Positions 1-64,000 of a DNA stretch of 64,000 nucleotides are shown one piece after another. The stretch's first letter is position 1. Each line of letters starts with the position of its first letter. The position numbers and the translations under genes were made by a program. The stretch comes from Pseudanabaena sp. FACHB-2040 (GTDB lineage: Bacteria; Cyanobacteriota; Cyanobacteriia; Phormidesmidales; Phormidesmidaceae): the NCBI RefSeq assembly GCF_014696715.1, contig NZ_JACJQO010000022.1, forward strand, positions 434,001 to 498,000, read 5' to 3'. Below the pieces are notes generated by a model. That model was not told the origin of the DNA and did no database searches. It saw nothing but the letters and a program-made list of their open reading frames with translations.

Positions 1-1023
1 TAAGCCAACCCGGCAGCTGATGGGGCGAACTTCATTTAGCTTGCGGCCATCGACCCGCACGTGATCTTCTACAATCTGCCGCCGCATCATCTTTTTGGTG
101 ACAGATTTGTAGGTGTTGCCTAGAGCTTTGGCATTTGCAGCAGCGGCAGCTTTGATTGGGTCTTCATCGCTCAGAGCTTCTATTTCAGCTGCGATCGCAC
201 TCTTGATCGCATCTAGCTTCTCATCGCGCTCAGGCTTGGTCAGTTCAAACTGCTTCAGCACCTCTTTGATGCTAGCTGTCGCTTTCTCCTGAACAAACTG
301 TTCCAGGGTCGGATCGGTTTCCGGCTCCGTCTCCTGCACCAGCTCAATGCCCAGTTCAGCAATCAAATCCCGCTGGGCTTGAATCAGATCCTGCACGACC
401 TCATAGCCAAAGTCGATTGCCTCAATCATGTCCTCTTCAGGCAGCTGATTGGCCCCTGCTTCGACCATGATGACGCCATCGGGAGACCCGGCGACGATCA
501 GATCTAGATCGCCGTCCTCGACTTCCTGATAGGTGGGATTGATAACAAAATCGTCTCCGACCAGACCAACTCGAACCGCCGCCATGGGGCCATTAAAGGG
601 AATTTTTGCCAGCATGACAGCGACCGAAGCACCAGTTGCCGCCAGCACATCTGGCGGCACATGCTCGTCCATCGACAACGTGGTCGCAACCACCTGAATG
701 TCGTCTCGCAGCCAGCCCGGAAATAGGGGTCGCAAAGGCCGGTCAATTAGACGGCTGATGAGCGTGGCCCGCTCTGGGGGGCGGCCCTCCCGCCGCAAAA
801 ATCCGCCGGGAATTCGTCCGGCTGCATAGAGGCGCTCTTCGTAATCCACCAAAAGCGGCAAAAAGTCGATGCCCTCCCGCGCAGAGGCTCGTGTAGCAGT
901 TACTAAAACGGCTGTATCGCCAGACTGTACTAACACAGCTCCCCCTGCCTGAGGAGCCAACAAACCTACTTTCAGTCGAATATCCCGTCCGTCAAAGGAT
1001 ATCGACTTTTCAATTTCTTGCAT
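1..1023 (-). CDS. pnp: Polyribonucleotide nucleotidyltransferase (PNPase), N-terminal part
   Basis: This is the first 341 residues of PNPase; the gene runs off the left edge. PNPase is a trimeric 3'-to-5' phosphorolytic exoribonuclease of mRNA decay, and in cyanobacteria it is also credited with adding RNA tails. The first RNase PH domain covers about residues 10-145, with [24 protein letters not shown] and [15 protein letters not shown] helical linker follows (about 150-315). The second PH domain begins at [17 protein letters not shown] just before the edge. The ATG at 1023 is preceded by AGAGGA about 11 bases upstream. The neighbouring epimerase is divergent, so pnp probably has its own promoter in the 375-bp gap. 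The C-terminal KH and S1 domains lie outside the window. Confidence 0.97.
191..198. repeat. HIP1 octamer (example of many)
   Basis: GCGATCGC occurs many times in this window on both strands, in genes and gaps (for example 191-198 and 1993-2000). HIP1 is a hallmark of many cyanobacterial genomes and is tied to DNA methylation. This single entry stands for the family of copies. Confidence 0.95.
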
Positions 1024-1398
1024 GTACGAATACGTCCTCTTCGTTCTTTTTCTCTCTTCTATTGAATAGATCCTAGCACTGGATTGGGTTCCTGCTTGAA
1101 TAAGTTACAGGTTATGTGCTATGGACCGTCAACCACAAAGAAATGAGTAGCTTTCTGTACCAGGCTGTTACTGTTGGACAGGCAATACCACCCGGCATCA
1201 AAGTTCTTTTTCCAGAGTAACGCGGTCTCTTTCAACTTGATCTCAAGGCTTCCATTAGGCTGGGATCCGCTTCCACGGCAGAATCGCCAAGAACGTAGGG
1301 CATTCTAAAGGCAACTGCAGAGGACTGCCGATTTTGCTTTTGAGTTTGCCAATTATTCGCCAAACAATCGGGCCAACGGCTGAAGGGAGAGCTATTTC
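1024..1398. other. Intergenic region between pnp and the epimerase gene
   Basis: This is a 375-bp gap between divergent genes. It must hold the promoters of both. I could not fix a -35/-10 pair with confidence. Near the pnp end there is a pyrimidine-rich stretch on the plus strand (CTTCGTTCTTTTTCTCTC). Near the other end, AGGGAGAG lies just before the epimerase ATG. A 66-codon minus-strand ORF that crosses into the epimerase gene has no support as a gene. Confidence 0.5.
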
Positions 1399-2394
1399 AT
1401 GAGGATTTTGATCACTGGAGTCGCTGGCTTTATCGGTTTTTTCGTGGCTCGGCATCTGCTAGCAGCGGGCCACACCATTTACGGCATCGACAATCTCAAT
1501 GATTACTACGACGTTCGCCTCAAGCAGGATCGTCTGCAGCAGCTGCTAGGAGAGCCCCAATTCACCTTCGAAAAATTGGATCTGTTCGATCGAGCAGGCA
1601 TGATGACTCTGTTTGAGGCCCATCCCTTTGATGCGGTAGTACATCTAGCGGCCCAGGCCGGAGTGCGCTATTCCCTGGAAAATCCCTTCGCCTATTCCGA
1701 TAGCAACCTGTCCGGTTTTCTCAATGTGCTAGAAGGCTGTCGTCGCGCTCAGGTTCAACATCTCGTCTTTGCGTCGTCTAGTTCGGTCTATGGGGCCAAC
1801 CGCAAAGTTCCTTTTGCGGTTAGCGATACGGTGGATTATCCGGTGTCTCTCTACGCTGCCACCAAAAAAGCCAATGAGCTGATGGCCCACGCCTACAGCC
1901 ACCTCTATCAGCTACCCATGACCGGACTGCGTTTTTTTACCGTGTATGGCCCTTGGGGCCGACCGGATATGGCCTACTTTAAGTTTGTCGATGCGATCGC
2001 ACACGATCGCCCCATCGACGTCTACAACCACGGCCAAATGAAGCGCGACTTCACCTACATTGATGATGTTGTTGAAGGGATTGTTCGCACCCTAGGTCAT
2101 CCACCTCAGCCCCTAGCGACTACGGTAGAAGACTGTGATAGCCGTGCCCCCTACAAAATCTACAACATCGGCAACCACCAGCCGGTAGCCCTGCTGCGCT
2201 TTATCGAGGTCATTGAGGCGGCCATGGGCAAGCCCGCCGAGAAAATCTTTAAGCCCATGCAACCTGGCGATGTGCCCGCCACCTACGCCGATGTCGATGA
2301 CTTGATGCAGGCCGTCGGGTTTCAGCCTAACACCCCTATAGAAGTGGGTATTGGTCAGTTTGTGCAGTGGTACCGGGGATATTACGGCGTGTAG
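1399..2394 (+). CDS. NAD-dependent sugar epimerase, UDP-glucuronate 4-epimerase-like
   Basis: This is a short-chain dehydrogenase/epimerase of the extended class (331 aa). It has the Rossmann motif GVAGFIG at residues 7-13, followed by GIDNLNDYYDV, which is typical of UDP-glucuronate 4-epimerases (CapI/GAE type). The catalytic Tyr-Lys pair is in YAATK, the conserved serines are in SSSSVYG, and the substrate loop reads FFTVYGPWGRPDMAYF. The expected role is conversion of UDP-glucuronate to UDP-galacturonate in the cytoplasm for surface polysaccharide synthesis. The exact sugar is inferred from family resemblance. A good ribosome site (AGGGAGAG) precedes the ATG. No other polysaccharide gene is adjacent; a UDP-GlcNAc 2-epimerase gene occurs far away in the window. 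Confidence 0.9.
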   Translation: MRILITGVAGFIGFFVARHLLAAGHTIYGIDNLNDYYDVRLKQDRLQQLLGEPQFTFEKLDLFDRAGMMTLFEAHPFDAVVHLAAQAGVRYSLENPFAYSDSNLSGFLNVLEGCRRAQVQHLVFASSSSVYGANRKVPFAVSDTVDYPVSLYAATKKANELMAHAYSHLYQLPMTGLRFFTVYGPWGRPDMAYFKFVDAIAHDRPIDVYNHGQMKRDFTYIDDVVEGIVRTLGHPPQPLATTVEDCDSRAPYKIYNIGNHQPVALLRFIEVIEAAMGKPAEKIFKPMQPGDVPATYADVDDLMQAVGFQPNTPIEVGIGQFVQWYRGYYGV

Positions 2395-2442
2395 GGAGAT
2401 AGGGAGGGTGGGGAAGACGCGTTCCGCATCCCTGCATCTTCT

Positions 2443-3393
2443 TCACTCCCCTCCAACCCTCTCCACAACCACCGACTGCCCTGTTCGCCGCTGCCATCGG
2501 TAGCCGCCAAAGGCAATACCTGCGATTAGCGCTAGGTAAGGGCTATAGGCTAGAAGCCACAGGCTAATTTTGAGGAGGCCAACGGTGAAGGTGCCGACGG
2601 ATTGGGTGGCGGCTTGCCAGGAGGTGCTGACAGTCTCTCCTAGGGGACGGGGGTTGGGAGCCGCTGCGATCGCGCTGGTCAGAGTCAGTGTAATGGTTGA
2701 GTAGGTAACTTGGCGATTAAGCTGCTGCTGCTGGGCAGCCAAGCGCTCAATCGACTCTCGGACAGTGCTCAACTCGCGAGACACTTCCAGAACTTCAGGA
2801 ATTTTGCCGGAGCGATCCATGATTTTGAGCAGAGCGGTTTCCGACTGGCGCAGATTACGCAGACGGGCTGACAGATCAACTAGCTGGTCAGACACGTCTT
2901 CTGCGGTTACCGACTGCTGCTGAATGTCTCCTAGCTGGCGAATCTGGTCGAGGGCAGCCTCTAGGTTTTGCTGAGGCAAGCGCAGGGTCAGGTTGACCTG
3001 GCGAGGGGCCGTCAGCTGTTGGGGCTGCCAATCTTCTAGGGTTAAAATGTCACCTTGGAACTGCCGAGCGATTTGGGTAGCAGCGGCAGTGCCCTCGTCT
3101 ACGTCATCGAGAATCAGGGTTAGTTTGGCCTGCTTGACCAGTTGGGGGGAGGCTTCAGGCAGAGGTACAGCAGGGGCACCACCCGCTGCAGCTTCCGAAG
3201 GCACAGCCGCATCCATCCCTGCATCCGACTGGACAGTTTGAGAAAAGGTTTCGCCTGTTTGAGGTGCAGCTGCCTCTGATGAACTGCGCGAAGGGGTAGT
3301 AGAGACAGCCCCACATCCGGTTAGCAGGCTGGTGGTAAGAAGACCGAGCAGGGTCAGTTGCCAGCGGGCAGTAGAAAAGAGAGACGCAGCCAT
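2443..3393 (-). CDS. DUF4349 family lipoprotein
   Basis: This 316-aa protein has a signal peptide ending in the lipobox LLTGC, so it is probably a lipoprotein. A Ser/Ala-rich linker (about residues 30-85) leads into a DUF4349-like region. That region has two beta-rich halves (KLTLILDDVD... and VTYSTITLTL) flanking a coiled coil at about residues 165-225, rich in leucine and glutamine. A single transmembrane helix near the C-terminus (about 270-295) is followed by a basic tail. The function of this family is not established. The gene is convergent with the epimerase gene, and the 48-bp gap between the two stops is G/C-rich. Confidence 0.85.
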   Translation of the reverse strand: MAASLFSTARWQLTLLGLLTTSLLTGCGAVSTTPSRSSSEAAAPQTGETFSQTVQSDAGMDAAVPSEAAAGGAPAVPLPEASPQLVKQAKLTLILDDVDEGTAAATQIARQFQGDILTLEDWQPQQLTAPRQVNLTLRLPQQNLEAALDQIRQLGDIQQQSVTAEDVSDQLVDLSARLRNLRQSETALLKIMDRSGKIPEVLEVSRELSTVRESIERLAAQQQQLNRQVTYSTITLTLTSAIAAAPNPRPLGETVSTSWQAATQSVGTFTVGLLKISLWLLAYSPYLALIAGIAFGGYRWQRRTGQSVVVERVGGE

Positions 3394-3487
3394 ATGCCTT
3401 ACCAGAAGAGAACAGTCCTAGTATCAGATCGGGCTCTGTTCACTGATGGCCGGTTGCAAATTCCGCAACAGTTAAGCGGCACAAAAT

Positions 3488-3512
3488 AGGCAGGAAACAG
3501 TGTTTCCTGCCT
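3488..3512 (-). terminator. Possible intrinsic terminator after the small conserved gene
   Basis: An 11-bp perfect stem (AGGCAGGAAAC/GTTTCCTGCCT) has a 3-base loop. Read on the minus strand it is followed by ATTTTGT, a weak T tract. It lies about 75 bp downstream of the stop of the small gene at 3589-3789, in the right orientation to end that transcript. Confidence 0.5.
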
Positions 3513-3588
3513 GAAGACGGTTATCTAAGATGAGAGCCAAAGCACAAGATTTCTCCTAGCCTGTACCTTCTGTCTTCTCCCTCAAATT

Positions 3589-3789
3589 CTAATAAGCCAG
3601 CGTCTCCAGCGTCTCGCGCAGGTATCGACGCACCAGCTGTTCTAACGAAGTACTTTCGACTTCAGCAGAATCATGCTCTGCCTTCCACCGTTGAAAACCG
3701 GAGCTGCTTGCGATCGCGCGTTTCAGACTTTGCCAAATATGAGCGTCATTAGAAGAACGATCAGATTTTGCCGAACGGGTATCTGCCAT
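3589..3789 (-). CDS. Small conserved cyanobacterial protein of unknown function
   Basis: This is a 66-aa soluble protein starting MADTRSAKS. I recognise the pattern (IWQSLKRAIASSSGFQRW in the middle and LVRRYLRETLETLAY at the end) as a small protein conserved in cyanobacteria, but no function is known to me. The reading frame is open upstream to 3852. I prefer the ATG at 3789 because the extra 21 residues do not resemble the conserved part. It lies 124 bp after the membrane-protein gene on the same strand and could be read with it. Confidence 0.7.
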   Translation of the reverse strand: MADTRSAKSDRSSNDAHIWQSLKRAIASSSGFQRWKAEHDSAEVESTSLEQLVRRYLRETLETLAY

Positions 3790-3913
3790 AGACGTTACAT
3801 CCCATCGGGTCACATGAGTAAGGAAGGCAGCTGCCCTCTTACTCCTCAGCATAGCGCAGGCAACCCAAAGGCATTGTGCTGGAAACCACAGAATAGGGGG
3901 TTACATAAGCAAT

Positions 3914-5074
3914 TTAGGCATGCCAAGAGGATTCTGAGCTGTCGGAGGCGTCGGTAGTAGGGGTTGAGCCGCTAGGATCAGGATTGATCTCTGGGTCATC
4001 TAGAAAGACAGGCTCTGCTGCATCTACCTCTGGCTCAAAGGCTGGTTCAAGTGGCTCAAGGTCTGGCTCAGGATGCTGCCAAGGCGTCTCAGAGGCAGCA
4101 GTCAGCAAATCCGCTAAGGGCTTAGCGAAGTCCGGATCCTCATCAGAGACTGGTTCACCCGTAATAAGAGCCTCAGCTTCAGAAGTCGCAGCCTCTTGCT
4201 GCAGTTCCTCCGAGAAGACAATCTCAGGGCTAGCCAATGACTCTACTTCAGGCGCAACCGGCTCAGACGTGGCCGGAACCATCGGTGCAGATAGCTCAGT
4301 AGAGACAATTTCGGCAGAGCCTATATCATCAGTCGATAGATCTGAGGTCACCTCTGACATTGCTGAGAAATCTTCAGCATTTGTTCCCCAAGTATCAAGG
4401 TCTTCTTCCAGCGTGGTCGCTACTGGCTGGGGTGGGCTAACTGACGCTACGGAGTCAGTTTTAACCACTGCAGGTTTTGCTGAAGCCTGCCAGTCAGGCA
4501 AAATTCGGTTGACTCGAAAGCCCAGGACTGTAAAATCCTGCTTGACCTGTTCTGAAGGGTAGGGCGGCAGCTTATTGAAGACCCGCTGCGGCGTTGCCAG
4601 AACACGCAGAACGCTAACCGGCACCTGAACAAAAAGATTGACCAGAAGAAATGCGATCGCAGCTACCAGCAAACCTAGCCCTCGCCCGCCCACGGCAAAC
4701 GGCGTTAAATCCGATGCTAGCGGAGCCAGCGTATAAAGCCTGACCAGCACCCAGATTAAGGGAATCGGGGCTAGTGCTGCCAGAAACTTGACCAATGGAT
4801 CCTTAAACAGACGCAAAATGCGGCGTCGGTCTTCGCCCATGCGATCGGGGCGTAGGGCCAGCAAAACTAGGCTAAAGATGCTGAAAGGCTTTTGCCACTG
4901 CATCCAGACTATCGGCAGAATGCCGATACCCCCGATCATTCCCAACTCTACCCAAGTTGGCAGAACCGGCTCTCCAGTAGCCAACCCCAGCAGACAAATG
5001 TCTAACCAGAGCGGCACGGCAGCCAGTCCTGCCAAATGTACCCAAAGATACGGGTCGAGTCGAAATGAACGCAT
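3914..5074 (-). CDS. Membrane protein with long acidic low-complexity tail
   Basis: The first 175 or so residues of this 386-aa protein hold about four hydrophobic segments. They are followed by a conserved-looking stretch (ATPQRVFNKLPPYPSEQ, then DFTVLGFRVNRILPDW). The last 185 or so residues are a low-complexity tail rich in Glu, Ser, Thr, Ala, Val and Asp, with no Cys. I associate this layout with a cyanobacterial family known as low-complexity-tail membrane protein; its function is unknown. The gene starts only 6 bp after the infB stop and is thus the last gene of the rimP-nusA-ylxR-infB operon. The Ser/Gly-rich ORF on the opposite strand (3984-4562) is a shadow of the tail. Confidence 0.85.
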   Translation of the reverse strand: MRSFRLDPYLWVHLAGLAAVPLWLDICLLGLATGEPVLPTWVELGMIGGIGILPIVWMQWQKPFSIFSLVLLALRPDRMGEDRRRILRLFKDPLVKFLAALAPIPLIWVLVRLYTLAPLASDLTPFAVGGRGLGLLVAAIAFLLVNLFVQVPVSVLRVLATPQRVFNKLPPYPSEQVKQDFTVLGFRVNRILPDWQASAKPAVVKTDSVASVSPPQPVATTLEEDLDTWGTNAEDFSAMSEVTSDLSTDDIGSAEIVSTELSAPMVPATSEPVAPEVESLASPEIVFSEELQQEAATSEAEALITGEPVSDEDPDFAKPLADLLTAASETPWQHPEPDLEPLEPAFEPEVDAAEPVFLDDPEINPDPSGSTPTTDASDSSESSWHA

Positions 5075-5080
5075 TCCCTG

Positions 5081-8000
5081 TTAAGCCATTGCTAGCGTAC
5101 GGCGCTTAGTAACCAGCCGATAGGCATCAATGATGTCGCCCTCTTGCCAGCCATTGAAGTTATCAATACCAATACCGCACTCAAAGCCTTGAGCTACGTC
5201 TTTGACATCTTCCTTCATGCGTTTCAGGGAGTCGAGCTTGCCCTCGTAAATCATGTTGCCGCCTCGCGTCACCCTCAGGTTACAGTTACGAGTCACCTTA
5301 CCAGAGAGCACATAGGAACCCGCAACAGTTCCCTTGCGAACTGGGAAGACTGCTCGGACTTCCACCTGACCCAGCGGTTCTTCCACCAATTCGGGTTCGA
5401 GTAAGCCTTCCATGGCTCCTTGAATGTCATCCAGCAGGTTGTAGATGATGTCGTAGTCACGTACATCTACGCCAAGCCGGTCGGCAGACTGACGCGCACC
5501 TGTCGCCAGGGTTGTGTTGAAACCAACAATGACCGCACCACTAGCCGCAGCTAGGTCAACGTCAGTTTCGCTGATCTCTCCAGGGGCTGCCAGCAGAACG
5601 CGAATCTGCACCTCATTTTGAGGTAACTGCTGCAGCGCTGCCAGAATAGCTTCCACCGAACCCTGAACATCGCCTTTCAGCAGTAAGTTCAGCTCTTTCA
5701 GGTCGCCTTCCTGGGCCTGCACAGACAAGGTGTTGAGGGTTACCCGGCGAGAAGCCATAGCCTGCTGTAGGCGTGACTGCCGTTGCTCAGAGGCACGAGA
5801 ATCAGCCACTGACCTTGCCATTTTCTCTTCGGCATAGACCTCAAACTCGTCGCCTGCAGCAGGTACGTCGTTCAGACCCAGCACCTCGACAGCGAAGGAT
5901 GGCGCTGCACTGCTAACCCGCTTGCCGAGATCGTCGATCATGGCCCGCACTTTACCAAAGACAGGACCCGCAACCACGCTGTCACCAATTCGCAGCGTTC
6001 CGTTTTGGATCAGCAGGGTTGCTACTGGTCCACGAGCCTTATCCAGGTTGGCTTCAATAACGGTTCCTCGGGCCAATCGATCAGGGTTGGCATTGAGGTC
6101 TTCGACTTCAGCTACCAGCAGAAGCATCTCCAGCAGAGTATCCAGGTTCTCTCCAGTGATGGCGCTAACCGGCACCATAATGGTGTCGCCACCCCATTCT
6201 TCTGGCACCAGGGCGTACTCCATCAGTTCTTGCTTCACCCGGTCAACGTTGGCCGACTCTTTGTCGATCTTGTTGATAGCGACCACAATGGGCACACCTG
6301 CCGCTTTAGCGTGGCTGATAGCCTCAATCGTCTGAGGCCGCACGCCATCATCAGCAGCAACCACCAGAATGGCAATGTCAGTTACCCGCGCACCTCTTGC
6401 CCGCATAGCTGTAAAAGCTTCGTGGCCTGGAGTGTCGAGGAAGACAATCTGCTGTTTTTGGTCGTTATGGTCTAGGTCAACGTGGTAAGCCCCAATATGC
6501 TGGGTAATGCCCCCTGCTTCTCCTTGGGCTACTTTTGTCTTCCGAATAGAATCAAGCAGGCTGGTCTTACCATGGTCAACGTGTCCCATGATGGTGATGA
6601 CCGGTGGGCGACGCTGGAGGCTTTCCATGTCAGCCACATCCAGCATCTCTGTAACCTTCTTAGCTTCAGACTCAGCTTCAACAGTCTCAACTACCACCTC
6701 AAACTCTTCAGCCACTTGCTTGGTGGTTGCAAGATCTAAGGTTTGGTTGATGTTGGCAGCAATGCCTTTAAAGAAGAGGGACTTAATAATTTCGGTTTCA
6801 GGGACAGCAATCTTTTCGGCTAACTCGTGAACCGTTAGTCCTTCAGTCAAAATCAGCAGCCCTGGCCGCTCCTGCTTGTTAGCTTGTTCCCGCCGTTCCC
6901 GCCGAGCCCGAGCATTCTCCCGGCCAGACGGCTTGTGACTCCGCATGGTAGGAGCAGTAGGCTTAGAAACTCCCTGCTTCTTAGGCTTAGGGGGGCGAGC
7001 AATTGACAGACTTAGGAAGGAAGGGTCTGTACCAGCCTGCTCACCATCTTCGCCTTCGATGATCTCTTCTAGATCTTCGTCCTCGTCATCAAGCACAGGC
7101 CCTCGGCGCTTGGCCTTAGTGACCTTGCCGGCCTTCCGCATTTCTTGCTCTTCGTCTTCCTCCTCCCGCTCTTTGCGTCTGTGGCGAGGCGGAGAGGGGC
7201 GGCGCAGCAGGGAATCACCCAGATCGCCTTCACCCCCAGAGGGCATTCCTTCGAGCTCTTTTTTAGGCTGGTTGCTATCGGTCTGAGTTGTGTCGTCTTC
7301 GTCGCCCCGGGCACGACGCAATCTCGGCTTTGGCTTCAGAACGGGGCCACCGCCACCACTAGCTGGTTCGTCTACTTCGCGAATGGGAACAGGGCGGCGA
7401 ACTTCACGAACTTCAATCGATCGCTGCTCTCTTTCGTCTGAAGACCCGTCTGTATTTTGTCGAATAACGGGTCGACTAGGAGCAGCTACACCAGGTTCTC
7501 GGACGGGGCGAGTAGGCCGCGAAGGGGGGCTAACTAGCTCTGTCCGTGGCTTGCTGATGGCTCTGCTGGCCGGGGGGGCTGGGCTAACGGGTGCTTGAGG
7601 CTCAGAGGGCACTGTAGGAGCCGGGGTGCGCTGAAGGGGTGGGGCCGCATCCTGGATTTCTTGCACTGGCTCAGCTGCGGCAGGCGATACTAATCCGTCA
7701 CGAGCAGGCGGCTTCATGAGCGTGTCTGCGCTGGCTGCAGCAGTCATGGGCTGCTCTTCAAGCTGCATCGGCTGATCGGCTTCCTGAGCGGCTGGAGGCT
7801 CTGCGGGACGATTGGGTTTAATGGGAGGGCGATGCCGTCGAATTTCCAAAATCTGCTGTTTATGCACAACCGGTTGTCCACCACCGTTCTTAGGGTTAAG
7901 AGTAGGGCGGGGTTTAGAGGCTCCGTTACCCCCTGAACTGCTGCGGGCTTGTTTAGCGGCAGAGCGGATTTGATCCGCTTCATCCTCTGTGATTGTACTG

Positions 8001-8110
8001 CTATGGCTCTTTACGGCAACATTAAGGCGATCGCAAATAGCCAAAAGGTCTTTATTTTCCAAATTGAGTTCCCGAGATAGCTCGTAAATTCTGACTTTGC
8101 CGCTGTTCAT
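5081..8110 (-). CDS. infB: Translation initiation factor IF-2
   Basis: IF-2 is the GTPase that places initiator fMet-tRNA on the 30S subunit and promotes subunit joining. The protein is about 1009 aa. The IF2 N-terminal domain starts [21 protein letters not shown] long Pro/Ala/Arg/Glu-rich linker (about residues 60-420) follows, then a second IF2_N module near 435-490. The GTPase domain has G1 [10 protein letters not shown]3 DTPGHEAF and G4 NKID. Beta-barrel and C-terminal domains end with [11 protein letters not shown] chose the ATG at 8110 because the family starts at this motif; the open frame begins earlier at a TTG. Third to fourth position in the rimP-nusA-ylxR-infB order is typical for bacteria. 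Confidence 0.98.
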
Positions 8111-8382
8111 CCAGTTCTCCCTCTTAAACCCAGTTATTTCATAGGACCAGCCTGTTTTGCTCAACAAACTACATCAGCTAAAAACTACATCAGCTAATTT
8201 CGACAGTGACAGCCGTCGGAGCAGGTGTTGTTTTGACAACACCTAATGATCCTGTATCAGTCTAAACAATTTAACCCGACGTTGGAAGCGACGGGCGACT
8301 CTACACCCCTTAAATTGAGGTTAAGTTTGCTCTTGTCAGAGCAAGGTTTGATACTACCAGACTGCAAAGGATACCAAGGGGC

Positions 8383-8670
8383 TCAATGCCAAGACGCAGA
8401 ATCTTGAGCATGACGCTGACCTGAAGAAGACAGGCGCTGCCATAGCATCTGATAAATTTCTTCAGGAATCGCTGCTTTGAGTGCCCGCCCTAGCCGATTC
8501 TTTTTTTGAGCCGCCTGGAGGCAGTCTGGGTGAGGACACAGGTACGCTGAGCGACCCATGCCTTGATCCAATCTTATCTCCCGGTTGGGGTAAACGCGGA
8601 CAATGCGCAAAAACTCTTCTTTTGGCGCAACTTTTCGGCAGCTAGCACAGCGGCGGTAGTTTGGCTGCAT
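8383..8670 (-). CDS. ylxR: YlxR family (DUF448) protein
   Basis: This 95-aa protein starts MQPNYRRCASCRKVAPKEEF. The conserved RRC.SC.K...K..F..IVR pattern of the YlxR/DUF448 family is clear, and GRSAYLCPHPDC follows. The family is small and basic, and its usual place is between nusA and infB, as here. Work on homologues has linked YlxR to nucleoid association or RNA binding, but the role in this organism is inferred. The start at 8670 is favoured over the upstream in-frame start at 8694 because the family motif begins there. Confidence 0.93.
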   Translation of the reverse strand: MQPNYRRCASCRKVAPKEEFLRIVRVYPNREIRLDQGMGRSAYLCPHPDCLQAAQKKNRLGRALKAAIPEEIYQMLWQRLSSSGQRHAQDSASWH

Positions 8671-8721
8671 AACTCTACGGTAACGTGACCCCAAGCATCT
8701 GACAGGTGAGGCTTCTCCCCC

Positions 8722-10143
8722 CTATTCTGCGGATTTCAGATCCTTTTCTTTCTCAGATTCTAGATCCACTTCTTCTGAATCAAATTCATCTGAATCAAAG
8801 TCGTCTTCGTCCACAAAAGTCTCAGCCTCAGCTTCTAGCACTACTGGGCTATCATCTAACACAGTTTCAGTGCTAGCCACTGGGGTTGAAATGGGAGCGA
8901 CGGGTTCCTGCTCTAGCTCAAAATCTTCTTCGTCCTCCTCAACTTCGACCGCCGCCGCTTCTCTGACTGATCGGAAATCGGCAATCTTGCGATCTTCCTC
9001 GGCATAGTCGTACTTGGCTGAGTCTTTGATATCAATTTTCCAGCCTGTCAGCCGGGCGGCTAAACGCACATTTTGTCCTTCTTTACCAATGGCCAGACTC
9101 AGCTGGTCTTCGGGAACCAACACATGGGCCTGACGCTCATCGGGGTGAACTAGCCGCACTTCATCAACACGGGCCGGGCTGAGGGCATTGGCGATGTAAG
9201 TAGACGGATCAGGAGACCAGCGAATGACGTCAATCTTCTCACCGCGCAGTTCGTTGACTACCACCTGAATTCGGGAGCCGCGAGCACCGATGCAGGCCCC
9301 AACGGGATCAACGTCCCGCTCCAAGGTATCGACGGCAATCTTGGTACGGGGACCGACAGATCGAGAGGGGGGGTTGGCTTCACGGGCAACCGCCACAATC
9401 CGAACGATCTCGTCTTCAATTTCGGGCACTTCATTGGAGAAAAGCTCAACGACTAGCCCAGCATCAGCGCGGGAGACCAGCAGCTGAGGTCCACGATGGG
9501 AGCCTTCAGAAACGCGCTTTAGGGCTACCCGAAAGGTAGCGTTGGCCCGGTAATTGTCGTTAGGGAGCTGATCTCGCTTGAGCAATTCGGCTTCTACTTC
9601 GGGCTGCCCCACACCACTACTGACGGCCATAATCACAGACTGCCGCTCAAACCGCAGTACACGAGCACTGAGGACACTGCCTTCGAGATCTTGAAACTCT
9701 TCCTGGACGAGCTTGCGCTGCTGATCTCGCAGCTTTTGGGCCAGCACCTGCTTGGTCTGAATGGCGGCCATGCGGCCAAATTCTCGCTGATCGGGGGTAA
9801 CATCGAGCACAACCGTGTCGCCAACCTGCGCCTCGGGAGCAACTTCCCGCACTTCTTCTAGGGCAATTTGGTGATCGGGGCTAGTGACTTCTTCGACAAT
9901 GGTTTTAGTCGCAAGCACCCGAAAACCCTGTTCGCCATACTCATCGATATCGAGCTCAATGTCGAAGTTCTCAAAGTAGGTTTCGTCGAAGTGGTCTCCC
10001 ATTTGCTGGGTGCGCCGATACCGTTCGTAGCCCTTCAGTAAGGCTTCTCGGAGGGCATTTTCGACCGCATGTTTGGGCAGATTGCGCTCGCGGCTGATGT
10101 GGTCGATGAGCTCTTCGAGATTGGGTAGGTTGACCAGGGACAT
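8722..10143 (-). CDS. nusA: Transcription elongation/termination factor NusA
   Basis: NusA binds RNA polymerase and RNA and modulates pausing, termination and antitermination. The protein is 473 aa: an N-terminal polymerase-binding domain (about 1-130), an S1 domain (about 135-205), then KH1 and KH2 (about 220-375). KH motifs include [20 protein letters not shown] and [19 protein letters not shown]. The last 85 or so residues are strongly acidic low-complexity sequence ([15 protein letters not shown]..., [20 protein letters not shown]) with no recognisable AR repeat. NusA proteins outside the Proteobacteria usually lack AR repeats. The gene lies between rimP and ylxR in the standard operon. 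Confidence 0.97.
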
Positions 10144-10236
10144 AAGGTGCGAAACCTCCAGTGAGGGATGAAATGGGGAACAGGGCAGTGACGTTTACGG
10201 TACGTTTGCCAGAAGAATTAAGGGAGCAGCAGTTGG

Positions 10237-10704
10237 CTAGTCCGCAGCTTGATTGCTAAGCTGCACGCTGGTAATTAAGTCTCGGGGCAAGCTGATAGTC
10301 TTTCCTTTTTGGCTGATGAGAATGGCCGTTTCGCTGCGCTGAAGCAGTTGACCTACCCAGGTTTGTTTGCCTTTGTGAGGTTCTGTCAGATTGACTTCAA
10401 CCATAAAGCCTTTGAAAACTGTGAAGTCGCGATCGCTACTCAGCTCAGGTGAGATACCCGGGCTGGAGACTTGTAGATCGTAGGCACCCGGTAGGATGTC
10501 GGTGGCATCTAAGGCTGCTTCTAAGGCCCGACTCATGCGCTCACAGTCGACTAGCCCAGTGTCGCCGTTGGGGTTACGGACATCGACTCGCAGCACGGGC
10601 GGTGACTGGTTGGTTTGAAACACGGCAGCCGCAATTTCTAACCCTAGCTGGTCGGCAAGGGGGGTTGCCAAATCAATGACTTGGGGGACTATAGGATGGG
10701 TCAT
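10237..10704 (-). CDS. rimP: Ribosome maturation factor RimP
   Basis: RimP assists late 30S subunit assembly. The protein is 155 aa from MTHPIVPQVIDLATPLAD. The N-terminal alpha/beta domain includes LRVDVRNPNGDTGLVDCERMSR, followed by the hallmark YDLQVSSPGISPELSSDRDF and then a small C-terminal SH3-like barrel (LLQRSETAILISQKGKTISL). I chose the ATG at 10704; the frame is open to 10743 but the extra 13 residues are not family-like. It is the first gene of the operon that continues with nusA, 93 bp downstream. Confidence 0.95.
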   Translation of the reverse strand: MTHPIVPQVIDLATPLADQLGLEIAAAVFQTNQSPPVLRVDVRNPNGDTGLVDCERMSRALEAALDATDILPGAYDLQVSSPGISPELSSDRDFTVFKGFMVEVNLTEPHKGKQTWVGQLLQRSETAILISQKGKTISLPRDLITSVQLSNQAAD

Positions 10705-10890
10705 GGGACCAAATAAGCAATAAAAAAGTGGGCACCGACCCACTTTCCGAAGTTTCTAAAAACGGGAATGGACAGGCCGAAGCTTGTCCATCTCATCAGT
10801 TTAACGTACTGGTTTGAAAAACGGAGCCATCCTACCGAGAAGACGGTATTTGAATAAATTTGCTCTGATGAACTGGGCTGCTTGTAAAAA

Positions 10891-11193
10891 CTACAGGGAA
10901 GGCACTACGTCGGGCCACGGCCAGATGTCAGCCCCTAAATCAGACAGTTCTAGAATGGCGCTGCGAATTTGACCGGATGCACCCTGTAGCTCTAGGTCGA
11001 ACCAGCCATCATCAGGGGCTTTAGGACTGAGCAGAGCGGCTCGGATGGTAATGGTAACGCCGTGGTGGGAAATCAGGTGTGAGAGTACAGGCTGCTCCTG
11101 CTGGTCCTTGGGTATTCTGACTCGAACGCGTAGGGAGCCTTGATTGTTTTGAAGGCGGGCTAACACTTCGGGTTCTGGGCGAATGGCAGACAT
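10891..11193 (-). CDS. Stand-alone NIL-domain protein at the end of the sulfate-transport operon
   Basis: This 100-aa protein starts MSAIRPEPEVLARLQ. Its body (LRVRVRIPKDQQEQPVLSHLISHHGVTITIRAALL, then GWFDLELQGASGQIRSAILELSDLG) matches the ferredoxin-like NIL domain. In other bacteria this domain sits at the C-terminus of the methionine ABC ATPase MetN and binds the amino acid. Here it is free-standing and starts 10 bp after the cysW stop on the same strand, so it is almost certainly co-transcribed with the sulfate permease. A sensory or regulatory role on the importer is an inference from domain and context. Confidence 0.85.
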   Translation of the reverse strand: MSAIRPEPEVLARLQNNQGSLRVRVRIPKDQQEQPVLSHLISHHGVTITIRAALLSPKAPDDGWFDLELQGASGQIRSAILELSDLGADIWPWPDVVPSL

Positions 11194-11203
11194 AGGCTCT
11201 CCT

Positions 11204-12121
11204 TTAGTGGGCTCTAGAGCGCTTGTAGGATATGCGAGCTTCAAGAATGTGCTTGAACAAAACGGTCACAACTGCCAGCAGGGCCAGCACAACGGCAGCC
11301 GCATAGGCAGCCTCAGTGTTGTACTGAACGTAGGCTTCTTCGACAAACAGAGGCAAACTTTGGGTTTTACCGGCAATATTGCCTGAAACTACCGAGACTG
11401 CCCCAAATTCACCCATTGCCCGGGCATTGCATAGAATCACGCCGTAGAGCAAGCTCCAGCGAATAGAGGGTAGGGTGACCCGCCAGAAGGTCTGCCAACG
11501 ATTGGCGCCTAGAGTTTCTGCTGCCTCTTGCTGCTCGGTGCCCATTTCCTCCAGTGCTGGCAAAACTTCTCGCGCTACAAAGGGCATGGTGACAAAGGCG
11601 GAGGCTAAAACCATGCCGGGAGCGGCAAAGATGATGCGAATGTTGTTGGCTTCTAGGAGTGGCCCAAACCAGCCATTACGGCCATAGAGCAGCACGAGCA
11701 TGAGGCCAGCTACGACAGGTGAGATGGCAAAGGGAAGGTCGATGATGCTGACGAGCAGCGTGCGGCCAGGGAAGTTTTTGTTTGCGATCGCAATGGCCGC
11801 ACACAGCCCAAAAATAGTTGTCAGGGGCACAGCGGTCACCGCCATAAGCAGCGTGAGCTGGGCTGCATGAATGAAGTGGCGGCTGGTAATGGCTTGCCAA
11901 AATGGGGCAAAGCCACCCTGGAAAGCCTGAGCAAACACGTTGAAAGCCGGAATAAACAAAATCAGGCTGAGATAGAGCACCACAAAGCCGATCAGCCCCC
12001 ACTTGCGCAGAGGAGAAGCGGTTTTTTCCGAACGGGGCGAGTTTGGTAAAGGTAGCGATTCGGCCGCGAAAGGGATGCCAGTGCTCAAGTCAGCGGGCGT
12101 AGAATTGGTTGAATCAGTCAT
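11204..12121 (-). CDS. cysW: Sulfate ABC transporter permease subunit CysW
   Basis: This inner-membrane permease subunit of the sulfate/thiosulfate importer is about 305 aa. Six or so transmembrane helices are visible. The binding-protein-dependent permease (EAA) loop reads [20 protein letters not shown] followed by [12 protein letters not shown], which docks on the CysA ATPase. The ATG at 12121 overlaps the end of cysT by 8 bases, a sign of translational coupling; an upstream in-frame TTG at 12142 is less likely. Order sbpA-cysT-cysW, with cysA divergent. Distinguished from CysT by position and by the sequence around [20 protein letters not shown], typical of CysW. Confidence 0.95.
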
Positions 12122-12986
12122 AGCGTCTTCTGTAGGCTTCAATCACGTTGATCATGACCAGGCTGGCGAGCGAGATCAGCAAAAGCACAGTGCCAATCAC
12201 AGTGGCCCCAGCGTAGTCAAACTGCTCTAGCCTCTGGAAAATTAGAACTGGGGCGATCAAGTCCTGGAAGGGAATGTTGCCCGCAATAATTACAACTGAG
12301 CCATACTCACCCACTGCTCGAGCAAAGCCCAAAGCCACCCCAGTCAAAACAGCGGGCATCAGCGGCGGCAGCACCACTCGCCAAAAGGTCTGCCACTCAG
12401 AAGCACCCAAACACCAGGCCGCTTCTTCAATGTCGCGCTCCATCTCCTGCAGCACCGGCTGCACAGTACGCACCACAAAGGGAAAGGAGATAAAGAGCAT
12501 AGCCAGCAGCACCCCCAACCGAGTAAAGGAAACCTGGATGCCAAAGGGGGCCAGCAGCGAACCAATCCAGCCTACATTGCTGTAAACAGTGGAGAGGGTC
12601 AAACCGGCAACGGCAGTGGGCAGCGCAAAGGGCAGATCGATAGCGGCATCTACAAACTTTTTGCCGGGAAACTCGTAGCGCACCAGCACCCAGGCGGCGA
12701 TTAGACCGACAAAACCGTTGATTAGAGCCGCCGCTAGCGAAGTGAAAAAGGTGACATTGTAGGCTGCGATCGCAACCGGATCCGTCGCAATGCGCCAAAC
12801 TTCGGCAGGGCTGAGGGTGCTGGCTCTGAGCACAAGCGCCACCGTTGGCAGAAACAGCATGAAAGTAAGATAAAACCAGGTGATCCGCCAGGGCCAAGAA
12901 AGATGGCGCACTCGGTTCAAAAAATTCCCTAAAGGATTGGGCGAAGACCCTGGAGTTGGGGTTGGAGAGGCAGAACTAAGAGTCAT
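12114..12986 (-). CDS. cysT: Sulfate ABC transporter permease subunit CysT
   Basis: This is the partner permease of CysW in the sulfate importer (about 290 aa). It has a Ser/Pro-rich N-terminus, then about six transmembrane helices. The cytoplasmic EAA loop reads [19 protein letters not shown], followed by [13 protein letters not shown], and [14 protein letters not shown] follows as in CysT/CysU proteins. I chose the ATG at 12986; a TTG two codons earlier is also in frame. It is separated from sbpA by 211 bp holding a strong hairpin, and it overlaps cysW by 8 bases. Sulfate limitation is the expected inducer (known for the family). Confidence 0.95.
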
Positions 12987-13109
12987 AGCCAATAGACTGA
13001 AATACAGCTAAAGAAATTACTAGTGCTGCCCGAGCCTCTAGTAGCGGGGCGCTTACGCAGATTAGATCATCAATCCGGCTTTTAAGTCTCCCGTGGGAGC
13101 AACAGCTAA

Positions 13110-13146
13110 GGCAAGATGGGTCTGCAAACCGTTCACCCACCTTGCC
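13110..13146 (-). promoter_or_regulatory. Intercistronic hairpin between sbpA and cysT
   Basis: A 12-bp stem (GGCAAGGTGGGT/ACCCATCTTGCC, one G-U pair on the minus-strand RNA) has a 13-base loop. It lies 52-88 bases after the sbpA stop and well before cysT. It has no following T run, so it fits a 3'-end stabiliser or partial attenuator better than a classical terminator. Such structures often raise the amount of binding-protein mRNA over permease mRNA; that role is inferred here. Confidence 0.5.
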
Positions 13147-13197
13147 CTAGGGAATTACCCGGTACCATTAAGGCCACCCGTGAAACTCGAGCCAGAT

Positions 13198-14361
13198 CTA
13201 CTTGCCGATCTTGGCCTGGATTTGATCGAACACGGCACCGTCCTTAAAGAACTTCTCCTGAATCGTGTCCCAGCCGCCTAGATCAGACACGGTAAACAGC
13301 GTTTCCACGGGAGGATATTGGCTGGCAAACTCTTCTGCTACCGTTGGGTCAACTGGCCGGAAGCCCACCTTGGCAAACTCCCGCTGTGCCTCTGGCGTGA
13401 AGAGAAACGCGACAAAAGCCTCAGCAACTTCACGGGTGCCATGTTTATCGACATTGGCATCGACAACAGCGATCGGATTATCAATGGAGATTGTCGCTTC
13501 AGGAATAATAAAGGGCTGATCTTCACCCTTCTGTTTAGCCAAAAGGACTTCATTCTCATAGTTGATCAGCGCATCCCCCTGCCCCCGAGAGTAGAAAACG
13601 TCTGTCGCTTCCCGAGCATCCTTAGGCAGAACCGGAACATGCTTGTAGACGTTGGTCACAAACTCTTCGGCTGCCGCCTCGCTGCCCCCTTTCTGGGTAA
13701 CTGCTCCCCACAGAGCCAGGTAGTTCCAGCGAGCTCCCCCAGAGGTTTTAGGGTTAGCTGTTACAACCTGCACATCATCGCGGGTGAGGTCTTCCCAGCC
13801 CTGAATGTTTTTCGGGTTGCCTTCTCGAGTAATGATCACAGCTACCGACTTGTGAACGATAGAGTCGTTGGGGGCTTCTGTTTCCCAGCCCGGCTCAATC
13901 AGTCCGCCATCTTCTAGCTTTTGAGTATCTAGGGCTAGGGCGAGCGCCACAACATCTGCATCTAGGCCATCGAGCACGGCCCGAGTCTGCGATCCCGAGC
14001 CGCCATAGCTCTGGTTAAAAATAACTTCCTGGTTATGCTCCTGCTTCCACTGCTCGACAAACTTCGGAATGATCTGCTCGTAGGCAGCCTGGGTCACAGC
14101 GTAGGACACCAAGGTGAGTTCTATGGGGGGCTTGGCTGCACCAGCATCGGCACCAGCATCGGCTGTGCTAGTGGGAGTCCCCGTGTTAGCACAGGCTGCG
14201 ATCGCACTGCTCATCCCCACACCAGCCAAAAACAATCCAAAGCGTCGCCCAAAAGAGCGTCTGCTTAAAGACTTCACCAAGCGATCTGTAGAGGGCTGGT
14301 GAATTGAAGCAGCGGTATTGTTTTCGCGGTCATCACGCTGGGGCGGCTGCCAAGACTTCAT
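13198..14361 (-). CDS. sbpA: Periplasmic sulfate-binding protein
   Basis: This 387-aa protein captures sulfate for the CysT/CysW/CysA importer. It starts MKSWQPPQRDD at 14361. A basic region and SRRSFGRRFGLFLAGVG look like a twin-arginine signal, and the hydrophobic core ends at AIAAC, a lipobox-like site. The mature part has family signatures: LTLVSYAVTQAAYEQIIPKF, VIFNQSYGGSGSQTRAV, LALALDTQKLEDGGLIEPGW, TANPKTSGGARWNYLALWG and YENEVLLAKQKG. The open frame extends to 14532, but the upstream 57 residues look non-coding. cysA is divergent across 257 bp. Confidence 0.94.
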   Translation of the reverse strand: MKSWQPPQRDDRENNTAASIHQPSTDRLVKSLSRRSFGRRFGLFLAGVGMSSAIAACANTGTPTSTADAGADAGAAKPPIELTLVSYAVTQAAYEQIIPKFVEQWKQEHNQEVIFNQSYGGSGSQTRAVLDGLDADVVALALALDTQKLEDGGLIEPGWETEAPNDSIVHKSVAVIITREGNPKNIQGWEDLTRDDVQVVTANPKTSGGARWNYLALWGAVTQKGGSEAAAEEFVTNVYKHVPVLPKDAREATDVFYSRGQGDALINYENEVLLAKQKGEDQPFIIPEATISIDNPIAVVDANVDKHGTREVAEAFVAFLFTPEAQREFAKVGFRPVDPTVAEEFASQYPPVETLFTVSDLGGWDTIQEKFFKDGAVFDQIQAKIGK

Positions 14362-14421
14362 AGGTCTATCTCTCTGTGAAATTTTTTGTGAATCATCCGT
14401 TCGTGATCGAAACTGTATCAC

Positions 14422-14440
14422 AAACAAAATCAGTTTGTTT
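14422..14440. promoter_or_regulatory. Inverted repeat in the sbpA-cysA control region
   Basis: The sequence AAACAAA-ATCAG-TTTGTTT is a perfect 7-bp inverted repeat with a 5-bp spacer. It lies 61 bp upstream of the sbpA start and about 180 bp upstream of the cysA start. Spacing and symmetry fit a dimeric regulator such as a Crp-family protein (CysR is the sulfate regulator known in some cyanobacteria), but I cannot match it to a defined consensus. Confidence 0.4.
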
Positions 14441-14618
14441 TGAAATTTGAGCAGCTCATAAATGAGTTTCGCTTGCAGTCTCTCTCTGCATGCGATATGT
14501 TTTTCTTCTAAGTGTTGATTAGAGACAATCAACGTGTGGCGTCGTTAGTGGGTCTGCTACCCGGTGGCTCGTTCGTCGTCTGGTCAGAGAGGTTTGTTAG
14601 ATTCACCTAGAGGCAGAT

Positions 14619-15641
14619 ATGGGAATTAGTGTTGAGAACGTTTCAAAGCGGTTTGGCGATTTTCAGGCCATTAAAGACGTCAGCGTCGAAGTAAAGACCG
14701 GTTCACTGGTCGCTCTGCTAGGTCCGTCAGGATCGGGCAAGTCAACGCTCCTGCGCGTCATTGCCGGCCTAGAGCAGCCCGATACAGGCCGCATCCTGCT
14801 GACCGGACGCGACGCGACCTACCAAAGCGTTCAAGCTCGCAAAGTGGGCTTTGTATTTCAGCACTATGCCCTGTTCAAGCATCTGACCGTGCGTAAGAAC
14901 ATTGCTTTCGGCATGGAAATTCAGAAGTGGCCTAAAGAGAAAGTGCGGCGACGGGTCGAAACCCTGCTAGAGCTGGTGCAGTTAGGCGGATTTGGCGATC
15001 GCTATCCTGCTCAGCTCTCGGGCGGGCAGCGGCAGCGAGTAGCGCTGGCTCGGGCACTGGCAGTTGAGCCAGAGGTGCTGCTGTTAGATGAGCCCTTTGG
15101 CGCACTGGATGCCAAAGTGCGCAAAGATCTGCGCGATTGGCTGCGGAAGCTCCATGATGAGGTCCACGTCACAACCGTTTTTGTGACCCACGACCAGGAA
15201 GAAGCCATGGAAATCTCCGACGAAATCGTGGTCATGAACCACGGTGTCGTCGAACAAACTGGTTCGCCCGCTGAAATTTACGACCGACCTGCTACGCCTT
15301 TTGTCATGAGCTTTGTAGGGCCGGTCAACGTGCTGTCTCCCAATGAAGATTTCCTGCCTAGCTGGAATGCCCCTACCCGCAACGGCGATTTCTTCCTGCG
15401 GCCCCACGATATTGAGATCTCCAAGACCTTTGAAGAGCAAACGGTTGCAGCCACCGTCCAACGTCTGGTGCACCTGGGCTGGACCATTCGAGTAGAGCTG
15501 GCGCTAACCGATGGACAGATCGTGACGGCCTATGTGACCCGCGAGCAGGTGAATGACTTGAGGCTAGAGCCAAAGCAGCAGGTTTTCCTGAGGCCAAAAT
15601 CCTTTAAAACATTTGAGCAGCCGGCTGGAGCCGTCGCTTAA
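14619..15641 (+). CDS. cysA: Sulfate ABC transporter ATPase CysA
   Basis: This ATP-binding subunit drives the sulfate importer (340 aa). Walker [10 protein letters not shown] is at 35-43, the Q-loop is in [13 protein letters not shown], the ABC signature is LSGGQRQR, Walker B is [12 protein letters not shown], and the switch histidine is in [12 protein letters not shown]. The C-terminal part (about 240-340) is a TOBE-like regulatory domain with [10 protein letters not shown] and VFLRPKSF. It is transcribed divergently from sbpA-cysT-cysW, so the complete transporter is encoded at this locus. It could not be a molybdate ATPase by context, although such families are close. Confidence 0.96.
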
Positions 15642-15735
15642 CGTGTGACAGGAGAAGGATAATCCCCATTTCTACAGATGCGTTTTAGACGTCATACTGG
15701 GAATGCTGGAATCAAAGTTCTAAAGAGCAGTCTGC

Positions 15736-15975
15736 ATGCTAAGGCTATACTTGCTGTCCACCCTGGTCTTGCTGATTCTGATTCTGCCTCCATTTTTAAG
15801 AGACAGCACCGCTCCTAAAAATTCACTAGCATCCTGGGGATTTTTCTTCTTAGTGCTGAGTCTTTCTCCGATTACGCTGCCCACCGTTCTCTATCATCGT
15901 GGTTTGTCCCGGTTCAAAAAAACCAAGGGATTCTCCAGCAATGGCTGGGACTTTAGCGCCTGGTATGGACGATAA
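15736..15975 (+). CDS. Small two-helix membrane protein, unknown
   Basis: This 79-aa ORF has two hydrophobic segments (YLLSTLVLLILILPPFL and WGFFFLVLSLSPITLPTVLY) and a basic C-terminus ending SAWYGR. I do not recognise the family. There is no clear ribosome site before the ATG, which lowers confidence. It follows cysA by 94 bp on the same strand. The hydrophobic pattern and positive-inside tail argue for a real membrane protein rather than chance. Confidence 0.45.
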   Translation: MLRLYLLSTLVLLILILPPFLRDSTAPKNSLASWGFFFLVLSLSPITLPTVLYHRGLSRFKKTKGFSSNGWDFSAWYGR

Positions 15976-16061
15976 ATTGCTTTAAGCAAGCTTCGAATTA
16001 GGGTCAAAACCTGACCTAGCTTGGAGCTAGATGGTTAGCAGATGTTTTTACCCCACTGGGT

Positions 16062-17507
16062 TTAAGGCTGCTGGGTAACGTCGTAGAGGCGATAGCGCTG
16101 CTCTGCAAGTTCCTCAAAATCCTCTGCTGCTAGTCGCTTGACATAGTTGAGCTTGACTTCTTCTAAGAGTGCTACGGTCATAGCCTCGATCTCTTCGACT
16201 GTTCCTTCAGTCTGCTTGACCTCCGTTCTCAGAGTTTCAGTCACCTTAGTCAGGAGAGACTGCAGCAGCTCTGCGCCCCGCCGATCTTGAGTGGTTTCTT
16301 TCAGGGTCTGATAGAGGGAGTCGGTAATTTGCCCAATGATTTGTCGATTGATCTGCTCAGAAACGCTGCTGATGCCGGGGATCTGACGAAAACTCTGATA
16401 ACCAGGAGCCTGATCGAGGGCGCGGGTGACGCTGTGATCGATCAGGGCATCGACGTCGGGTTTGACCTGGGGAAACACCTCGTCAAGCAAGACTGAACTC
16501 AGGCGCTGGGTGATGACCTCGAGTTCATTAACCCCATTGAGATCGATATAGCGGGTTGTCGTATCTAGCATCCAGCGGGCAACGTCTCCAGAGCGCACAG
16601 AGTTTTGCACCTGATCGATAATCCGCAGCACTACAACTTCGGTTAACTCAATAGCGACCTGACTAATCAAAAAGCGGTTAATCCGATTTCTGAGCGGCTC
16701 TAGATCGATCAGGCGAGACTGGTTGACCCGCACCATCACTGGAAAAACCCGGGTCAGCGCCAGTGCCGGTAGCCGCATAGCGCTGAAGGGAATGATCAGC
16801 AGCAAATCGTACCAACGCCAGAGAATGGTATCTAGCCAGGTGACGTTTTTGTAGCGGCGGCTGAGGTAAAAGCTGCGGGTCAGCAGTTCAATGGCAAAGA
16901 GAGCAATAAAACAGAGGTCAATTCTCCAAAACCAATCGGTCGGCCCGCCATCGAAAGCGATGCCCCGATAGTAATTGGTTTCCATCAGCGGTCTGATCTG
17001 CCCATTAAAAAAGGCCATTTCGGCAGACCAGCCCTGCTGGCTTAGATGGGGTTGGCTCCAAAAGGCCTGAAATGCCTCTTTAGAGGTTTCGGTGCCGAGG
17101 TGCGATCGCATTACGCTCTTAATCCGCTCCAAAGCGCCGGACTTGTTGGCGACCTGAAAGGGATTTTCATCAATCATGGCCACACTGCGCGCCTGCAAGT
17201 CCTGTAGGAGGGTTTGGGCAGCAGCAGACTGTAGCCCCGTCTCTGCCACTTGGTTCTCCAGGTCAGCAACTGCAGCAAGATAGGCAGTGGTACTGCGCTC
17301 AGGCTCGATGCCTTTGACCGTAGCCCCATACCACTCAGTTATCCCCGGCAACAGCGTTAGGTAAGGGTCTCGAAAACGGATGTAGCTCAGGTCAAACGCT
17401 ACCAGCACCAAATTAGTGAGAGCGAGCAGCGCCATCAGACGTTCAAACCAAAGCCCAGCGGGGCGACGGCGACTGAAGCGTTTTTTTGACAGGGCGAGGG
17501 CAGGCAT
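16062..17507 (-). CDS. Membrane protein with ion-channel-like N-terminal half, unknown
   Basis: This 481-aa protein has a first transmembrane helix near residues 23-43 and an extracytoplasmic helical region of about 130 residues. A membrane block follows at about 185-260 (FIALFAIELLTRSFYLSRRY, then DLLLIIPFSAMRLPALALTR). The acidic/arginine pattern FAIELLTR followed by RRY and by arginines in the next helix recalls voltage-sensor-type ion transport domains, but the match is loose. The C-terminal 220 residues are helical and hydrophilic, with repeated TE/QI patterns. The gene is single, flanked by opposite-strand genes. It looks like a conserved cyanobacterial protein without a known role. Confidence 0.8.
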   Translation of the reverse strand: MPALALSKKRFSRRRPAGLWFERLMALLALTNLVLVAFDLSYIRFRDPYLTLLPGITEWYGATVKGIEPERSTTAYLAAVADLENQVAETGLQSAAAQTLLQDLQARSVAMIDENPFQVANKSGALERIKSVMRSHLGTETSKEAFQAFWSQPHLSQQGWSAEMAFFNGQIRPLMETNYYRGIAFDGGPTDWFWRIDLCFIALFAIELLTRSFYLSRRYKNVTWLDTILWRWYDLLLIIPFSAMRLPALALTRVFPVMVRVNQSRLIDLEPLRNRINRFLISQVAIELTEVVVLRIIDQVQNSVRSGDVARWMLDTTTRYIDLNGVNELEVITQRLSSVLLDEVFPQVKPDVDALIDHSVTRALDQAPGYQSFRQIPGISSVSEQINRQIIGQITDSLYQTLKETTQDRRGAELLQSLLTKVTETLRTEVKQTEGTVEEIEAMTVALLEEVKLNYVKRLAAEDFEELAEQRYRLYDVTQQP

Positions 17508-17729
17508 AGAAAGAACACTACAAGATTGGAAAGACGCTAAAAAGGGCCTTTAAGGCCAAAACGCCTTCTTCTAATATCCACTGGATGACGGTCTGAGAGC
17601 TGATGGCGTAACAAAGACTTTGGTTTGCAGTAGAGTGCAGTCTGCCCCGATGATGGCACGCCCATGAGGGCTAGCAACATTCGTTAAACTCATGAATGGA
17701 CATCTGTTAAGTACTGGATTGAAGGACTG

Positions 17730-18638
17730 ATGGCGGCTGTGATCTCAGGGGATAGCTTTGCTGAAGCCCCGCTCGAAAATACCACCTGGTACTGGCGGCA
17801 GCAGGCAGTTAATTACGTTAGAGCAGGGAGCAACCATCCGGATAGGCCGCCACTGCTGCTAATTCATGGCTTTGGCGCATCTACAGACCACTGGCGCAAA
17901 AATGTTGTGGATCTCCAGGCAGATTTTGAGGTCTACGCGATTGACATGCTAGGGTTTGGCCGCTCGGCTAAGCCTGCTTGGGAATATAGTGGCTCTCTTT
18001 GGCAGGCCCAGCTGCACGACTTTATTACCGAAGTGATTGGGCGTCCGGCGGTGCTGGCAGGCAATTCCCTAGGCGGCTATGCAGCGCTATGTGTGGCCGC
18101 CAATCATCCGGAGTCGGCGGCGGGTGTGGTCTTGCTCAATAGTGCTGGTCCCTTTGCCGAGACTAACGATCAGGCTCAGGAGGGTTCTTTTAGAAGTGCT
18201 GTCACCAAAGCCGTTCAAGGCTTTATGCTGCAGCCTGCCCCCAGCTGGATGCTGTTTCAGTATGTCCGCCAGCGTTCTACGATTCGCCGCACGCTAGAGC
18301 AGGTCTATGTCGATAAATCGGCCATTACTGAGCGCCTAATTGACGAGATCAGCCGCCCAGCCAACGATCCGGGAGCTGTTCAGGTGTTTGCCTCGGTATT
18401 TAAGGCCCCTCGGGGTGAAACGATTAGTACCCTGCTCAGCAAAATGAACTGTCCGCTGTTGCTGCTGTGGGGCGAATACGACCCTTGGATGAACTCTCGC
18501 CTGCGCAGCAGCCAGTTTCGCCAGCACTACACTAATTTGAAAGAGCACTTTCTCCATGCTGGGCACTGCCCCCACGATGAGGTGCCCGACCAAGTCAATG
18601 CCCTGATGCGAGACTGGGTGCTGAGCCTGAGCCATTAA
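17730..18638 (+). CDS. Alpha/beta-fold hydrolase
   Basis: This 302-aa hydrolase has an oxyanion segment LLIHGFGASTDHWRKN, the nucleophile elbow AGNSLGGYAAL (Ser in GNSLGG), a probable catalytic Asp in LLLWGEYDPWMN and a His in HAGHCPHDEVPD. The set-up is that of haloalkane-dehalogenase-like and pheophytinase-like esterases common in cyanobacteria and chloroplasts. The substrate cannot be named from sequence. No signal peptide is seen, so it is cytoplasmic or peripheral. A long gap of about 220 bp separates it from the divergent membrane-protein gene. Confidence 0.9.
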   Translation: MAAVISGDSFAEAPLENTTWYWRQQAVNYVRAGSNHPDRPPLLLIHGFGASTDHWRKNVVDLQADFEVYAIDMLGFGRSAKPAWEYSGSLWQAQLHDFITEVIGRPAVLAGNSLGGYAALCVAANHPESAAGVVLLNSAGPFAETNDQAQEGSFRSAVTKAVQGFMLQPAPSWMLFQYVRQRSTIRRTLEQVYVDKSAITERLIDEISRPANDPGAVQVFASVFKAPRGETISTLLSKMNCPLLLLWGEYDPWMNSRLRSSQFRQHYTNLKEHFLHAGHCPHDEVPDQVNALMRDWVLSLSH

Positions 18639-18727
18639 GGTGCTTCTACCACTAGCATTGACTCAATACGTTTAAGTAGCTCTGAAATTGATTTGTAGGG
18701 AACCTGCTTTGTAGGCTTCAATGGCCG

Positions 18728-19633
18728 TTAACCCACTACTGAAACAGGGGACTGCAGGTCATTGAGCAGATTAAGCACATAGCGGTGCAGGCTCACTGCA
18801 CCTTGTTTTTGAGCGTGATAAGCAGCTGTCTGCAGATCTGCGATCGCACCCATCCGATCCCCCATATTCTGGCGGATCAATCCTCGCTTTAGGTAGGTGT
18901 GGCTGTGGCCCGGATCGAGCGCTAGCACCTGATCAAAGTTAGTGAGCGCCGCTGTCTCCTGTCCTAGGTAGTGGCAGGCACAAGCCCGGTTAAAATACGC
19001 TCGGGCATCGGCAGGGTTAAGTGCGATCGCATGGCCAAAGTCGTCAATCGCGGCATCTGGCCGGTCGATCAAAAGCAGAGTTAGGCCCCGGTCGTTATAG
19101 AGTGCCGCAAGTGAGTTGGAGTGGGTAGTGGCTGCAGCGCTGGCGGTCGCCAGCGCCCGATCAAAATCCCCTAGGGCAGCCGGAAAATCTTTCTCGGCCA
19201 TCCTCACTAGCCCCCGGTTGTAGAAACCTCGATAATCATTCGGCTGGCGGCGCAGAAAATCGCTGAAATCGCTGAGAGCGGTCTCGAAACTACCCTGCCG
19301 GTAATGCGCTAGGCCCCGGTTAAGCAGAGGCTCTGCAGCAGCTGTATCAATTTCTAATGCCTGGGTGCAGTCTGCGATCGCAGCTAAGTACTGGTTCATC
19401 TGCAGATTTGCTAGGCAGCGATTGGCATAGGCCGCAGCGGTTGGCTGCTGCTCAATAACCGCCGTGAAAACCGTGGCAGCCCGCTCATACTGCCCCTGCT
19501 CTAGCGCTCCAACGCCTAGCTCAAAAGGCGTGAGTGAAGCCACCGCTGCCTCCAGCCAGTGGCCCAGCGGCATCAGCCACACCAACACCCCAAGGCTAGC
19601 AGCAATCACTTTTGGCAATAGCGTGTGGAACAT
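18728..19633 (-). CDS. Tetratricopeptide-repeat protein
   Basis: About 301 aa from MFHTLLPKVIAASLG. An N-terminal hydrophobic segment (signal peptide or anchor) is followed by six or more TPR units from about residue 40 on, such as AAAYANRCLANLQMNQYLAA, AEPLLNRGLAHYRQGSFETA and ARAYFNRACACHYLGQETAA. TPR arrays mediate protein-protein contacts; the partner is unknown. The open frame extends to 19972, but that extension would overlap the divergent BlaI gene, so I take the ATG at 19633. The divergent neighbour encodes a BlaI-type repressor, which might also control this gene (inference from position). Confidence 0.85.
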   Translation of the reverse strand: MFHTLLPKVIAASLGVLVWLMPLGHWLEAAVASLTPFELGVGALEQGQYERAATVFTAVIEQQPTAAAYANRCLANLQMNQYLAAIADCTQALEIDTAAAEPLLNRGLAHYRQGSFETALSDFSDFLRRQPNDYRGFYNRGLVRMAEKDFPAALGDFDRALATASAAATTHSNSLAALYNDRGLTLLLIDRPDAAIDDFGHAIALNPADARAYFNRACACHYLGQETAALTNFDQVLALDPGHSHTYLKRGLIRQNMGDRMGAIADLQTAAYHAQKQGAVSLHRYVLNLLNDLQSPVSVVG

Positions 19634-19865
19634 CGGTACCTGCTTCCAGCAACAGAAAATCCCCGGCCCTAGAAAGCCGAGGGCGAACCGGAAAATTCTC
19701 CCCTCAAAGCCAATTACACAAGTCACCCTATCTTCTTGAATCGAGCCAATCAGATCAAAAGACACCCCGTCAAACATTACGAACTGCGAACCTAAGGGAT
19801 AGGCCCAAGCAGACAGACTCGATACACTGAGAACACTGACTTGTCGCTCCCTTAACCTGTTTGCT

Positions 19866-20294
19866 ATGGCACCCCTGCCCTTTAATCGACCCAAACAGCT
19901 CTCCCTAGGGCCATTAGAGTCAGAAATTCTGTCAATTCTGTGGGAGTTGGGTTCTGCTACTGCCAAAGACATTCACGATCGCATCCTCGACGATCCTGAT
20001 CGGGAACTGGCCTACCCCTCGGTAATGACCGTGCTGCAGCGGCTCCAGAAGAAGGGCTGGTTGAGTTGCGACCGCAGCCAGCGCACTTACCGCTGGTCAC
20101 CTGTCGTATCGCGGGAAGAGGCCACGATGCTACAGGCTCACCAGCACCTTCACACATTTCTAGCCGTTGGCAATCCAGACACTGTGGCTGCCTTTGCCGA
20201 TAGCCTGGATACAGCCAGCCTCGATCAGCTAGAAGCAATTGCCCAAAAAATCAAAGCAATGCGGCAGCGCCAGGAGGGCGACCATGCACAGTAG
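19866..20294 (+). CDS. BlaI/MecI/CopY family transcriptional repressor
   Basis: This 142-aa protein has a winged helix at about residues 12-85: LGPLESEILSILWELGSATA, then the recognition region ELAYPSVMTVLQRLQKKGWL and the wing RSQRTYRWSPVVSREE. The C-terminal helices would serve dimerisation. BlaI-type proteins repress their own operon and are released by cleavage or metal binding. The stop overlaps the start of the next gene, an M56 membrane protease, by 11 bases, the classical blaI-blaR1 pairing. No beta-lactamase gene is nearby, so the regulated target is unknown. Confidence 0.92.
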   Translation: MAPLPFNRPKQLSLGPLESEILSILWELGSATAKDIHDRILDDPDRELAYPSVMTVLQRLQKKGWLSCDRSQRTYRWSPVVSREEATMLQAHQHLHTFLAVGNPDTVAAFADSLDTASLDQLEAIAQKIKAMRQRQEGDHAQ

Positions 20295-21126
20295 TTTGAT
20301 GATGGTTGCAGTAGGCTGTGCCCTTTGGCTGCGGTGGCAGTGGCAGCCTACCCAGGCCCCTTGGGAGCAACGCTGGCAGAGAGCACTGGTGGCGTTTTGC
20401 CTGCCGCCGCTGCTGCTGTTTTCGATGGCGATAGCGGTGCTGCGCATGGGTCACCACGGCCAAATGCTGGGCCTGCCGGTCAGCCAGGCGGGCTGCTGGG
20501 TTGCTACTGGCATTCTGTTGGCAGGCCTGGGGCTGTTGGGGTATTTAGCGGGGCAAGGGGTGCGATCGCACCTCCACCTGCGTCGCTATCCCCAAGTTTT
20601 CCTGACGACAGGAGATACAGCTCGCTGCCTACCAACAGATTTGCCCTTTGCTGCCCAGGTCGGCTTCTGGCACTCTCAGCTGCTAGTGAGCCACGGATTG
20701 TTGGCCCACCTGACTCCGCAAGAACTAGAGGCCATACTGGCCCACGAACAGGCTCACCGGCACTACCGAGACACCTTTTGGTTTTTCTGGCTGGGGTGGG
20801 TGCGGCGCTTGACTGACTGGTTACCGCACACAGACACACTCTGGCAAGAGCTACTCCTGCTGAGAGAGCTACGGGCAGATCGCCAGGCGGCAGCTCAGGT
20901 AGATCCGCTCCTGCTAGCAGAACTGCTGGTAAAACTGGTTGCCTTTCCGCTCAACCAAGAAATTTTTGGACAAGTTGCCTTTAGCCAACCACTGTCTGCC
21001 AGCCGCCTAGAGCAACGCATTGAGGCCCTTCTATCCCAACCGCAACCCGGCCCAGCCCCTCACATTACTATCCCTTGGATTTTAATTTCCCTAGTACCTC
21101 TGGGAACAGTTTTACTGCATTCTTGA
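20284..21126 (+). CDS. M56 family (BlaR1-like) membrane metalloprotease
   Basis: About 280 aa from MHSSLMMVAVG. Three transmembrane helices are visible in the first 110 residues, and a final hydrophobic helix (ITIPWILISLVPLGTVLL) ends the protein. The zinc motif HEQAH (HExxH) lies in LEAILAHEQAHRHYRD, followed by LRELRADRQAA, which supplies the third ligand region of M56/M48 peptidases. It lacks the large penicillin-sensor domain of BlaR1. Coupled by overlap to the BlaI-like repressor upstream, it would cleave or control that repressor in response to an unknown signal (inference). Confidence 0.88.
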   Translation: MHSSLMMVAVGCALWLRWQWQPTQAPWEQRWQRALVAFCLPPLLLFSMAIAVLRMGHHGQMLGLPVSQAGCWVATGILLAGLGLLGYLAGQGVRSHLHLRRYPQVFLTTGDTARCLPTDLPFAAQVGFWHSQLLVSHGLLAHLTPQELEAILAHEQAHRHYRDTFWFFWLGWVRRLTDWLPHTDTLWQELLLLRELRADRQAAAQVDPLLLAELLVKLVAFPLNQEIFGQVAFSQPLSASRLEQRIEALLSQPQPGPAPHITIPWILISLVPLGTVLLHS

Positions 21127-21273
21127 AAGACATAGGATAGAGGGCAGAGAAATGCCAGAAATATAAAGGGTTAAGGGTACGGTCAGCCCCCCTATCGGAT
21201 CAGTTTTCTACACTGTTTTTAAGTTAGGAGGGCTGGCACTATAGAGGGTATAAACCTTCTGCGGCTGGTTCCC

Positions 21274-21564
21274 ATGAAAAACCCCTCTCAATCCTTCTAT
21301 ACCTGGTACAAAAATACACTTCGCAACGACAAGTACCGCTGGTTGGTTATTCTGGGTTCTCTGGCTTATCTAATCTCTCCGCTAGACATTTCCCCAGACT
21401 TTATTCCCATCATTGGTTGGATTGATGATGGCGTGGTAGCAACGCTGCTGGTGGCTGAAGTTTCGCAGATAGCAATGGAATTTCTCAAGAAGCGTGGCCG
21501 ATCCATCTCTACAGATCAGGCTGCTTCAATTGATGAGCCTGCAGTTACGGTAGAAGCTCGCTAA
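21274..21564 (+). CDS. DUF1232 (YkvA-like) membrane protein
   Basis: This 96-aa protein has the DUF1232 core RWLVILGSLAYLISPLDISP followed by DFIPIIGWIDDGVV. The pattern YLISPLD..PDFIP..G..DD is diagnostic for the family. One or two short hydrophobic segments are present and the C-terminus is polar. Function is unknown. It is followed by a clean terminator, so it is probably a single-gene unit; the upstream gap is 147 bp. Confidence 0.92.
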   Translation: MKNPSQSFYTWYKNTLRNDKYRWLVILGSLAYLISPLDISPDFIPIIGWIDDGVVATLLVAEVSQIAMEFLKKRGRSISTDQAASIDEPAVTVEAR

Positions 21565-21604
21565 ATCACTTTTCTTGTGCTGTTTGCATGAGATCCTTAA
21601 AACC

Positions 21605-21632
21605 AAGATCCTCGAATTCGAGGATCTTTTTT
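21605..21632 (+). terminator. Intrinsic terminator after the DUF1232 gene
   Basis: A perfect 24-bp palindrome (left half AAGATCCTCGAA) is followed directly by a T run. It lies 40 bp after the stop of the DUF1232 gene and ends 15 bp before the ATG I chose for the DNA glycosylase. This helps rule out the longer glycosylase ORF that would read through it. Confidence 0.85.
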
Positions 21633-21647
21633 ATTACCATTGTGTTC

Positions 21648-22208
21648 ATGATCATTCCCATTAAACCAAGCCGGGCTGAGATTCAAGCTGCATACGGTAA
21701 AACTGTGCCAGATGTCATTGCCCCTAATCTCAAGGTGCTTTTTTGCGGTATCAATGCCAGCCTCTACAGTGCCGTCGTTGGGCATCACTTCGCTCGTCCC
21801 GGAAACCGCTTTTGGAAAGCCCTACACGGGGCCGGATTTACTGATCGTTTGTTAAGCCCGTTTGAAGATGAGGAATTGCTAAGACGGGGCTACGGAGTGA
21901 CCAATATTGTCGATCGCGCGACTGCCAGAGCCGATGAACTAGACCCTACCGAGCTACTAGCTGGAAGAGATGCATTGGCCGCAAAGATCAGTCAATATCA
22001 GCCTCAGTGGTTGGCGGTGCTCGGCATCAGTGCTTATCGGGTTGCTTTCCAAGAGAAAAAAGCAGTCATAGGACCCCAGAAGACTACCCTAGGCGATACC
22101 AAAATTTGGGTGCTGCCCAATCCAAGCGGTCTCAACGCTCACTATCAGATACCCGCGCTGCAGCAGGTTTATCGAGAACTTCTAGAGGGGTTACAAACTT
22201 TGGCTTGA
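21648..22208 (+). CDS. mug: Mismatch-specific (G:T/U) DNA glycosylase, Mug-like
   Basis: This 186-aa protein of the uracil-DNA glycosylase superfamily removes U or T opposite G in base-excision repair. Motif 1 is FCGINASLYSAVVGHHFARPGN. Family 2 enzymes have GINPG at this site and here it reads GINAS. GNRFWKALHGAGF follows, and the second loop is VLPNPSGLNAHYQ. The product is cytoplasmic. The ATG at 21648 is preferred because the 20 upstream codons of the open frame lie in a transcription terminator. The gap to the next gene is 124 bp. Confidence 0.9.
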   Translation: MIIPIKPSRAEIQAAYGKTVPDVIAPNLKVLFCGINASLYSAVVGHHFARPGNRFWKALHGAGFTDRLLSPFEDEELLRRGYGVTNIVDRATARADELDPTELLAGRDALAAKISQYQPQWLAVLGISAYRVAFQEKKAVIGPQKTTLGDTKIWVLPNPSGLNAHYQIPALQQVYRELLEGLQTLA

Positions 22209-22332
22209 AAAGAGGTGCACTGGTCAGAGACCTGCCCTTGGGACCATCACGCTGCTTATCCTCATGGCCACAGCCACCCGGCTCAGAAGTCATAATGACA
22301 GGCATAGAGCAATAAATCTTCAAGGAGTGGCT

Positions 22333-22695
22333 ATGGCTGCACGGAACGTTTTAGATAGCGAGCTAGAGTGCTGCTGCACCTCCCCTATGACCGGCTTTTA
22401 CCGGGATGGCTTCTGCAATACAGGCGGTGGTGACGTTGGCACTCACGTAGTCTGTGCTCAGATGACAGAAGAGTTCCTAACGTTTACTCGAGATAGAGGA
22501 AACGATCTCTCAACCCCTATTCCCGCCTTTAACTTTCCAGGGTTGAAGCCCGGCGATCGCTGGTGCCTTTGTGCCTCCCGCTGGAAAGAAGCCCTAGATG
22601 CCGGAGTTGCTCCCCCAGTTGTGCTAGAAGCAACCCATGCCCTCGCCTTAGAATATGTCTCTCTAAGCGAGCTAAAGCAGCAGGCTCTGAAATAG
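22333..22695 (+). CDS. DUF2237 family protein
   Basis: This 120-aa protein starts MAARNVLDSELECCC. Conserved features are TGFYRDGFCNTGGGDVGTH, VCAQMTEEFLTFT, FPGLKPGDRWCLCASRWKEA and HALALEYVSLSELK. This is the DUF2237 family, widespread in bacteria and with no established function. Several cysteines are conserved, which may point to metal binding or redox (inference). The ribosome site AAGGAG lies at 22322, 6 bases before the ATG, and decides the start over an upstream in-frame codon. Confidence 0.92.
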   Translation: MAARNVLDSELECCCTSPMTGFYRDGFCNTGGGDVGTHVVCAQMTEEFLTFTRDRGNDLSTPIPAFNFPGLKPGDRWCLCASRWKEALDAGVAPPVVLEATHALALEYVSLSELKQQALK

Positions 22696-22697
22696 CG

Positions 22698-23024
22698 CTA
22701 AACCACCCTGACAGCTGTGCCGCTGACGGCGACCATCAGCATATTGCCGCCGTTATTGATCTCTAGCGATTCATAGTCAACGTCGATTGCAATAATGGCA
22801 TTAGCCCCCATCTCCTTAGCCGCCTGCGTCATTTCCTGAAGCGCGGTTGTTCGGGCCTGCCGCAACGATTTCTCATATCCTGCCGAGCGACCCCCCACAA
22901 TATCTCGCACGCCCGCAAAAAAATCTTTGAAGATATTTGCGCCAAGAATAGCTTCTCCATTCACGAGGCCACAGTACTCAACAATCTCTCGGCCTTCCAC
23001 ATTTGGGCCAGTGGTCAAAATCAT
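22698..23024 (-). CDS. YbjQ/UPF0145 family protein
   Basis: This 108-aa protein starts [20 protein letters not shown]. It has the family pattern [23 protein letters not shown], then [24 protein letters not shown]-like (here [13 protein letters not shown]) and [11 protein letters not shown] at the C-terminus. UPF0145 proteins form a pentameric fold sometimes called a heavy-metal-binding domain; the role is unknown. It is convergent with the DUF2237 gene (2 bp apart) and 33 bp downstream of nadC on the same strand, so it may be co-transcribed with nadC. Confidence 0.92.
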
Positions 23025-23057
23025 AGGGCGTCCTCTCAACAGTTTCTACTTCCTGTT

Positions 23058-23906
23058 TTAACTCAGCCTCATACTCAAATCCAGCCAGGTTGAGCGGGTA
23101 ATTGGCGCACTGCTGGAGATGTAATCTACCCCTGTTTCGGCAACTGCCCGAATAGTCTCAAGCGTAATATTGCCAGATGCCTCAATCTTGACTCGGTCAC
23201 CAGCCCGGCGGATGTGCTGCACAGCTTCCTGCATCTGGGCCAGTGGCATGTTGTCGAGCATGATGATGTCTGCCCCGCCCGCCAGCGCCTCCTCAACCTG
23301 GCCCAAAGATTCGGTTTCGACCTCAATCGTGAGCGGGTAGGGAATGCTGCGACGAATCTGGGCGATGGCGGTCCCGATCCCACCAGCGGCGGCAATATGG
23401 TTGTCTTTGATCATCACTCCGTCGTCAAGACCCAGCCGATGATTTCTGGCTCCACCCACGAGGGTTGCATACTTCTCTAGCAGCCTCAACCCGGGGGTGG
23501 TTTTGCGCGTATCGACCAACTCGGCAGGTAAATCTGCGATCTGGTCTACGTATTTGCGGGTCAGCGTAGCAACACCGCTAAGACGCATCACCAGGTTCAA
23601 AGCGACCCGCTCCCCGGTCAGCAATGCCCCTAACGGCCCTTTGATTTGGGCAATCTCGGTACGACAGGCACAAAAGCTGCCATCACTCACCAAGGGCACA
23701 AACTCCACTTGGCTGTCTAACAGCTGAAAAACCCGCTGAGCCACAGGTAGCCCGGCTACGATTCCCGCCTCCTTAGCTAGCCATAGAGCAGAACCAGGTT
23801 GATTTGCGATCGCACCCAAACCGCCGGTCGTGCGATCGCCTCGCCCAATGTCCTCCCTCAGCCAAGTCTCCAGCATGGGATCTAGCACAATTGCAGGCGG
23901 CAGCAT
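23058..23906 (-). CDS. nadC: Nicotinate-nucleotide pyrophosphorylase (quinolinate phosphoribosyltransferase)
   Basis: NadC converts quinolinate and PRPP to nicotinate mononucleotide in de novo NAD synthesis. The protein is 282 aa. Signatures are LREDIGRGDRTTGG at the N-terminus, LVDTRKTTPGLRLLEKYATLVGG (PRPP/quinolinate site; Arg-Lys-Thr), HRLGLDDGVMIKDNHI, EVETESLGQVEEAL, IMLDNMP and IEASGNITLETIRAVAETGVD. All are as expected for the family. The gene is likely first of a two-gene unit with the UPF0145 gene. Confidence 0.97.
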   Translation of the reverse strand: MLPPAIVLDPMLETWLREDIGRGDRTTGGLGAIANQPGSALWLAKEAGIVAGLPVAQRVFQLLDSQVEFVPLVSDGSFCACRTEIAQIKGPLGALLTGERVALNLVMRLSGVATLTRKYVDQIADLPAELVDTRKTTPGLRLLEKYATLVGGARNHRLGLDDGVMIKDNHIAAAGGIGTAIAQIRRSIPYPLTIEVETESLGQVEEALAGGADIIMLDNMPLAQMQEAVQHIRRAGDRVKIEASGNITLETIRAVAETGVDYISSSAPITRSTWLDLSMRLS

Positions 23907-24098
23907 AGTTCATTTCTCAGGCACACTCCTCTTCCAGCATAGGCAAGGAGAATCAACTGCCGAAGAGGGTACAGCTAAAAAGACCTCATTCAGCCCCCCA
24001 ACCTCAGATCCATATGCTATCTTGATTATTAATGCTGTCGAAGCTCAGCAGAGTGTCTCTTCAGATTCAACCGTTCAGGAATCAAGGAGGTGATGCCC
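23907..24098. other. Intergenic region upstream of nadC and of the phhB leader
   Basis: This 192-bp region separates divergent transcription units. It should contain the nadC promoter on one strand and a promoter for the phhB leader region on the other. The plus strand reads TATGCTATCTTGATTATTAA around 24012-24031, AT-rich and suited to a -10 element, but I cannot assign hexamers firmly. No ORF is supported here. Confidence 0.4.
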
Positions 24099-24312
24099 AT
24101 GCAAGAAAGTAGTAAATGCATGGGTCTTCTGGTTGTAGCTAGCCGGCTGTGCGCCGGGGCTGATCTCTAGGAAGTTAATGCTTATTTCTTCGGAAATAGC
24201 ATCTGCTTTTAAAGCTGACTGATTAGGGTTCCTTCCGGCAGTCAGGCTCAACCTAAGACCCGCTAGACCGCTCCCATCGATGAAGGTAGTACCTTCCCCC
24301 GATGGGAGCGGA
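24096..24312 (+). promoter_or_regulatory. Row of five hairpins upstream of phhB (candidate structured leader RNA)
   Basis: Five local inverted repeats occur in sequence: CCCATGCA/TGCATGGG (24096-24124), CCGGC/GCCGG (about 24143-24157), a UUCG-loop stem TGCTTATTTC/GAAATAGCA with one bulge (24179-24201), CTGACTG/CAGTCAG (24215-24245), and a 12-bp perfect stem CCGCTCCCATCG/CGATGGGAGCGG (24268-24311) with an inner GAAGGTA/TACCTTC stem. The last is followed by ATAGTCTTTTAAAGG and lies 62 bp before phhB. I could not match the set to a known riboswitch, 6S, SRP, tmRNA or RNase P RNA. Confidence 0.5.
24099..24170 (+). CDS. Possible 23-codon leader ORF with perfect Shine-Dalgarno
   Basis: A 23-aa ORF starts MQESSKCMGLL and ends with CAGADL. 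It is preceded by AAGGAGGTGAT at 24084-24094, which matches all 11 bases complementary to the usual 3' end of 16S rRNA, with 4 bases left before the ATG. The start codon lies within the left arm of a hairpin (24096-24124). I do not recognise the peptide. It stops 203 bp before phhB on the same strand. It could be a leader peptide, a microprotein or a chance ORF in a structured RNA. Confidence 0.35.
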   Translation: MQESSKCMGLLVVASRLCAGADL

Positions 24313-24373
24313 TAGTCTTTTAAAGGCTTTTCCTCTAAAGCACGTACTGCATGCCCAATCAAGAGGGTTTTTG

Positions 24374-24655
24374 ATGGCCAAGCCCCTAAGTGAAACCGAA
24401 GTTCAACTGAAGCTCAGCCAGCTGACTGATTGGATCCTTGAAGGCAAAATAATCAAGACCACCCGCACCTTCACAGACTTCGTTGAAGCCGTAAGCTTTG
24501 TCAATCGACTAGTCGAACCAGCCGAAGCGGCAGGGCATCACCCCGACATTGCTATTTCCTACAACCAAGTCACGATTAGCCTCACCACTCACGATGCCGG
24601 TGGCCTAACAGAGCAAGACTTCGCAATGGCCGAGACCCTTTCCAAGCTTGTCTAA
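24374..24655 (+). CDS. phhB: Pterin-4-alpha-carbinolamine dehydratase
   Basis: This 93-aa protein starts MAKPLSETEVQLKLSQL. The family motif EAAGHHPDIAISYNQVTISL (His-His-Pro and surrounding residues) and THDAGGLTEQDFAMA are present. The enzyme dehydrates 4a-hydroxytetrahydropterin; in photosynthetic organisms members also act as RuBisCO assembly-like factors (RAF domain), so the role may not be pterin recycling. The ATG at 24374 starts the conserved region; the open frame from 24302 would begin inside the large hairpin. Confidence 0.92.
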   Translation: MAKPLSETEVQLKLSQLTDWILEGKIIKTTRTFTDFVEAVSFVNRLVEPAEAAGHHPDIAISYNQVTISLTTHDAGGLTEQDFAMAETLSKLV

Positions 24656-24914
24656 CAAAACCCGCAGCCAATCAAGTTACAAGAAAAAGGTCAGGAACTT
24701 CACGGCTTTTTAGGCAGTCAAAAATTTCAGCGATGAATCTATAGCCTAGCCGGAAGTGATCTGTTAATATCAGCATGAGTAACTTCATGGCAGGAAATCT
24801 GGGTTAGCCCTAAAGCCTGTCAGGCAGTGTTCATAGGGACTTCCGTTTGCTCTTTGGCTACAGTCACAGATGTCAAGCTTCCCTTGTATAAGGTGTGAGG
24901 AGAGATCAAAACCA

Positions 24915-26498
24915 ATGTCTAAACTTCTTTGGAAATCTTTGCTGGCTGCTCCGGCTGCACTAGGCGCTGCGCTAGCTGTATCAGGTTCCGCTGTAGCTGT
25001 TGAAGCTGCTGCTATTGAGTTCGCTACCGAAACCGCTCCTGTTGAGCTGGCTACTGAAGTAGCTCCCGTTGAGCTGGCTACCGAAGCGGCTCCTGTTCAA
25101 CTCGCTGCTGCTGCTGCACCGGTCGAGTCTGTTGTTGGCGTTGATGCGCTAAATCAGCCCGTTCAACTGGCTCAGATCACCAGCGTTAACCAGCTGACTG
25201 ATGTTCTGCCAACCGACTGGGCTTTCCAAGCGCTGCAGAGCCTGGTTGAGCAGTATGGCTGTATTCAGGGCTACCCTGACCGTACCTATCGCGGTAATGC
25301 GTCCCTGACCCGTTATGAATTTGCTGCTGGTCTAAACGCCTGCTTAGACGTCATCGCCCAGCTAGTAGCTACTGGCATCAACCCCGATGACCTAGCAACC
25401 ATTCGTCGCTTGCAGGAAGAGTTTCAGGCTGAACTGAACACCCTGCGCGGTCGCGTCGATGCTCTGGAAGCTGACGTAGCTGAACTGGAAGCTAACCAGT
25501 TCTCTACCACCACCAAACTGCGTGGTCAAGTCGACTTCCACCTCGCTACCCCCTTCGATACCATTCCTGGCGTTGAAGACAGCACCAACTTCAACTCTCG
25601 AGCTCGTCTAAACTTCGACACCAGCTTCACTGGCGAAGATCGTCTGCGAGTTCGTCTCCAGGCTTCTTCTGGTGATTTGCCTCTGGGCGATATTGGTGGT
25701 TTCAACAACGTTTCTGGTCTGCAGGGCGAAGGCGTCCTTGACCTGCGGGTTGATGACTTCTACTACGCCTTCCCCGTCGGCAACCGCATCGACGTAACCT
25801 TGGCTGCTAACTCCCTGTCCGTTGACGACGTTCTGCGGGAAATCACCCCCTTCGGCAACGGCGTTGCTGATGCTGCTGGTCCTCAGTACCTAGATGCTGG
25901 CATGGGCGGCGGTGCAGGTGTCGGTCTGAGCTTTGCCTTCACTGACAGCATCATCCTTGATGCGCTATACACGGTTAACACTGCTGGTGCTCGTTCCCCC
26001 AGCATCGGTGTCTTCCGGGGTACCAATGAACTGGGTCCAAGCCAAGCCTACGGAGCTCAGCTAAGCTTCATTCCTGAAGGCTTCCTGAGCCTTGCTGCAA
26101 CCTACCTTCACAGTGATGGTGGTCAGGTCTTCCAAGGAGTCGGCACTGGTAAGGCAGTTGACACCTATGGTGGTCAAGTCAACCTGAACTTTGGCGGCTT
26201 CAACATTGGCGGTAGCGCCGGCTTCGTCAACTTTGATGGTGGCGACGACTTCATTTGGAATGCAGGTGTTGTCTTCGATGACTTCTTTGCTGAAGGTGCT
26301 CAGCTGGGTATCTACGGCGGTCAGGCTCCCCAACTGATTGGCTCAGTTGACAACCCCTTCTACATTGAAGGTTTCCTGAACGTTCCCTTCAATGAATTCC
26401 TGACCATTACTCCTTCTGTCATCTATGCTGACTACAACAACGGCCTAGCTGACGAAACCCTGATCTATGGTGTAATCCGCACTACCTTCCGCTTCTAA
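24915..26498 (+). CDS. SLH-domain outer-membrane porin (OprB/iron-uptake-porin type)
   Basis: This 527-aa protein has a signal peptide (MSKLLWKSLLAAPAALGAAL) and then a four-copy 9-residue repeat at about residues 34-69. An S-layer homology domain follows at about 90-150 (DWAFQALQSLVEQYGCIQGY then TRYEFAAGLNACLD), then a short coiled coil (RLQEEFQAELNTLRGRVDAL). A carboxylate-selective-porin-like beta barrel runs to the end and finishes in phenylalanine, as outer-membrane proteins do. It would span the outer membrane and anchor to peptidoglycan through the SLH domain. Codon choice is uniform, as in a highly expressed gene. The start at 24915 is favoured by the signal peptide. Confidence 0.93.
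   Translation: MSKLLWKSLLAAPAALGAALAVSGSAVAVEAAAIEFATETAPVELATEVAPVELATEAAPVQLAAAAAPVESVVGVDALNQPVQLAQITSVNQLTDVLPTDWAFQALQSLVEQYGCIQGYPDRTYRGNASLTRYEFAAGLNACLDVIAQLVATGINPDDLATIRRLQEEFQAELNTLRGRVDALEADVAELEANQFSTTTKLRGQVDFHLATPFDTIPGVEDSTNFNSRARLNFDTSFTGEDRLRVRLQASSGDLPLGDIGGFNNVSGLQGEGVLDLRVDDFYYAFPVGNRIDVTLAANSLSVDDVLREITPFGNGVADAAGPQYLDAGMGGGAGVGLSFAFTDSIILDALYTVNTAGARSPSIGVFRGTNELGPSQAYGAQLSFIPEGFLSLAATYLHSDGGQVFQGVGTGKAVDTYGGQVNLNFGGFNIGGSAGFVNFDGGDDFIWNAGVVFDDFFAEGAQLGIYGGQAPQLIGSVDNPFYIEGFLNVPFNEFLTITPSVIYADYNNGLADETLIYGVIRTTFRF
25014..25121 (+). repeat. Four tandem 27-bp repeats in the porin gene
   Basis: Four consecutive 27-bp units encode IEFATETAP, VELATEVAP, VELATEAAP and VQLAAAAAP just after the signal peptide. 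The units are similar in DNA as well as in protein (GTTGAGCTGGCTAC recurs). This is an Ala/Glu/Pro-rich spacer between the signal and the SLH domain. Confidence 0.85.
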
Positions 26499-26523
26499 GG
26501 TTATCAACTCCCTTAGTTAGCTA

Positions 26524-26560
26524 AAGAACGGGCCTCAACTAAAAGTTGAGGCCCGTTCTT
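26524..26560 (+). terminator. Strong intrinsic terminator after the porin gene
   Basis: A 17-bp perfect stem (AAGAACGGGCCTCAACT and its complement) with a 3-base loop starts 26 bp after the porin stop and is followed by CTTGTTT on the plus strand. Confidence 0.9.
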
Positions 26561-26612
26561 CTTGTTTAGAGGAGCTCACTAAAAAGCACTCACCCCTTAA
26601 GTTGAGAAAACA

Positions 26613-27533
26613 CTAGTTTCTGTGATTGTTCGTATAGTTAATTCGGGTGCCTGCCCAGTTGAGCTTATTTCTTAAAGTGCCGTAGTAAGAGTAATTCTTT
26701 CTAAGAATAATGAACTTGGCCATAAATTCAGCCATGCGAATATCCACTCGCTGTCCTGGCCAAATGGCGGTGGCCATCACTCCATCCATCCAGAGCTTAG
26801 TATTAAGATCGACATCCGCTAACGGCCAAACACTGACTACCGAACCAGGAGGCAGCACAATCGGGCGGCTCGATAGGCTGAGAGGGCAGATAGGCGTGAC
26901 AATAATTGCTTCCATACCAGGATGAACAATGGGGCCGCCTGCAGCAACCGTATATCCTGTGGAGCCTGTCGGCGTGCTAACCAAAAGGCCATCGCCCTGG
27001 TACTGATCGACAACTTCACCATCAATTTCCATTTCCAAAATGGAGGTGATCATGCGATCTGGGGAGGCAGGCTTAACCGACATTTCATTAAGGGCTAAAA
27101 AGCGATCGCTCATTGCCTCCAGGTTACTTCGGTCACCTTGAAAGACCTGGGTCTGAAGCATCATTCTCTGCTGCACAGCAAAGCGATCGGACAGCAGCCT
27201 TTCCCAAACCTTTTCCAGATCAACATAGTCTTCTGAGGCCTCGGATAAAAAGCCTAAATGCCCACCAATATTGATGGCCAAGATAGGGATATTTTCAGGC
27301 GCAACATGCCTGGCCGCTGCCAAAGCAGTACCATCACCTCCTAAAACAATAGCTAGATCAATCGGCTGAGTCACAGAGGCAAGGAAAACGGGGTAGGGAT
27401 TGTCCTTAGGGCCACTGGGACCAACCAGCACTCTACAGCCTAGTCCCTCAAGCTGCCGGGCACACTTCTCAGCCCACTGCTGGCTCAGGCGGTTCCTGGC
27501 TTTATAAACAATGATGGCCTGCTTTAACTCCAC
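26613..27533 (-). CDS. nadK: NAD(+) kinase
   Basis: NadK phosphorylates NAD to NADP. The protein is 306 aa. The catalytic/nucleotide motif is LAIVLGGDGTALAAAR (GGDGT), followed by INIGGHLGFL, LALNEMSVKPASPDRM (usual NE motif), YQGDGLLVSTPTGSTGYTVAAGGPI and ICPLSLSSRPIVLP. Complete and of normal length. Cyanobacteria usually carry two nadK genes; which one this is cannot be told from sequence alone. It lies downstream of, but separated by a terminator from, the ndh operon. Confidence 0.97.
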   Translation of the reverse strand: MELKQAIIVYKARNRLSQQWAEKCARQLEGLGCRVLVGPSGPKDNPYPVFLASVTQPIDLAIVLGGDGTALAAARHVAPENIPILAINIGGHLGFLSEASEDYVDLEKVWERLLSDRFAVQQRMMLQTQVFQGDRSNLEAMSDRFLALNEMSVKPASPDRMITSILEMEIDGEVVDQYQGDGLLVSTPTGSTGYTVAAGGPIVHPGMEAIIVTPICPLSLSSRPIVLPPGSVVSVWPLADVDLNTKLWMDGVMATAIWPGQRVDIRMAEFMAKFIILRKNYSYYGTLRNKLNWAGTRINYTNNHRN

Positions 27534-27577
27534 CGCTGCCTAGGTACTCCCTAAATACACCTACCCACAATTGTAAA

Positions 27578-27597
27578 GGCGCTGCCAAAGCAGCGCC
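27578..27597 (-). terminator. Terminator of the ndhAIGE operon
   Basis: An 8-bp stem GGCGCTGC/GCAGCGCC with a 4-base loop. On the minus strand it is followed by TTTACAATTG. It lies 32 bp after the ndhE stop and separates it from nadK. Confidence 0.75.
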
Positions 27598-27628
27598 CCA
27601 ACGCTTAGCAAGACTGAAGTTCGGGCAA

Positions 27629-27940
27629 TTACCACTTGAGCAGATTGAACTGTTCCATATCTACAGTGTCGCGGTTGCGGTAAATAGACAAGACAATCGC
27701 CAGGCCAACAGCTGCTTCTGCCGCAGCAATAGTAATGACAAAAACAGAAAACACTTGACCTGTGACATTGGCCGGATCAAGATAGTTAGAGAATGCCATC
27801 AGATTCAGGTTAACGGCATTCAGCATCAGTTCAATTGACATCAGAACTCGAATAACGTTGCGGCTGGTTACCAAGCCATAGATACCAATGCAGAAAAGCG
27901 CCGCAGCAATCAGGAGAAAATATTCCAAATGCATCTTCAA
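27629..27940 (-). CDS. ndhE: NDH-1 subunit NdhE (NuoK homologue)
   Basis: This 103-aa membrane subunit of the NDH-1 complex is used in respiration and cyclic electron flow around photosystem I. Three transmembrane helices are visible: [17 protein letters not shown], then [20 protein letters not shown] with the conserved glutamate used in proton transfer, and [20 protein letters not shown] with a second conserved glutamate. It is the last gene of ndhA-ndhI-ndhG-ndhE, 40 bp after ndhG. Confidence 0.97.
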
Positions 27941-27980
27941 GACTACCCAAAATAACCTGGAACCAAACGAAGCTTAATTT

Positions 27981-28613
27981 TTAGAGAAATGAGTCAGTTG
28001 CGCCCTGCTCCGAAGTATTGCTGCCAACAGGCACTAACTCGCGGGGCCGCTCTGGTAACTGTAGAGCGTCTTGAACAGGCACTCCAGCCTGAGTGTCTGG
28101 AATGTATTCTCGACGGGCCAGAATGATTGCACCTACAAGTGCGATTAGCAACAGCACTGAGGCCAGTTCAAAAGGCAGTAGGAAGTCAGTAAAGAAGTGT
28201 ATGCCAATCAGAACAATGGCGTTGTCGCCTGCTGCCGGCGCTGATGAGAGCTTCCAGGGTGTGCCAACAACTGTCGTTGCTAGCAGAGCGAATAGGCCAG
28301 AGCAAACTAGAGCCGTAACTGCCCTACCAACCCACGCCCTGGCAATTGGTCTGAACTCCTGCTGCTTGTTAACCAGCATAATTCCAAACAGAATCAGAAC
28401 GTTGACAGCTCCGACATAAACCAGAACCTGGGCGGCCGCCACGAAACTGGCGTTGAGCAGGATATACATACCTGCAATGCTGATGAAAACACCCCCAAGC
28501 AAAAAGGCGGAGTAGACAATGTTCTCTAGCAGCACAACCCCCAGCGCTGCGCCGAGCATCATCACCGCTAAGATGCCGAATGAGACTATCTGTACCCCTT
28601 CTGCTAGCGTCAC
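27981..28613 (-). CDS. ndhG: NDH-1 subunit NdhG (NuoJ homologue)
   Basis: This 210-aa membrane subunit has about five transmembrane helices, including IVSFGILAVMMLGAALGVVL and AQVLVYVGAVNVLILFGIML, the latter bearing the family VYVGA motif. I chose a GTG start at 28613 because AGAGGAGA lies 5-8 bases before it; an in-frame TTG at 28637 is the longer alternative. The C-terminal tail is hydrophilic (VPVQDALQLPERPRELVPVG). It is the third gene in the operon, between ndhI and ndhE. Confidence 0.95.
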   Translation of the reverse strand: MTLAEGVQIVSFGILAVMMLGAALGVVLLENIVYSAFLLGGVFISIAGMYILLNASFVAAAQVLVYVGAVNVLILFGIMLVNKQQEFRPIARAWVGRAVTALVCSGLFALLATTVVGTPWKLSSAPAAGDNAIVLIGIHFFTDFLLPFELASVLLLIALVGAIILARREYIPDTQAGVPVQDALQLPERPRELVPVGSNTSEQGATDSFL

Positions 28614-28696
28614 GACCGCGTCTCCTCTAAATAACAATTGGTCCAGGTTGTAAAGTACTGCCCGGTAGAGGCCCAGCTGGCCACTACTAGGAACTC

Positions 28697-29299
28697 TTAG
28701 GCTGGGTCTTCCTCGGAAGGTTCCATTTCCTCAATGATCTCTTGAGGCAGCTTGCCGGCTCGCCGGGAACCTTCGGCCAATCCGTGGGGGTCCATAACCC
28801 CTTTAGGTAGGTAGGCCAGTTCTCGCAGCGGCGTTACCATCGGATCTTGAGTCACTTTGTAGGGTAACCGTCCTAGGGCCACGTTGTCGAAATTTAGTTC
28901 GTGCCGGTCGTAGGTGGCTAATTCATACTCTTCTGTCATGGAGAGACAGTTAGTGGGGCAATACTCAACACAGTTGCCGCAGAAAATACAAACTCCAAAG
29001 TCAATGCTGTAGTGCTTCAGAGTTTTCTTCTTGGTAGCCTTGTCAAAGTCCCAATCTACAACGGGTAGGTTGATGGGGCACACCCGAACACAGACTTCGC
29101 AAGAAATACACTTGTCGAATTCGAAGTGAATTCGGCCTCGGAAGCGCTCAGAGGGAATAAGCTTTTCGTAGGGGTACTGAACTGTGACGGGGCGTCGCCG
29201 CATGTGATCGAAGGTAACGGACAGGCCTTGGCCAATGTACTTGGCTGCCTGAACGCTCTCTTTGGCATAGTCCCCGACTTGCTTCAAAAAGTTCAGCAT
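28697..29299 (-). CDS. ndhI: NDH-1 subunit NdhI, 2x[4Fe-4S] protein
   Basis: NdhI carries electrons in the peripheral arm of NDH-1 (200 aa). Two 4Fe-4S motifs are visible: [12 protein letters not shown] and [12 protein letters not shown]. The N-terminus ([20 protein letters not shown]) and [20 protein letters not shown] match cyanobacterial and chloroplast NdhI. The C-terminus is acidic. The gene lies between ndhA and ndhG. The crr6 gene at 59.9 kb in this window encodes a factor known in plants to mature NdhI. Confidence 0.98.
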
Positions 29300-29414
29300 C
29301 GGTTACATCTCCGAATGAAAACAGGGCAATTAAGACAGGAATGCAAGAGGTCGTTGAGGGTTAGCGTGCCTCTTTAAAGGCGCTAGGCCCAATAAGGTGC
29401 ATCACACGCTCTAC

Positions 29415-30533
29415 CTATCCCCCAAAAGCAAGGGGGAAAGACAGTTTTAAGGCCGCAGTCAGCAGCAGGTTAACCAGGGAAACTGGTAGGAGAAACTTCC
29501 AGCCTAAATCTAGGAGTTGGTCGATCCGCACCCGAGGTACTGTCCAACGCAGCAGGATTGCTAGGAAGACCAGCAGATATGCCTTGAATAGCGTCATCAT
29601 GATGCCGATGGAGGCTGCCAGTACCTGTAGCCAAGGAGCCGTCTCACTAGCCCCCAGCAGACCTGCTAGCCAGTCTATAGACACTGGCGATTCCCAACCT
29701 CCTAGGTAGAGAATCGCAACGATCAGGGCCGAAAGCACTAGGTTCACGTAGGAGCCTACGTAGAATAGGCCAAACTTCATCCCCGTATACTCAGTTTGAT
29801 AGCCTGCGACCAGCTCTTCCTCTGCCTCAGGGAGGTCAAAAGGCAACCGCTCGCACTCAGCCAAAGCTGCAATCCAAAAAATTACAAAGCCGACTGGCTG
29901 CCGCCAAATATTCCAGCCCAGGATGCCGTAGCCGGCCTGCTGATTGACAATGTCAATGGTGCTGAGGCTGTTGGACATCATTACAACGGCTAGGACTGCT
30001 AGCGCCATCGGAATTTCGTAGCTGATCGACTGAGCAGCAGCCCGCAGTCCTCCCAGCAGCGAATACTTGTTGTTGGAGGAGTACCCCGACATCAGCAGTC
30101 CAATGGGAGCAATGCTGGAGAGGGAGATCCAGAGGAAAATGCCCACTCCAATATCAGTAATAACTAGGTTTTGGCCGAAGGGCACAATCAGGTAAGACAA
30201 AAAGACCGGGATGACAACGATCACTGGTCCCAAAGTAAACAGGATGGGATCGGCCAGGGCTGGGGTAATGTCTTCCTTGAAGATGAGCTTGATGCCATCA
30301 GCGGCAGCCTGCAGGGTTCCCAGGGGTCCGGCAAATTCGGGACCAATGCGCTGCTGAGCCGCAGCGGAGATCTTCCGCTCCAGCCAAACCGTAACAAAGA
30401 TGCTGACGGTTGCGGCAGCTAGAATCAGCACCATCGGCAGCGGCAGCCAGAGTGTCTTCGCTACGCCAGGTGGCAGTCCTAGATCGACGAGGGCTCGAAC
30501 AAAGCTGCCTTGCAGGTCGATTCCTTGATTCAT
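29415..30533 (-). CDS. ndhA: NDH-1 subunit NdhA (NuoH homologue)
   Basis: This 372-aa membrane subunit has about eight transmembrane helices and forms part of the quinone-binding site. Signatures are [32 protein letters not shown]-like (here [15 protein letters not shown]), [20 protein letters not shown] and [19 protein letters not shown]. It is the first gene of ndhA-ndhI-ndhG-ndhE; a 115-bp gap precedes ndhI. Its promoter should lie in the region upstream to 30840. Confidence 0.98.
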
Positions 30534-30840
30534 GGGCTAGCCCTTGGGAGTGTCAAATTTCATAAATTCTCTCATCGATCTTACCGCCTCAATCTGCTAA
30601 AGATGGGGGTTTTTGAGGGATTTATGGATAAGAAGTTCTGTTCTCAGCAATAGAAGCCCCCAATAAACATAATACGAACAGAGAGCCTTATAGAAAAACC
30701 TCTATCTAGCGAAGTAGCAAGACAAAACGTGCCGTGGCTGGACGCAATTGTTTCGAGCAGATTTATCCATGAGGACTCGTCTCAACATAAAGCGGGGGCG
30801 TCATCCCGCCATCCCTTACTGAATAAGGCTTTAAAATGAA
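30534..30840. other. Non-coding region upstream of ndhA
   Basis: About 300 bp between the ndhA start and the gltA terminator. No ORF with support. It must contain the ndhA operon promoter, and AT-rich stretches occur around 30655-30700 (AATAAACATAATACGAACAG), but I could not assign a promoter with confidence. Confidence 0.4.
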
Positions 30841-30869
30841 AGCCCTCCGGCCAAAAGACCGGAGGGGCT
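30841..30869 (-). terminator. Intrinsic terminator after gltA
   Basis: A GC-rich hairpin (AGCCCTCCGG paired with CCGGAGGGGCT, one-base bulge) with an AAAA-containing loop. On the minus strand it is followed by TTCATTTTAAAG. It lies about 75 bp downstream of the gltA stop in the right direction. Confidence 0.85.
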
Positions 30870-30942
30870 GGAGTTCCTGAAAATCGTCACTGTAACGAAT
30901 GATCTCTGCTATCTCTTAGCTTGAGAAGAGGGGTTTGACCCA

Positions 30943-32127
30943 TCAGTTGACTATTGACTGGATCGTAACTGCCTGCTTATCCCAGATTTGAGGCCGCTCT
31001 GCCAGGGGCGTATAGACCTGGTTGCGAACTCCGGTATAGACCTGGGTGGGCCGGAAGATTCGGTTTTCACCTAGCTGTTCTTTCCAGTGGGCTAGCCAAC
31101 CGGCTACTCGTGCGATCGCAAAAACCGGCGTGAACAAATCAACCGGGATGCCTAGTTTGCGATATACCAGCCCAGAGTAGAAATCAACGTTGGGGTAAAT
31201 TCCCTTGTGGCCCAGCTTCTCCTCAACCGCCTGCTCCATTTCTAGAGCAATCTCGTAATACTCATCCTGGCCGAACTTGTCAAAGAGCTGCTCTGCCAAT
31301 CGCTGCAAGATCGTGGCCCGAGGATCTTTGACCTTATAGACCCGGTGCCCAAAGCCCATAATCTTAGACTTCTGTTGAATGCAGGCCTCAACATAGGGTC
31401 TGACATTCTCAACAGTGCCAATCTCCTGCAGCATTGTGATGACCTCTTCATTGGCACCGCCATGCAGGGGACCTGCTAGGGTGCCTACAGCCGACGCAAT
31501 CACCGCATAAGGATCGGTCAGGGTTGAGGCTGTTACCATCGCGGAGAAGGTTGAGGCATTGATGGTGTGTTCAGCGTGCAGCGTGAGGCAGATATCAAAA
31601 ATCCGAGCCGCTAACGGATCGGGTTCTTGTTCATTCAGCATGTAGAGAAAATTAGCTGAATAATCTAGGTCATCTCGCGGCTGAACCGGATCATTGCCCT
31701 TACGCATCAATTGAAAAGCCGCTACCATCGTTGGAATTTTGGCCAGCAGCCGCACCACCGCGTCTTGAATATAGGTTGGGTTATCCAAGGCCCGCTTGGA
31801 GTAAAACAGGCCCAGAGCCGCTGCACAGGCCTGCAGAGCATCCATAGGGTGACCGCTCTCCGGGAAACACTTCATCATGTCTCGGACGCGGTACTTGAGG
31901 CGGCGGTGGTAGCGAATCTCATGTTCAAAGGCTTCAAGTTCCTGCTTTGTGGGCAGGCCGCCCCAAATCAGCAGATAGGCTGTCTCTAGAAAAGTGCTTT
32001 TTTGTGCCAGCTCCTCAATACGAATGCCTCGGTATTCCAAGATGCCTTGCTGGCCGTCGACAAAACTGATGCTGGATTGAGTGGCGGGCACCCCCTCCAG
32101 ACCAGGTCTATATTCACATACCGTCAT
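30943..32127 (-). CDS. gltA: Citrate synthase
   Basis: Citrate synthase condenses acetyl-CoA and oxaloacetate. The protein is 394 aa from MTVCEYRPGLEGVPATQSSI. Catalytic regions are AEHTINASTFSAMV, PLHGGANEEVITML (His), GFGHRVYKVKDPRA (His) and VDFYSGLVYRKLGIPVDLFT (Asp). It is complete and similar in size to cyanobacterial type-II-like short citrate synthases. I chose the ATG at 32127; the open frame goes 29 codons further upstream without family similarity. It is a single-gene unit with its own terminator. Confidence 0.97.
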   Translation of the reverse strand: MTVCEYRPGLEGVPATQSSISFVDGQQGILEYRGIRIEELAQKSTFLETAYLLIWGGLPTKQELEAFEHEIRYHRRLKYRVRDMMKCFPESGHPMDALQACAAALGLFYSKRALDNPTYIQDAVVRLLAKIPTMVAAFQLMRKGNDPVQPRDDLDYSANFLYMLNEQEPDPLAARIFDICLTLHAEHTINASTFSAMVTASTLTDPYAVIASAVGTLAGPLHGGANEEVITMLQEIGTVENVRPYVEACIQQKSKIMGFGHRVYKVKDPRATILQRLAEQLFDKFGQDEYYEIALEMEQAVEEKLGHKGIYPNVDFYSGLVYRKLGIPVDLFTPVFAIARVAGWLAHWKEQLGENRIFRPTQVYTGVRNQVYTPLAERPQIWDKQAVTIQSIVN

Positions 32128-32500
32128 GATTGCACTGCTCCCATGCGTTGAAAAGGGTGCCAACGGGGGAATGAGAGCCCCGCCGGTGTCAACGCTACAA
32201 CGTCGCTGCGACAAGGAATAGTTTAGAGAAAACGAAAAGGACAGTTTTGTAGTAAAAACTGACTCAAATCAGGCTGTTTCTCATATTGCGGCAAGCAAAC
32301 TGCCTAAATCCCTTGGCCTCAAACCTTGCTAGGGTGTCTGGAACGAAGTAGCTTGACGATGCGTCTGCTGCTTTAGATTCAAAGCCGATTTTACAACGGT
32401 CCTCTAGTAATCATCCGTAAGCCCTGGAATTTGTTAGGATCCCTTCGGAAGAGGCGGCCCGCAGAAAGCACTCTGCTCCTAGGTAAGGGCAGCTTTAGGC
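32128..32500. other. Intergenic region between gltA and the DHH phosphoesterase gene
   Basis: This 373-bp gap on the same strand should hold the gltA promoter and the end of the DHH transcript. I see no clear terminator with a T tract, no ORF with a ribosome site and no strong repeat. A short GGATCCCTTCGGAAGAGG segment near 32439 is only weakly self-complementary. Confidence 0.4.
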
Positions 32501-33682
32501 TCAATCGGTACTGATAACGCCATCTTCAGGGTTAATTAACCGCAGCAGTTTTTGCTTGATCTGCATATCAAACACCTCCCACTTCAGTCGGTTATATTCA
32601 CTATTTTCATAAAATCCAGATAGAAAGCCGACGGGAATTTCAAACCCACCTGCCATAGACCGCCCGCCCCCGAAAAAGCGACCCTCACTGTCCTGACCAA
32701 AGGCCTCTTTGATGAACTCGTCTGGATCGAGGGTAATCTTGCTAGTACGAAGGGAGCCGATGACGACCTCCCGCTCCTCGTCCTCATCGTGGACAATACC
32801 GTAGACTAGGGCCGTGTGAACATTTTCTTCAGTCACCAGAAAATCTGCCGCCTGAGGAATGGCGTCGCGGTCTTCGTAGCGCAAATACCCCACTCCCGCG
32901 AGAGAAACGCTGTTTTGAATCTTACGGTTGCGCAGCGACCGCTCAATCACATCCATTACTCGTTTAGAGCGGGAAGCCTGCAACACTGCGCTCAGCAGTT
33001 GACTGTCGTAGAAGCCACTGAGGTAGGCTGCCGCTAAAAAGTCTGCCTCTGCCGCGTGCATTAGCTGATTGGTATCGGCCCTAAGACCGTGCATAAGCGC
33101 CGTGGCACACTTGACATGCTTGCTGTTGCTGCGATCCAGATAAAGCAGGCCGCACTGCAGATACTGAGTCAAGATTGTTGCTGTTGCTCGAATGTGAGGC
33201 CTGAGGTCAATAAACTCGGCGTTTAGCTTAGCCTGGGGAGCATGGTGGTCAATGACCAGAATCAGCGGCAGATGAGCAGCTTCGACGAAGGGGAAAAGCT
33301 GGCTAGTTGTGCCCTGGTTATCAATCAGCACATAACCTTGATATTGACTTAAGTCAGGACCCTCACTGGCGGGTGCCCAGCGCCGCGCTGGCAAACTGGT
33401 TAATCGCACTAGGGCGATATTTTCCTGGTGGCTGAGGGTGCCCGCGTAGTAGATCTCGCAGTCGATGTCGTAAGTCTGGGCAATGAGCATGTAGGCCCAG
33501 GCAGAGGATAGCGCATCAGGATCAGGAAAATCCTGCAGTAGAATGATTTGGCGTTCTCCTGCATGCTTCTTAAGCAGCTGCCTGATTGCCTCAATTGGCG
33601 GCTCCTGTTCGGGATGGCTGGAAAGTTCGACAGATACACTTTTTGGCGGGCGGGGTGAATCAGCCACTGAATTTGTCATCAT
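32501..33682 (-). CDS. DHH-family phosphoesterase (NrnA-like)
   Basis: This 393-aa protein has DHH motifs: DFPDPDALSSAW (motif I), LIDNQGTTS (motif II), VIDHHAPQAKL (motif III, DHH) and a later ATALMHGLRADTNQL. A C-terminal DHHA1 domain has GGGRSMAGGFEIPVGFLSG. Such enzymes hydrolyse nano-RNA, pAp or cyclic dinucleotide products; the exact substrate here is unknown. Cytoplasmic. The C-terminus extends about 35 residues past the DHHA1 glycine motif. Its stop is followed by a 373-bp gap to gltA. Confidence 0.92.
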   Translation of the reverse strand: MMTNSVADSPRPPKSVSVELSSHPEQEPPIEAIRQLLKKHAGERQIILLQDFPDPDALSSAWAYMLIAQTYDIDCEIYYAGTLSHQENIALVRLTSLPARRWAPASEGPDLSQYQGYVLIDNQGTTSQLFPFVEAAHLPLILVIDHHAPQAKLNAEFIDLRPHIRATATILTQYLQCGLLYLDRSNSKHVKCATALMHGLRADTNQLMHAAEADFLAAAYLSGFYDSQLLSAVLQASRSKRVMDVIERSLRNRKIQNSVSLAGVGYLRYEDRDAIPQAADFLVTEENVHTALVYGIVHDEDEEREVVIGSLRTSKITLDPDEFIKEAFGQDSEGRFFGGGRSMAGGFEIPVGFLSGFYENSEYNRLKWEVFDMQIKQKLLRLINPEDGVISTD

Positions 33683-33933
33683 TAAAAGTAAGAACGGGCC
33701 TACATACTCAGCGAATGCAAAAAAAGGAACTCTTGTTTGAATTTGGAACTAGCGGTTGTCAAAGGCAAACAGATTTAGAAATCAGTGGCAGATGACTGAA
33801 CCCGGCAGAACGGATTCAAAATTGAGTGTAGTAAGAGAAGAGTCAGTGGGGGATGAAGTTAGCCCACACTTTAAGTCAACTAGAAATTGCGGCTAATAGC
33901 GTCACTCATTGGAGGGAAATCTCAGGGAGCATA

Positions 33934-34431
33934 TTAAATGCCGATGACATACTTCTTCCACTCCTGATGTCCTCCACCGCGAATTTGGCGGCTGACCTCA
34001 AAATAAAGGCTGCTATGGGGCTTTCGAGGGGAATTTCGTAGCGGCATGTTAGCTTCTTTGGGAGTGCGATTGCCCTTTTTAACGTTGCAGCGAACGCAGG
34101 CACTCACCATGTTTTCCCAGCTGTCTTCGCCCCCTCGAGAGCGAGGCACTACGTGGTCTAAAGTCAACCCTTCTCCAGCATACCCGCAGTACTGGCAGCT
34201 GTGATTATCGCGCTGCAGGAGATTGCGGCGGGTCAACGGAATATCTTTATAGGGAACTCGGACGTAATGCTTTAGACGGATCACAGTCGGAAGAGGCAGC
34301 CCGGCATAAATCACCCGGCCGTTGTGCTCGACCTGTTCCGCTTTACCCTTAATGATGAGAACAATCGCTCTTCGCCAGCTTGTAATGTTGAGGGGTTCAA
34401 AGGAGGCGTTGAGCACCAGAACCTTGCTCAT
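33934..34431 (-). CDS. HNH endonuclease-family protein
   Basis: This 165-aa protein starts MSKVLVLNASFEPLNITSWR. The N-terminal part (VLVLNASFEPLNI...AIVLIIKGKAEQV) is the conserved companion of this widespread HNH family. The nuclease core has zinc cysteines CQYC and CVRC around LTLDHVVPRSRGGEDSWEN. The family is common in cyanobacteria as a chromosomal single gene; its role (repair, defence or other) is not settled. The ATG at 34431 is chosen because the family starts with this motif; the open frame extends to 34503. Confidence 0.93.
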   Translation of the reverse strand: MSKVLVLNASFEPLNITSWRRAIVLIIKGKAEQVEHNGRVIYAGLPLPTVIRLKHYVRVPYKDIPLTRRNLLQRDNHSCQYCGYAGEGLTLDHVVPRSRGGEDSWENMVSACVRCNVKKGNRTPKEANMPLRNSPRKPHSSLYFEVSRQIRGGGHQEWKKYVIGI

Positions 34432-34655
34432 TGGGGATCGGTAAGGGGTATTGCACCGATAGTAGCATAGAAGCCGCAGAACCCGTCTTGACGGCTGATA
34501 CACTGGCTGGTAGCCGCAGCAGGGTCTAGGAAAGGCTTAGAAGCAGCGGCCATCCTAGCCAGTAGCAGTTTGCCTTATCTAGAAGCTGGCTGCGAGGCAC
34601 TTGCTGGGACTCTTGCTGGGGTATAGACAGGTGTGGTTAGAGGTGTGTGTGAATT

Positions 34656-35864
34656 ATGTTGAGCTGGGATCAAACTCCGGGCCTAGCCTCGATGCGATGC
34701 TGTCGGGCCTGGGTAGAAATCAATCTGGCTGCCCTGCAGCACAATGTTGAGCAGTTAAGAGGGATGCTGGCAAACACCACAGACCTGATGGCAGTGGTCA
34801 AGGCCGATGCTTACGGACACGGGGCTGTGACGGTAGCGCGCACGGCTTTGCAGGCAGGGGCTGCCTGGCTCGGGGTGGCGACTGTGCCTGAAGGCATGGA
34901 GCTGCGGCAGGCAGGTATTCAGGCTCCTATCTTAGTCATGGGGGCGGTCAACAGCGTGGAGGAGATGCACGCGATCGCACATTGGAACCTGCAGCCGACG
35001 CTGGTCACCCCCAAACAGGCCCTGGTTTTTTCTGATGCGCTGTGCAGCCGCAGTGAGGCGCTAGCGGCTCCGATACCAGTACACCTAAAGCTCGATACCG
35101 GCATGTCTCGCTTAGGCTTTCCCTGGCAGCAGGCGGTGGAGTTTGTCCAGTTTGTTCAGCGGCTGCCCCGAGTGCAGATTGCTAGCCTCTATTCTCACTT
35201 CGCAACTGCCGACAGTCTCGATCAAACAACGCTGCGGCTTCAGCAGCAGCGCTTTGACCAGGCTGTTGCGGCTCTGAGAGAGCAGCAGATCTGTCCGCCT
35301 CGGCTGCACCTAGCTAATTCCGCTGCCGCCCTCACCGATGCCCATCTGCATCACGATTTAGTGCGGGTGGGACTAGCGCTTTATGGGCTGTACCCGGCTG
35401 TGCATTTGCGATCGCAAATCACCCTCCACTCAGTAATGCAAGTCAAGGCTCGCATCACCCACATCCAGGAGATACCAGCAGGGACAGGCGTGAGCTACGG
35501 CCATCAGTTTGTCGCCGATCGCCCCATGCGAGTTGCCGTAGTTGGCATCGGCTATGCCGACGGCGTGCCCCGCGCGCTCTCCAACCAAATGCAGGTGCTG
35601 GTCAAGGGCAAGCAGGTGCCACAAATTGGCGCAATCACAATGGATCAACTCATGCTCGATGTAACCAGCGTTGCAGCCCTACAAGCAGGCGACATCGTGA
35701 CGTTGCTAGGGCAAGAGCAAGGGCAAGCCATCACAGCAGACGATTGGGCCGCACTTACGGGCACCATTTCCTGGGAAATCTTATGCGGCTTCAAACACCG
35801 CTTGCCGCGCATAGCTCTAGAGCAGCCCCTGCTGATGTCTTCTCAGACACGAAGCCGTGACTAA
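34656..35864 (+). CDS. alr: Alanine racemase
   Basis: Alanine racemase makes D-alanine for peptidoglycan with pyridoxal phosphate. The protein is 402 aa. The PLP lysine is in MAVVKADAYGHGAVTVAR; other signatures are LKLDTGMSRLGF, YSHFATADS, RLHLANSAAAL, VRVGLALYGLYP and TGVSYGHQF with the second catalytic tyrosine, then VGIGYADGVPR. An AGAGG lies about 12 bases before the ATG at 34656; the family core begins at RAWVEINLAALQHN, so a start at 34692 is also possible. The stop codon overlaps that of the peroxiredoxin-like gene on the other strand. Confidence 0.96.
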   Translation: MLSWDQTPGLASMRCCRAWVEINLAALQHNVEQLRGMLANTTDLMAVVKADAYGHGAVTVARTALQAGAAWLGVATVPEGMELRQAGIQAPILVMGAVNSVEEMHAIAHWNLQPTLVTPKQALVFSDALCSRSEALAAPIPVHLKLDTGMSRLGFPWQQAVEFVQFVQRLPRVQIASLYSHFATADSLDQTTLRLQQQRFDQAVAALREQQICPPRLHLANSAAALTDAHLHHDLVRVGLALYGLYPAVHLRSQITLHSVMQVKARITHIQEIPAGTGVSYGHQFVADRPMRVAVVGIGYADGVPRALSNQMQVLVKGKQVPQIGAITMDQLMLDVTSVAALQAGDIVTLLGQEQGQAITADDWAALTGTISWEILCGFKHRLPRIALEQPLLMSSQTRSRD

Positions 35865-36418
35865 GCCTGGCCCTGGTTGACCACATCCAAAATAGCCAGC
35901 AGCTTCTCAGGGCCGGCATTGTGCTCTAGAAAAGAGAACATATGGCTATAGCGCAGCCGTCCCTGCGGGTCCAGCACAAATTGAGCCGATAGGGGAGCCC
36001 CCAGTGCCTGGCCTGTATGGTACTGGTGAAAGCTCTGGCAGCTCTCGTCGCTTAGCAAGGGCAGGTTCAAACCCAGATCCCGTACAACAATCTGGCTCTG
36101 GCGCAGATCTGTACTCGTAATCATCAGCACCTCTGCTCCTCGGGCCAAAAACTGCTCATAGGCCTCATTCATCGCCAAAATGTGGGGAAAGCAAAAGGGG
36201 CAGTACTGTTTTTCGGTGAAAATGCGGGTGAAGGCAAGCACTAGAGGTTGCTTGGCACGGTAATTAGAGAGCCGCACTGTACGCTGATGGGTAACGTCCC
36301 GCAGGGCAAAATCAGGGGCAAACTGACCCACAAGCAATCGCCGCTGGCCAGGAATGGGCAAAAAGTGCTTAAAGAAGCGGCGAGTAATTAAACCTTCAAA
36401 ATCTGTAGATACAGTCAT
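35861..36418 (-). CDS. Peroxiredoxin-like (AhpC/TSA family) protein
   Basis: This 185-aa thioredoxin-fold protein starts MTVSTDFEGLITRRFFKHFL. It has the family region VGQFAPDFALRDV, NYRAKQPLVLAFTR and the redox site TEKQYCPFCFPHI (CPFC), followed by MITSTDLRQSQIVVRD. The CxxC at the usual active-site position differs from the PxxxTxxC of standard peroxiredoxins, so it may be a disulfide reductase or an atypical peroxiredoxin. Its stop overlaps the stop of alr by a few bases. It is downstream of a 2-Cys peroxiredoxin gene but separated from it by a terminator. Confidence 0.82.
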   Translation of the reverse strand: MTVSTDFEGLITRRFFKHFLPIPGQRRLLVGQFAPDFALRDVTHQRTVRLSNYRAKQPLVLAFTRIFTEKQYCPFCFPHILAMNEAYEQFLARGAEVLMITSTDLRQSQIVVRDLGLNLPLLSDESCQSFHQYHTGQALGAPLSAQFVLDPQGRLRYSHMFSFLEHNAGPEKLLAILDVVNQGQA

Positions 36419-36458
36419 TTCCGGCTCACCAAGCTGCTTGAATACCACCTTAACAAAA

Positions 36459-36485
36459 TGCTCTGGGCATGTTCTGCCCAGAGCA
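36459..36485 (-). terminator. Intrinsic terminator after the 2-Cys peroxiredoxin gene
   Basis: An 11-bp perfect stem TGCTCTGGGCA/TGCCCAGAGCA with a 5-base loop. On the minus strand it is followed by TTTTGTTAAGG. It lies 52 bp after the peroxiredoxin stop and 41 bp before the next start on that strand. Confidence 0.88.
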
Positions 36486-36536
36486 ATAAAAACTGCCTAT
36501 GGAAACTGTCTAAGAGCAGCGGAGTGCTTTCAACAC

Positions 36537-37142
36537 TTAGATAGCCGCAAAGAAGTCCTTAGACTTAACAGGGTCAGGCGTCATGGTTTTGTCACCGGGC
36601 TGCCAGCCAGCGGGGCAGACTTCATCAGGATGGGACTGCACGTACTGAATAGCCTGCAGCGTCCGTAGCGTCTCGTCAACGCTGCGGCCAAAGGACAGGT
36701 TGTTGATGGTAGAGTGCTGAATAACGCCTTCTTTATCAATGATAAAGAGACCCCGCAGGGCAATTCCAGCATCAGGATCAAGAACGTTGTAGACAGTGCT
36801 GATCTCTTTCTTAATGTCAGAAACCAGAGGGTAGTTCAAGTCACCTACACCACCCTGCTTGCGATCCGTTTGCACCCAAGCTAGGTGGGAGAATTCACTA
36901 TCAACAGAGATGCCTAAAACTTCGGTGTTGATATCTTTAAATTCACTGTATCGATCGCTAAACGCAGTGATCTCAGTGGGGCAAACAAAGGTAAAGTCGA
37001 GGGGGTAGAAGAATAGAACTACATACTTACCCCGGTACTCAGACAGCTTAAGGGTCTTAAATTCTTGGTCAACTACTGCAGTTGCGGTAAAATCTGGCGC
37101 AGCTTGACCGACGCGAAGGCAGCCTTCTGTCTGAAACGTCAT
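36537..37142 (-). CDS. 2-Cys peroxiredoxin
   Basis: This 201-aa thiol peroxidase detoxifies H2O2 and alkyl peroxides and is reduced by thioredoxin. The peroxidatic cysteine lies in [19 protein letters not shown] and the resolving cysteine in [12 protein letters not shown]. The [10 protein letters not shown] segment is present, as in eukaryote-type (sensitive) 2-Cys peroxiredoxins. The ribosome site AGGAGAG precedes the ATG. It is a close relative of chloroplast 2-Cys Prx. Confidence 0.97.
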
Positions 37143-37590
37143 GTATAACTCTCCTAAGATTGAACTGCGTCTTAATTCGTAAAGCCCTTGAAATGGCCTC
37201 TGCTAACTGAGCAGCCATTCATACAAGCCCATACAACTATATCATAGTCATAACGATTTTGATTAAAGGGGGACACAAATTCTCTCCTACCTTAGTTGGA
37301 AGTTGGGGTAGGGTAGCTCGTTTAGGCTGCTGCTAGATGCCCCGTTTAGACGAATCGCAGCGACAGCTGAGAAGCTGTAAAAGACAGTTTTGGGTGCTGT
37401 CGGGGGGTTGCGATCGCAGTCAAAGGCGTGGCCCAAAAGTTTGACTAAAGCGCAATCTGAAAAGCCAAAAGCGTCAGGACGATTGCGCTGCAAGAGTGAA
37501 TGGCTAGCAGCCTCTAAGTCCTCAAAAACCGCTACTCAGCAAAGGGATTAGGAAACCTCTACACGTGCTTTTATTAGAAGTATTAAATAA
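37143..37590. other. Non-coding region between the 2-Cys peroxiredoxin gene and the tRNA gene
   Basis: This 448-bp gap holds the peroxiredoxin promoter (AT-rich stretch near 37236-37260) and an inverted repeat AGCGCAATC/GATTGCGCT at 37449-37489, about 100 bp downstream of the tRNA on its strand. That repeat could end the tRNA transcript (TTTAGTCAAACTTTT follows). A 68-codon minus-strand ORF overlaps it but has no ribosome site or recognisable sequence. Confidence 0.4.
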
Positions 37591-37663
37591 TGGCTCAGGC
37601 GGGATTTGAACCTGCGACCTTGGGCTTATGAGTCCCCTGCTCTAACCACTGAGCTACTGAGCC
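37591..37663 (-). tRNA. tRNA with CAU anticodon (elongator Met or Ile2)
   Basis: The minus strand folds into a full cloverleaf. The acceptor stem is GGCTCAG paired with CTGAGCC, the D arm is AGCTCAGTGGTTAGAGC, the anticodon loop is ACTCATAAG (CAU), and the T arm has GGTTCAAATCC. CCA is not encoded. The D-arm and anticodon-flanking sequence resemble E. coli tRNA-Ile2 (which reads AUA after lysidine modification of C34), but elongator Met tRNA has the same anticodon loop. It is not an initiator tRNA by the paired acceptor start. Confidence 0.93.
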
Positions 37664-37935
37664 AGAAATTAAGCGGTGGCTGAATTTAATCAACCAACAA
37701 TATTAAAGGTTACCACAAAGGTGCGCTAAAGTGGGCTACTATCTGCAATTTTTGGGCAGGTTTTTGGCACTTCACTACTTCCACAAACCGGCAAGCCTAA
37801 CCGAGATTCAGCAATAGTCAACCGCTATAGCCAGCTGAGCAGTCTTCCCCTGACACTCGACCCTCTCCCATTTAATAAAATGGGTGACTAATTTCTAGCC
37901 ACCCATCCCATCTGTTAACGCTATTCCAATCTCAC

Positions 37936-40146
37936 CTAGCGTCCAGGCAGATAAGCTACTGGGTTAACGGCACCGTTGCCAGGGAGATGTACCTCAAAGT
38001 GCAGGTGAGGTCCTGTACTGTAGCCAGTACTACCCATTTCTGCAATTTGCTGACCTTGACGAACTGCCTGACCAGGCCGCACCAGCAGACGGCTGTTGTG
38101 GGCATAGCGAGTCATACTACCATCCGGATGGCGAATGTCCACTAGGTTGCCATAACCACCCGAATTCCAGCCGGAGCGCTCTACAGTTCCGGTAGCAGCG
38201 GCATAGATAGGAGTGCCGACAGGGCCTGCGATATCAACGCCCTGGTGCATACGGCCCCACCGCTGACCATAGCCAGAGGTCAAAACCCCTTGAGCAGGCC
38301 ACATATAACCATTAAAGCGAGCCGGTGCCTCAGGTAGATACTCACTTGGCTCAGGCAGAATGGGCATGTCAGGAGAGACAGTGCGGCCAGTCGGTACATT
38401 CATCGTTGGAGCATAGGCCTCAGGACCGAGCGGTGCTGCCGCTAACAGGTCAGGGGTAGGGGTTGCTCGTTCAGATGGGGCCGGAGAAAACTCAGGATTA
38501 GCAGGCTCAATCTCGACTGCCTGAGAATTGCTCCGATTTAGGCTAGCAGGAGCAACAGCAACCTGAGTAGGTTCTTCAACAGCAGATACAGTTGAAGCCT
38601 CAGATGACGGCACGATGGCAACCGTACGCTGGCGCTGCATGGCCCGAATGTCAGCGATTAGGCTGGAAACGTGGGGATCTGCTTGTCCAGAGGCAGCATT
38701 GTCATTGAGCGGCAAAGACGAAGGCAGATCGGCAGCCGACGCTTGGCGAAGAATGCTGGGCTCAGCTGCTACAGGAGCCTCACGCTCTTCTAGAGATTGG
38801 CGCGCCTGTCGAATTCGTTCGTACAGCTCTGCACGGTTTACTGAGCCGTCCCCAGCTTCACGAATGCGAGCAATCCGCTCAGCGACTGAACCAGAAGACA
38901 CAGGGGCAATCGAGGGGACAGCCGTTATATCAGCAGAAGCAAGCTGCTGCGGAATCTCAATAACGTCTCCCGCCACAATCAAATTGGGATCACGAACTGC
39001 ATTGGCTTGAACCAGGGCTTCTGGTCTCAATCCATAGCGAGAAGAAATGGTCCATAGGGTGTCGCCAGGCTTAACTCGGTAGGTCTCTGCTGCGGGCACA
39101 ACCGGCACCAGGGGCTGGGCAGTAGATGCTCCTTCCACCCGCTCAGACAGAGCAGCGATTTGCTGGGACTTCTTGACCTCGATCGGTGCCGCTGGCACGG
39201 TCGATTCAGTCGATTCGATGGGCGCTGCTTCCACAGGGGTAGCTGCTTCAGTCGTAGTCGCTGAAGAGGCTATGGCATCTGAATCTTGAACCGAAGAAGT
39301 TGTGGCATCTGAATCTTGAGCGGATTCAAAAGAGCGAGTAACCCAAGCACCTTCTGGACTTGGCTCTAGCGTTTGGCTAGAAGGACTAGGGATGCCAGAC
39401 TGAGGAGTCGAAGCTGCCGCCTGCAGGGTGCTTGCCTGATCCTCAGCTTCGGCCTGAAGTGTGCTTGCCTGCTCTTTAACTTCAACCTGGGGTTCAACTC
39501 GGCTCGCAGAAGCGATGGATTGAACAGCATCAGCCTCGGCCCACTCACCTTTAACAGGTTGAACCTCAGAGAGGCTGGCTGCTAGAGTTTCAGTCTCAGA
39601 ATCACTAGCTTGATCATCACTAGCTTGATCTTTGGGAGAGGCTAGCGCGACCAGTTCAGATACGGGCTGAGCCGCAGGAATGGGTACAGATACTGCAGTC
39701 TCGGACAGGGAAGTGTCAGGTCTCGCGTTGGCGGGAACTCGGAGCACTTGGCCAACTTTAATGACTTCGTCTGGCGAGATTCCGTTGGCTGACTTGATGG
39801 ACTGGACGTCAACCTGGTGAGCTTGGGCAATCTGCCAAAGGCTATCACCCGCTTGCACAGTGTGATAAACAGCAGATTGAGAAGCAGAACCGTTGGCTGA
39901 GTGACCTGCCTGAGGTAAAGCTGCGGCTAGCAAGAAAGAATTTGCTGGAGCATCGGCTGCAGCCGCGCCCTCAGCTTGAGACAGTAACGTGCCCGAAGCT
40001 CCAACCGAAAATGCCAAACCCAGCACTGCTGCTGATTTACGGACCCGGCGATGACTTCCTGAAAAACCTTGCCGAACACTCTCTGCGCAAGATGGCAGAG
40101 ATGAGTGTGAATCAGGCGTAGGCTCTTGCGGAATTTCTCGTTTCAA
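37936..40146 (-). CDS. LysM and M23 peptidase cell-wall hydrolase
   Basis: This protein of about 736 aa carries one hydrophobic segment near residues 45-65, two LysM domains (YHTVQAGDSLWQIAQAHQVD and YRVKPGDTLWTISSRYG) separated by about 200 residues of Ser/Ala/Glu/Gln-rich linker, another linker, and a C-terminal lysostaphin-type M23 metallopeptidase (GRMHQGVDIAGPVGTPIYAA, GPHLHFEVH). It would bind and cut peptidoglycan in the periplasm. The start is best placed at a TTG at 40146 (MKREIPQEP) with AGGAGG 7 bases upstream; the frame is open to 40176. A 760-bp non-coding stretch lies upstream. Confidence 0.92.
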   Translation of the reverse strand: MKREIPQEPTPDSHSSLPSCAESVRQGFSGSHRRVRKSAAVLGLAFSVGASGTLLSQAEGAAAADAPANSFLLAAALPQAGHSANGSASQSAVYHTVQAGDSLWQIAQAHQVDVQSIKSANGISPDEVIKVGQVLRVPANARPDTSLSETAVSVPIPAAQPVSELVALASPKDQASDDQASDSETETLAASLSEVQPVKGEWAEADAVQSIASASRVEPQVEVKEQASTLQAEAEDQASTLQAAASTPQSGIPSPSSQTLEPSPEGAWVTRSFESAQDSDATTSSVQDSDAIASSATTTEAATPVEAAPIESTESTVPAAPIEVKKSQQIAALSERVEGASTAQPLVPVVPAAETYRVKPGDTLWTISSRYGLRPEALVQANAVRDPNLIVAGDVIEIPQQLASADITAVPSIAPVSSGSVAERIARIREAGDGSVNRAELYERIRQARQSLEEREAPVAAEPSILRQASAADLPSSLPLNDNAASGQADPHVSSLIADIRAMQRQRTVAIVPSSEASTVSAVEEPTQVAVAPASLNRSNSQAVEIEPANPEFSPAPSERATPTPDLLAAAPLGPEAYAPTMNVPTGRTVSPDMPILPEPSEYLPEAPARFNGYMWPAQGVLTSGYGQRWGRMHQGVDIAGPVGTPIYAAATGTVERSGWNSGGYGNLVDIRHPDGSMTRYAHNSRLLVRPGQAVRQGQQIAEMGSTGYSTGPHLHFEVHLPGNGAVNPVAYLPGR

Positions 40147-40908
40147 GGAACGACCTCCTATTAGACCAGCGTTCAACTGTTTCAGAACATTCGTTTAACT
40201 AACTGTTCACCCGGCGGGCTTGATTAGCACTGCGGTAAGAAACTACTCGAACGAGGGTGAATCGACTTGAACAACCACGACTAGGTAACATTACCCTGCC
40301 CTAGCGACTTAAGCAAGTTTACACGAGGAAACAAAAAATTCAATGCCTATTCCTCTTTGTGCATATTCACAGAAAAGTACGCGGGGATCGGGAAGTTTTT
40401 CCTAGCCAACACAGATTTTTGATCTGGAAAAAGGAACGATTAAGATAGTCTGCTGCTTTTCCAGTTTCTGTCAAGGGCATAGAAACCCCTCCAAACAAAG
40501 GGCTGATGCATAGCGCAAAAAAACCGGAAAAGGCTTGATTTTAGGGCATCCGCTTAGCCCGCTGTAGAGAATACATAAAGCCTGTTTTGGGCGCAATCAA
40601 CAGAATCTGATCTCACAACAGGGCCACGCGATAGAAATTTCTTATCGATAAGTGTGGGATTTTGTATTCCCAATAACTTCCTGGCTTGAAATTTTGATAT
40701 TTCCCCTTTTTAGGGAGAAATTAACAGGCTGTTCCTATTCCAAGGCACTTTGGGGGATGAATTCTAGCCTTTAAAGCCGTTGTATAAGCGGCCGAATTCT
40801 CATCACTATATGCATATAGAGCAGAACCTCGGCCAGTATGCCCTTAAATAGCCTTAACTCTATCGCGATATTTTGAATTCACTAGCCCTACTGTTAGGTA
40901 GCCCTTGG
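40147..40908. other. Long non-coding region upstream of the LysM/M23 gene
   Basis: About 760 bp without a supported ORF. It separates the M23 gene from trmL and is long for a promoter alone, so it may hold a long 5' leader or an sRNA. I looked for the c-di-AMP (ydaO-type) riboswitch found before cell-wall hydrolase genes and did not see its conserved segments. Palindromes occur at CTATATGCATATAG (40806-40819) and TTATCGATAA. It is AT-richer than its surroundings. Confidence 0.5.
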
Positions 40909-41382
40909 TTAAGGCTGACGCGCCGGTAGCTGCCCAAGCTGACGAAGGGCTTCAAATAGCCCTATGGCGGTACTTACCGAAAGGTTGAGGCTGCGAACTC
41001 CGGGCTGTGCCATAGGAATATAAAGGGTTTGGTGGCAGGCTGCCAGCATCGCTTTCGACAGCCCCTCAGTCTCACTGCCAAACAGCAGCCAGTCGTTTTC
41101 GAGGAACTTAAACTCTATATAGTTAAGCTCGCCTGAAGTGCTGAATCCGAGCCGTCGTCCGCCTTTTTGGGACTGATAGGTGACAAAATCTTCCCACTGA
41201 TCATGTAGCTGTAGGTCAACGTAGGGCCAATAATCTAATCCGGCTCGCTTAAGGTAGCGATCGCTCAGCTCAAAGCCCAATGGACCAACTAGATGCAGTC
41301 CAGTACCGGTAGCTGCACAGGTACGGGCAATATTACCTGTATTTGGCGGAATTAGGGGATTAACCAGAACAACTTGCGGCAT
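40909..41382 (-). CDS. trmL: tRNA (cytidine/uridine-2'-O-)-methyltransferase TrmL
   Basis: This SPOUT methyltransferase 2'-O-methylates the wobble base of tRNA-Leu (157 aa). It starts MPQVVLVNPLIPPNTGNIAR (family motif 1 PxNTGNIAR), and has GFELSDRYLKRAGLDYW, LLFGSETEGLS (motif 2) and IPMAQPGVRSLNLSVSTAIG (motif 3). The open frame is longer upstream (to 41535) but the family starts at the chosen ATG. The neighbour gshA, on the same strand, ends about 50 bp before that longer frame begins. Confidence 0.95.
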   Translation of the reverse strand: MPQVVLVNPLIPPNTGNIARTCAATGTGLHLVGPLGFELSDRYLKRAGLDYWPYVDLQLHDQWEDFVTYQSQKGGRRLGFSTSGELNYIEFKFLENDWLLFGSETEGLSKAMLAACHQTLYIPMAQPGVRSLNLSVSTAIGLFEALRQLGQLPARQP

Positions 41383-41585
41383 AGAGAGAGTTAAACTGTA
41401 CCAACTGTCGTGCAAACGGGCGGCTATTTGAAAAAGAGGCGCAGTCCCGGAACCATAGCTTTTTTTAATTGATTCTTTGAGGCTTTTGATTAGTTCTGAT
41501 TCACTAGGGGTAGAAACAGGCAAATCAAATCTCATACAGCGCTTGGGCCCCTAAGCTCGCCTGCTAAAGCTGACAACAGTCGATT

Positions 41586-42737
41586 TCAGGCTACCCAAGA
41601 TCCACAGAGATCTTGGGCAAGTAGGGCTTCCTGCTGCTGGGCGGCTGCGATCGCATGTTGCACCACCTGCTGTGGTGAGGTGCCCTGGTTAACCTGCTGC
41701 AGCCAGCGCTGGGCCTCGTTGCCCTCCCGCAAAATTTTCTTCAGCGGAATTAAGAAGCAGCTGATGCCGTTGGCTTTGGCAGTGGGCCAAACCTCGTCAT
41801 AGAGCCGCTGAATCCACTCTCTGGCTAGTAGTTGCTCGCCGTCTTGCCAGTGTCGCAGTTCGGCATCGAGGCTGTGCTTAGCCACCGCCATTTCGTTGGC
41901 ATCGGCTAAGGCTACCAAGTCTTGATTGCGGGTAGAAGCAGGGAACTGGCTCATTTCCAAAGGATCTAGGCCAGGGTTGGCTCGTAGCTGCAGCAGCCGC
42001 GCTTCTAACAGAGCCGTGACGGCCAGCAGCGCAATCGGGTCAATGACTAAATCGCAGATTCTCAACTCTAAGCGGTTGAGGTTGTAGGGGCGGCGGTCGC
42101 CGTTGGGCCGCACGGACGACCACAGGTGCCGCACATTCTGCATGGTTTTGGCAGCCAGCTGCTCCTCCATCCAGCGGATGTGGTGGGCGTGGCTTTCGAA
42201 CAGGGGTACAATGCGGGGTGTCTTGGGAAACACCTGCCAGCGACTGGAATGGTAGCCGGTGGCTTGGCCGTTGAGAAAGGGGGAAGAGGCTGTCAGAGCC
42301 AGAAAGAGGGGAGCTTCTACCCGAACTAGGCGGCAGGCACGCATCAGCAGCTCAGGATCGGCAATGCCAATGTTGATGTGGATGCTAGCAGTGACGACAG
42401 TGGTGCCGTAGGTCTGCTCAATGTAGCTGTGGTAGGGGTTGCCAGGGTCGGAGCGGTAGAAGCGATCGCTGCCTCCAAGGGCCAGAGTGCTGCCGGGAAT
42501 TAGGGTGTAGTTGCCGAGCTGTTCCAGGTACTCGCGCAGCATTCGCCGGGGCCGTACTAGCTCACACAGGAGCTGTTCGTAGCGGCCCAGCGGTGGGGTG
42601 GTGTATTCAACATTGCGGCTGTCGGGTTCTCGCACAAAACCAGTCAGATCCGCCACAATTTTGTCGGACAGCCCGACGACAGTGCCGTCAGGCGTACCGG
42701 TATACATTTCTACTTCAAAGCCTTTTGACAGCAGCAC
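41586..42737 (-). CDS. gshA: Glutamate-cysteine ligase, cyanobacterial type
   Basis: GshA is the first enzyme of glutathione synthesis, joining glutamate and cysteine with ATP. The protein is 383 aa. It has the cyanobacterial family features FEVEMYTGTPDGTVVGLSDK, DGFVREPDSRNVEYTTPP-like (here TGFVREPDSRNVEYTTPP), NYTLIPGSTLALGGSDRF, SIHINIGIADPE and NRLELRICDLV. The GTG start at 42737 is supported by GAGGGA upstream and by the family length; the frame is open to 42884, where it would overlap rnhA. The sulfate operon in this window feeds cysteine to this pathway. Confidence 0.93.
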   Translation of the reverse strand: MLLSKGFEVEMYTGTPDGTVVGLSDKIVADLTGFVREPDSRNVEYTTPPLGRYEQLLCELVRPRRMLREYLEQLGNYTLIPGSTLALGGSDRFYRSDPGNPYHSYIEQTYGTTVVTASIHINIGIADPELLMRACRLVRVEAPLFLALTASSPFLNGQATGYHSSRWQVFPKTPRIVPLFESHAHHIRWMEEQLAAKTMQNVRHLWSSVRPNGDRRPYNLNRLELRICDLVIDPIALLAVTALLEARLLQLRANPGLDPLEMSQFPASTRNQDLVALADANEMAVAKHSLDAELRHWQDGEQLLAREWIQRLYDEVWPTAKANGISCFLIPLKKILREGNEAQRWLQQVNQGTSPQQVVQHAIAAAQQQEALLAQDLCGSWVA

Positions 42738-42822
42738 AGCATCCCTCAACTGGCGCAGCAGTTCATTCGTTTCATTTATAGTATCGAGGAATGGCGGCCC
42801 CTCGAACCTATCTGGCGATACC

Positions 42823-43314
42823 CTAAACCTGCTCAAGCAGTTTGATCGCTCTACCAGCCGCAAAAGCGCGCGCGATCGCATCACACCGCTCGTTGCCCGG
42901 ATCGCCCGTATGGCCCCTGACGTAGAGCCATTCTAAGGGCCGCTCGAGCTGCTGGTTGACCTGAATGGTCAAGGTGTCGAGGATTTCCCAGAGGTCGCGG
43001 TTGAGAACAGGTTTTTTGGCAGAATTGACCCAACCACGCTTTTTCCAACCTTTAATCCACTGAGTAATGCCCTTAAGCACGTATTCGCTGTCGGTATAGA
43101 GGCTGACAGGGGTGGTCTGGCCGGTGCTGATGAGAAATTCTAGCCCTGCGATCGCAGCCTGCATCTCCATCCGGTTATTCGTGGTTTGGCGTTCTCCGCC
43201 GCCCAACTCATGAGCCTCTCCATCCTCGAAGCAGATGAGCGTGCCCCAACCACCAGGGCCAGGATTGCCGGAGCAGGCTCCGTCGGTGTAAATTCGCTGA
43301 ATTTTAGCTGGCAT
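42823..43314 (-). CDS. rnhA: Ribonuclease HI
   Basis: RNase HI degrades the RNA strand of RNA-DNA hybrids. The protein is 163 aa from MPAKIQRIYTDGACSGNPGP. The catalytic carboxylates are in TDGACSGNPGPGGWG, RMEMQAAIAGLE, SLYTDSEYVLKG and HTGDPGNERCDAIAR. It ends with AAGRAIKLLEQV. The ATG at 43314 is the family start; the open frame extends 20 codons further without similarity. It lies upstream of gshA on the same strand. Confidence 0.97.
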   Translation of the reverse strand: MPAKIQRIYTDGACSGNPGPGGWGTLICFEDGEAHELGGGERQTTNNRMEMQAAIAGLEFLISTGQTTPVSLYTDSEYVLKGITQWIKGWKKRGWVNSAKKPVLNRDLWEILDTLTIQVNQQLERPLEWLYVRGHTGDPGNERCDAIARAFAAGRAIKLLEQV

Positions 43315-43454
43315 AAGATATGTTTCTAAGCTCGAAGACTGTCCTGAAAGATAAGTTAGAGAGGGAATACTCATAGGTAGACGCAGAAAAAGCCACAGGG
43401 TTAGGGAATTTTCCTACGTGCTCTACACAACACCAATAGTGGCAGGGCTAAACC

Positions 43455-43889
43455 ATGCTGAGGGGAGTTCAAGCATTTGAGGCGCGTTGGCTGGCTTTGA
43501 GAGGCCGGCACCCAACGACGAAAGATGATAATACCGTGATTGCCCACGCAATGGGTCAGCTCATCGACCAGTATCAAACTCCAGTTCAAATTGAGGCAGA
43601 GCTGCCGGAGCAGCTCAAGGGCCTGTTTCGAGAGCTGGCGACGGCTTATTTTCGAGGGTATGCGCCGGTTCAAGAAATCGTGGTAGAACCCGCCGTTGCC
43701 CTAGTCGTTGCAGCCCACGCTGCTGACCCCGTCAACCGGGAGATCTCAGCAGCGGTGGAGAAAGTCAGGGCCCTAGCGCAAAATTGCCGATGCTCAGTCA
43801 ATGCAGGCCCTAGGTGCCGCCCTGAAGACCCCAGCGAGGCTGAAACCCTGATTATCGAGTTCCCAGAAGGCTGGCCCCATTTGGAATAG
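43455..43889 (+). CDS. Unrecognised protein upstream of dnaX
   Basis: This 144-aa ORF is soluble, with QVPVQIEAELPEQLKGLFRE-like helical segments and ATAYFRGYAPVQEIVV. I do not recognise a family. There are three cysteines near the end (AQNCRCSVNAGPRC). It ends 41 bp before the dnaX ATG on the same strand, so it may share a transcript with dnaX. No strong ribosome site is seen. Composition looks like a real protein, but a chance ORF cannot be excluded. Confidence 0.45.
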   Translation: MLRGVQAFEARWLALRGRHPTTKDDNTVIAHAMGQLIDQYQTPVQIEAELPEQLKGLFRELATAYFRGYAPVQEIVVEPAVALVVAAHAADPVNREISAAVEKVRALAQNCRCSVNAGPRCRPEDPSEAETLIIEFPEGWPHLE

Positions 43890-43930
43890 TACATGCGGTC
43901 AGGAGGCTTCTGGCAGGTTATCGTAGAAGC

Positions 43931-45949
43931 ATGGCCTACGAACCGCTGCACCACAAGTATCGGCCCCAGACATTCGCTCAGCTGGTGGGGCAAAGTGCGA
44001 TCGCAACTACCCTCTCCAACGCCCTGCAGCAGCGGCGCATCGCCCCAGCCTACTTATTCTGCGGTCCACGCGGCACCGGCAAAACCTCCAGCGCTCGCAT
44101 TCTAGCCAAATCCCTCAACTGCATTAGCCATCCTGGCCCCACCCCCGAGCCCTGCGGCACCTGTGAAATCTGCCGCACCGTTACCAACGGCTCTGCCCTC
44201 GACTTTGTCGAAATCGACGCCGCCAGCAACACTGGCGTTGACAACATTCGAGAACTCATTGAACGAGCCCAGTTTGCGCCTGTCCAGTGCCGCTACAAGG
44301 TCTATGTAATCGATGAGTGCCACATGCTCAGCGTGGCGGCGTTTAATGCGCTGCTGAAGACATTGGAGGAGCCGCCGGAGCGGGTAGTCTTTGTGCTGGC
44401 AACGACCGATCCACAGCGGGTTTTGCCCACGATTATTTCCCGCTGTCAGCGGTTTGACTACCGGCGGATTCCACTAGAGGAGATGGTGGGGCACCTGAGC
44501 CTGATCGCAGGCAATGAGGGTATCTCGATTGAAGAAGAGGCTGTGCGGCTAGTGGCCCAAGTCTCTCAGGGCGGGCTGCGGGACGCAGAGAGCCTGCTAG
44601 ATCAGCTCAGCCTGCTAGAGCCCCCTGTCACTGCTGAGAAAGTTTGGGATCTAGTGGGGGCGGTGCCAGAGCGAGATTTGTTGGGGCTAGTGCGTGCGAT
44701 CGCAAGCGACGATGGGGCCGCTGTCCTCGATCAGGTTCGCAAGCTCATGGATCGGGGCCGGGAACCCCTGATTGTGCTGCAAAATCTGGCCGGTTTTTAC
44801 CGAGATTTGTTGATCGCCAAGACTGCTGGAGGCCGTCAAGATCTAGTGGCGATTACACCCCCCACCTGGGTCGAAATGCAGGAGTTTGCCCAGTCCCTAG
44901 AGCTAAGTCTGATCCTAGCCGGACAGCAGCACCTGCGAGCCGCCGAAATACAGGTGAGAAACACCACCCAGCCGCGCCTGTGGTTAGAAGTTACCCTGAT
45001 GGGACTCTTGCCCTCTACCCTGGCGAGTCAAACCGCCGCCCCTGCCACAGCTAAAACCACTTTCACCAGCCCTGCTGCGCTCCCCAGCAAAACAGCTATT
45101 CCCACCAGCAATACGCCCAAAAGCACCACCCCTGCTCCAACCCCTCTCCCCACAGATTCTCCTTTTGAACCACCTGTGGCCGCGGCCCCACGCGCAGCGG
45201 CCCCTAACCCTCCGACCGCCTCCCTATCTTCCTCACCCTCCTCATCTTCCCCACCTGCTCAACCTTCCCCTACCCTCCAACCCCAACCCCCTTCTCCACC
45301 CACCCCCGATCTAGCCCAACTCTGGCAACAGATCGTCGCCGTTCTGCAGCCGCTAGGTACACGGGCGCTGATGCAGCAGCAAGGAAACTTACTGGCTTTT
45401 ACTGGCCAGGCCGCCCGTATTGGCATCAACTCTCAGCCCCTATTCAAGATGGCTCAAGGGCGCGTCGCCAACATCGAAGAAGCGTTTCAGCAAGTCGTGC
45501 AGCACAAGGTGAAGGTTTCTCTAGAGGTCATGGCCGACAGCGGCTCCTCAGAAGATCAGCCGCCTGCCGCTGGGTCTATACCCGCTCAATCGCCGCCACC
45601 GCCTGAGCCTGTCTCAGCAACTCCCGTGGCTCGGGAAGAAGCTCCTGCCGAAACAAACTGGTCAGGTAGGGCTATGTTCAACAGCGCCCCGTCAGTGCCT
45701 GCTCCGAACCCCGAATCTCCGGCTTCCAACGGCAGCTCCGTGCCCTCAGGGCCTCAGCCGCCATCTCTGGCCGACATGCCGATCGAGAGCGACTTCGAGA
45801 GGGCAGTCAAAAGCTTTGCCCAATTTTTTAATGGTCAGGTTGTGAGCGTAGACGACGAAACAACTGGCAAGTCTTCCCCGCAAAAACCACCTGATCCGGC
45901 AGACTCTATGCCGTCCTATTTGGGCCCTGATAGCGACGTACCGTTTTAG
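43931..45949 (+). CDS. dnaX: DNA polymerase III subunits gamma and tau
   Basis: DnaX is the ATPase of the sliding-clamp loader. The protein is 672 aa. Walker A CGPRGTGKTS is near residue 44, a four-cysteine zinc module (NC...PCGTCEIC) is near 60-80, Walker B follows as VIDECHMLS, and LATTDPQRVLPTIISRC is sensor 1. Domain III helices run to about 360. A Pro/Thr/Ser-rich linker (about 370-470) precedes the tau region with WQQIVAVLQPLGTRALMQQQ. No intein is seen. The stop is 2 bp from the stop of the convergent tautomerase gene. Confidence 0.97.
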   Translation: MAYEPLHHKYRPQTFAQLVGQSAIATTLSNALQQRRIAPAYLFCGPRGTGKTSSARILAKSLNCISHPGPTPEPCGTCEICRTVTNGSALDFVEIDAASNTGVDNIRELIERAQFAPVQCRYKVYVIDECHMLSVAAFNALLKTLEEPPERVVFVLATTDPQRVLPTIISRCQRFDYRRIPLEEMVGHLSLIAGNEGISIEEEAVRLVAQVSQGGLRDAESLLDQLSLLEPPVTAEKVWDLVGAVPERDLLGLVRAIASDDGAAVLDQVRKLMDRGREPLIVLQNLAGFYRDLLIAKTAGGRQDLVAITPPTWVEMQEFAQSLELSLILAGQQHLRAAEIQVRNTTQPRLWLEVTLMGLLPSTLASQTAAPATAKTTFTSPAALPSKTAIPTSNTPKSTTPAPTPLPTDSPFEPPVAAAPRAAAPNPPTASLSSSPSSSSPPAQPSPTLQPQPPSPPTPDLAQLWQQIVAVLQPLGTRALMQQQGNLLAFTGQAARIGINSQPLFKMAQGRVANIEEAFQQVVQHKVKVSLEVMADSGSSEDQPPAAGSIPAQSPPPPEPVSATPVAREEAPAETNWSGRAMFNSAPSVPAPNPESPASNGSSVPSGPQPPSLADMPIESDFERAVKSFAQFFNGQVVSVDDETTGKSSPQKPPDPADSMPSYLGPDSDVPF

Positions 45950-45951
45950 CT

Positions 45952-46305
45952 TTAGCCGAAGGTTGAGCCGTTCCAGCCCCACATGGCTCCGGCAGCGTCA
46001 GCAAACTCTATATATATTCGGTTTTTGGGCACGCCGAGAGCGGATTCGACTTGGGTACAGAAATCTTGGCTCATGGCTTTAGTGCGGTTACCGCCCATCG
46101 TGCCGACGCTCTTGATCTCGATATAGCAGACCGGATCAGTCGTGCCGCCAAAGGTCATCGGAATGCCTGCTTCAAAGGCGGTCATGACATAGGACTCAGG
46201 CTTGCTCAAATGGCTGGCAAGGCTGGCCGAGAGATCCTTGAGCAAGGATTCGACCTGGGCTTGGTCGGGAGCAGCAAGGGAGGTTTGAACTTTAATCAGC
46301 GGCAT
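45952..46305 (-). CDS. MIF/phenylpyruvate tautomerase-family protein
   Basis: This 117-aa protein starts MPLIKVQTSLAAPDQAQVES, with the catalytic proline expected at position 2. Later it has AFEAGIPMTFGGTTDPVCYIEIKS and RIYIEFADAAGAMWGWNGSTFG, matching macrophage migration inhibitory factor-like proteins of the tautomerase superfamily. Its natural substrate is unknown. The ATG at 46305 places the catalytic proline at the N-terminus. It is convergent with dnaX and lies after the flavin reductase gene with a repeat in between. Confidence 0.92.
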   Translation of the reverse strand: MPLIKVQTSLAAPDQAQVESLLKDLSASLASHLSKPESYVMTAFEAGIPMTFGGTTDPVCYIEIKSVGTMGGNRTKAMSQDFCTQVESALGVPKNRIYIEFADAAGAMWGWNGSTFG

Positions 46306-46320
46306 GGGATCAAAAGGGGT

Positions 46321-46389
46321 AGGGTGGGCGCTGCCCAGCAAGTTATCTCACCGAAGTTCATTTGGCGATTGGTGGGCGCTGCCCACCCT
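46321..46389. repeat. Palindromic intergenic repeat, copy 1
   Basis: This 69-bp element in the gap between flavin reductase and tautomerase genes begins AGGGTGGGCGCTGCCCA and ends GGTGGGCGCTGCCCACCCT. Each end is itself nearly palindromic, and the outer 9 bases are inverted repeats. A second copy, in opposite orientation, occurs at 52469-52533. Confidence 0.7.
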
Positions 46390-46396
46390 GCAAAGA

Positions 46397-46879
46397 TTAG
46401 CCGCCGTAGTTCCAGCCAGTACTTTCTAGCAGTAGGGGATCGCCTTCGCGGTGGAGGGCCGCGCCGACGACTTCCCCGACAAACACCGTGTGGTCCCCAT
46501 GCTCGACCGAGCCTACAACTCGGCACTCTACATATCCTAGGGTGTCTTTAATGACGGGGCAGCCAGTTTCGGGAGCCTCGTAAAATTCGATGTCCTCAAA
46601 CTTGTTGCCGACCCGGCGCAGGGGCTTGAAGAAGTTCTGGGCTAGCTGCTTCTGCCCAGCTTCTAAAAAGCTTAGGGCAAAGACGCCGCTGGCCTTGATC
46701 ATGGTGTGGGAGGTGGAGTCGTTTTTGACGCAGTTCACTACTAGGGGCGGCTGAAAGGAAGCCTGCATTACCCAGCTCGCAGTGAAGCCATTCATGTCTT
46801 CGCCATCTTTGACCCCGCAGATGTAGAGACCGTGGGGAATTTTGCGGAGGAGGGTTTTCTTCGCCTGTTCGTCTAGCAC
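46397..46879 (-). CDS. Flavin reductase-like (FMN-binding) protein
   Basis: This 160-aa protein has a GTG start (GTG CTA GAC GAA) with RKIPHGLYICGVKDGEDMNG, then FTASWVMQASFQPPLVVNCV, ASGVFALSFLEAGQKQLAQNF, GCPVIKDTLGYVECRVVG and GDHTVFVGEVVGAAL. This is the flavin-reductase-like FMN-binding split barrel that also occurs in cyanobacterial flavodiiron proteins. As a separate protein its role may be flavin reduction for an oxygenase or an FMN-dependent oxidoreductase; not certain. Confidence 0.88.
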   Translation of the reverse strand: MLDEQAKKTLLRKIPHGLYICGVKDGEDMNGFTASWVMQASFQPPLVVNCVKNDSTSHTMIKASGVFALSFLEAGQKQLAQNFFKPLRRVGNKFEDIEFYEAPETGCPVIKDTLGYVECRVVGSVEHGDHTVFVGEVVGAALHREGDPLLLESTGWNYGG

Positions 46880-46990
46880 GATTACCTGCCTGTTGGGTTG
46901 CTACAGGGGTAGTTTAGTACGGAAGAGAGGAGAGAGGAGGGAAGCAGGAGGAGAAAAGAGCCTGCTTGACGCCTCTCTCCTCCCTCGTCT

Positions 46991-48382
46991 CTATTTCCGG
47001 GCTACGCCATCAACGCGGGCAGCATGTTTAACAGCGGCTGCAACCGCGCTGGCGACCCGTTCATCAAAGACGGAGGGAATAATATGCTCTTCATCGAGGT
47101 CGTCGGGGCCGACCAGAGATGCGATCGCATAGGCCGCCTCTAGATACATGGCAGTCGTGATCGCCTGGGCGCGGCAGTCGAGCGCCCCCCGCAACACACC
47201 GGGAAAGGCCAGCACGTTGTTGATCTGGTTGGAATAGTCGCTGCGACCGGTTGCTACGACCGCTGCAATATCGTTTATTAGCTCAGGCTGGATTTCTGGA
47301 ATGGGGTTAGCCATAGCAAAAACGATGGCGTCTGCGGCCATGGACTTGACCATTTCTACGCTCACAACGCCAGGGGCGCTAACGCCCAGAAAGATGTCTG
47401 CGCCCTGCATAGCATCGGCTAAGGTGCCCGACTGCTCAACGGCAAACTCCCGCTTCTGGTCGTTCAGGTCGGCTCGCTCGTGGGAGAGGATGCCTTTGGA
47501 GTCGCACAAGATGATGTTGCTGGCCCCAGCTTTTTGCAGCAGACGCGCGATCGCAACTCCCGCCGCCCCGGCTCCGTTGATCACAATTTTGATGCTGGCC
47601 ATGGCTTTGTTGACCAGCTTCAAGGCATTGACTAGAGCCGCTAGGGTGACAATGGCAGTGCCGTGCTGGTCATCGTGGAAGACCGGAATATCTAGTTCGC
47701 GCCGCAGCCGGGCCTCGATCTCAAAGCAGCGGGGAGCGCTGATGTCCTCTAGGTTGACGCCGCCAAAAACGGGAGCGATGCGCTTGACCGTCTCCACGAT
47801 CTCGTCAGTATCCTGGGTATCGAGACAGACCGGAAAGGCATCAAGTCCAGCAAACTTCTTAAATAGCAGCGCTTTGCCCTCCATCACGGGCAAGGCTCCA
47901 GCCGGGCCGAGGTTACCGAGGCCCAGCACCGCACTGCCGTCGGTGACAATGGCGATGGTGTTGCACTTGATCGTCAAGTCATATACCCGGTCTGGGTTTT
48001 GGGCGATGTCTACACAGACCCGACCGACTCCTGGGGTATAGGCCATCGCTAGGTCGTCCTGATTGGTTAGATTCAGCTTGCTCTCAACGCTAATTTTGCC
48101 GCCTTCGTGGATTTTGAAGGTGCGATCGCACACCTCCAATACCTCAACCGCATTAATGGCGCGAACCGCATTAACAATGCCCTCAGCGTGCTCTTCGCTA
48201 GAGGCATCGACATTGACATCGCGAACCAGAGACTTGCGGCTGCGGCTGACCACATCCAAGTCTCCTAAAACGCCTCCGGCTTCGCCAATTGCTTGGGCGA
48301 CCGTGGCCAGCATTCCGGCCTGATTAGGAATTTTGAGGCGAAGGGTGAGGCTGTAGCTGGAGTTGGGAGTGAGGTTGACCAT
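46991..48382 (-). CDS. NAD(P)-dependent malic enzyme with N-terminal ACT domain
   Basis: This enzyme oxidatively decarboxylates malate to pyruvate (463 aa). An ACT regulatory domain (about residues 10-85: LRLKIPNQAGMLATVAQAIG) precedes the malic core with NLTNQDDLAMAYTPGVGRVC, SAVLGLGNLGPAGALPVMEG and FHDDQHGTAIVTLAALVNAL. The NAD-binding segment is IVINGAGAAGVAIARLL. The ACT domain suggests allosteric control by an amino acid (family knowledge, inference here). A purine/pyrimidine-rich tract follows the stop. Confidence 0.93.
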   Translation of the reverse strand: MVNLTPNSSYSLTLRLKIPNQAGMLATVAQAIGEAGGVLGDLDVVSRSRKSLVRDVNVDASSEEHAEGIVNAVRAINAVEVLEVCDRTFKIHEGGKISVESKLNLTNQDDLAMAYTPGVGRVCVDIAQNPDRVYDLTIKCNTIAIVTDGSAVLGLGNLGPAGALPVMEGKALLFKKFAGLDAFPVCLDTQDTDEIVETVKRIAPVFGGVNLEDISAPRCFEIEARLRRELDIPVFHDDQHGTAIVTLAALVNALKLVNKAMASIKIVINGAGAAGVAIARLLQKAGASNIILCDSKGILSHERADLNDQKREFAVEQSGTLADAMQGADIFLGVSAPGVVSVEMVKSMAADAIVFAMANPIPEIQPELINDIAAVVATGRSDYSNQINNVLAFPGVLRGALDCRAQAITTAMYLEAAYAIASLVGPDDLDEEHIIPSVFDERVASAVAAAVKHAARVDGVARK

Positions 48383-48604
48383 GAAAATGTCCTGTATGCA
48401 AGCTGTCTACGACGTGGCGGGGGTCGAGGGGCTACCTCAGCCGCAACTGTTACTGACTTAAGAAAATGTTATGCCGATTAGGCCACTGATGGGCCAGGGT
48501 TCTACCAGTGTGTGTGATGATTAGATTAAGATCCGTTCCCTATGTACGGTTGCGGTTGCGCCAGTTTCGGCCTGTCATTTCGCATCCCTACCTCAGTCAG
48601 TCCG

Positions 48605-49054
48605 ATGCCCAGCTTCTATGCCGAAATTGATATCAATGCTCCCCGCTTCGAGGTCTGGGATGCCTTGATTCACAAGAATGAATGGCATCGCTGGAATACT
48701 TTTTTATTCGACGTTGACCCTAGGCGACCCTTCCGGCAGGGCCATGCAGTGTTGCTCTCTCTACGGCGACTAGAGGACGAAGACGAAAACGAGTTTCAGC
48801 CCACAATTACCCTAATTCAGCCGGAACGCTGCTTGCGCTGGATTTCCAAAGTCCCTGGCCTCAAAACCGAGCATGTCTTTGAGCTAGAGGATATCGGCCC
48901 TAACCGCACCAAATACATCCACCGTGAGCGCATTTCGGGCCTGCTATCGCGACTGTTTTTGCCCTTCATTCGCAACGACGAAAAACAGGGGCTCCGCCGC
49001 ATGGCCCACCAGCTCAAGTACTACGTCGAAGACCGCTACTATCGCCAGTGGTGA
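48605..49054 (+). CDS. SRPBCC (START/Bet v1-like) family protein
   Basis: This 149-aa protein starts MPSFYAEIDINAPRFEVWDA. The helix-grip pattern is clear: PSFYAEIDINAPRFEVWDAL at the N-terminus, a WNTFLFDVDPRRPF segment and a long C-terminal helix (GLRRMAHQLKYYVEDRYYRQW). Such proteins bind hydrophobic ligands or act as cyclases; the ligand is unknown. The ATG at 48605 is chosen because the family starts with a beta strand here; the open frame begins at 48542. Confidence 0.87.
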   Translation: MPSFYAEIDINAPRFEVWDALIHKNEWHRWNTFLFDVDPRRPFRQGHAVLLSLRRLEDEDENEFQPTITLIQPERCLRWISKVPGLKTEHVFELEDIGPNRTKYIHRERISGLLSRLFLPFIRNDEKQGLRRMAHQLKYYVEDRYYRQW

Positions 49055-49182
49055 GCAGGGGGAATGTTTGTGGCTTGGCATCAGATACCGTATCGTGGGC
49101 TGCCTGATGCTCGGCAAGAAACGGGTGGTTGGGGAGAACGTTCAGGGCTACTGTGGCAAGAGTAGGGCGCTGATGGTTTGAC

Positions 49183-50067
49183 ATGGTTCACCAACTTGAA
49201 TTGATCCCCCAGAGTTCAAACGACTATGATCGCATTGCCCAAGCGATCGCATTTATTCGGCAGCACCACCGGCAGCAGCCCGATCTCGCCACCATTGCCC
49301 AGCACGTTCACCTGAGCGAGCACCATTTCCAGCGGCTATTTACTCGCTGGGCAGGCATCAGCCCCAAGCGATTTGTGCAGTACCTCACAGTTGAGTATGC
49401 CAAATCAACCATCGCCCACTCCAAAAGCCTGCTAGACGTCACGCTAGCAGCGGGCCTCTCTAGCCCCGGACGGCTCCATGACCTCTTTGTCAACGTGGAA
49501 GGCATGTCACCGGGAGAATACAAAGCTGGCGGAGCAGGGCTAGAAATCTACTACGGCCTCCACAGCACTCCCTTTGGCACTGCTTTAATCGCCCTTACCG
49601 AACGCGGCATTTGCAGCCTAAAGTTTTTAGAAGACTTTGATAGATCCATAGGAGAGCAGCAACTCAGGCAGGAGTGGCCTAAAGCTAGCCTGGTTGAAGA
49701 TCTGGCAGGAACGCAGGCAGCCTGCGATCGCATCTTCTCCCCAACGCCCCCATCTTCCCCAACGCCCCCACCTCCCCTAACCGTCCTACTCAAAGGCACC
49801 AACTTCCAGCTCCAAGTCTGGCGTGCCCTGCTGAGCATTCCAACCGGCCACCTCGCCACTTACCAAGCCATCGCCACCGCCATCGGCCGCCCCACTGCCG
49901 CCCGCGCTGTCGGCACCGCCATCGGCAGCAATACCATTGCCTACCTCATTCCCTGCCATCGGGTGCTTCGAGAATCGGGAGAACTGGGCGGGTATCGCTG
50001 GGGCTGCGATCGCAAAGCCGCCATCCTCGGCTGGGAAGCGAGTCGCCAGAATCTCCAATCGGATTAA
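49183..50067 (+). CDS. AraC-type regulator fused to O6-methylguanine-DNA methyltransferase
   Basis: This 294-aa fusion has an AraC/XylS helix-turn-helix (about 25-105: IAQHVHLSEHHFQRLFTRWA, then GLSSPGRLHDLFVNVEGMSPGEYK) and a C-terminal MGMT domain with FQLQVWRALLSIPTGHLATY and the active-site IPCHRVLRESGELGGYRWG. The Cys accepts methyl groups from O6-methylguanine. The N-terminal Ada phosphotriester-sensing cysteine domain is absent. The linker contains a Pro-rich insert (SPTPPSSPTPPPP) made by a C-rich DNA repeat. It likely both repairs alkylation and regulates, but the regulatory target is unknown. Confidence 0.92.
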   Translation: MVHQLELIPQSSNDYDRIAQAIAFIRQHHRQQPDLATIAQHVHLSEHHFQRLFTRWAGISPKRFVQYLTVEYAKSTIAHSKSLLDVTLAAGLSSPGRLHDLFVNVEGMSPGEYKAGGAGLEIYYGLHSTPFGTALIALTERGICSLKFLEDFDRSIGEQQLRQEWPKASLVEDLAGTQAACDRIFSPTPPSSPTPPPPLTVLLKGTNFQLQVWRALLSIPTGHLATYQAIATAIGRPTAARAVGTAIGSNTIAYLIPCHRVLRESGELGGYRWGCDRKAAILGWEASRQNLQSD

Positions 50068-50220
50068 TTAAATTGAGTGCAGGACAGAAATTAGTTGCTG
50101 GCACCTGAGCTATGTCTATCACCACCGACGCTTAGTCTCAGGATTAGAAACCCAGATTCAACCCGTTTATAAAGTTCTGTAACACAATAGGAGTATGCGC
50201 TACTGTTTGGCCCGACGACT

Positions 50221-51630
50221 ATGACGCTTACCCAAAATGTGATCGCACCTCCATCCTCGGCTGTGCCGGAGGCTCTACCCGCAGGTGGCCCCGATCCTAA
50301 CCGCTTCGACCCACTCGAAGCCTGGTATCCCGTCCATTATGTCGAGGATTTAGACAAAAGCCGACCCACTCGCTTCACTCTGCTGGAACGAGACATTGTG
50401 ATCTGGTGGGATCCAAAGGGTGAAGCCTGGCGCGTCTTTGAAGACAAATGCCCGCATCGTCTAGCGCCCCTATCCGAAGGGCGAATCAACGAGGCAGGCC
50501 TGCTAGAGTGCCCGTACCACGGCTGGGCTTTTTCCGGCAGCGGAGCCTGTGAGCACATTCCCCAACAGTCAGCGGCGGTGCAGGCCAGTCTATCTGCCCG
50601 TGCCTGTGTTGGATCTATGCCAACTGCTGTGCGTCAGGGGTTGCTGTTTGTCTACCCCGGTAAAGCCGAAAATGCACCCCAGGTGCCCGTTCCCATCATT
50701 GACCCGATCGAGGAAGACCCTGATGGTTGGGTCATGCTCAATACCTTTCGCGATCTGCCCTACGATGCTCTCACGCTGATCGAAAACGTCATCGACGCCA
50801 GCCACATTCCCTACACCCACCACAAAACGGTTGGTAAGCGGGAAAACGCTGCCGCAATGGAAATGGACGTTTTAGAGTCAGGCAAGCAGGGCTTTCGGGG
50901 TATCTGGCCAGAAGGGCCGCGCAAAGGCAAGCTGGGCACTCAACACACGGCTTTTATTGCCCCGGCTTTGATGTACCACGATCTCACCTCCAAGCAGTTT
51001 GGCCGCACCCTCACCGTCGTCTACGCCACCCCCATCCGCAAAGGCGAATGCCGCCTATTTGCCCGCTTTCCCTTCAAGTTTTCCTCTAAGCTGCCGGGCT
51101 TCTTCATTAAGCTCACGCCTCGCTGGTTCAGCCACATTGGCAACAATGGCGTGTTAGAAGACGACCAGATCTTCCTCCATATTCAAGAGCGCTTGCTAGA
51201 ACAAGCAGGTGAAAAGCCCTACGCCCAAGTCTGCTATCTGCCGACTCAGGCCGATCGCTATGTGCTGGAGCTGCGCAAATGGGTCAGTGGGTTCAGCGCC
51301 GATCCCTTCCCAGGGCAGCCTTTGCCACCAGAACTGACTAAGAAGGAAGAACTGCTGGATCGCTACCACTCTCATACTCAGCACTGTGGCAGCTGTCGCA
51401 AAGCGCTTAAGCGAATTCAGCAAATTCGAGCTGGGGCACTGGGAACGGGTGCGATCGCACTCTCCCTATTTCCCCTCCTGACGGCCCTAATTGGTCAACC
51501 CTCCCTGCTCACGGGCACTTTGTATACCCTGATCCCCTTATCTGCGGCAGGGCTGTGGGCCTATCTGGGCCGACTACAGCGCCAATTCTACGAAGGCCGC
51601 GAAGTCCCACCTCGAAACCTGCTGTCATAG
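50221..51630 (+). CDS. Rieske [2Fe-2S] / PaO-type oxygenase
   Basis: This 469-aa protein has a Rieske cluster motif CPHRLAPLSEGRINEAGLLE followed by CPYHGWAFSG, then a mononuclear-iron-type domain with NVIDASHIPYTHHKTVGKRE and a PaO-like C-terminal region ending in two transmembrane helices (about 400-455: GALGTGAIALSLFPLLTALI and GTLYTLIPLSAAGLWAYLG). This layout matches the chloroplast/cyanobacterial PaO-Tic55-CAO group. The substrate is unknown; chlorophyll-related work is one possibility. A CxxC (HCGSCRKAL) lies before the helices, as in Tic55-like proteins. Confidence 0.9.
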   Translation: MTLTQNVIAPPSSAVPEALPAGGPDPNRFDPLEAWYPVHYVEDLDKSRPTRFTLLERDIVIWWDPKGEAWRVFEDKCPHRLAPLSEGRINEAGLLECPYHGWAFSGSGACEHIPQQSAAVQASLSARACVGSMPTAVRQGLLFVYPGKAENAPQVPVPIIDPIEEDPDGWVMLNTFRDLPYDALTLIENVIDASHIPYTHHKTVGKRENAAAMEMDVLESGKQGFRGIWPEGPRKGKLGTQHTAFIAPALMYHDLTSKQFGRTLTVVYATPIRKGECRLFARFPFKFSSKLPGFFIKLTPRWFSHIGNNGVLEDDQIFLHIQERLLEQAGEKPYAQVCYLPTQADRYVLELRKWVSGFSADPFPGQPLPPELTKKEELLDRYHSHTQHCGSCRKALKRIQQIRAGALGTGAIALSLFPLLTALIGQPSLLTGTLYTLIPLSAAGLWAYLGRLQRQFYEGREVPPRNLLS

Positions 51631-51649
51631 GGGCCTGGTGGACTGGCGA

Positions 51650-52459
51650 TTAACCCTCAGCGGTGGGAAAAAACTCTAGCCGATAGCGGTATAGCGCCAC
51701 GGGTTTATCAATCGCCTTGAAATAATCAGGATCTTGAGGCGACAGGTAAATCGCCGTTACCTGGTCAGCCTCGATAGCTGGAGCGTTGCCCGCCAGCTGT
51801 CGATAGGCCGTAGTCGTCTCAACCTCATTCAAGTAAGGCTGAGCCGCTCCTCGAAACACCTGCTGAAACACCTCGCTGGTGACGAAAGTATCTGCCGCCG
51901 GAGCCTCAGTAGCCCGCTCTTTGACGGTAGACTCCAGCGTGCGCACAGAGGACTCACCTCGGATGCGATCTCGCTGCAAAATCGTCACCTGTCGGTTTGG
52001 GTTCTGCGGATCAACCTTGACTAATTTAACCGCGCCCTCTCCCAGGTAAGCTCTAGCTAAGCTCAGTCCATTAAAAGCCCGATCCGAGACAATCTCAGCC
52101 GCTGGCTTGAGAGGTAACACTTTGCTAATAGCGGGCACAAAGCGCACCTGACACTCAACAATCTGGTTTAGAAAGGCTTGATTACCCTCAAATCCTGGTG
52201 TTGTAATCTCAGGGGCCAGAGGAGCTGCCAGATCGACCAGCGTTGTGGTCATGCGCCAGGTGCCCGCCATCCACGTTGGGTAGGCGAGATCACCCTGAGC
52301 CGTCTCCACTGGAGGCTTGCTCGACCAGTCAGGAAATTGCGCTAGCCGCTCGCTCAGAGGCCCAGCCTGAGCCTGCCCGCTGCACAACAGCCACACCAAC
52401 AGCAGCAGCGAGAGCCAAAACAAACGGCGTTGGATCAGTTTTAGAAGCGATCGCACCAT
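51650..52459 (-). CDS. Conserved cyanobacterial secreted/lumenal protein (DUF6816-like)
   Basis: This 269-aa protein starts MVRSLLKLIQRRLFWLSLLL and has a signal peptide ending near SGQAQAGP, so it is exported to the thylakoid lumen or periplasm. The mature part contains YPTWMAGTWRMTTTLVDLAAP and FEGNQAFLNQIVECQVRFVP, a beta-rich pattern I associate with a cyanobacterial/plant DUF6816-like family; function unknown. The start at 52459 is preferred because the next upstream ATG lies in the palindromic repeat. ilvD lies upstream on the same strand. Confidence 0.8.
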   Translation of the reverse strand: MVRSLLKLIQRRLFWLSLLLLVWLLCSGQAQAGPLSERLAQFPDWSSKPPVETAQGDLAYPTWMAGTWRMTTTLVDLAAPLAPEITTPGFEGNQAFLNQIVECQVRFVPAISKVLPLKPAAEIVSDRAFNGLSLARAYLGEGAVKLVKVDPQNPNRQVTILQRDRIRGESSVRTLESTVKERATEAPAADTFVTSEVFQQVFRGAAQPYLNEVETTTAYRQLAGNAPAIEADQVTAIYLSPQDPDYFKAIDKPVALYRYRLEFFPTAEG

Positions 52460-52468
52460 AAGCCACAC

Positions 52469-52533
52469 AGTGAGCATCGCCCACCAAATTCATAGCACCA
52501 TCAGCAAAACACGGGTGAGCATTGCCCACCCTG
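52469..52533. repeat. Palindromic intergenic repeat, copy 2
   Basis: This is a related element in the 82-bp gap between ilvD and the DUF6816-like gene. On the minus strand it reads AGGGTGGGCAATGCTCACCC, then a variable middle, then TTTGGTGGGCGATGCTCAC. It is opposite in orientation to copy 1 and shares the AGGGTGGGC...TTGGTGGGCG frame with about the same spacing. Confidence 0.65.
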
Positions 52534-52541
52534 TCACTAGC

Positions 52542-54227
52542 TTAGAACAGGTTCATATCAGTGACTGCCCCCTGGCTGCTAGACGACACTAGCTTGGCGT
52601 ATTTACCCAAGATGCCCCGGGTATAGCGCGGCGGGCGCGGGGTCCAGGCGGCGCGGCGCTTCTCCAAATCTTCGGCAGGAAGATTGAGCTGCAGCAGGTT
52701 AGCATCCGCATCAATCGTAATCGAGTCGCCCTCTTGAACAAGAGCGATCGTGCCGCCCACAGCAGCTTCTGGCGCAACGTGGCCCACTACCATCCCATAA
52801 GTACCGCCAGAAAAGCGCCCATCGGTAATCAGACCCACTGCATCACCCAGACCTGCCCCAATCAAGGCCGACGTGGGGGCCAGCATTTCCCGCATACCTG
52901 GCCCCCCCTTAGGGCCTTCGTAGCGCACGACCACCACATCCCCGGCAACAACCTGCTTGGCCAAGATTGCATCTAGACACTCTTCCTCGGAGTCAAAAAC
53001 CCGCGCAGGTCCAGTAATGCGGCGATTTTTAATTCCCGTCAGCTTAGCGACGGCCCCTTCCTCCGCTAGGTTGCCCTTGAGAATGCCGAGGTGCCCCTGG
53101 GCATACATTGGCTTGTCAAAGGGCCGAATCACGTCCTGATCAGACCGAGGCTCAGCCGGAATATCTGCCAGCACTTCTTCAATCGTCTGGCCGGTAATGG
53201 TTAGGGCATCGCCATGCAGCAGCCCGTTGACCAGCAGCATCTTCATCACCTGGGGAATGCCGCCCGCTGTGTGCAAATCCGTTGCGACATAGCGACCAGA
53301 CGGTTTCAAGTCACAGAGCACTGGCACTCGGCGACGAATCGTCTCAAAATCGTCGATCGTCAGGGGCACGCCGATGGCATTGGCAATGGCTAGCAGGTGC
53401 AGCACGGAGTTGGTAGAACCCCCCACCGCCATAATGACGGAGATCGCGTTCTCAAAAGCCTGCCGAGTCAAGATTTGGCTAGGCAAGATTTGCTGGCGAA
53501 TAGCCTCTATCAGCACAATTGCCGAATTCTCAGCACTGTCGGCCTTCTCTGCATCTTCAGCCGCCATCGTCGAAGAGTACATCAGGCTCATGCCCATTGC
53601 CTCAAAGGCCGAAGACATCGTGTTAGCCGTGTACATACCACCGCAGGAGCCGGCTCCTGGGCAGGCATTGCGCTCGACTGCTAGCAGGGTTTCGTCAGCA
53701 ATTTTGCCAGCGCTATATTCTCCCACGGCTTCAAAGGCCGATACTACTGTCAGGTCTTTGCCAGCGTAGTGCCCTGGCTTAATAGTGCCACCATAGACAA
53801 AAATGGCTGGAATGTTTAACCGGGCGAAGGCAATCATGGCACCGGGCATATTTTTGTCGCAGCCACCAATGGCTAACACGCCGTCCAGGCTCTGACCATT
53901 GCAGACGGTCTCAATCGAGTCAGCAATCACTTCTCGCGACACCAGGGAATACTTCATGCCCTCAGTACCCATCGAAATCCCGTCACTGATGGTAATAGTG
54001 CCAAACAGCTGCGGCATGCCTCCTGCCTGTCGCACCCCCGATTCCGCTCGTTTGGCGAGGCCATCGATCCCCATATTGCAGGGCGTGATCGTACTAAACC
54101 CATTAGCCACGCCAACAATGGGTTTCGTGAAATCGCTGTCGCCAAAACCCACAGCCCGGAGCATAGCGCGGTTGGGAGTGCGTTGAACCCCCTGAGTAAT
54201 GACCTGGCTTCTACGGTTATCCGGCAT
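52542..54227 (-). CDS. ilvD: Dihydroxy-acid dehydratase
   Basis: IlvD dehydrates dihydroxy-isovalerate and -methylvalerate in branched-chain amino acid synthesis. The protein is 561 aa. [2Fe-2S] cysteines are in [28 protein letters not shown] and [19 protein letters not shown]; other signatures are [28 protein letters not shown] and [18 protein letters not shown]. Full length. An alternative substrate class (sugar-acid dehydratase) is excluded by the IlvD-specific motifs. It is a single gene in its orientation, followed by the DUF6816-like gene. Confidence 0.98.
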
Positions 54228-54707
54228 GGTAAATCCTTAGCATCTGAAAAAAGAAGTGGCGTTGCTTAAAGCCAGTTCAGCCTCGAGTGACTGCACCACC
54301 GAGAGGAACAGTATCCATCATGAATGAAGTGGTTAATACCTAGCAAGTCATGAATCAAGGAATCCTTCGGTAAACTTGAGTAACGCAGAGCTCAGTCAGA
54401 GTGCTTTTGCCGACAGCAGAGCTACCGCTCACTATTTCTTCTTGCTGCAGCTTACTTCTCCTGTGCCCCGAGCAGAATTAACGTTGTCCTTCAGCTCACA
54501 ATCCCACTACACGGAGTTTTCAAGTAGCTTCCCGCCTTTGGTCGCTACAGGCAGTCTGCAATGAATGGTTGCTAGATGGGCAAACTAGGGCTAACTGAGG
54601 ACTCAGCCCTATTAACACAAATCTTCTGCCGCTGACAACTGCTGGTTAGCTAGCGTCTTTTAGGGCCAAGTTTTGATTAAACCAATCGTTGAGTTTGAGA
54701 AAATTCT
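54228..54707. other. Non-coding region between ilvD and the pentapeptide-repeat gene
   Basis: This 480-bp divergent gap should hold both promoters. A short hairpin (AGGGCT...AGCCCT with inner CTGAG/CTCAG) occurs at about 54587-54610. A 62-codon plus-strand ORF with a TTG start has no ribosome site. No further structure is supported. Confidence 0.4.
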
Positions 54708-55595
54708 TTGGAAAGCCACCCGCCAGAAGAGCAGTCCCCTCGCACCATAGTCAGGATGACTGGAGATGAACTCCTGCAGCGCTACGCTGCAGGCGAAAGG
54801 GATTTTCGAGCGATTGATCTGAGCGCCGCTGACCTGGCTGGACAAGATCTCAGTGCGGCTAATTTTCGGCAGGCCAACCTGAGCAAGGCCCGGCTTGAGG
54901 GCGCAGTTTTGTTTGGGAGCAATTTCCGAGAAGCAACCCTGGTTGGGACTAACTTTAACCGGGCTAACTTGAAGCTCGCTAATTTAATCGGAGCCAACTT
55001 AACCGATGCCACATTAATCGAAGCCAACCTGACTGAGGCAGGTATGCGAGGGGCCAGCCTGATTCGAACAGACCTGAGCCGCGCTACCTTACGAGAGGCG
55101 AATCTAAACGAGGGCAACTTCGATGGCACAAATCTACAGGATGCCATCTTGACAGAGGCCAGTCTCAGCCGGGCCAAAATGATCCGGGTTAATCTGACCA
55201 ATGCGAGCCTGGAGCAGGCCAATCTAACCAGTGCGCTAATGAATGGGTCTGTGCTGCAGGGAGCGAATCTAGCAGGGGCCTCGCTGAATGGGGCAACTCT
55301 AGAGGGCGCTGATTTGCGAGGGGTAGATCTGAGCCGGGCCAAGCTCATGGGGGCCAACATGGTCCAGGTTAATTTAGCCAAAGCTAACCTGCGGGGAGCT
55401 AATTTGAGCTGGAGTTCTCTGCGGGGGGCAAACCTGCGGGGAGCAACCCTTTATCGCACAAAGCTGAACTGGTCCAACCTTAGTGGCGCAGATTTGAGCG
55501 AGGCGGTCATGATGAATGCTCACGTTGAGTACACCAATTTGCGTCATGCGGATTTGACGGGTGCGGTCTTGCCAGAAGGCCTTACCTTGGAATAA
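54708..55595 (+). CDS. Pentapeptide-repeat protein
   Basis: This 295-aa protein is almost entirely A(N/D)LXX pentapeptide repeats from about residue 37 to the end (for example ANLKLANLIGANLTDATLIE and ADLRGVDLSRAKLMGAN). These fold into a right-handed quadrilateral beta helix. The short N-terminus (ESHPPEEQSPRTIVRMTGDELLQRYAAGERDF) is unique to this class of cyanobacterial proteins. Role unknown. The first codon is a TTG (54708); an ATG at 54756 is the alternative start. The 200-codon opposite-strand frame is a shadow of the repeats. Confidence 0.9.
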   Translation: MESHPPEEQSPRTIVRMTGDELLQRYAAGERDFRAIDLSAADLAGQDLSAANFRQANLSKARLEGAVLFGSNFREATLVGTNFNRANLKLANLIGANLTDATLIEANLTEAGMRGASLIRTDLSRATLREANLNEGNFDGTNLQDAILTEASLSRAKMIRVNLTNASLEQANLTSALMNGSVLQGANLAGASLNGATLEGADLRGVDLSRAKLMGANMVQVNLAKANLRGANLSWSSLRGANLRGATLYRTKLNWSNLSGADLSEAVMMNAHVEYTNLRHADLTGAVLPEGLTLE

Positions 55596-55596
55596 C

Positions 55597-57477
55597 TTAC
55601 TTTGGAATAAAAGCGTGTAGGGGTGAGCGAAACAGGCTACTGGGTAAGTACACTACCGTCAGCGAGGGAGGGCTGGTTCTTAGATAAGCCACCATTTGCT
55701 GCTGCAGTGCCCGGAAGCGGTGCTGAATATCGATAGCTTCGAGGTGCACCAGGGAAGGCATATAAGCTAGGGCACCTTGACTCTGATGAGGACGCAGAGC
55801 AAGCTTTAGCCAGCGCTGGACGCTGGTGGGCAACTCCTGGCTGATGCGCAAGGGCAGATCTGGTGTGGAGTATGCCTGGGCATAGGCTGGGGTGAGAAAA
55901 GCCGCATATTGGTCGGCATCATCAGTTTGCTGCAGAATGAAGCTGAGACTGACCCCTTGAAGAAATTCTCTGAGGCGGGCTGTGGCCTCACCGGGCAACT
56001 CGGGCATGAAAGGAAAACTACTGAGTTCCGGATTTAGGTTTTGGGGATCACCGACACTCAGGTGGGTGCCCCCGATTACAGTAACCAAATGCTTGGGGCC
56101 TGCTAGTTGCTCAAAGGGCAGCAGCTGCTGGCTGGCAATGGGCGTGACGCCATCATGGCTGCTGGCCAGCACTAGCGTTGGGATCTGAATTTGGCTGAAC
56201 CCCGATTCTCCAAACAGCTGCCCCGTAAGCGGGTTCATAACGATGAGCTGGGTAATGCGCGGATCGCTGAGGTCGGCGGTCTGGACGGGCAGATCTAGCG
56301 CGGCGCACTGCAGCCAGTCAGCGGGTGATAGACCCGAGGGCAAAATGTTCTCACAGAACTGCTGCAAATCTCGGGTGTCTAGGGTGGCTCCGGCTAGGGC
56401 CAACCCGGTATAGCCACCCAGCGAGTGGCCGATAAACGCTACGTTTTCCGTGTTTAGGCGACCCCGTAAGCTGAAGGAGCTTTCATTTAGACTGGCCAGC
56501 CGATCCAAAACGAAGCTGATGTCCTCAGGCCGATCTAAAAACTCTGTAGCTGGCAGAATGCGGTTGGTCTCTTGACTGCTTGAGGAGAGGGGGCTGGAAA
56601 TCAGCGCTGCTACGTTGCTGCCAGGATGCTCAACAGAAGCGACGGTCAGGCCATAGGAAGCTAAATGATGGGCAAGGTAGGCGAAAAAACGCCGGTCTGC
56701 ACCAAACCCGTGGGAGAGAACGACCAGCGGACCTTGGGTATCGCGGCTCCAGTACAGATCGACAGGGATATTGCGCTGACGGTTGCGATCGCGCAGATTA
56801 AGTTCCCAAAGTTCTACGGCTACTGGGCCAGGGTTGGAGGGATCCACCGGCAGGGCTAGCTGCGCATCTACAGCATCGGCCCCAGGCAGTTCATGCTCTA
56901 GCACCCGTCCTAGGGAAGCATTTTCAAAGCGGGTCAGATTAAATTGAGAGGCCAGCGTGGCGAGAGCAGAGAAATTGACTTCTACAGTCTTCTCCGGCAT
57001 CGCTCGCAGAACGCTCAGAATGCTAAGCCCATCTGGGTCGAGGGCAGCTTCGTTTAGCGCTGCCTGCAGCTCGGCCGGGGCCAAACTAGGAGAAATGTTT
57101 TCTAAAGTTTGAACAATTTGCTTGCCGCTAGAGGACCGCAGGACTTCCTCCAACACCAGGGTACTAATGGCAGGATCGAGAGATATGCGGCTTTGCAAGG
57201 CCTCTGCCAGCTGAGGCGTTAGCAGAGGCCGATACAGCTTTAAAGCTGCAGGCACTTCACCCGTGTCGGAGAAGTGTTCTAAGTCGTTGAGGTGAACGCT
57301 TTGGGATAGGGGACCAACGCGCAGCATCAGGGTCTCAGCGGCTTCCCCGGGTGCTGCACCCCCCAAACCCCAGATCATCGTTAGCCCAGCCAAGGTGGCT
57401 TTGAAGGGGAACCATTGACCAAATCGACGTTGGGAATTGGAATTCACAGTAACCACAGAGTAATGCCAATCAATCAT
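55597..57477 (-). CDS. Exported alpha/beta hydrolase with DUF1400 domain
   Basis: This 626-aa protein has an N-terminal signal region (ATLAGLTMIWGLGGAAPGEA), a DUF1400 domain at about residues 45-170 (TLMLRVGPLSQSVHLNDLEH then LKLYRPLLTPQLAEAL) and a hydrolase domain with LVVLSHGFGADRRFFAYLA, the nucleophile AFIGHSLGGYTGLALAGATL (Ser in GHSLGG) and a late histidine in GGTHLSVGDPQNL. The DUF1400-hydrolase fusion is typical of cyanobacteria. The substrate is unknown; a lipase or esterase acting in the periplasm is plausible. Confidence 0.9.
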   Translation of the reverse strand: MIDWHYSVVTVNSNSQRRFGQWFPFKATLAGLTMIWGLGGAAPGEAAETLMLRVGPLSQSVHLNDLEHFSDTGEVPAALKLYRPLLTPQLAEALQSRISLDPAISTLVLEEVLRSSSGKQIVQTLENISPSLAPAELQAALNEAALDPDGLSILSVLRAMPEKTVEVNFSALATLASQFNLTRFENASLGRVLEHELPGADAVDAQLALPVDPSNPGPVAVELWELNLRDRNRQRNIPVDLYWSRDTQGPLVVLSHGFGADRRFFAYLAHHLASYGLTVASVEHPGSNVAALISSPLSSSSQETNRILPATEFLDRPEDISFVLDRLASLNESSFSLRGRLNTENVAFIGHSLGGYTGLALAGATLDTRDLQQFCENILPSGLSPADWLQCAALDLPVQTADLSDPRITQLIVMNPLTGQLFGESGFSQIQIPTLVLASSHDGVTPIASQQLLPFEQLAGPKHLVTVIGGTHLSVGDPQNLNPELSSFPFMPELPGEATARLREFLQGVSLSFILQQTDDADQYAAFLTPAYAQAYSTPDLPLRISQELPTSVQRWLKLALRPHQSQGALAYMPSLVHLEAIDIQHRFRALQQQMVAYLRTSPPSLTVVYLPSSLFRSPLHAFIPK

Positions 57478-57630
57478 CTAACTGTTGCCTGAATCCACAA
57501 TGCCCAATTTCCTCTACCGGTCGATCAAAACTCAACAGGAGACCACTCTTTAGAATCTAAACGACAGAAAAAACTTTGAGGCCAGACAGAGCATCACATT
57601 TTCTTGCAATCTTTAACGGTAGATAAGCAA

Positions 57631-58125
57631 ATGGGCAAGATTTTGATCGGCGTTATGGGGCCTGGGGAGCAGGCTACGGCCCTACAGATCGCCACTGCCT
57701 ATGAACTGGGAAAAGGGCTGGCCCGCCAGGGATGGGCCGTTTTGACGGGAGGGCGCGGGGTAGGGGTGATGGATGCGGCCTGCCGAGGAGCCAAAGAGGT
57801 AGGGGGAATGACGGTGGGCATCTTACCGACAAGCGATCGCTGCACTTTGTCAGAAGCTGTAGATATTCCCATCTTTACTGACCTGGGGAACGCCCGGAAT
57901 AATGTGAACGTGCTTTCTAGCCGAGTTGTGATTGCCTGCGGCATGGGAGCCGGGACTGCATCTGAGGTAGCCCTAGCGATCAAGGCCGCAAAGCCCGTAA
58001 TTCTAATGCAGGTGGAGCCTGGTATCAGAGACTTCTTTCAGCAACTAACCTCGCAGCCCATTGATAGAGCTGAGACGGTCGAAGCCGCAATTGAAAAAAT
58101 CTACCACTGCTTAGCGGCTGAGTAA
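57631..58125 (+). CDS. LOG/TIGR00725-family protein (lysine decarboxylase-like fold)
   Basis: This 164-aa protein starts MGKILIGVMGPGEQATALQI. It has the glycine-rich TGGRGVGVMDAACRGAKEVGG, and NNVNVLSSRVVIACGMGAGTASEVALAIK. The PGGxGTxxE catalytic motif of true LOG cytokinin-activating enzymes is replaced by CGMGAGTASE, which fits the TIGR00725 group. Function is unknown; nucleotide binding is likely. I chose the ATG at 57631 over the earlier codon at 57604. Confidence 0.9.
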   Translation: MGKILIGVMGPGEQATALQIATAYELGKGLARQGWAVLTGGRGVGVMDAACRGAKEVGGMTVGILPTSDRCTLSEAVDIPIFTDLGNARNNVNVLSSRVVIACGMGAGTASEVALAIKAAKPVILMQVEPGIRDFFQQLTSQPIDRAETVEAAIEKIYHCLAAE

Positions 58126-58273
58126 CCCAGCATATGGTCGAGTTCTACGGCTACGGGTTCAGCTGATCTGGAACTGATGTGTCTAGGGCTACACATTACC
58201 AAACTTACTGTATTGTCCGACAGCTTCAAAAACTTGTTTATGCTGGGGGTACATCCCGTTTTCGGTTGGTGCA

Positions 58274-58552
58274 ATGGCAGACCAAGAACCCTCCAAAGAC
58301 AATTTTCTATATCCCCGTAGTAAGTACTGGGGAGAGTTTTCGCCGCAAAATCTGGCTTTTAACGCCAATCTACAGGAGTTTGCTCAGCGCATCTCGGTTG
58401 TATGCAATCTGGAAACAGGCGGCAAACTATCTGCCGACGAAGCCTATCGTGAGATTAAGGCGCTTTGGAAGGAATTAAAGGAGTCTAAGAAATATCTGCT
58501 GGACACACCGCCACCCACGCTAGACGACGAAACTACTCCAGGAGACGACTAA
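58274..58552 (+). CDS. Small conserved cyanobacterial protein (DUF7219-like)
   Basis: This 92-aa protein has the conserved block DNFLYPRSKYWGEFSPQNLA, then FNANLQEFAQRISVVCNLET and EAYREIKALWKELKESKKYL. I recognise this as a small cyanobacterial family (listed, as I recall, as DUF7219) with no known function. The C-terminal tail is acidic and variable. It is 148 bp after the LOG-like gene on the same strand. The longer frame-shifted ORF at 58179-58478 is a shadow. Confidence 0.85.
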   Translation: MADQEPSKDNFLYPRSKYWGEFSPQNLAFNANLQEFAQRISVVCNLETGGKLSADEAYREIKALWKELKESKKYLLDTPPPTLDDETTPGDD

Positions 58553-58630
58553 ACCAGACTTTGCAAAGCGGGTTAGACCCAACCTCAGCAAGGGAACGAG
58601 CGGTTTGAGGCAGATGGAAAAAGCCAATCG

Positions 58631-59746
58631 CTAATTTTGCAGATAGCCTTTGACAATCCGCAAAATTCGAGCCGATGCTTGACCGTCGCCAAAAGGGTTA
58701 ACTGCTTTCGCCATAGCCTCGTAGGTGGCGGTATTACTTAGCAGTTCGGCAGCATTTTGGGTAATCGATTCGGCAGCGGTGCCAATCAGTCGGGCTGTGC
58801 CCGCTGCGATCGCTTCGGGGCGCTCAGTAGTATCTCGTAGAACCAGTACTGGCTTTCCTAGGCCAGGCGCTTCTTCCTGCAAACCGCCAGAATCACTCAG
58901 TAGCAGGTAGCTGCGCTGCATTGCCCCGACTAACTGGGCATAGTCAAGCGGCTCGGTCAGAAAGACTCTCGGATGATCCCCTAAGAGAGTTTGTAAGGGC
59001 TCCCTCACAGTCGGGTTTCGGTGCAGCGGCAGCAGCAGCGCCGTGTCGGGAAACTTGTCTAGAACTGTCAAAAATCCTTGGGCAATGTCTTTAAGCGGTT
59101 CTCCCCAGTTCTCCCGCCGATGCACGGTAGAGAGCAGCACTCGGTAGCGATCCCAGTCCAGTCCTGGAATGGGGCATTCGGGCTGGCGCTCTGCGACCTT
59201 GAGCAGGGCATCAATCACAGTATTGCCGGTTTTGTGGATTTGGCCAACCACACCGGATCGCTCTAAATGGCTGACTGAAGTTTCGGTGGGGGCAAAGTTC
59301 AGCGCTGTTAGCTGGGAGATCAACCGCCGATTGGCTTCTTCTGGAAAGGGGCTATAGAGGTTGTCAGTGCGAAGGCCCGCTTCTACGTGACCCACCGGGA
59401 TCCTTTGGTAAAAAGCCGCTAGCGCTGCTGCAAAAGCCGTAGTTGTGTCACCTTGGACAATCACCAAATCGGGCTGGAGGCGGCTGAAGCAGGCTTCTAG
59501 GCCCTGCAAGCTGCGACAGGTAATGTCTGTCAGCGTTTGCTGGGGCTGCATGATGGCCAGATCTTCATCAGCGCTCAGGTCAAACAGTGCCATGACCTGG
59601 TCCACCATTTCCCGGTGCTGTCCGGTCAATATGATATGGGTTTGAAATTCGGGAGCCTGCTGAAATGCCTGAATCACCGGGGCCAGCTTAATGGCCTCGG
59701 GGCGGGTTCCTAGGGTGATGCAGATACGTTTGGGTGCGTCAGACAT
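58631..59746 (-). CDS. wecB: UDP-N-acetylglucosamine 2-epimerase (non-hydrolysing)
   Basis: WecB makes UDP-ManNAc from UDP-GlcNAc for surface glycans. The protein is 371 aa from MSDAPKRICITLGTRPEAIK. Signatures are LGTRPEAIKLAPVI, VQGDTTTAFAAALAAF, HVEAGLRTDNLYSPFPEEAN, TVHRRENWG and LSDSGGLQEEAPGLGKPVLV with RDTTERPE. The family is clear and complete. No neighbouring glycan genes are seen. The ATG at 59746 is chosen; the open frame starts 13 codons earlier. Confidence 0.95.
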   Translation of the reverse strand: MSDAPKRICITLGTRPEAIKLAPVIQAFQQAPEFQTHIILTGQHREMVDQVMALFDLSADEDLAIMQPQQTLTDITCRSLQGLEACFSRLQPDLVIVQGDTTTAFAAALAAFYQRIPVGHVEAGLRTDNLYSPFPEEANRRLISQLTALNFAPTETSVSHLERSGVVGQIHKTGNTVIDALLKVAERQPECPIPGLDWDRYRVLLSTVHRRENWGEPLKDIAQGFLTVLDKFPDTALLLPLHRNPTVREPLQTLLGDHPRVFLTEPLDYAQLVGAMQRSYLLLSDSGGLQEEAPGLGKPVLVLRDTTERPEAIAAGTARLIGTAAESITQNAAELLSNTATYEAMAKAVNPFGDGQASARILRIVKGYLQN

Positions 59747-59922
59747 AGGGAATGAGTTCAGATCACGAGCAGGGCAATCTGGCAAAACTGGCCCAGATAG
59801 ATCGCTAGGCGGGTCAGCTTATCTATGATTGCACGCGATGACAATCTCTGTTCAGGAACCGCCCCTGGGTAAACACCCTCTGTCAAAATGGGCAGTAAGG
59901 TTTCACTTCCCCAGCTAAAGCT

Positions 59923-60402
59923 ATGACTCAGACGATCCTGCTCACCGATCTGGTGGTCCAGACCCTTGATTTATCTCCTGCGATCGCAGTCATCGAACCG
60001 CTCCTAGAGTCAGGCGATCTGCTTGAAAAAGAAGCAACTTTAGCCTTCAAGATCGACGTTACTCGTGATCCAATGGATCCACGCGAACTCTCCGAAATTC
60101 CTGAGGTGCGGCTCTGGTTCATTCGGCTAGACAGCCACTATCCCTGGTTGCCCCTGGTACTAGATTGGGAGGCTGGAGAGTTGGGCCGCTACGCAGCGAT
60201 GCTGGTGCCCCACCAGTTCAGCCCCACCGAGGGCGTGCGCTACAACCCGGAGGCACTCGAGATCTTCGTGATGCAGAAAATCTTTGCCATTTCTCAGTGG
60301 CTCAACCAGCAGGGCCACACCAGCCGCACCAAGCTCAAGTTTATGACTCAAATGCTGGGCTACGAAATCGACGACGGGCTATTTGATTTGCTGAGAGCTT
60401 AG
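59923..60402 (+). CDS. crr6: CRR6 family NDH-1 assembly factor
   Basis: This 159-aa soluble protein is like plant CRR6 (DUF1817): DPMDPRELSEIPEVRLWFIR, then LDWEAGELGRYAAMLVPHQF, GVRYNPEALEIFVMQKIFAI and TKLKFMTQMLGYEIDDGLFDL. CRR6 is needed in plants and cyanobacteria for maturation of the NDH-1 subunit NdhI; this is established knowledge. ndhI is in this same window near 29 kb but not linked in an operon. Its stop is 3 bp from the stop of the convergent SAM hydrolase gene. Confidence 0.93.
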   Translation: MTQTILLTDLVVQTLDLSPAIAVIEPLLESGDLLEKEATLAFKIDVTRDPMDPRELSEIPEVRLWFIRLDSHYPWLPLVLDWEAGELGRYAAMLVPHQFSPTEGVRYNPEALEIFVMQKIFAISQWLNQQGHTSRTKLKFMTQMLGYEIDDGLFDLLRA

Positions 60403-60405
60403 CCA

Positions 60406-61197
60406 TTATTCTGCTGGTTCAATCCAGACACAAGTGCCCACGCTTGCCTGGAGCTGCTGCTGAGCACTGCCACCGTTGACTGCAATTTCCAGCCATCCGT
60501 GGCTACCGATCAGACTGAGGGGCTGACTTGGTAACACCTCGCTGTAGGTGCGGGCGCTAGGCAGGATATGTTCTCCTAACTGGGCCTGCCACGGGCCGTT
60601 TGGTAAATGCTCAGGGGTCAAGTTGGTGATTAGGTTGCCGAAGCGATCGCAATACTGCACGCTGCCCCTGACCCGCTGCCCCGACTGAACCACTGGAGGA
60701 ATCTCCAAAGTTGCCAAGGATTGAGGCTCAATTGGGTTCCCTAACGCCGCTAAGGATATCCCTTGAGCTAGGTGAGCCGCCACGGGAGCAAATATGTCTC
60801 GGCCGTGGAAGGTGGTGCTGGGAAGGCGGGTTCTCCAGTATTCAGTCCGGGCTAGGGCAACGGCAGCAAGGGCCGGACTGGCGGTTAAAATGCCGCTGAA
60901 AATGCCATTGTCTGGGCCTACCAGCACGCTGCCCGCAGTCTGAATCGCCACTCCTCGACGCGCGGTACCTACTCCTGGATCGACCACAGCAACGTGAATA
61001 GTTCCAGGCGGAAAATAGGGATGAGCATTCAGCAGGTTAAACCGGGCCGCTAGCAGATCCTGAGGCGCAATCTCGTGGGTTAGGTCGATCACCCGCGCTT
61101 CCGGGCAGATCTCAGCGATGACACCCTTCAAGATGCCAACGTAAGCATCTTGAGTGCCGAAGTCGGTCAGGAGGGTGATGAGGGGAGCAGGGGTCAT
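60406..61197 (-). CDS. SAM hydrolase (S-adenosylmethionine hydroxide adenosyltransferase family, DUF62)
   Basis: This 263-aa protein has ITLLTDFGTQDAYVGILKGV, then PGTIHVAVVDPGVGTARRGV with the Asp and Arg of the active site, VGPDNGIFSGIL, FHGRDIFAPVAAHLAQG (His) and GSVQYCDRFGNLITNLTPEH. The fold is shared with fluorinases and chlorinases, but the Asp-Arg-His set is that of the SAM hydrolases, which give adenosine and methionine. Role in vivo is unclear. The gene lies next to, and is co-directional with, the SPOUT methyltransferase gene. Confidence 0.93.
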   Translation of the reverse strand: MTPAPLITLLTDFGTQDAYVGILKGVIAEICPEARVIDLTHEIAPQDLLAARFNLLNAHPYFPPGTIHVAVVDPGVGTARRGVAIQTAGSVLVGPDNGIFSGILTASPALAAVALARTEYWRTRLPSTTFHGRDIFAPVAAHLAQGISLAALGNPIEPQSLATLEIPPVVQSGQRVRGSVQYCDRFGNLITNLTPEHLPNGPWQAQLGEHILPSARTYSEVLPSQPLSLIGSHGWLEIAVNGGSAQQQLQASVGTCVWIEPAE

Positions 61198-61216
61198 AGG
61201 GCAGCGATTGCTTCAG

Positions 61217-61885
61217 CTAGTCGAAAATCTTAGGTTGAGCGTGCTGCTTAACATACTCGTAGATGGCAATGGCAGCAGCAGTGTGGACATTGAGAGACTC
61301 GACCTGACCAAATTGTGGAATGGCAAGAACCCCTAGAGGCCGGTCTTCGGCCATCGTACCAACAGGCTGCTCCTTGACCACAGTACCTAACCCAGCCGCT
61401 GGCCCAGGGTCAACTGTGGCTTTGGCCCCTCCCTGCCCACACATCGCGATGAGCTCGTCGGGAATGCCCGTTAACTCTCGCCCTAGGACCAGCGCTGTTT
61501 TCTTAGGAAACGTAAACTCAGTCAAGCAGCAGGCCTGAGGGTGAGTTGTCAGGGCTAGGACTACATAGCCCAGCTGTTGCTGAGATTGGATCCACTGGCT
61601 TACCACAGCGGGTGAACACGCCTCCAGCGGCTGCCAGTGATGGGCAGAGGCAGCCAGCTTGCGGAACTCCCAGGTCTGTGCGATCGCAAGATCCGGCAGC
61701 ACCAGCGACTCCAGCCGAAATACCTCGGCAGTGCGGCACAGCGCCCCCAGGTTCATTGGATTCTCTACTAGAGCTGCACAAATTTTTAGAGCATGTCGGG
61801 GTTGGGCGGGGTTGCGATTCCCTTTTTGGTCAAAGCTTCGACCTCTTTCTTTGTCCGCCGGAGAGTTGGATGGCCACATATCCAT
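61217..61885 (-). CDS. TrmH-family RNA 2'-O-methyltransferase with an insertion
   Basis: This SPOUT/SpoU methyltransferase is about 222 aa. Motif 1 is ICAALVENPMNLGALCRTAE, motif 2 is TALVLGRELTGIPDELIAMC and motif 3 is VLAIPQFGQVESLNVHTAAA with IAIYEYVKQH. Between motif 2 and motif 3 there is an insertion of about 36 residues (GQGGAKATVDPGPAAGLGTV ... AEDRPLG) not expected in the family. The frame is open to 62080; ATGs at 61885 and 61879 are the likely starts, as the upstream part overlaps the divergent gene's region. The target RNA is not known. Confidence 0.86.
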   Translation of the reverse strand: MDMWPSNSPADKERGRSFDQKGNRNPAQPRHALKICAALVENPMNLGALCRTAEVFRLESLVLPDLAIAQTWEFRKLAASAHHWQPLEACSPAVVSQWIQSQQQLGYVVLALTTHPQACCLTEFTFPKKTALVLGRELTGIPDELIAMCGQGGAKATVDPGPAAGLGTVVKEQPVGTMAEDRPLGVLAIPQFGQVESLNVHTAAAIAIYEYVKQHAQPKIFD

Positions 61886-62063
61886 TGTCCCTACCCTTTC
61901 TTGACAGTACTTCCAAGCGGTGGCTGTAAGCAGAATTTGTGCTGCCGTAAAAAGACCTCTTGCTGGGTTGAAACCAGAGGGCAGGAGCGACACAACCTTG
62001 CCCTCCATCTCTAACATCCATCTAACATTGGAGACAAAGACAACCCATTTCCCTACAGCCGCT

Positions 62064-62810
62064 ATGAAATTTCTCGTCATTCAGCACTTGGTGGTTGAAG
62101 GCTTCGGTATTTTTAATCAGCTTTGCCAGGAAGCCGGAATTGACCTCGATGTCGTTCAAATCGAGAACCGAGATGCTCTACCTGACCTTGCACCCTACGA
62201 TGCGCTTTGGGTGATGGGCGGCCCGATGAACGTCGATCAAGAGGCCCAATACCCCTGGCTGGTTCAGGAAAAAGCCCTAATCCGTCAGGCTGTAGCGCTT
62301 CGAAAACCCTATCTCGGCATTTGCCTAGGGGCTCAACTGCTGGCCGATGCACTAGGGGGTGAAGTGGGGGCTATGGCTGCTTCTGAGGTCGGCGTTTTGC
62401 CGGTTAGCCTAACCCCAGCAGGCTGGGATCATCCCTTACTGAAAGGTCTAGCGCTCACAACTCCGGTTGTGCAGTGGCATGGGTATGAGATCAAGCGGCT
62501 GCCCGATCAGAGTACGCTTCTGGCCTCATCTAAAGCCTGCCCGATACAAGGTTTTGCCGTTGAAGACTTTGCCTTTGGGCTGCAGTTTCACCCAGAGGTG
62601 ACGGACTCGGTAATGGCGTCGTGGCTCTCGGTGCCGGAATACGCTGCTGAGCTAAGGGAGAAACTCGGTTCAACAGCCTGCGAAGATTTGCAGATGGCTG
62701 TAGTTGCTCACTTACCCACATTTGAGACCAATGCTCGGCTCCTGTTTGAGAATTTTTTGGCAATCGTTAGATCCAAGCAGCAATCTCAACTATTAGCTTC
62801 TCTTTCCTAG
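62064..62810 (+). CDS. Class I glutamine amidotransferase-like protein
   Basis: This 248-aa protein starts MKFLVIQHLVVEGFGIFNQL. It has DALWVMGGPMNVDQEAQYPW, the nucleophile YLGICLGAQLLADALGG (Cys) and GFAVEDFAFGLQFHPEVTDS (His and Glu). It resembles GMP-synthase-type glutaminase domains but stands alone, as in many bacterial type 1 amidotransferases of unknown partner. The ATG at 62064 is the family start; the 49 upstream codons of the open frame are not family-like. Confidence 0.92.
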   Translation: MKFLVIQHLVVEGFGIFNQLCQEAGIDLDVVQIENRDALPDLAPYDALWVMGGPMNVDQEAQYPWLVQEKALIRQAVALRKPYLGICLGAQLLADALGGEVGAMAASEVGVLPVSLTPAGWDHPLLKGLALTTPVVQWHGYEIKRLPDQSTLLASSKACPIQGFAVEDFAFGLQFHPEVTDSVMASWLSVPEYAAELREKLGSTACEDLQMAVVAHLPTFETNARLLFENFLAIVRSKQQSQLLASLS

Positions 62811-62943
62811 GGAGAAGGCGAATTAGGGCCGAAAATTGTACCTTAGTTCTATTGATCAAAGAGGGATAAAAGGCGAACCCCAAGGTTCTCTTTGAGTCCT
62901 AACTTTGGGTTGCTTGAACGTAGGCTGCATTTAGGGAGGTTAT

Positions 62944-63771
62944 ATGGGACTGGTATCGCGTCTATTGCTGCTGTGCCTGCCTCTGGGCCTACTGGTCGCC
63001 TGCGATGGCACACCAACGGGTCAAGAAGTACCAGAAACACCTGCCCCAGCAACTACCCAAGAGTCAGACACATCCGTTGTTCCTCAAGTTACCTTTGGCG
63101 ACATCAGCTTTACCAATACGCTGCCAGGAACAGTGGCTGAGGGCCAAACTATTGCGGCGACTTCTCCCGATCCCAGCACCCCACCGGGAGATGAAACTCC
63201 AGAGCATATCCTGTTTGAATTTCAGCCTTACTATCCAGAAGTGTTTCAGGAGAATCCAGGGTTTACGCTACCTCAGATTGCGGTCTACCCCAGAGATCAG
63301 TTCGCTACCTATGGATTTGAGGAAGAGGCCGCTACTCTAGAAGACATTCTGGCCTCGCAGCCTGACTTAGAAACTCTAGAAACCTTGCCCTATCTACCCG
63401 AAGTAGAGGGCGATCAACTTTTCCATGCTGCCCCCACCTACCTGGAATTTGAGGGCGGTACCGGAATCCGCTATATCACGGCCTATGGGCTAGACGTCTC
63501 TCCCCTGACCACAGAACGGGTCTTCTACACCTTTCAGGGACTCACAGAAGATGGCCGCTACATTAGCGCTGTCTTTCCTATAGAGACTGGCTTATTTACC
63601 GATGCAGCAACGCTCGAAGGCGCAGAATACAATGCTTTTGCTGCCCGCTATGAGGAATATCTGGCAGAGACTCGCGATCGCATCGCTACGGCCAACCCTG
63701 AAACCGGCTTTACCCCACCCCTGACGCAGTTGGATGCCCTGATTGAATCTATCCAAGTAAATTCACCATAG
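62944..63771 (+). CDS. Putative lipoprotein, unknown
   Basis: This 275-aa protein has a signal peptide with lipobox LLVAC near residue 20 and a Pro/Thr-rich stretch. The mature part is acidic with YYPEVFQENPGFTLPQIAVY, GGTGIRYITAYGLDVSPLTT, VFYTFQGLTEDGRYISAVFP and TRDRIATANPETGFTPPLTQ. I do not recognise a named family, but the pattern looks like a conserved secreted cyanobacterial protein. The ribosome site GGGAGG lies at about 62934, before the ATG. No T-rich hairpin was identified after it. Confidence 0.8.
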   Translation: MGLVSRLLLLCLPLGLLVACDGTPTGQEVPETPAPATTQESDTSVVPQVTFGDISFTNTLPGTVAEGQTIAATSPDPSTPPGDETPEHILFEFQPYYPEVFQENPGFTLPQIAVYPRDQFATYGFEEEAATLEDILASQPDLETLETLPYLPEVEGDQLFHAAPTYLEFEGGTGIRYITAYGLDVSPLTTERVFYTFQGLTEDGRYISAVFPIETGLFTDAATLEGAEYNAFAARYEEYLAETRDRIATANPETGFTPPLTQLDALIESIQVNSP

Positions 63772-63844
63772 GCGGGTCTAGTAGAAGGCTTGTTATTTCT
63801 ACCAAATCCTCCTGTAAGCTCCGCCCTATAAAGCATCCATGCAA

Positions 63845-64000
63845 TCAGCGCTGGGCCTCACGTTGCTGCATCAGCGCCTGATGTGCCTGTTCAAAATGGT
63901 GATCCCGAATCCGAATCTGGGTCGGATCGGCCATGCCTTGCGCCCGATACTCCCGCACCGATTCCAATGCCGCCTGATTGCTCAGCAGGGCCAAATCTGC
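63845..64000 (-). CDS. C-terminus of a probable AAA-family ATPase (partial)
   Basis: Fifty-one codons open on the minus strand to the right edge, ending in TGA at 63845. The sequence ADLALLSNQAALESVREYRA followed by DPTQIRIRDHHFEQAHQALM resembles the C-terminal lid helices of AAA ATPases of the VAT/CDC48-FtsH-like type, where ADL...AAL and a final RDHHFEQA-like motif occur. Most of the gene is outside the window, so the call is tentative. Confidence 0.5.
   Translation of the reverse strand, partial: ADLALLSNQAALESVREYRAQGMADPTQIRIRDHHFEQAHQALMQQREAQR

Follow-up and report, generated by a model that had tools for sequence, protein, structure and literature searches.

A small RNA gene of Cyanobacteriia, taken to be a Sye_sRNA1 homologue, with a conserved short reading frame

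Results

Organization of the locus

The window, a stretch of 64,000 nucleotides from Pseudanabaena sp. FACHB-2040 (contig NZ_JACJQO010000022.1, positions 434,001–498,000), contains between nadC and phhB a structured element of about 300 nucleotides (about 24013–24322, forward strand). The nadC gene (23058–23906, reverse strand; Pfam QRPTase_N and QRPTase_C) lies upstream of the element, is divergent and is outside it. The downstream neighbour is phhB (24374–24655, forward strand; Pfam Pterin_4a), and further downstream a gene for a porin of the SLH/OprB type is located (24915–26498, forward strand; Pfam OprB and SLH). A member of the phhB gene cluster is present in 45 of 70 loci with the element, and one of the porin cluster in 46. 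The 5′ third of the element is made up of a ribosome-binding site and a mini-ORF; these had been described in a sequence-only reading as an 11-base perfect match to the anti-Shine-Dalgarno (anti-SD) end of 16S rRNA, followed after four bases by an ATG that opens a 23-codon frame and lies in the left arm of an 8-bp hairpin. Each of these features was confirmed. The ribosome-binding site AAGGAGGTGAT (24084–24094, forward strand) is the sole perfect match on the two strands of the window; the closest others have one mismatch. The anti-SD end itself, TGGATCACCTCCTT, was read from relatives rather than from the 16S rRNA of the genome under study, and occurs in one to three copies in four of five same-family relatives. 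A GCCC spacer separates the Shine-Dalgarno sequence (SD) from the ATG (24099–24101), and the ORF (24099–24170, forward strand) consists of 23 codons encoding MQESSKCMGLLVVASRLCAGADL and a TAG stop codon (24168–24170). In the hairpin, GCCCATGC (24095–24102) forms eight base pairs with GCATGGGT (24118–24125), with the ATG in the left arm.

The remainder of the element frames the ORF on both sides. A promoter-like extended −10 box, TATGCTATCTT (24013–24023, forward strand), resembles a TGTGYTAYNNT motif present about 45–80 nucleotides upstream of the SD in most loci, and from its position a transcription start site (TSS) is expected at about 24030; the box is missing from the list of a consensus promoter scan. 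Hairpin 1 (GCCCAUGC/GCAUGGGU, 24095–24125, forward strand) carries the start codon in its left arm and a conserved AGUAGUAAA in its loop. The left arm of a long central helix (24122–24162, forward strand) coincides with codons 9–21 of the ORF, and its right arm, UUCCUUCCGGCAGUCAGGCUCAACCUAAGACCC, is formed by residues 24229–24261 of the same strand. Between the two arms, the fold and the aligned copies place a variable apical region (24171–24225, forward strand), which includes a UUCG-capped hairpin. The element ends in a putative terminator hairpin (CUAGACCGCUC...GAGCGGAUAG) followed by a T-run (24262–24322, forward strand); it is absent from the output of a simple terminator scan, and the T-runs of the aligned relatives are longer. 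The same order of parts is found in the aligned copies: a −10-like TGTGYTAYNNT, the SD, the ORF, a variable middle, a conserved 3′ arm, the terminator hairpin and the T-run.

Distribution among cyanobacteria

A DNA search with residues 24060–24330 found one full copy of the element in its own genome. Most of the 97 relatives searched also gave matches, and many of these lie far beyond the family. A sequence profile of the first 98 nucleotides of the element (the 5′ profile) matched 295 of 390 Cyanobacteriia genomes, representing 140 of 159 genera, and matched no listed genome outside this class. Named carriers include Nostoc, Calothrix, Microcoleus, Thermosynechococcus, Nodosilinea and many more. 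With a single exception, each genome matched by the 5′ profile has one copy; genome G095 has two (C112:9665–9862 and C329:422–513). In marine picocyanobacteria, three weak single-copy matches (L130, L131 and L132) have 17-codon ORFs, one of them with a GTG start. A phage or plasmid origin of the element was considered and discarded, the exact 5′ pattern being absent from viral contigs and the element from plasmids. The match of SD and ORF is thus more than chance, since the element is kept throughout the class, with start codon, spacing and frame retained in 169 loci.

The genes around the element change among families, and include psbD, nadC, ileS and others. In 70 loci, the upstream neighbour is nadC in 28 and psbD in 12, and many loci are without phhB, the porin, nadC or psbD. 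A psbD copy is located directly upstream in many families, six such loci having been recorded individually. Downstream, phhB and SLH/OprB porins are frequent, and the linkage persists across families otherwise differing in gene order. In Synechocystis 6803, sll1501 extends into the copy of the element.

No Rfam family matched the element at the gathering threshold, relaxed thresholds giving chance-level scores only, and neither Pfam nor NCBIfam contains a family for the mini-ORF peptide. Two known RNAs were tried and rejected: the 6S RNA family (RF00013) has its match elsewhere in the genome (C22:205737–205922) and none at the element, while for tmRNA an Rfam match is absent and ARAGORN gives only a tRNA-Met in the window.

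Conservation of the reading frame

Start and frame, whose conservation in close relatives bore on the original proposal, are both kept far beyond these. Among the 169 loci compared (allowing only ATG, GTG and TTG as starts, and omitting L105, which has an ATG at a shorter spacing), 165 have ATG as the start codon and four have GTG, with no other codon used. The distance from the first G of GGAGG to the start codon is 13 nucleotides in 164 of them. The 169 ORFs encode 127 distinct peptides, with a class-wide consensus M.(D/E)SSK..G.QV..SRLCAGAVL followed by the stop; 130 are 23 codons long, 21 have 24 codons and 12 have 16 or 17.

In 84 nonredundant colinear copies, only five in-frame stops are present, against 89 (standard deviation 48) in column shuffles, none of 2000 shuffles having as few. 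A stop at codon 24 is shared by 81 of the 84 copies, a count that is partly a selection effect because most of them were chosen as 23-codon ORFs; the exchange of TAA, TAG and TGA at this position is unaffected by that choice. Between the start codon and the GGGTC motif, loop insertions of 3, 6 or 9 nucleotides occur in several families, so that the distance between the two is 23, 26, 29 or 32 nucleotides, in steps of three, with two ambiguous exceptions in which the match is shifted by a G-run. Slippage of AGT repeats may be the source of part of the +3 insertions. From the stop codon to the 3′ arm, the length varies freely, in all three phases.

The amino acid sequence gave less clear results. 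The amino acid similarity of codon changes in the 84 copies was reached by 235 of 2000 column shuffles, and synonymous changes were not enriched (960 of 2000 shuffles); a first, smaller set of 61 sequences had given a similarity equalled by 10 of 300 shuffles, the larger set thus being the weaker one for amino acid selection. At codons 4, 5, 6 and 9 the third base is frozen, a sign of constraint at the RNA level. That the reading frame is under constraint is well supported by these alignments, whereas the same cannot be demonstrated for the peptide sequence, because stops are few and the frame is kept while the amino acid scores are at the level of the shuffles.

In Thermosynechococcus-like genomes (six loci), in S. 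elongatus (L050 and L065) and in marine Synechococcus (L130–L132), the ORF stops at codon 18, at the internal loop of the central helix. Shortening to 17 codons at this loop points to the first 17 codons, or to translation as far as these, as the part of greatest importance. Compensated frameshifts occur in the f33 copies. In L115 and L127, the middle of the ORF is in another frame through compensated frameshifts, with start and stop kept.

RNA fold and covariation

The single-strand fold of the element is better than those of 200 out of 200 shuffled sequences (z-score −4.6). RNAalifold analysis of 41 copies yielded hairpin 1, the central helix and the terminator, and over this whole fold model 97.8% of the cells are paired. 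Two-sided changes were found in 17 of 41 pairs, compared with 9.9 in shuffles, and in 105 cells, compared with 32 (standard deviation 5; none of 500 shuffles as high), scored on the same alignment that yielded the fold model. Sliding the pairing partner abolishes the covariation signal. Per helix, pairs with two-sided changes amount to 8 of 15 in the terminator, 8 of 20 in the three central helices and 1 of 6 in hairpin 1. Hairpin 1, in which 96.3% of the cells are paired, is therefore the least proven helix.

The base of the central helix (GGGUC.. with ..GACCC) was not recovered by the alignment and was scored separately. Native arms pair with a mean of −19.3 kcal/mol, against −14.6 kcal/mol for swapped partners, and in 88 of 99 cases the pairing of the ORF arm is stronger with the 3′ arm of the same copy than with 3′ arms taken from other species. 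The bases GGGU are common to hairpin 1 and to the base of the central helix, which makes hairpin 1 and the long helix mutually exclusive at their base. The 3′ arm also contains a conserved, anti-SD-like CCUYC (24230–24236), complementary to the SD of the element itself, so that a third, SD-hiding pairing is possible. The mean pairing probability of the SD is 0.53 over 88 copies.

Relation to Sye_sRNA1 and other RNAs

One copy of the element, L065, belongs to a genome which we take to be that of S. elongatus PCC 6301. At this locus psbD ends just upstream, and phhB and two porin genes are located downstream. The second porin ORF is at the distance expected from published TSS positions; if this porin is somA, the sRNA would start about 20 nucleotides before the SD. 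These positions are those of Sye_sRNA1, reported by Tan et al. (2018, PMC6091082) as the sRNA of highest abundance in Synechococcus elongatus UTEX 2973. In that paper Sye_sRNA1 is treated as a non-coding sRNA of unknown function with 53 homologues and a conserved fold, runs as a discrete band of about 200 nucleotides on Northern blots, and has its TSS 2714 nucleotides before that of somA (PMC6091082). Homologues are described there downstream of psbD or cobB, among them TU475 in Synechocystis 6803 and TU2045 in 6714, and a very abundant discrete transcript is reported for S. elongatus, Synechocystis and Anabaena (PMC6091082).

We take the element in the window to be a homologue of Sye_sRNA1, on the grounds of synteny and spacing rather than of the published sequence. 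The S. elongatus copy L065 and Sye_sRNA1 are alike in having psbD upstream and a somA-type porin 2.7 kb further on, and the element as a whole shares with Sye_sRNA1 a single stand-alone transcript, a conserved fold and a wide spread among cyanobacteria. By the same synteny and spacing, the TSS of the S. elongatus homologue would lie upstream of the SD, which speaks against a transcript that starts downstream of 24100. They differ in that the published RNA is described as non-coding, whereas the homologue in the window has a 23-codon ORF and a perfect SD; the S. elongatus copy itself has a 17-codon ORF. What the present comparison adds is a kept start codon, spacing, open frame and stop site, as read from aligned genomes, in an RNA already published as an sRNA. 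No translated form of this RNA was found in the literature searched, which included few subscription papers.

Yfr1, Yfr2, Yfr103 and 6S RNA are, like the element, very abundant and widely conserved cyanobacterial RNAs, but the element matches no Rfam family, and Yfr103, weighed as a possible marine counterpart, has seven paralogues in the marine strain CC9605, whereas the element is single-copy. Dual-function sRNAs such as SgrS/SgrT and RNAIII combine an abundant, regulatory-type RNA with a short ORF. The element resembles them in this, with an ORF under reading-frame constraint, and differs in that most of the ORF lies inside a conserved helix; in sequence and host they are unrelated to it.

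Discussion

Across the copies compared, the element is maintained with its own −10-like motif, a covarying terminator and long helix, and an ORF of about 17–24 codons. The reading we favour, and hold to be rather probable, is that of a stand-alone small RNA gene, homologous to Sye_sRNA1, whose ORF is translated, so that the transcript is a small mRNA that also acts as a structured RNA. Retention of the start signal, the start codon and the frame throughout the group makes it probable that the mini-ORF yields, on translation, a peptide of about 23 residues, and that the transcript serves as a small mRNA or a dual-function RNA rather than as a leader of phhB. The sequence-only reading had proposed either a regulated leader peptide or a highly translated microprotein: its translation part is upheld by the kept start and frame, while a role as phhB leader is unsupported, because the element has its own conserved end hairpin, its neighbours vary by family and its homologue is a discrete RNA. 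The changing neighbours were the ground on which the phhB leader was rejected, although some read-through into phhB may occur.

Attenuators of the trp and his type consist of a short ORF with an SD, competing RNA helices and an intrinsic terminator. All these parts are present in the element, and a leader peptide with an attenuator controlling the downstream phhB and porin genes would agree with the frequency at which these genes follow. We nevertheless consider such an attenuator very improbable: the element stays unchanged while its neighbours differ or are missing in many families, so that there is no fixed downstream operon, a run of regulatory codons is absent, the central helix and the terminator stem have no bases in common, leaving the terminator independent of the competing helix, and the Sye_sRNA1 homologue accumulates as a discrete RNA. 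Read-through of abundant sRNAs into genes is known in Synechocystis, where such units are called actuatons (PMC5386190), and is a point in the attenuator's favour. A purely structural or base-pairing non-coding RNA, in which the SD-like AAGGAGGUGAU binds the 30S subunit or an RNA partner and the open frame is a by-product, would account for the strong covariation, for the frozen synonymous bases of codons 4–6 and 9, for synonymous change without excess and for the shortening of the ORF in several lineages, and it matches the published description as an sRNA with a conserved structure (PMC6091082). It gives no reason, however, for starts restricted to ATG and GTG in 169 loci, for the exchange of stop codons at one site, for insertions that keep the frame or for the scarcity of internal stops, and we regard it as rather unlikely.

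A plain mRNA for a functional microprotein, with a helix that only tunes translation or stability, overlaps the favoured reading and is a credible candidate, if on the whole an unlikely one. A perfect SD on a very abundant transcript and the class-wide consensus peptide agree with it; against it, amino acid selection beyond base conservation was not detected in the larger set of 84 copies, residues 18–23 are lost in three groups, and the f33 copies have their frameshifts. A translated RNA in which fold and ORF are both selected is favoured over these because a ribosome coming from the SD would have to open codons 9–21. In such an RNA, a 30S subunit would land on the near-perfect SD, hairpin 1 and the long helix would exclude each other through the shared GGGU, and the elongating ribosome would have to open one arm of the main helix. 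The opened helix would free the 3′ arm (UCCYCCGGCAGUC..AACCUGAAGACCC) for other pairing, and translation would have two effects, production of the peptide of about 23 residues and a change in the fold of the RNA; the switch and a target of the freed arm are put forward as proposals. A translation-gated switch, in which each ribosome opens the helix, the 3′ arm acts on other RNAs and the RNA reports translation capacity, is a tentative extension of the translated small RNA, and one we think doubtful.

The element constitutes an RNA family not represented in Rfam, and its peptide a family not represented in Pfam or NCBIfam. The RNA has been reported as the most abundant sRNA in several cyanobacteria and has for years been without an assigned function. 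Should it prove to be an mRNA, or to have its fold determined by translation, the tests that matter would be ribosome profiling, start-codon mutants and tagged peptides, and existing data sets could be read again at one known position.
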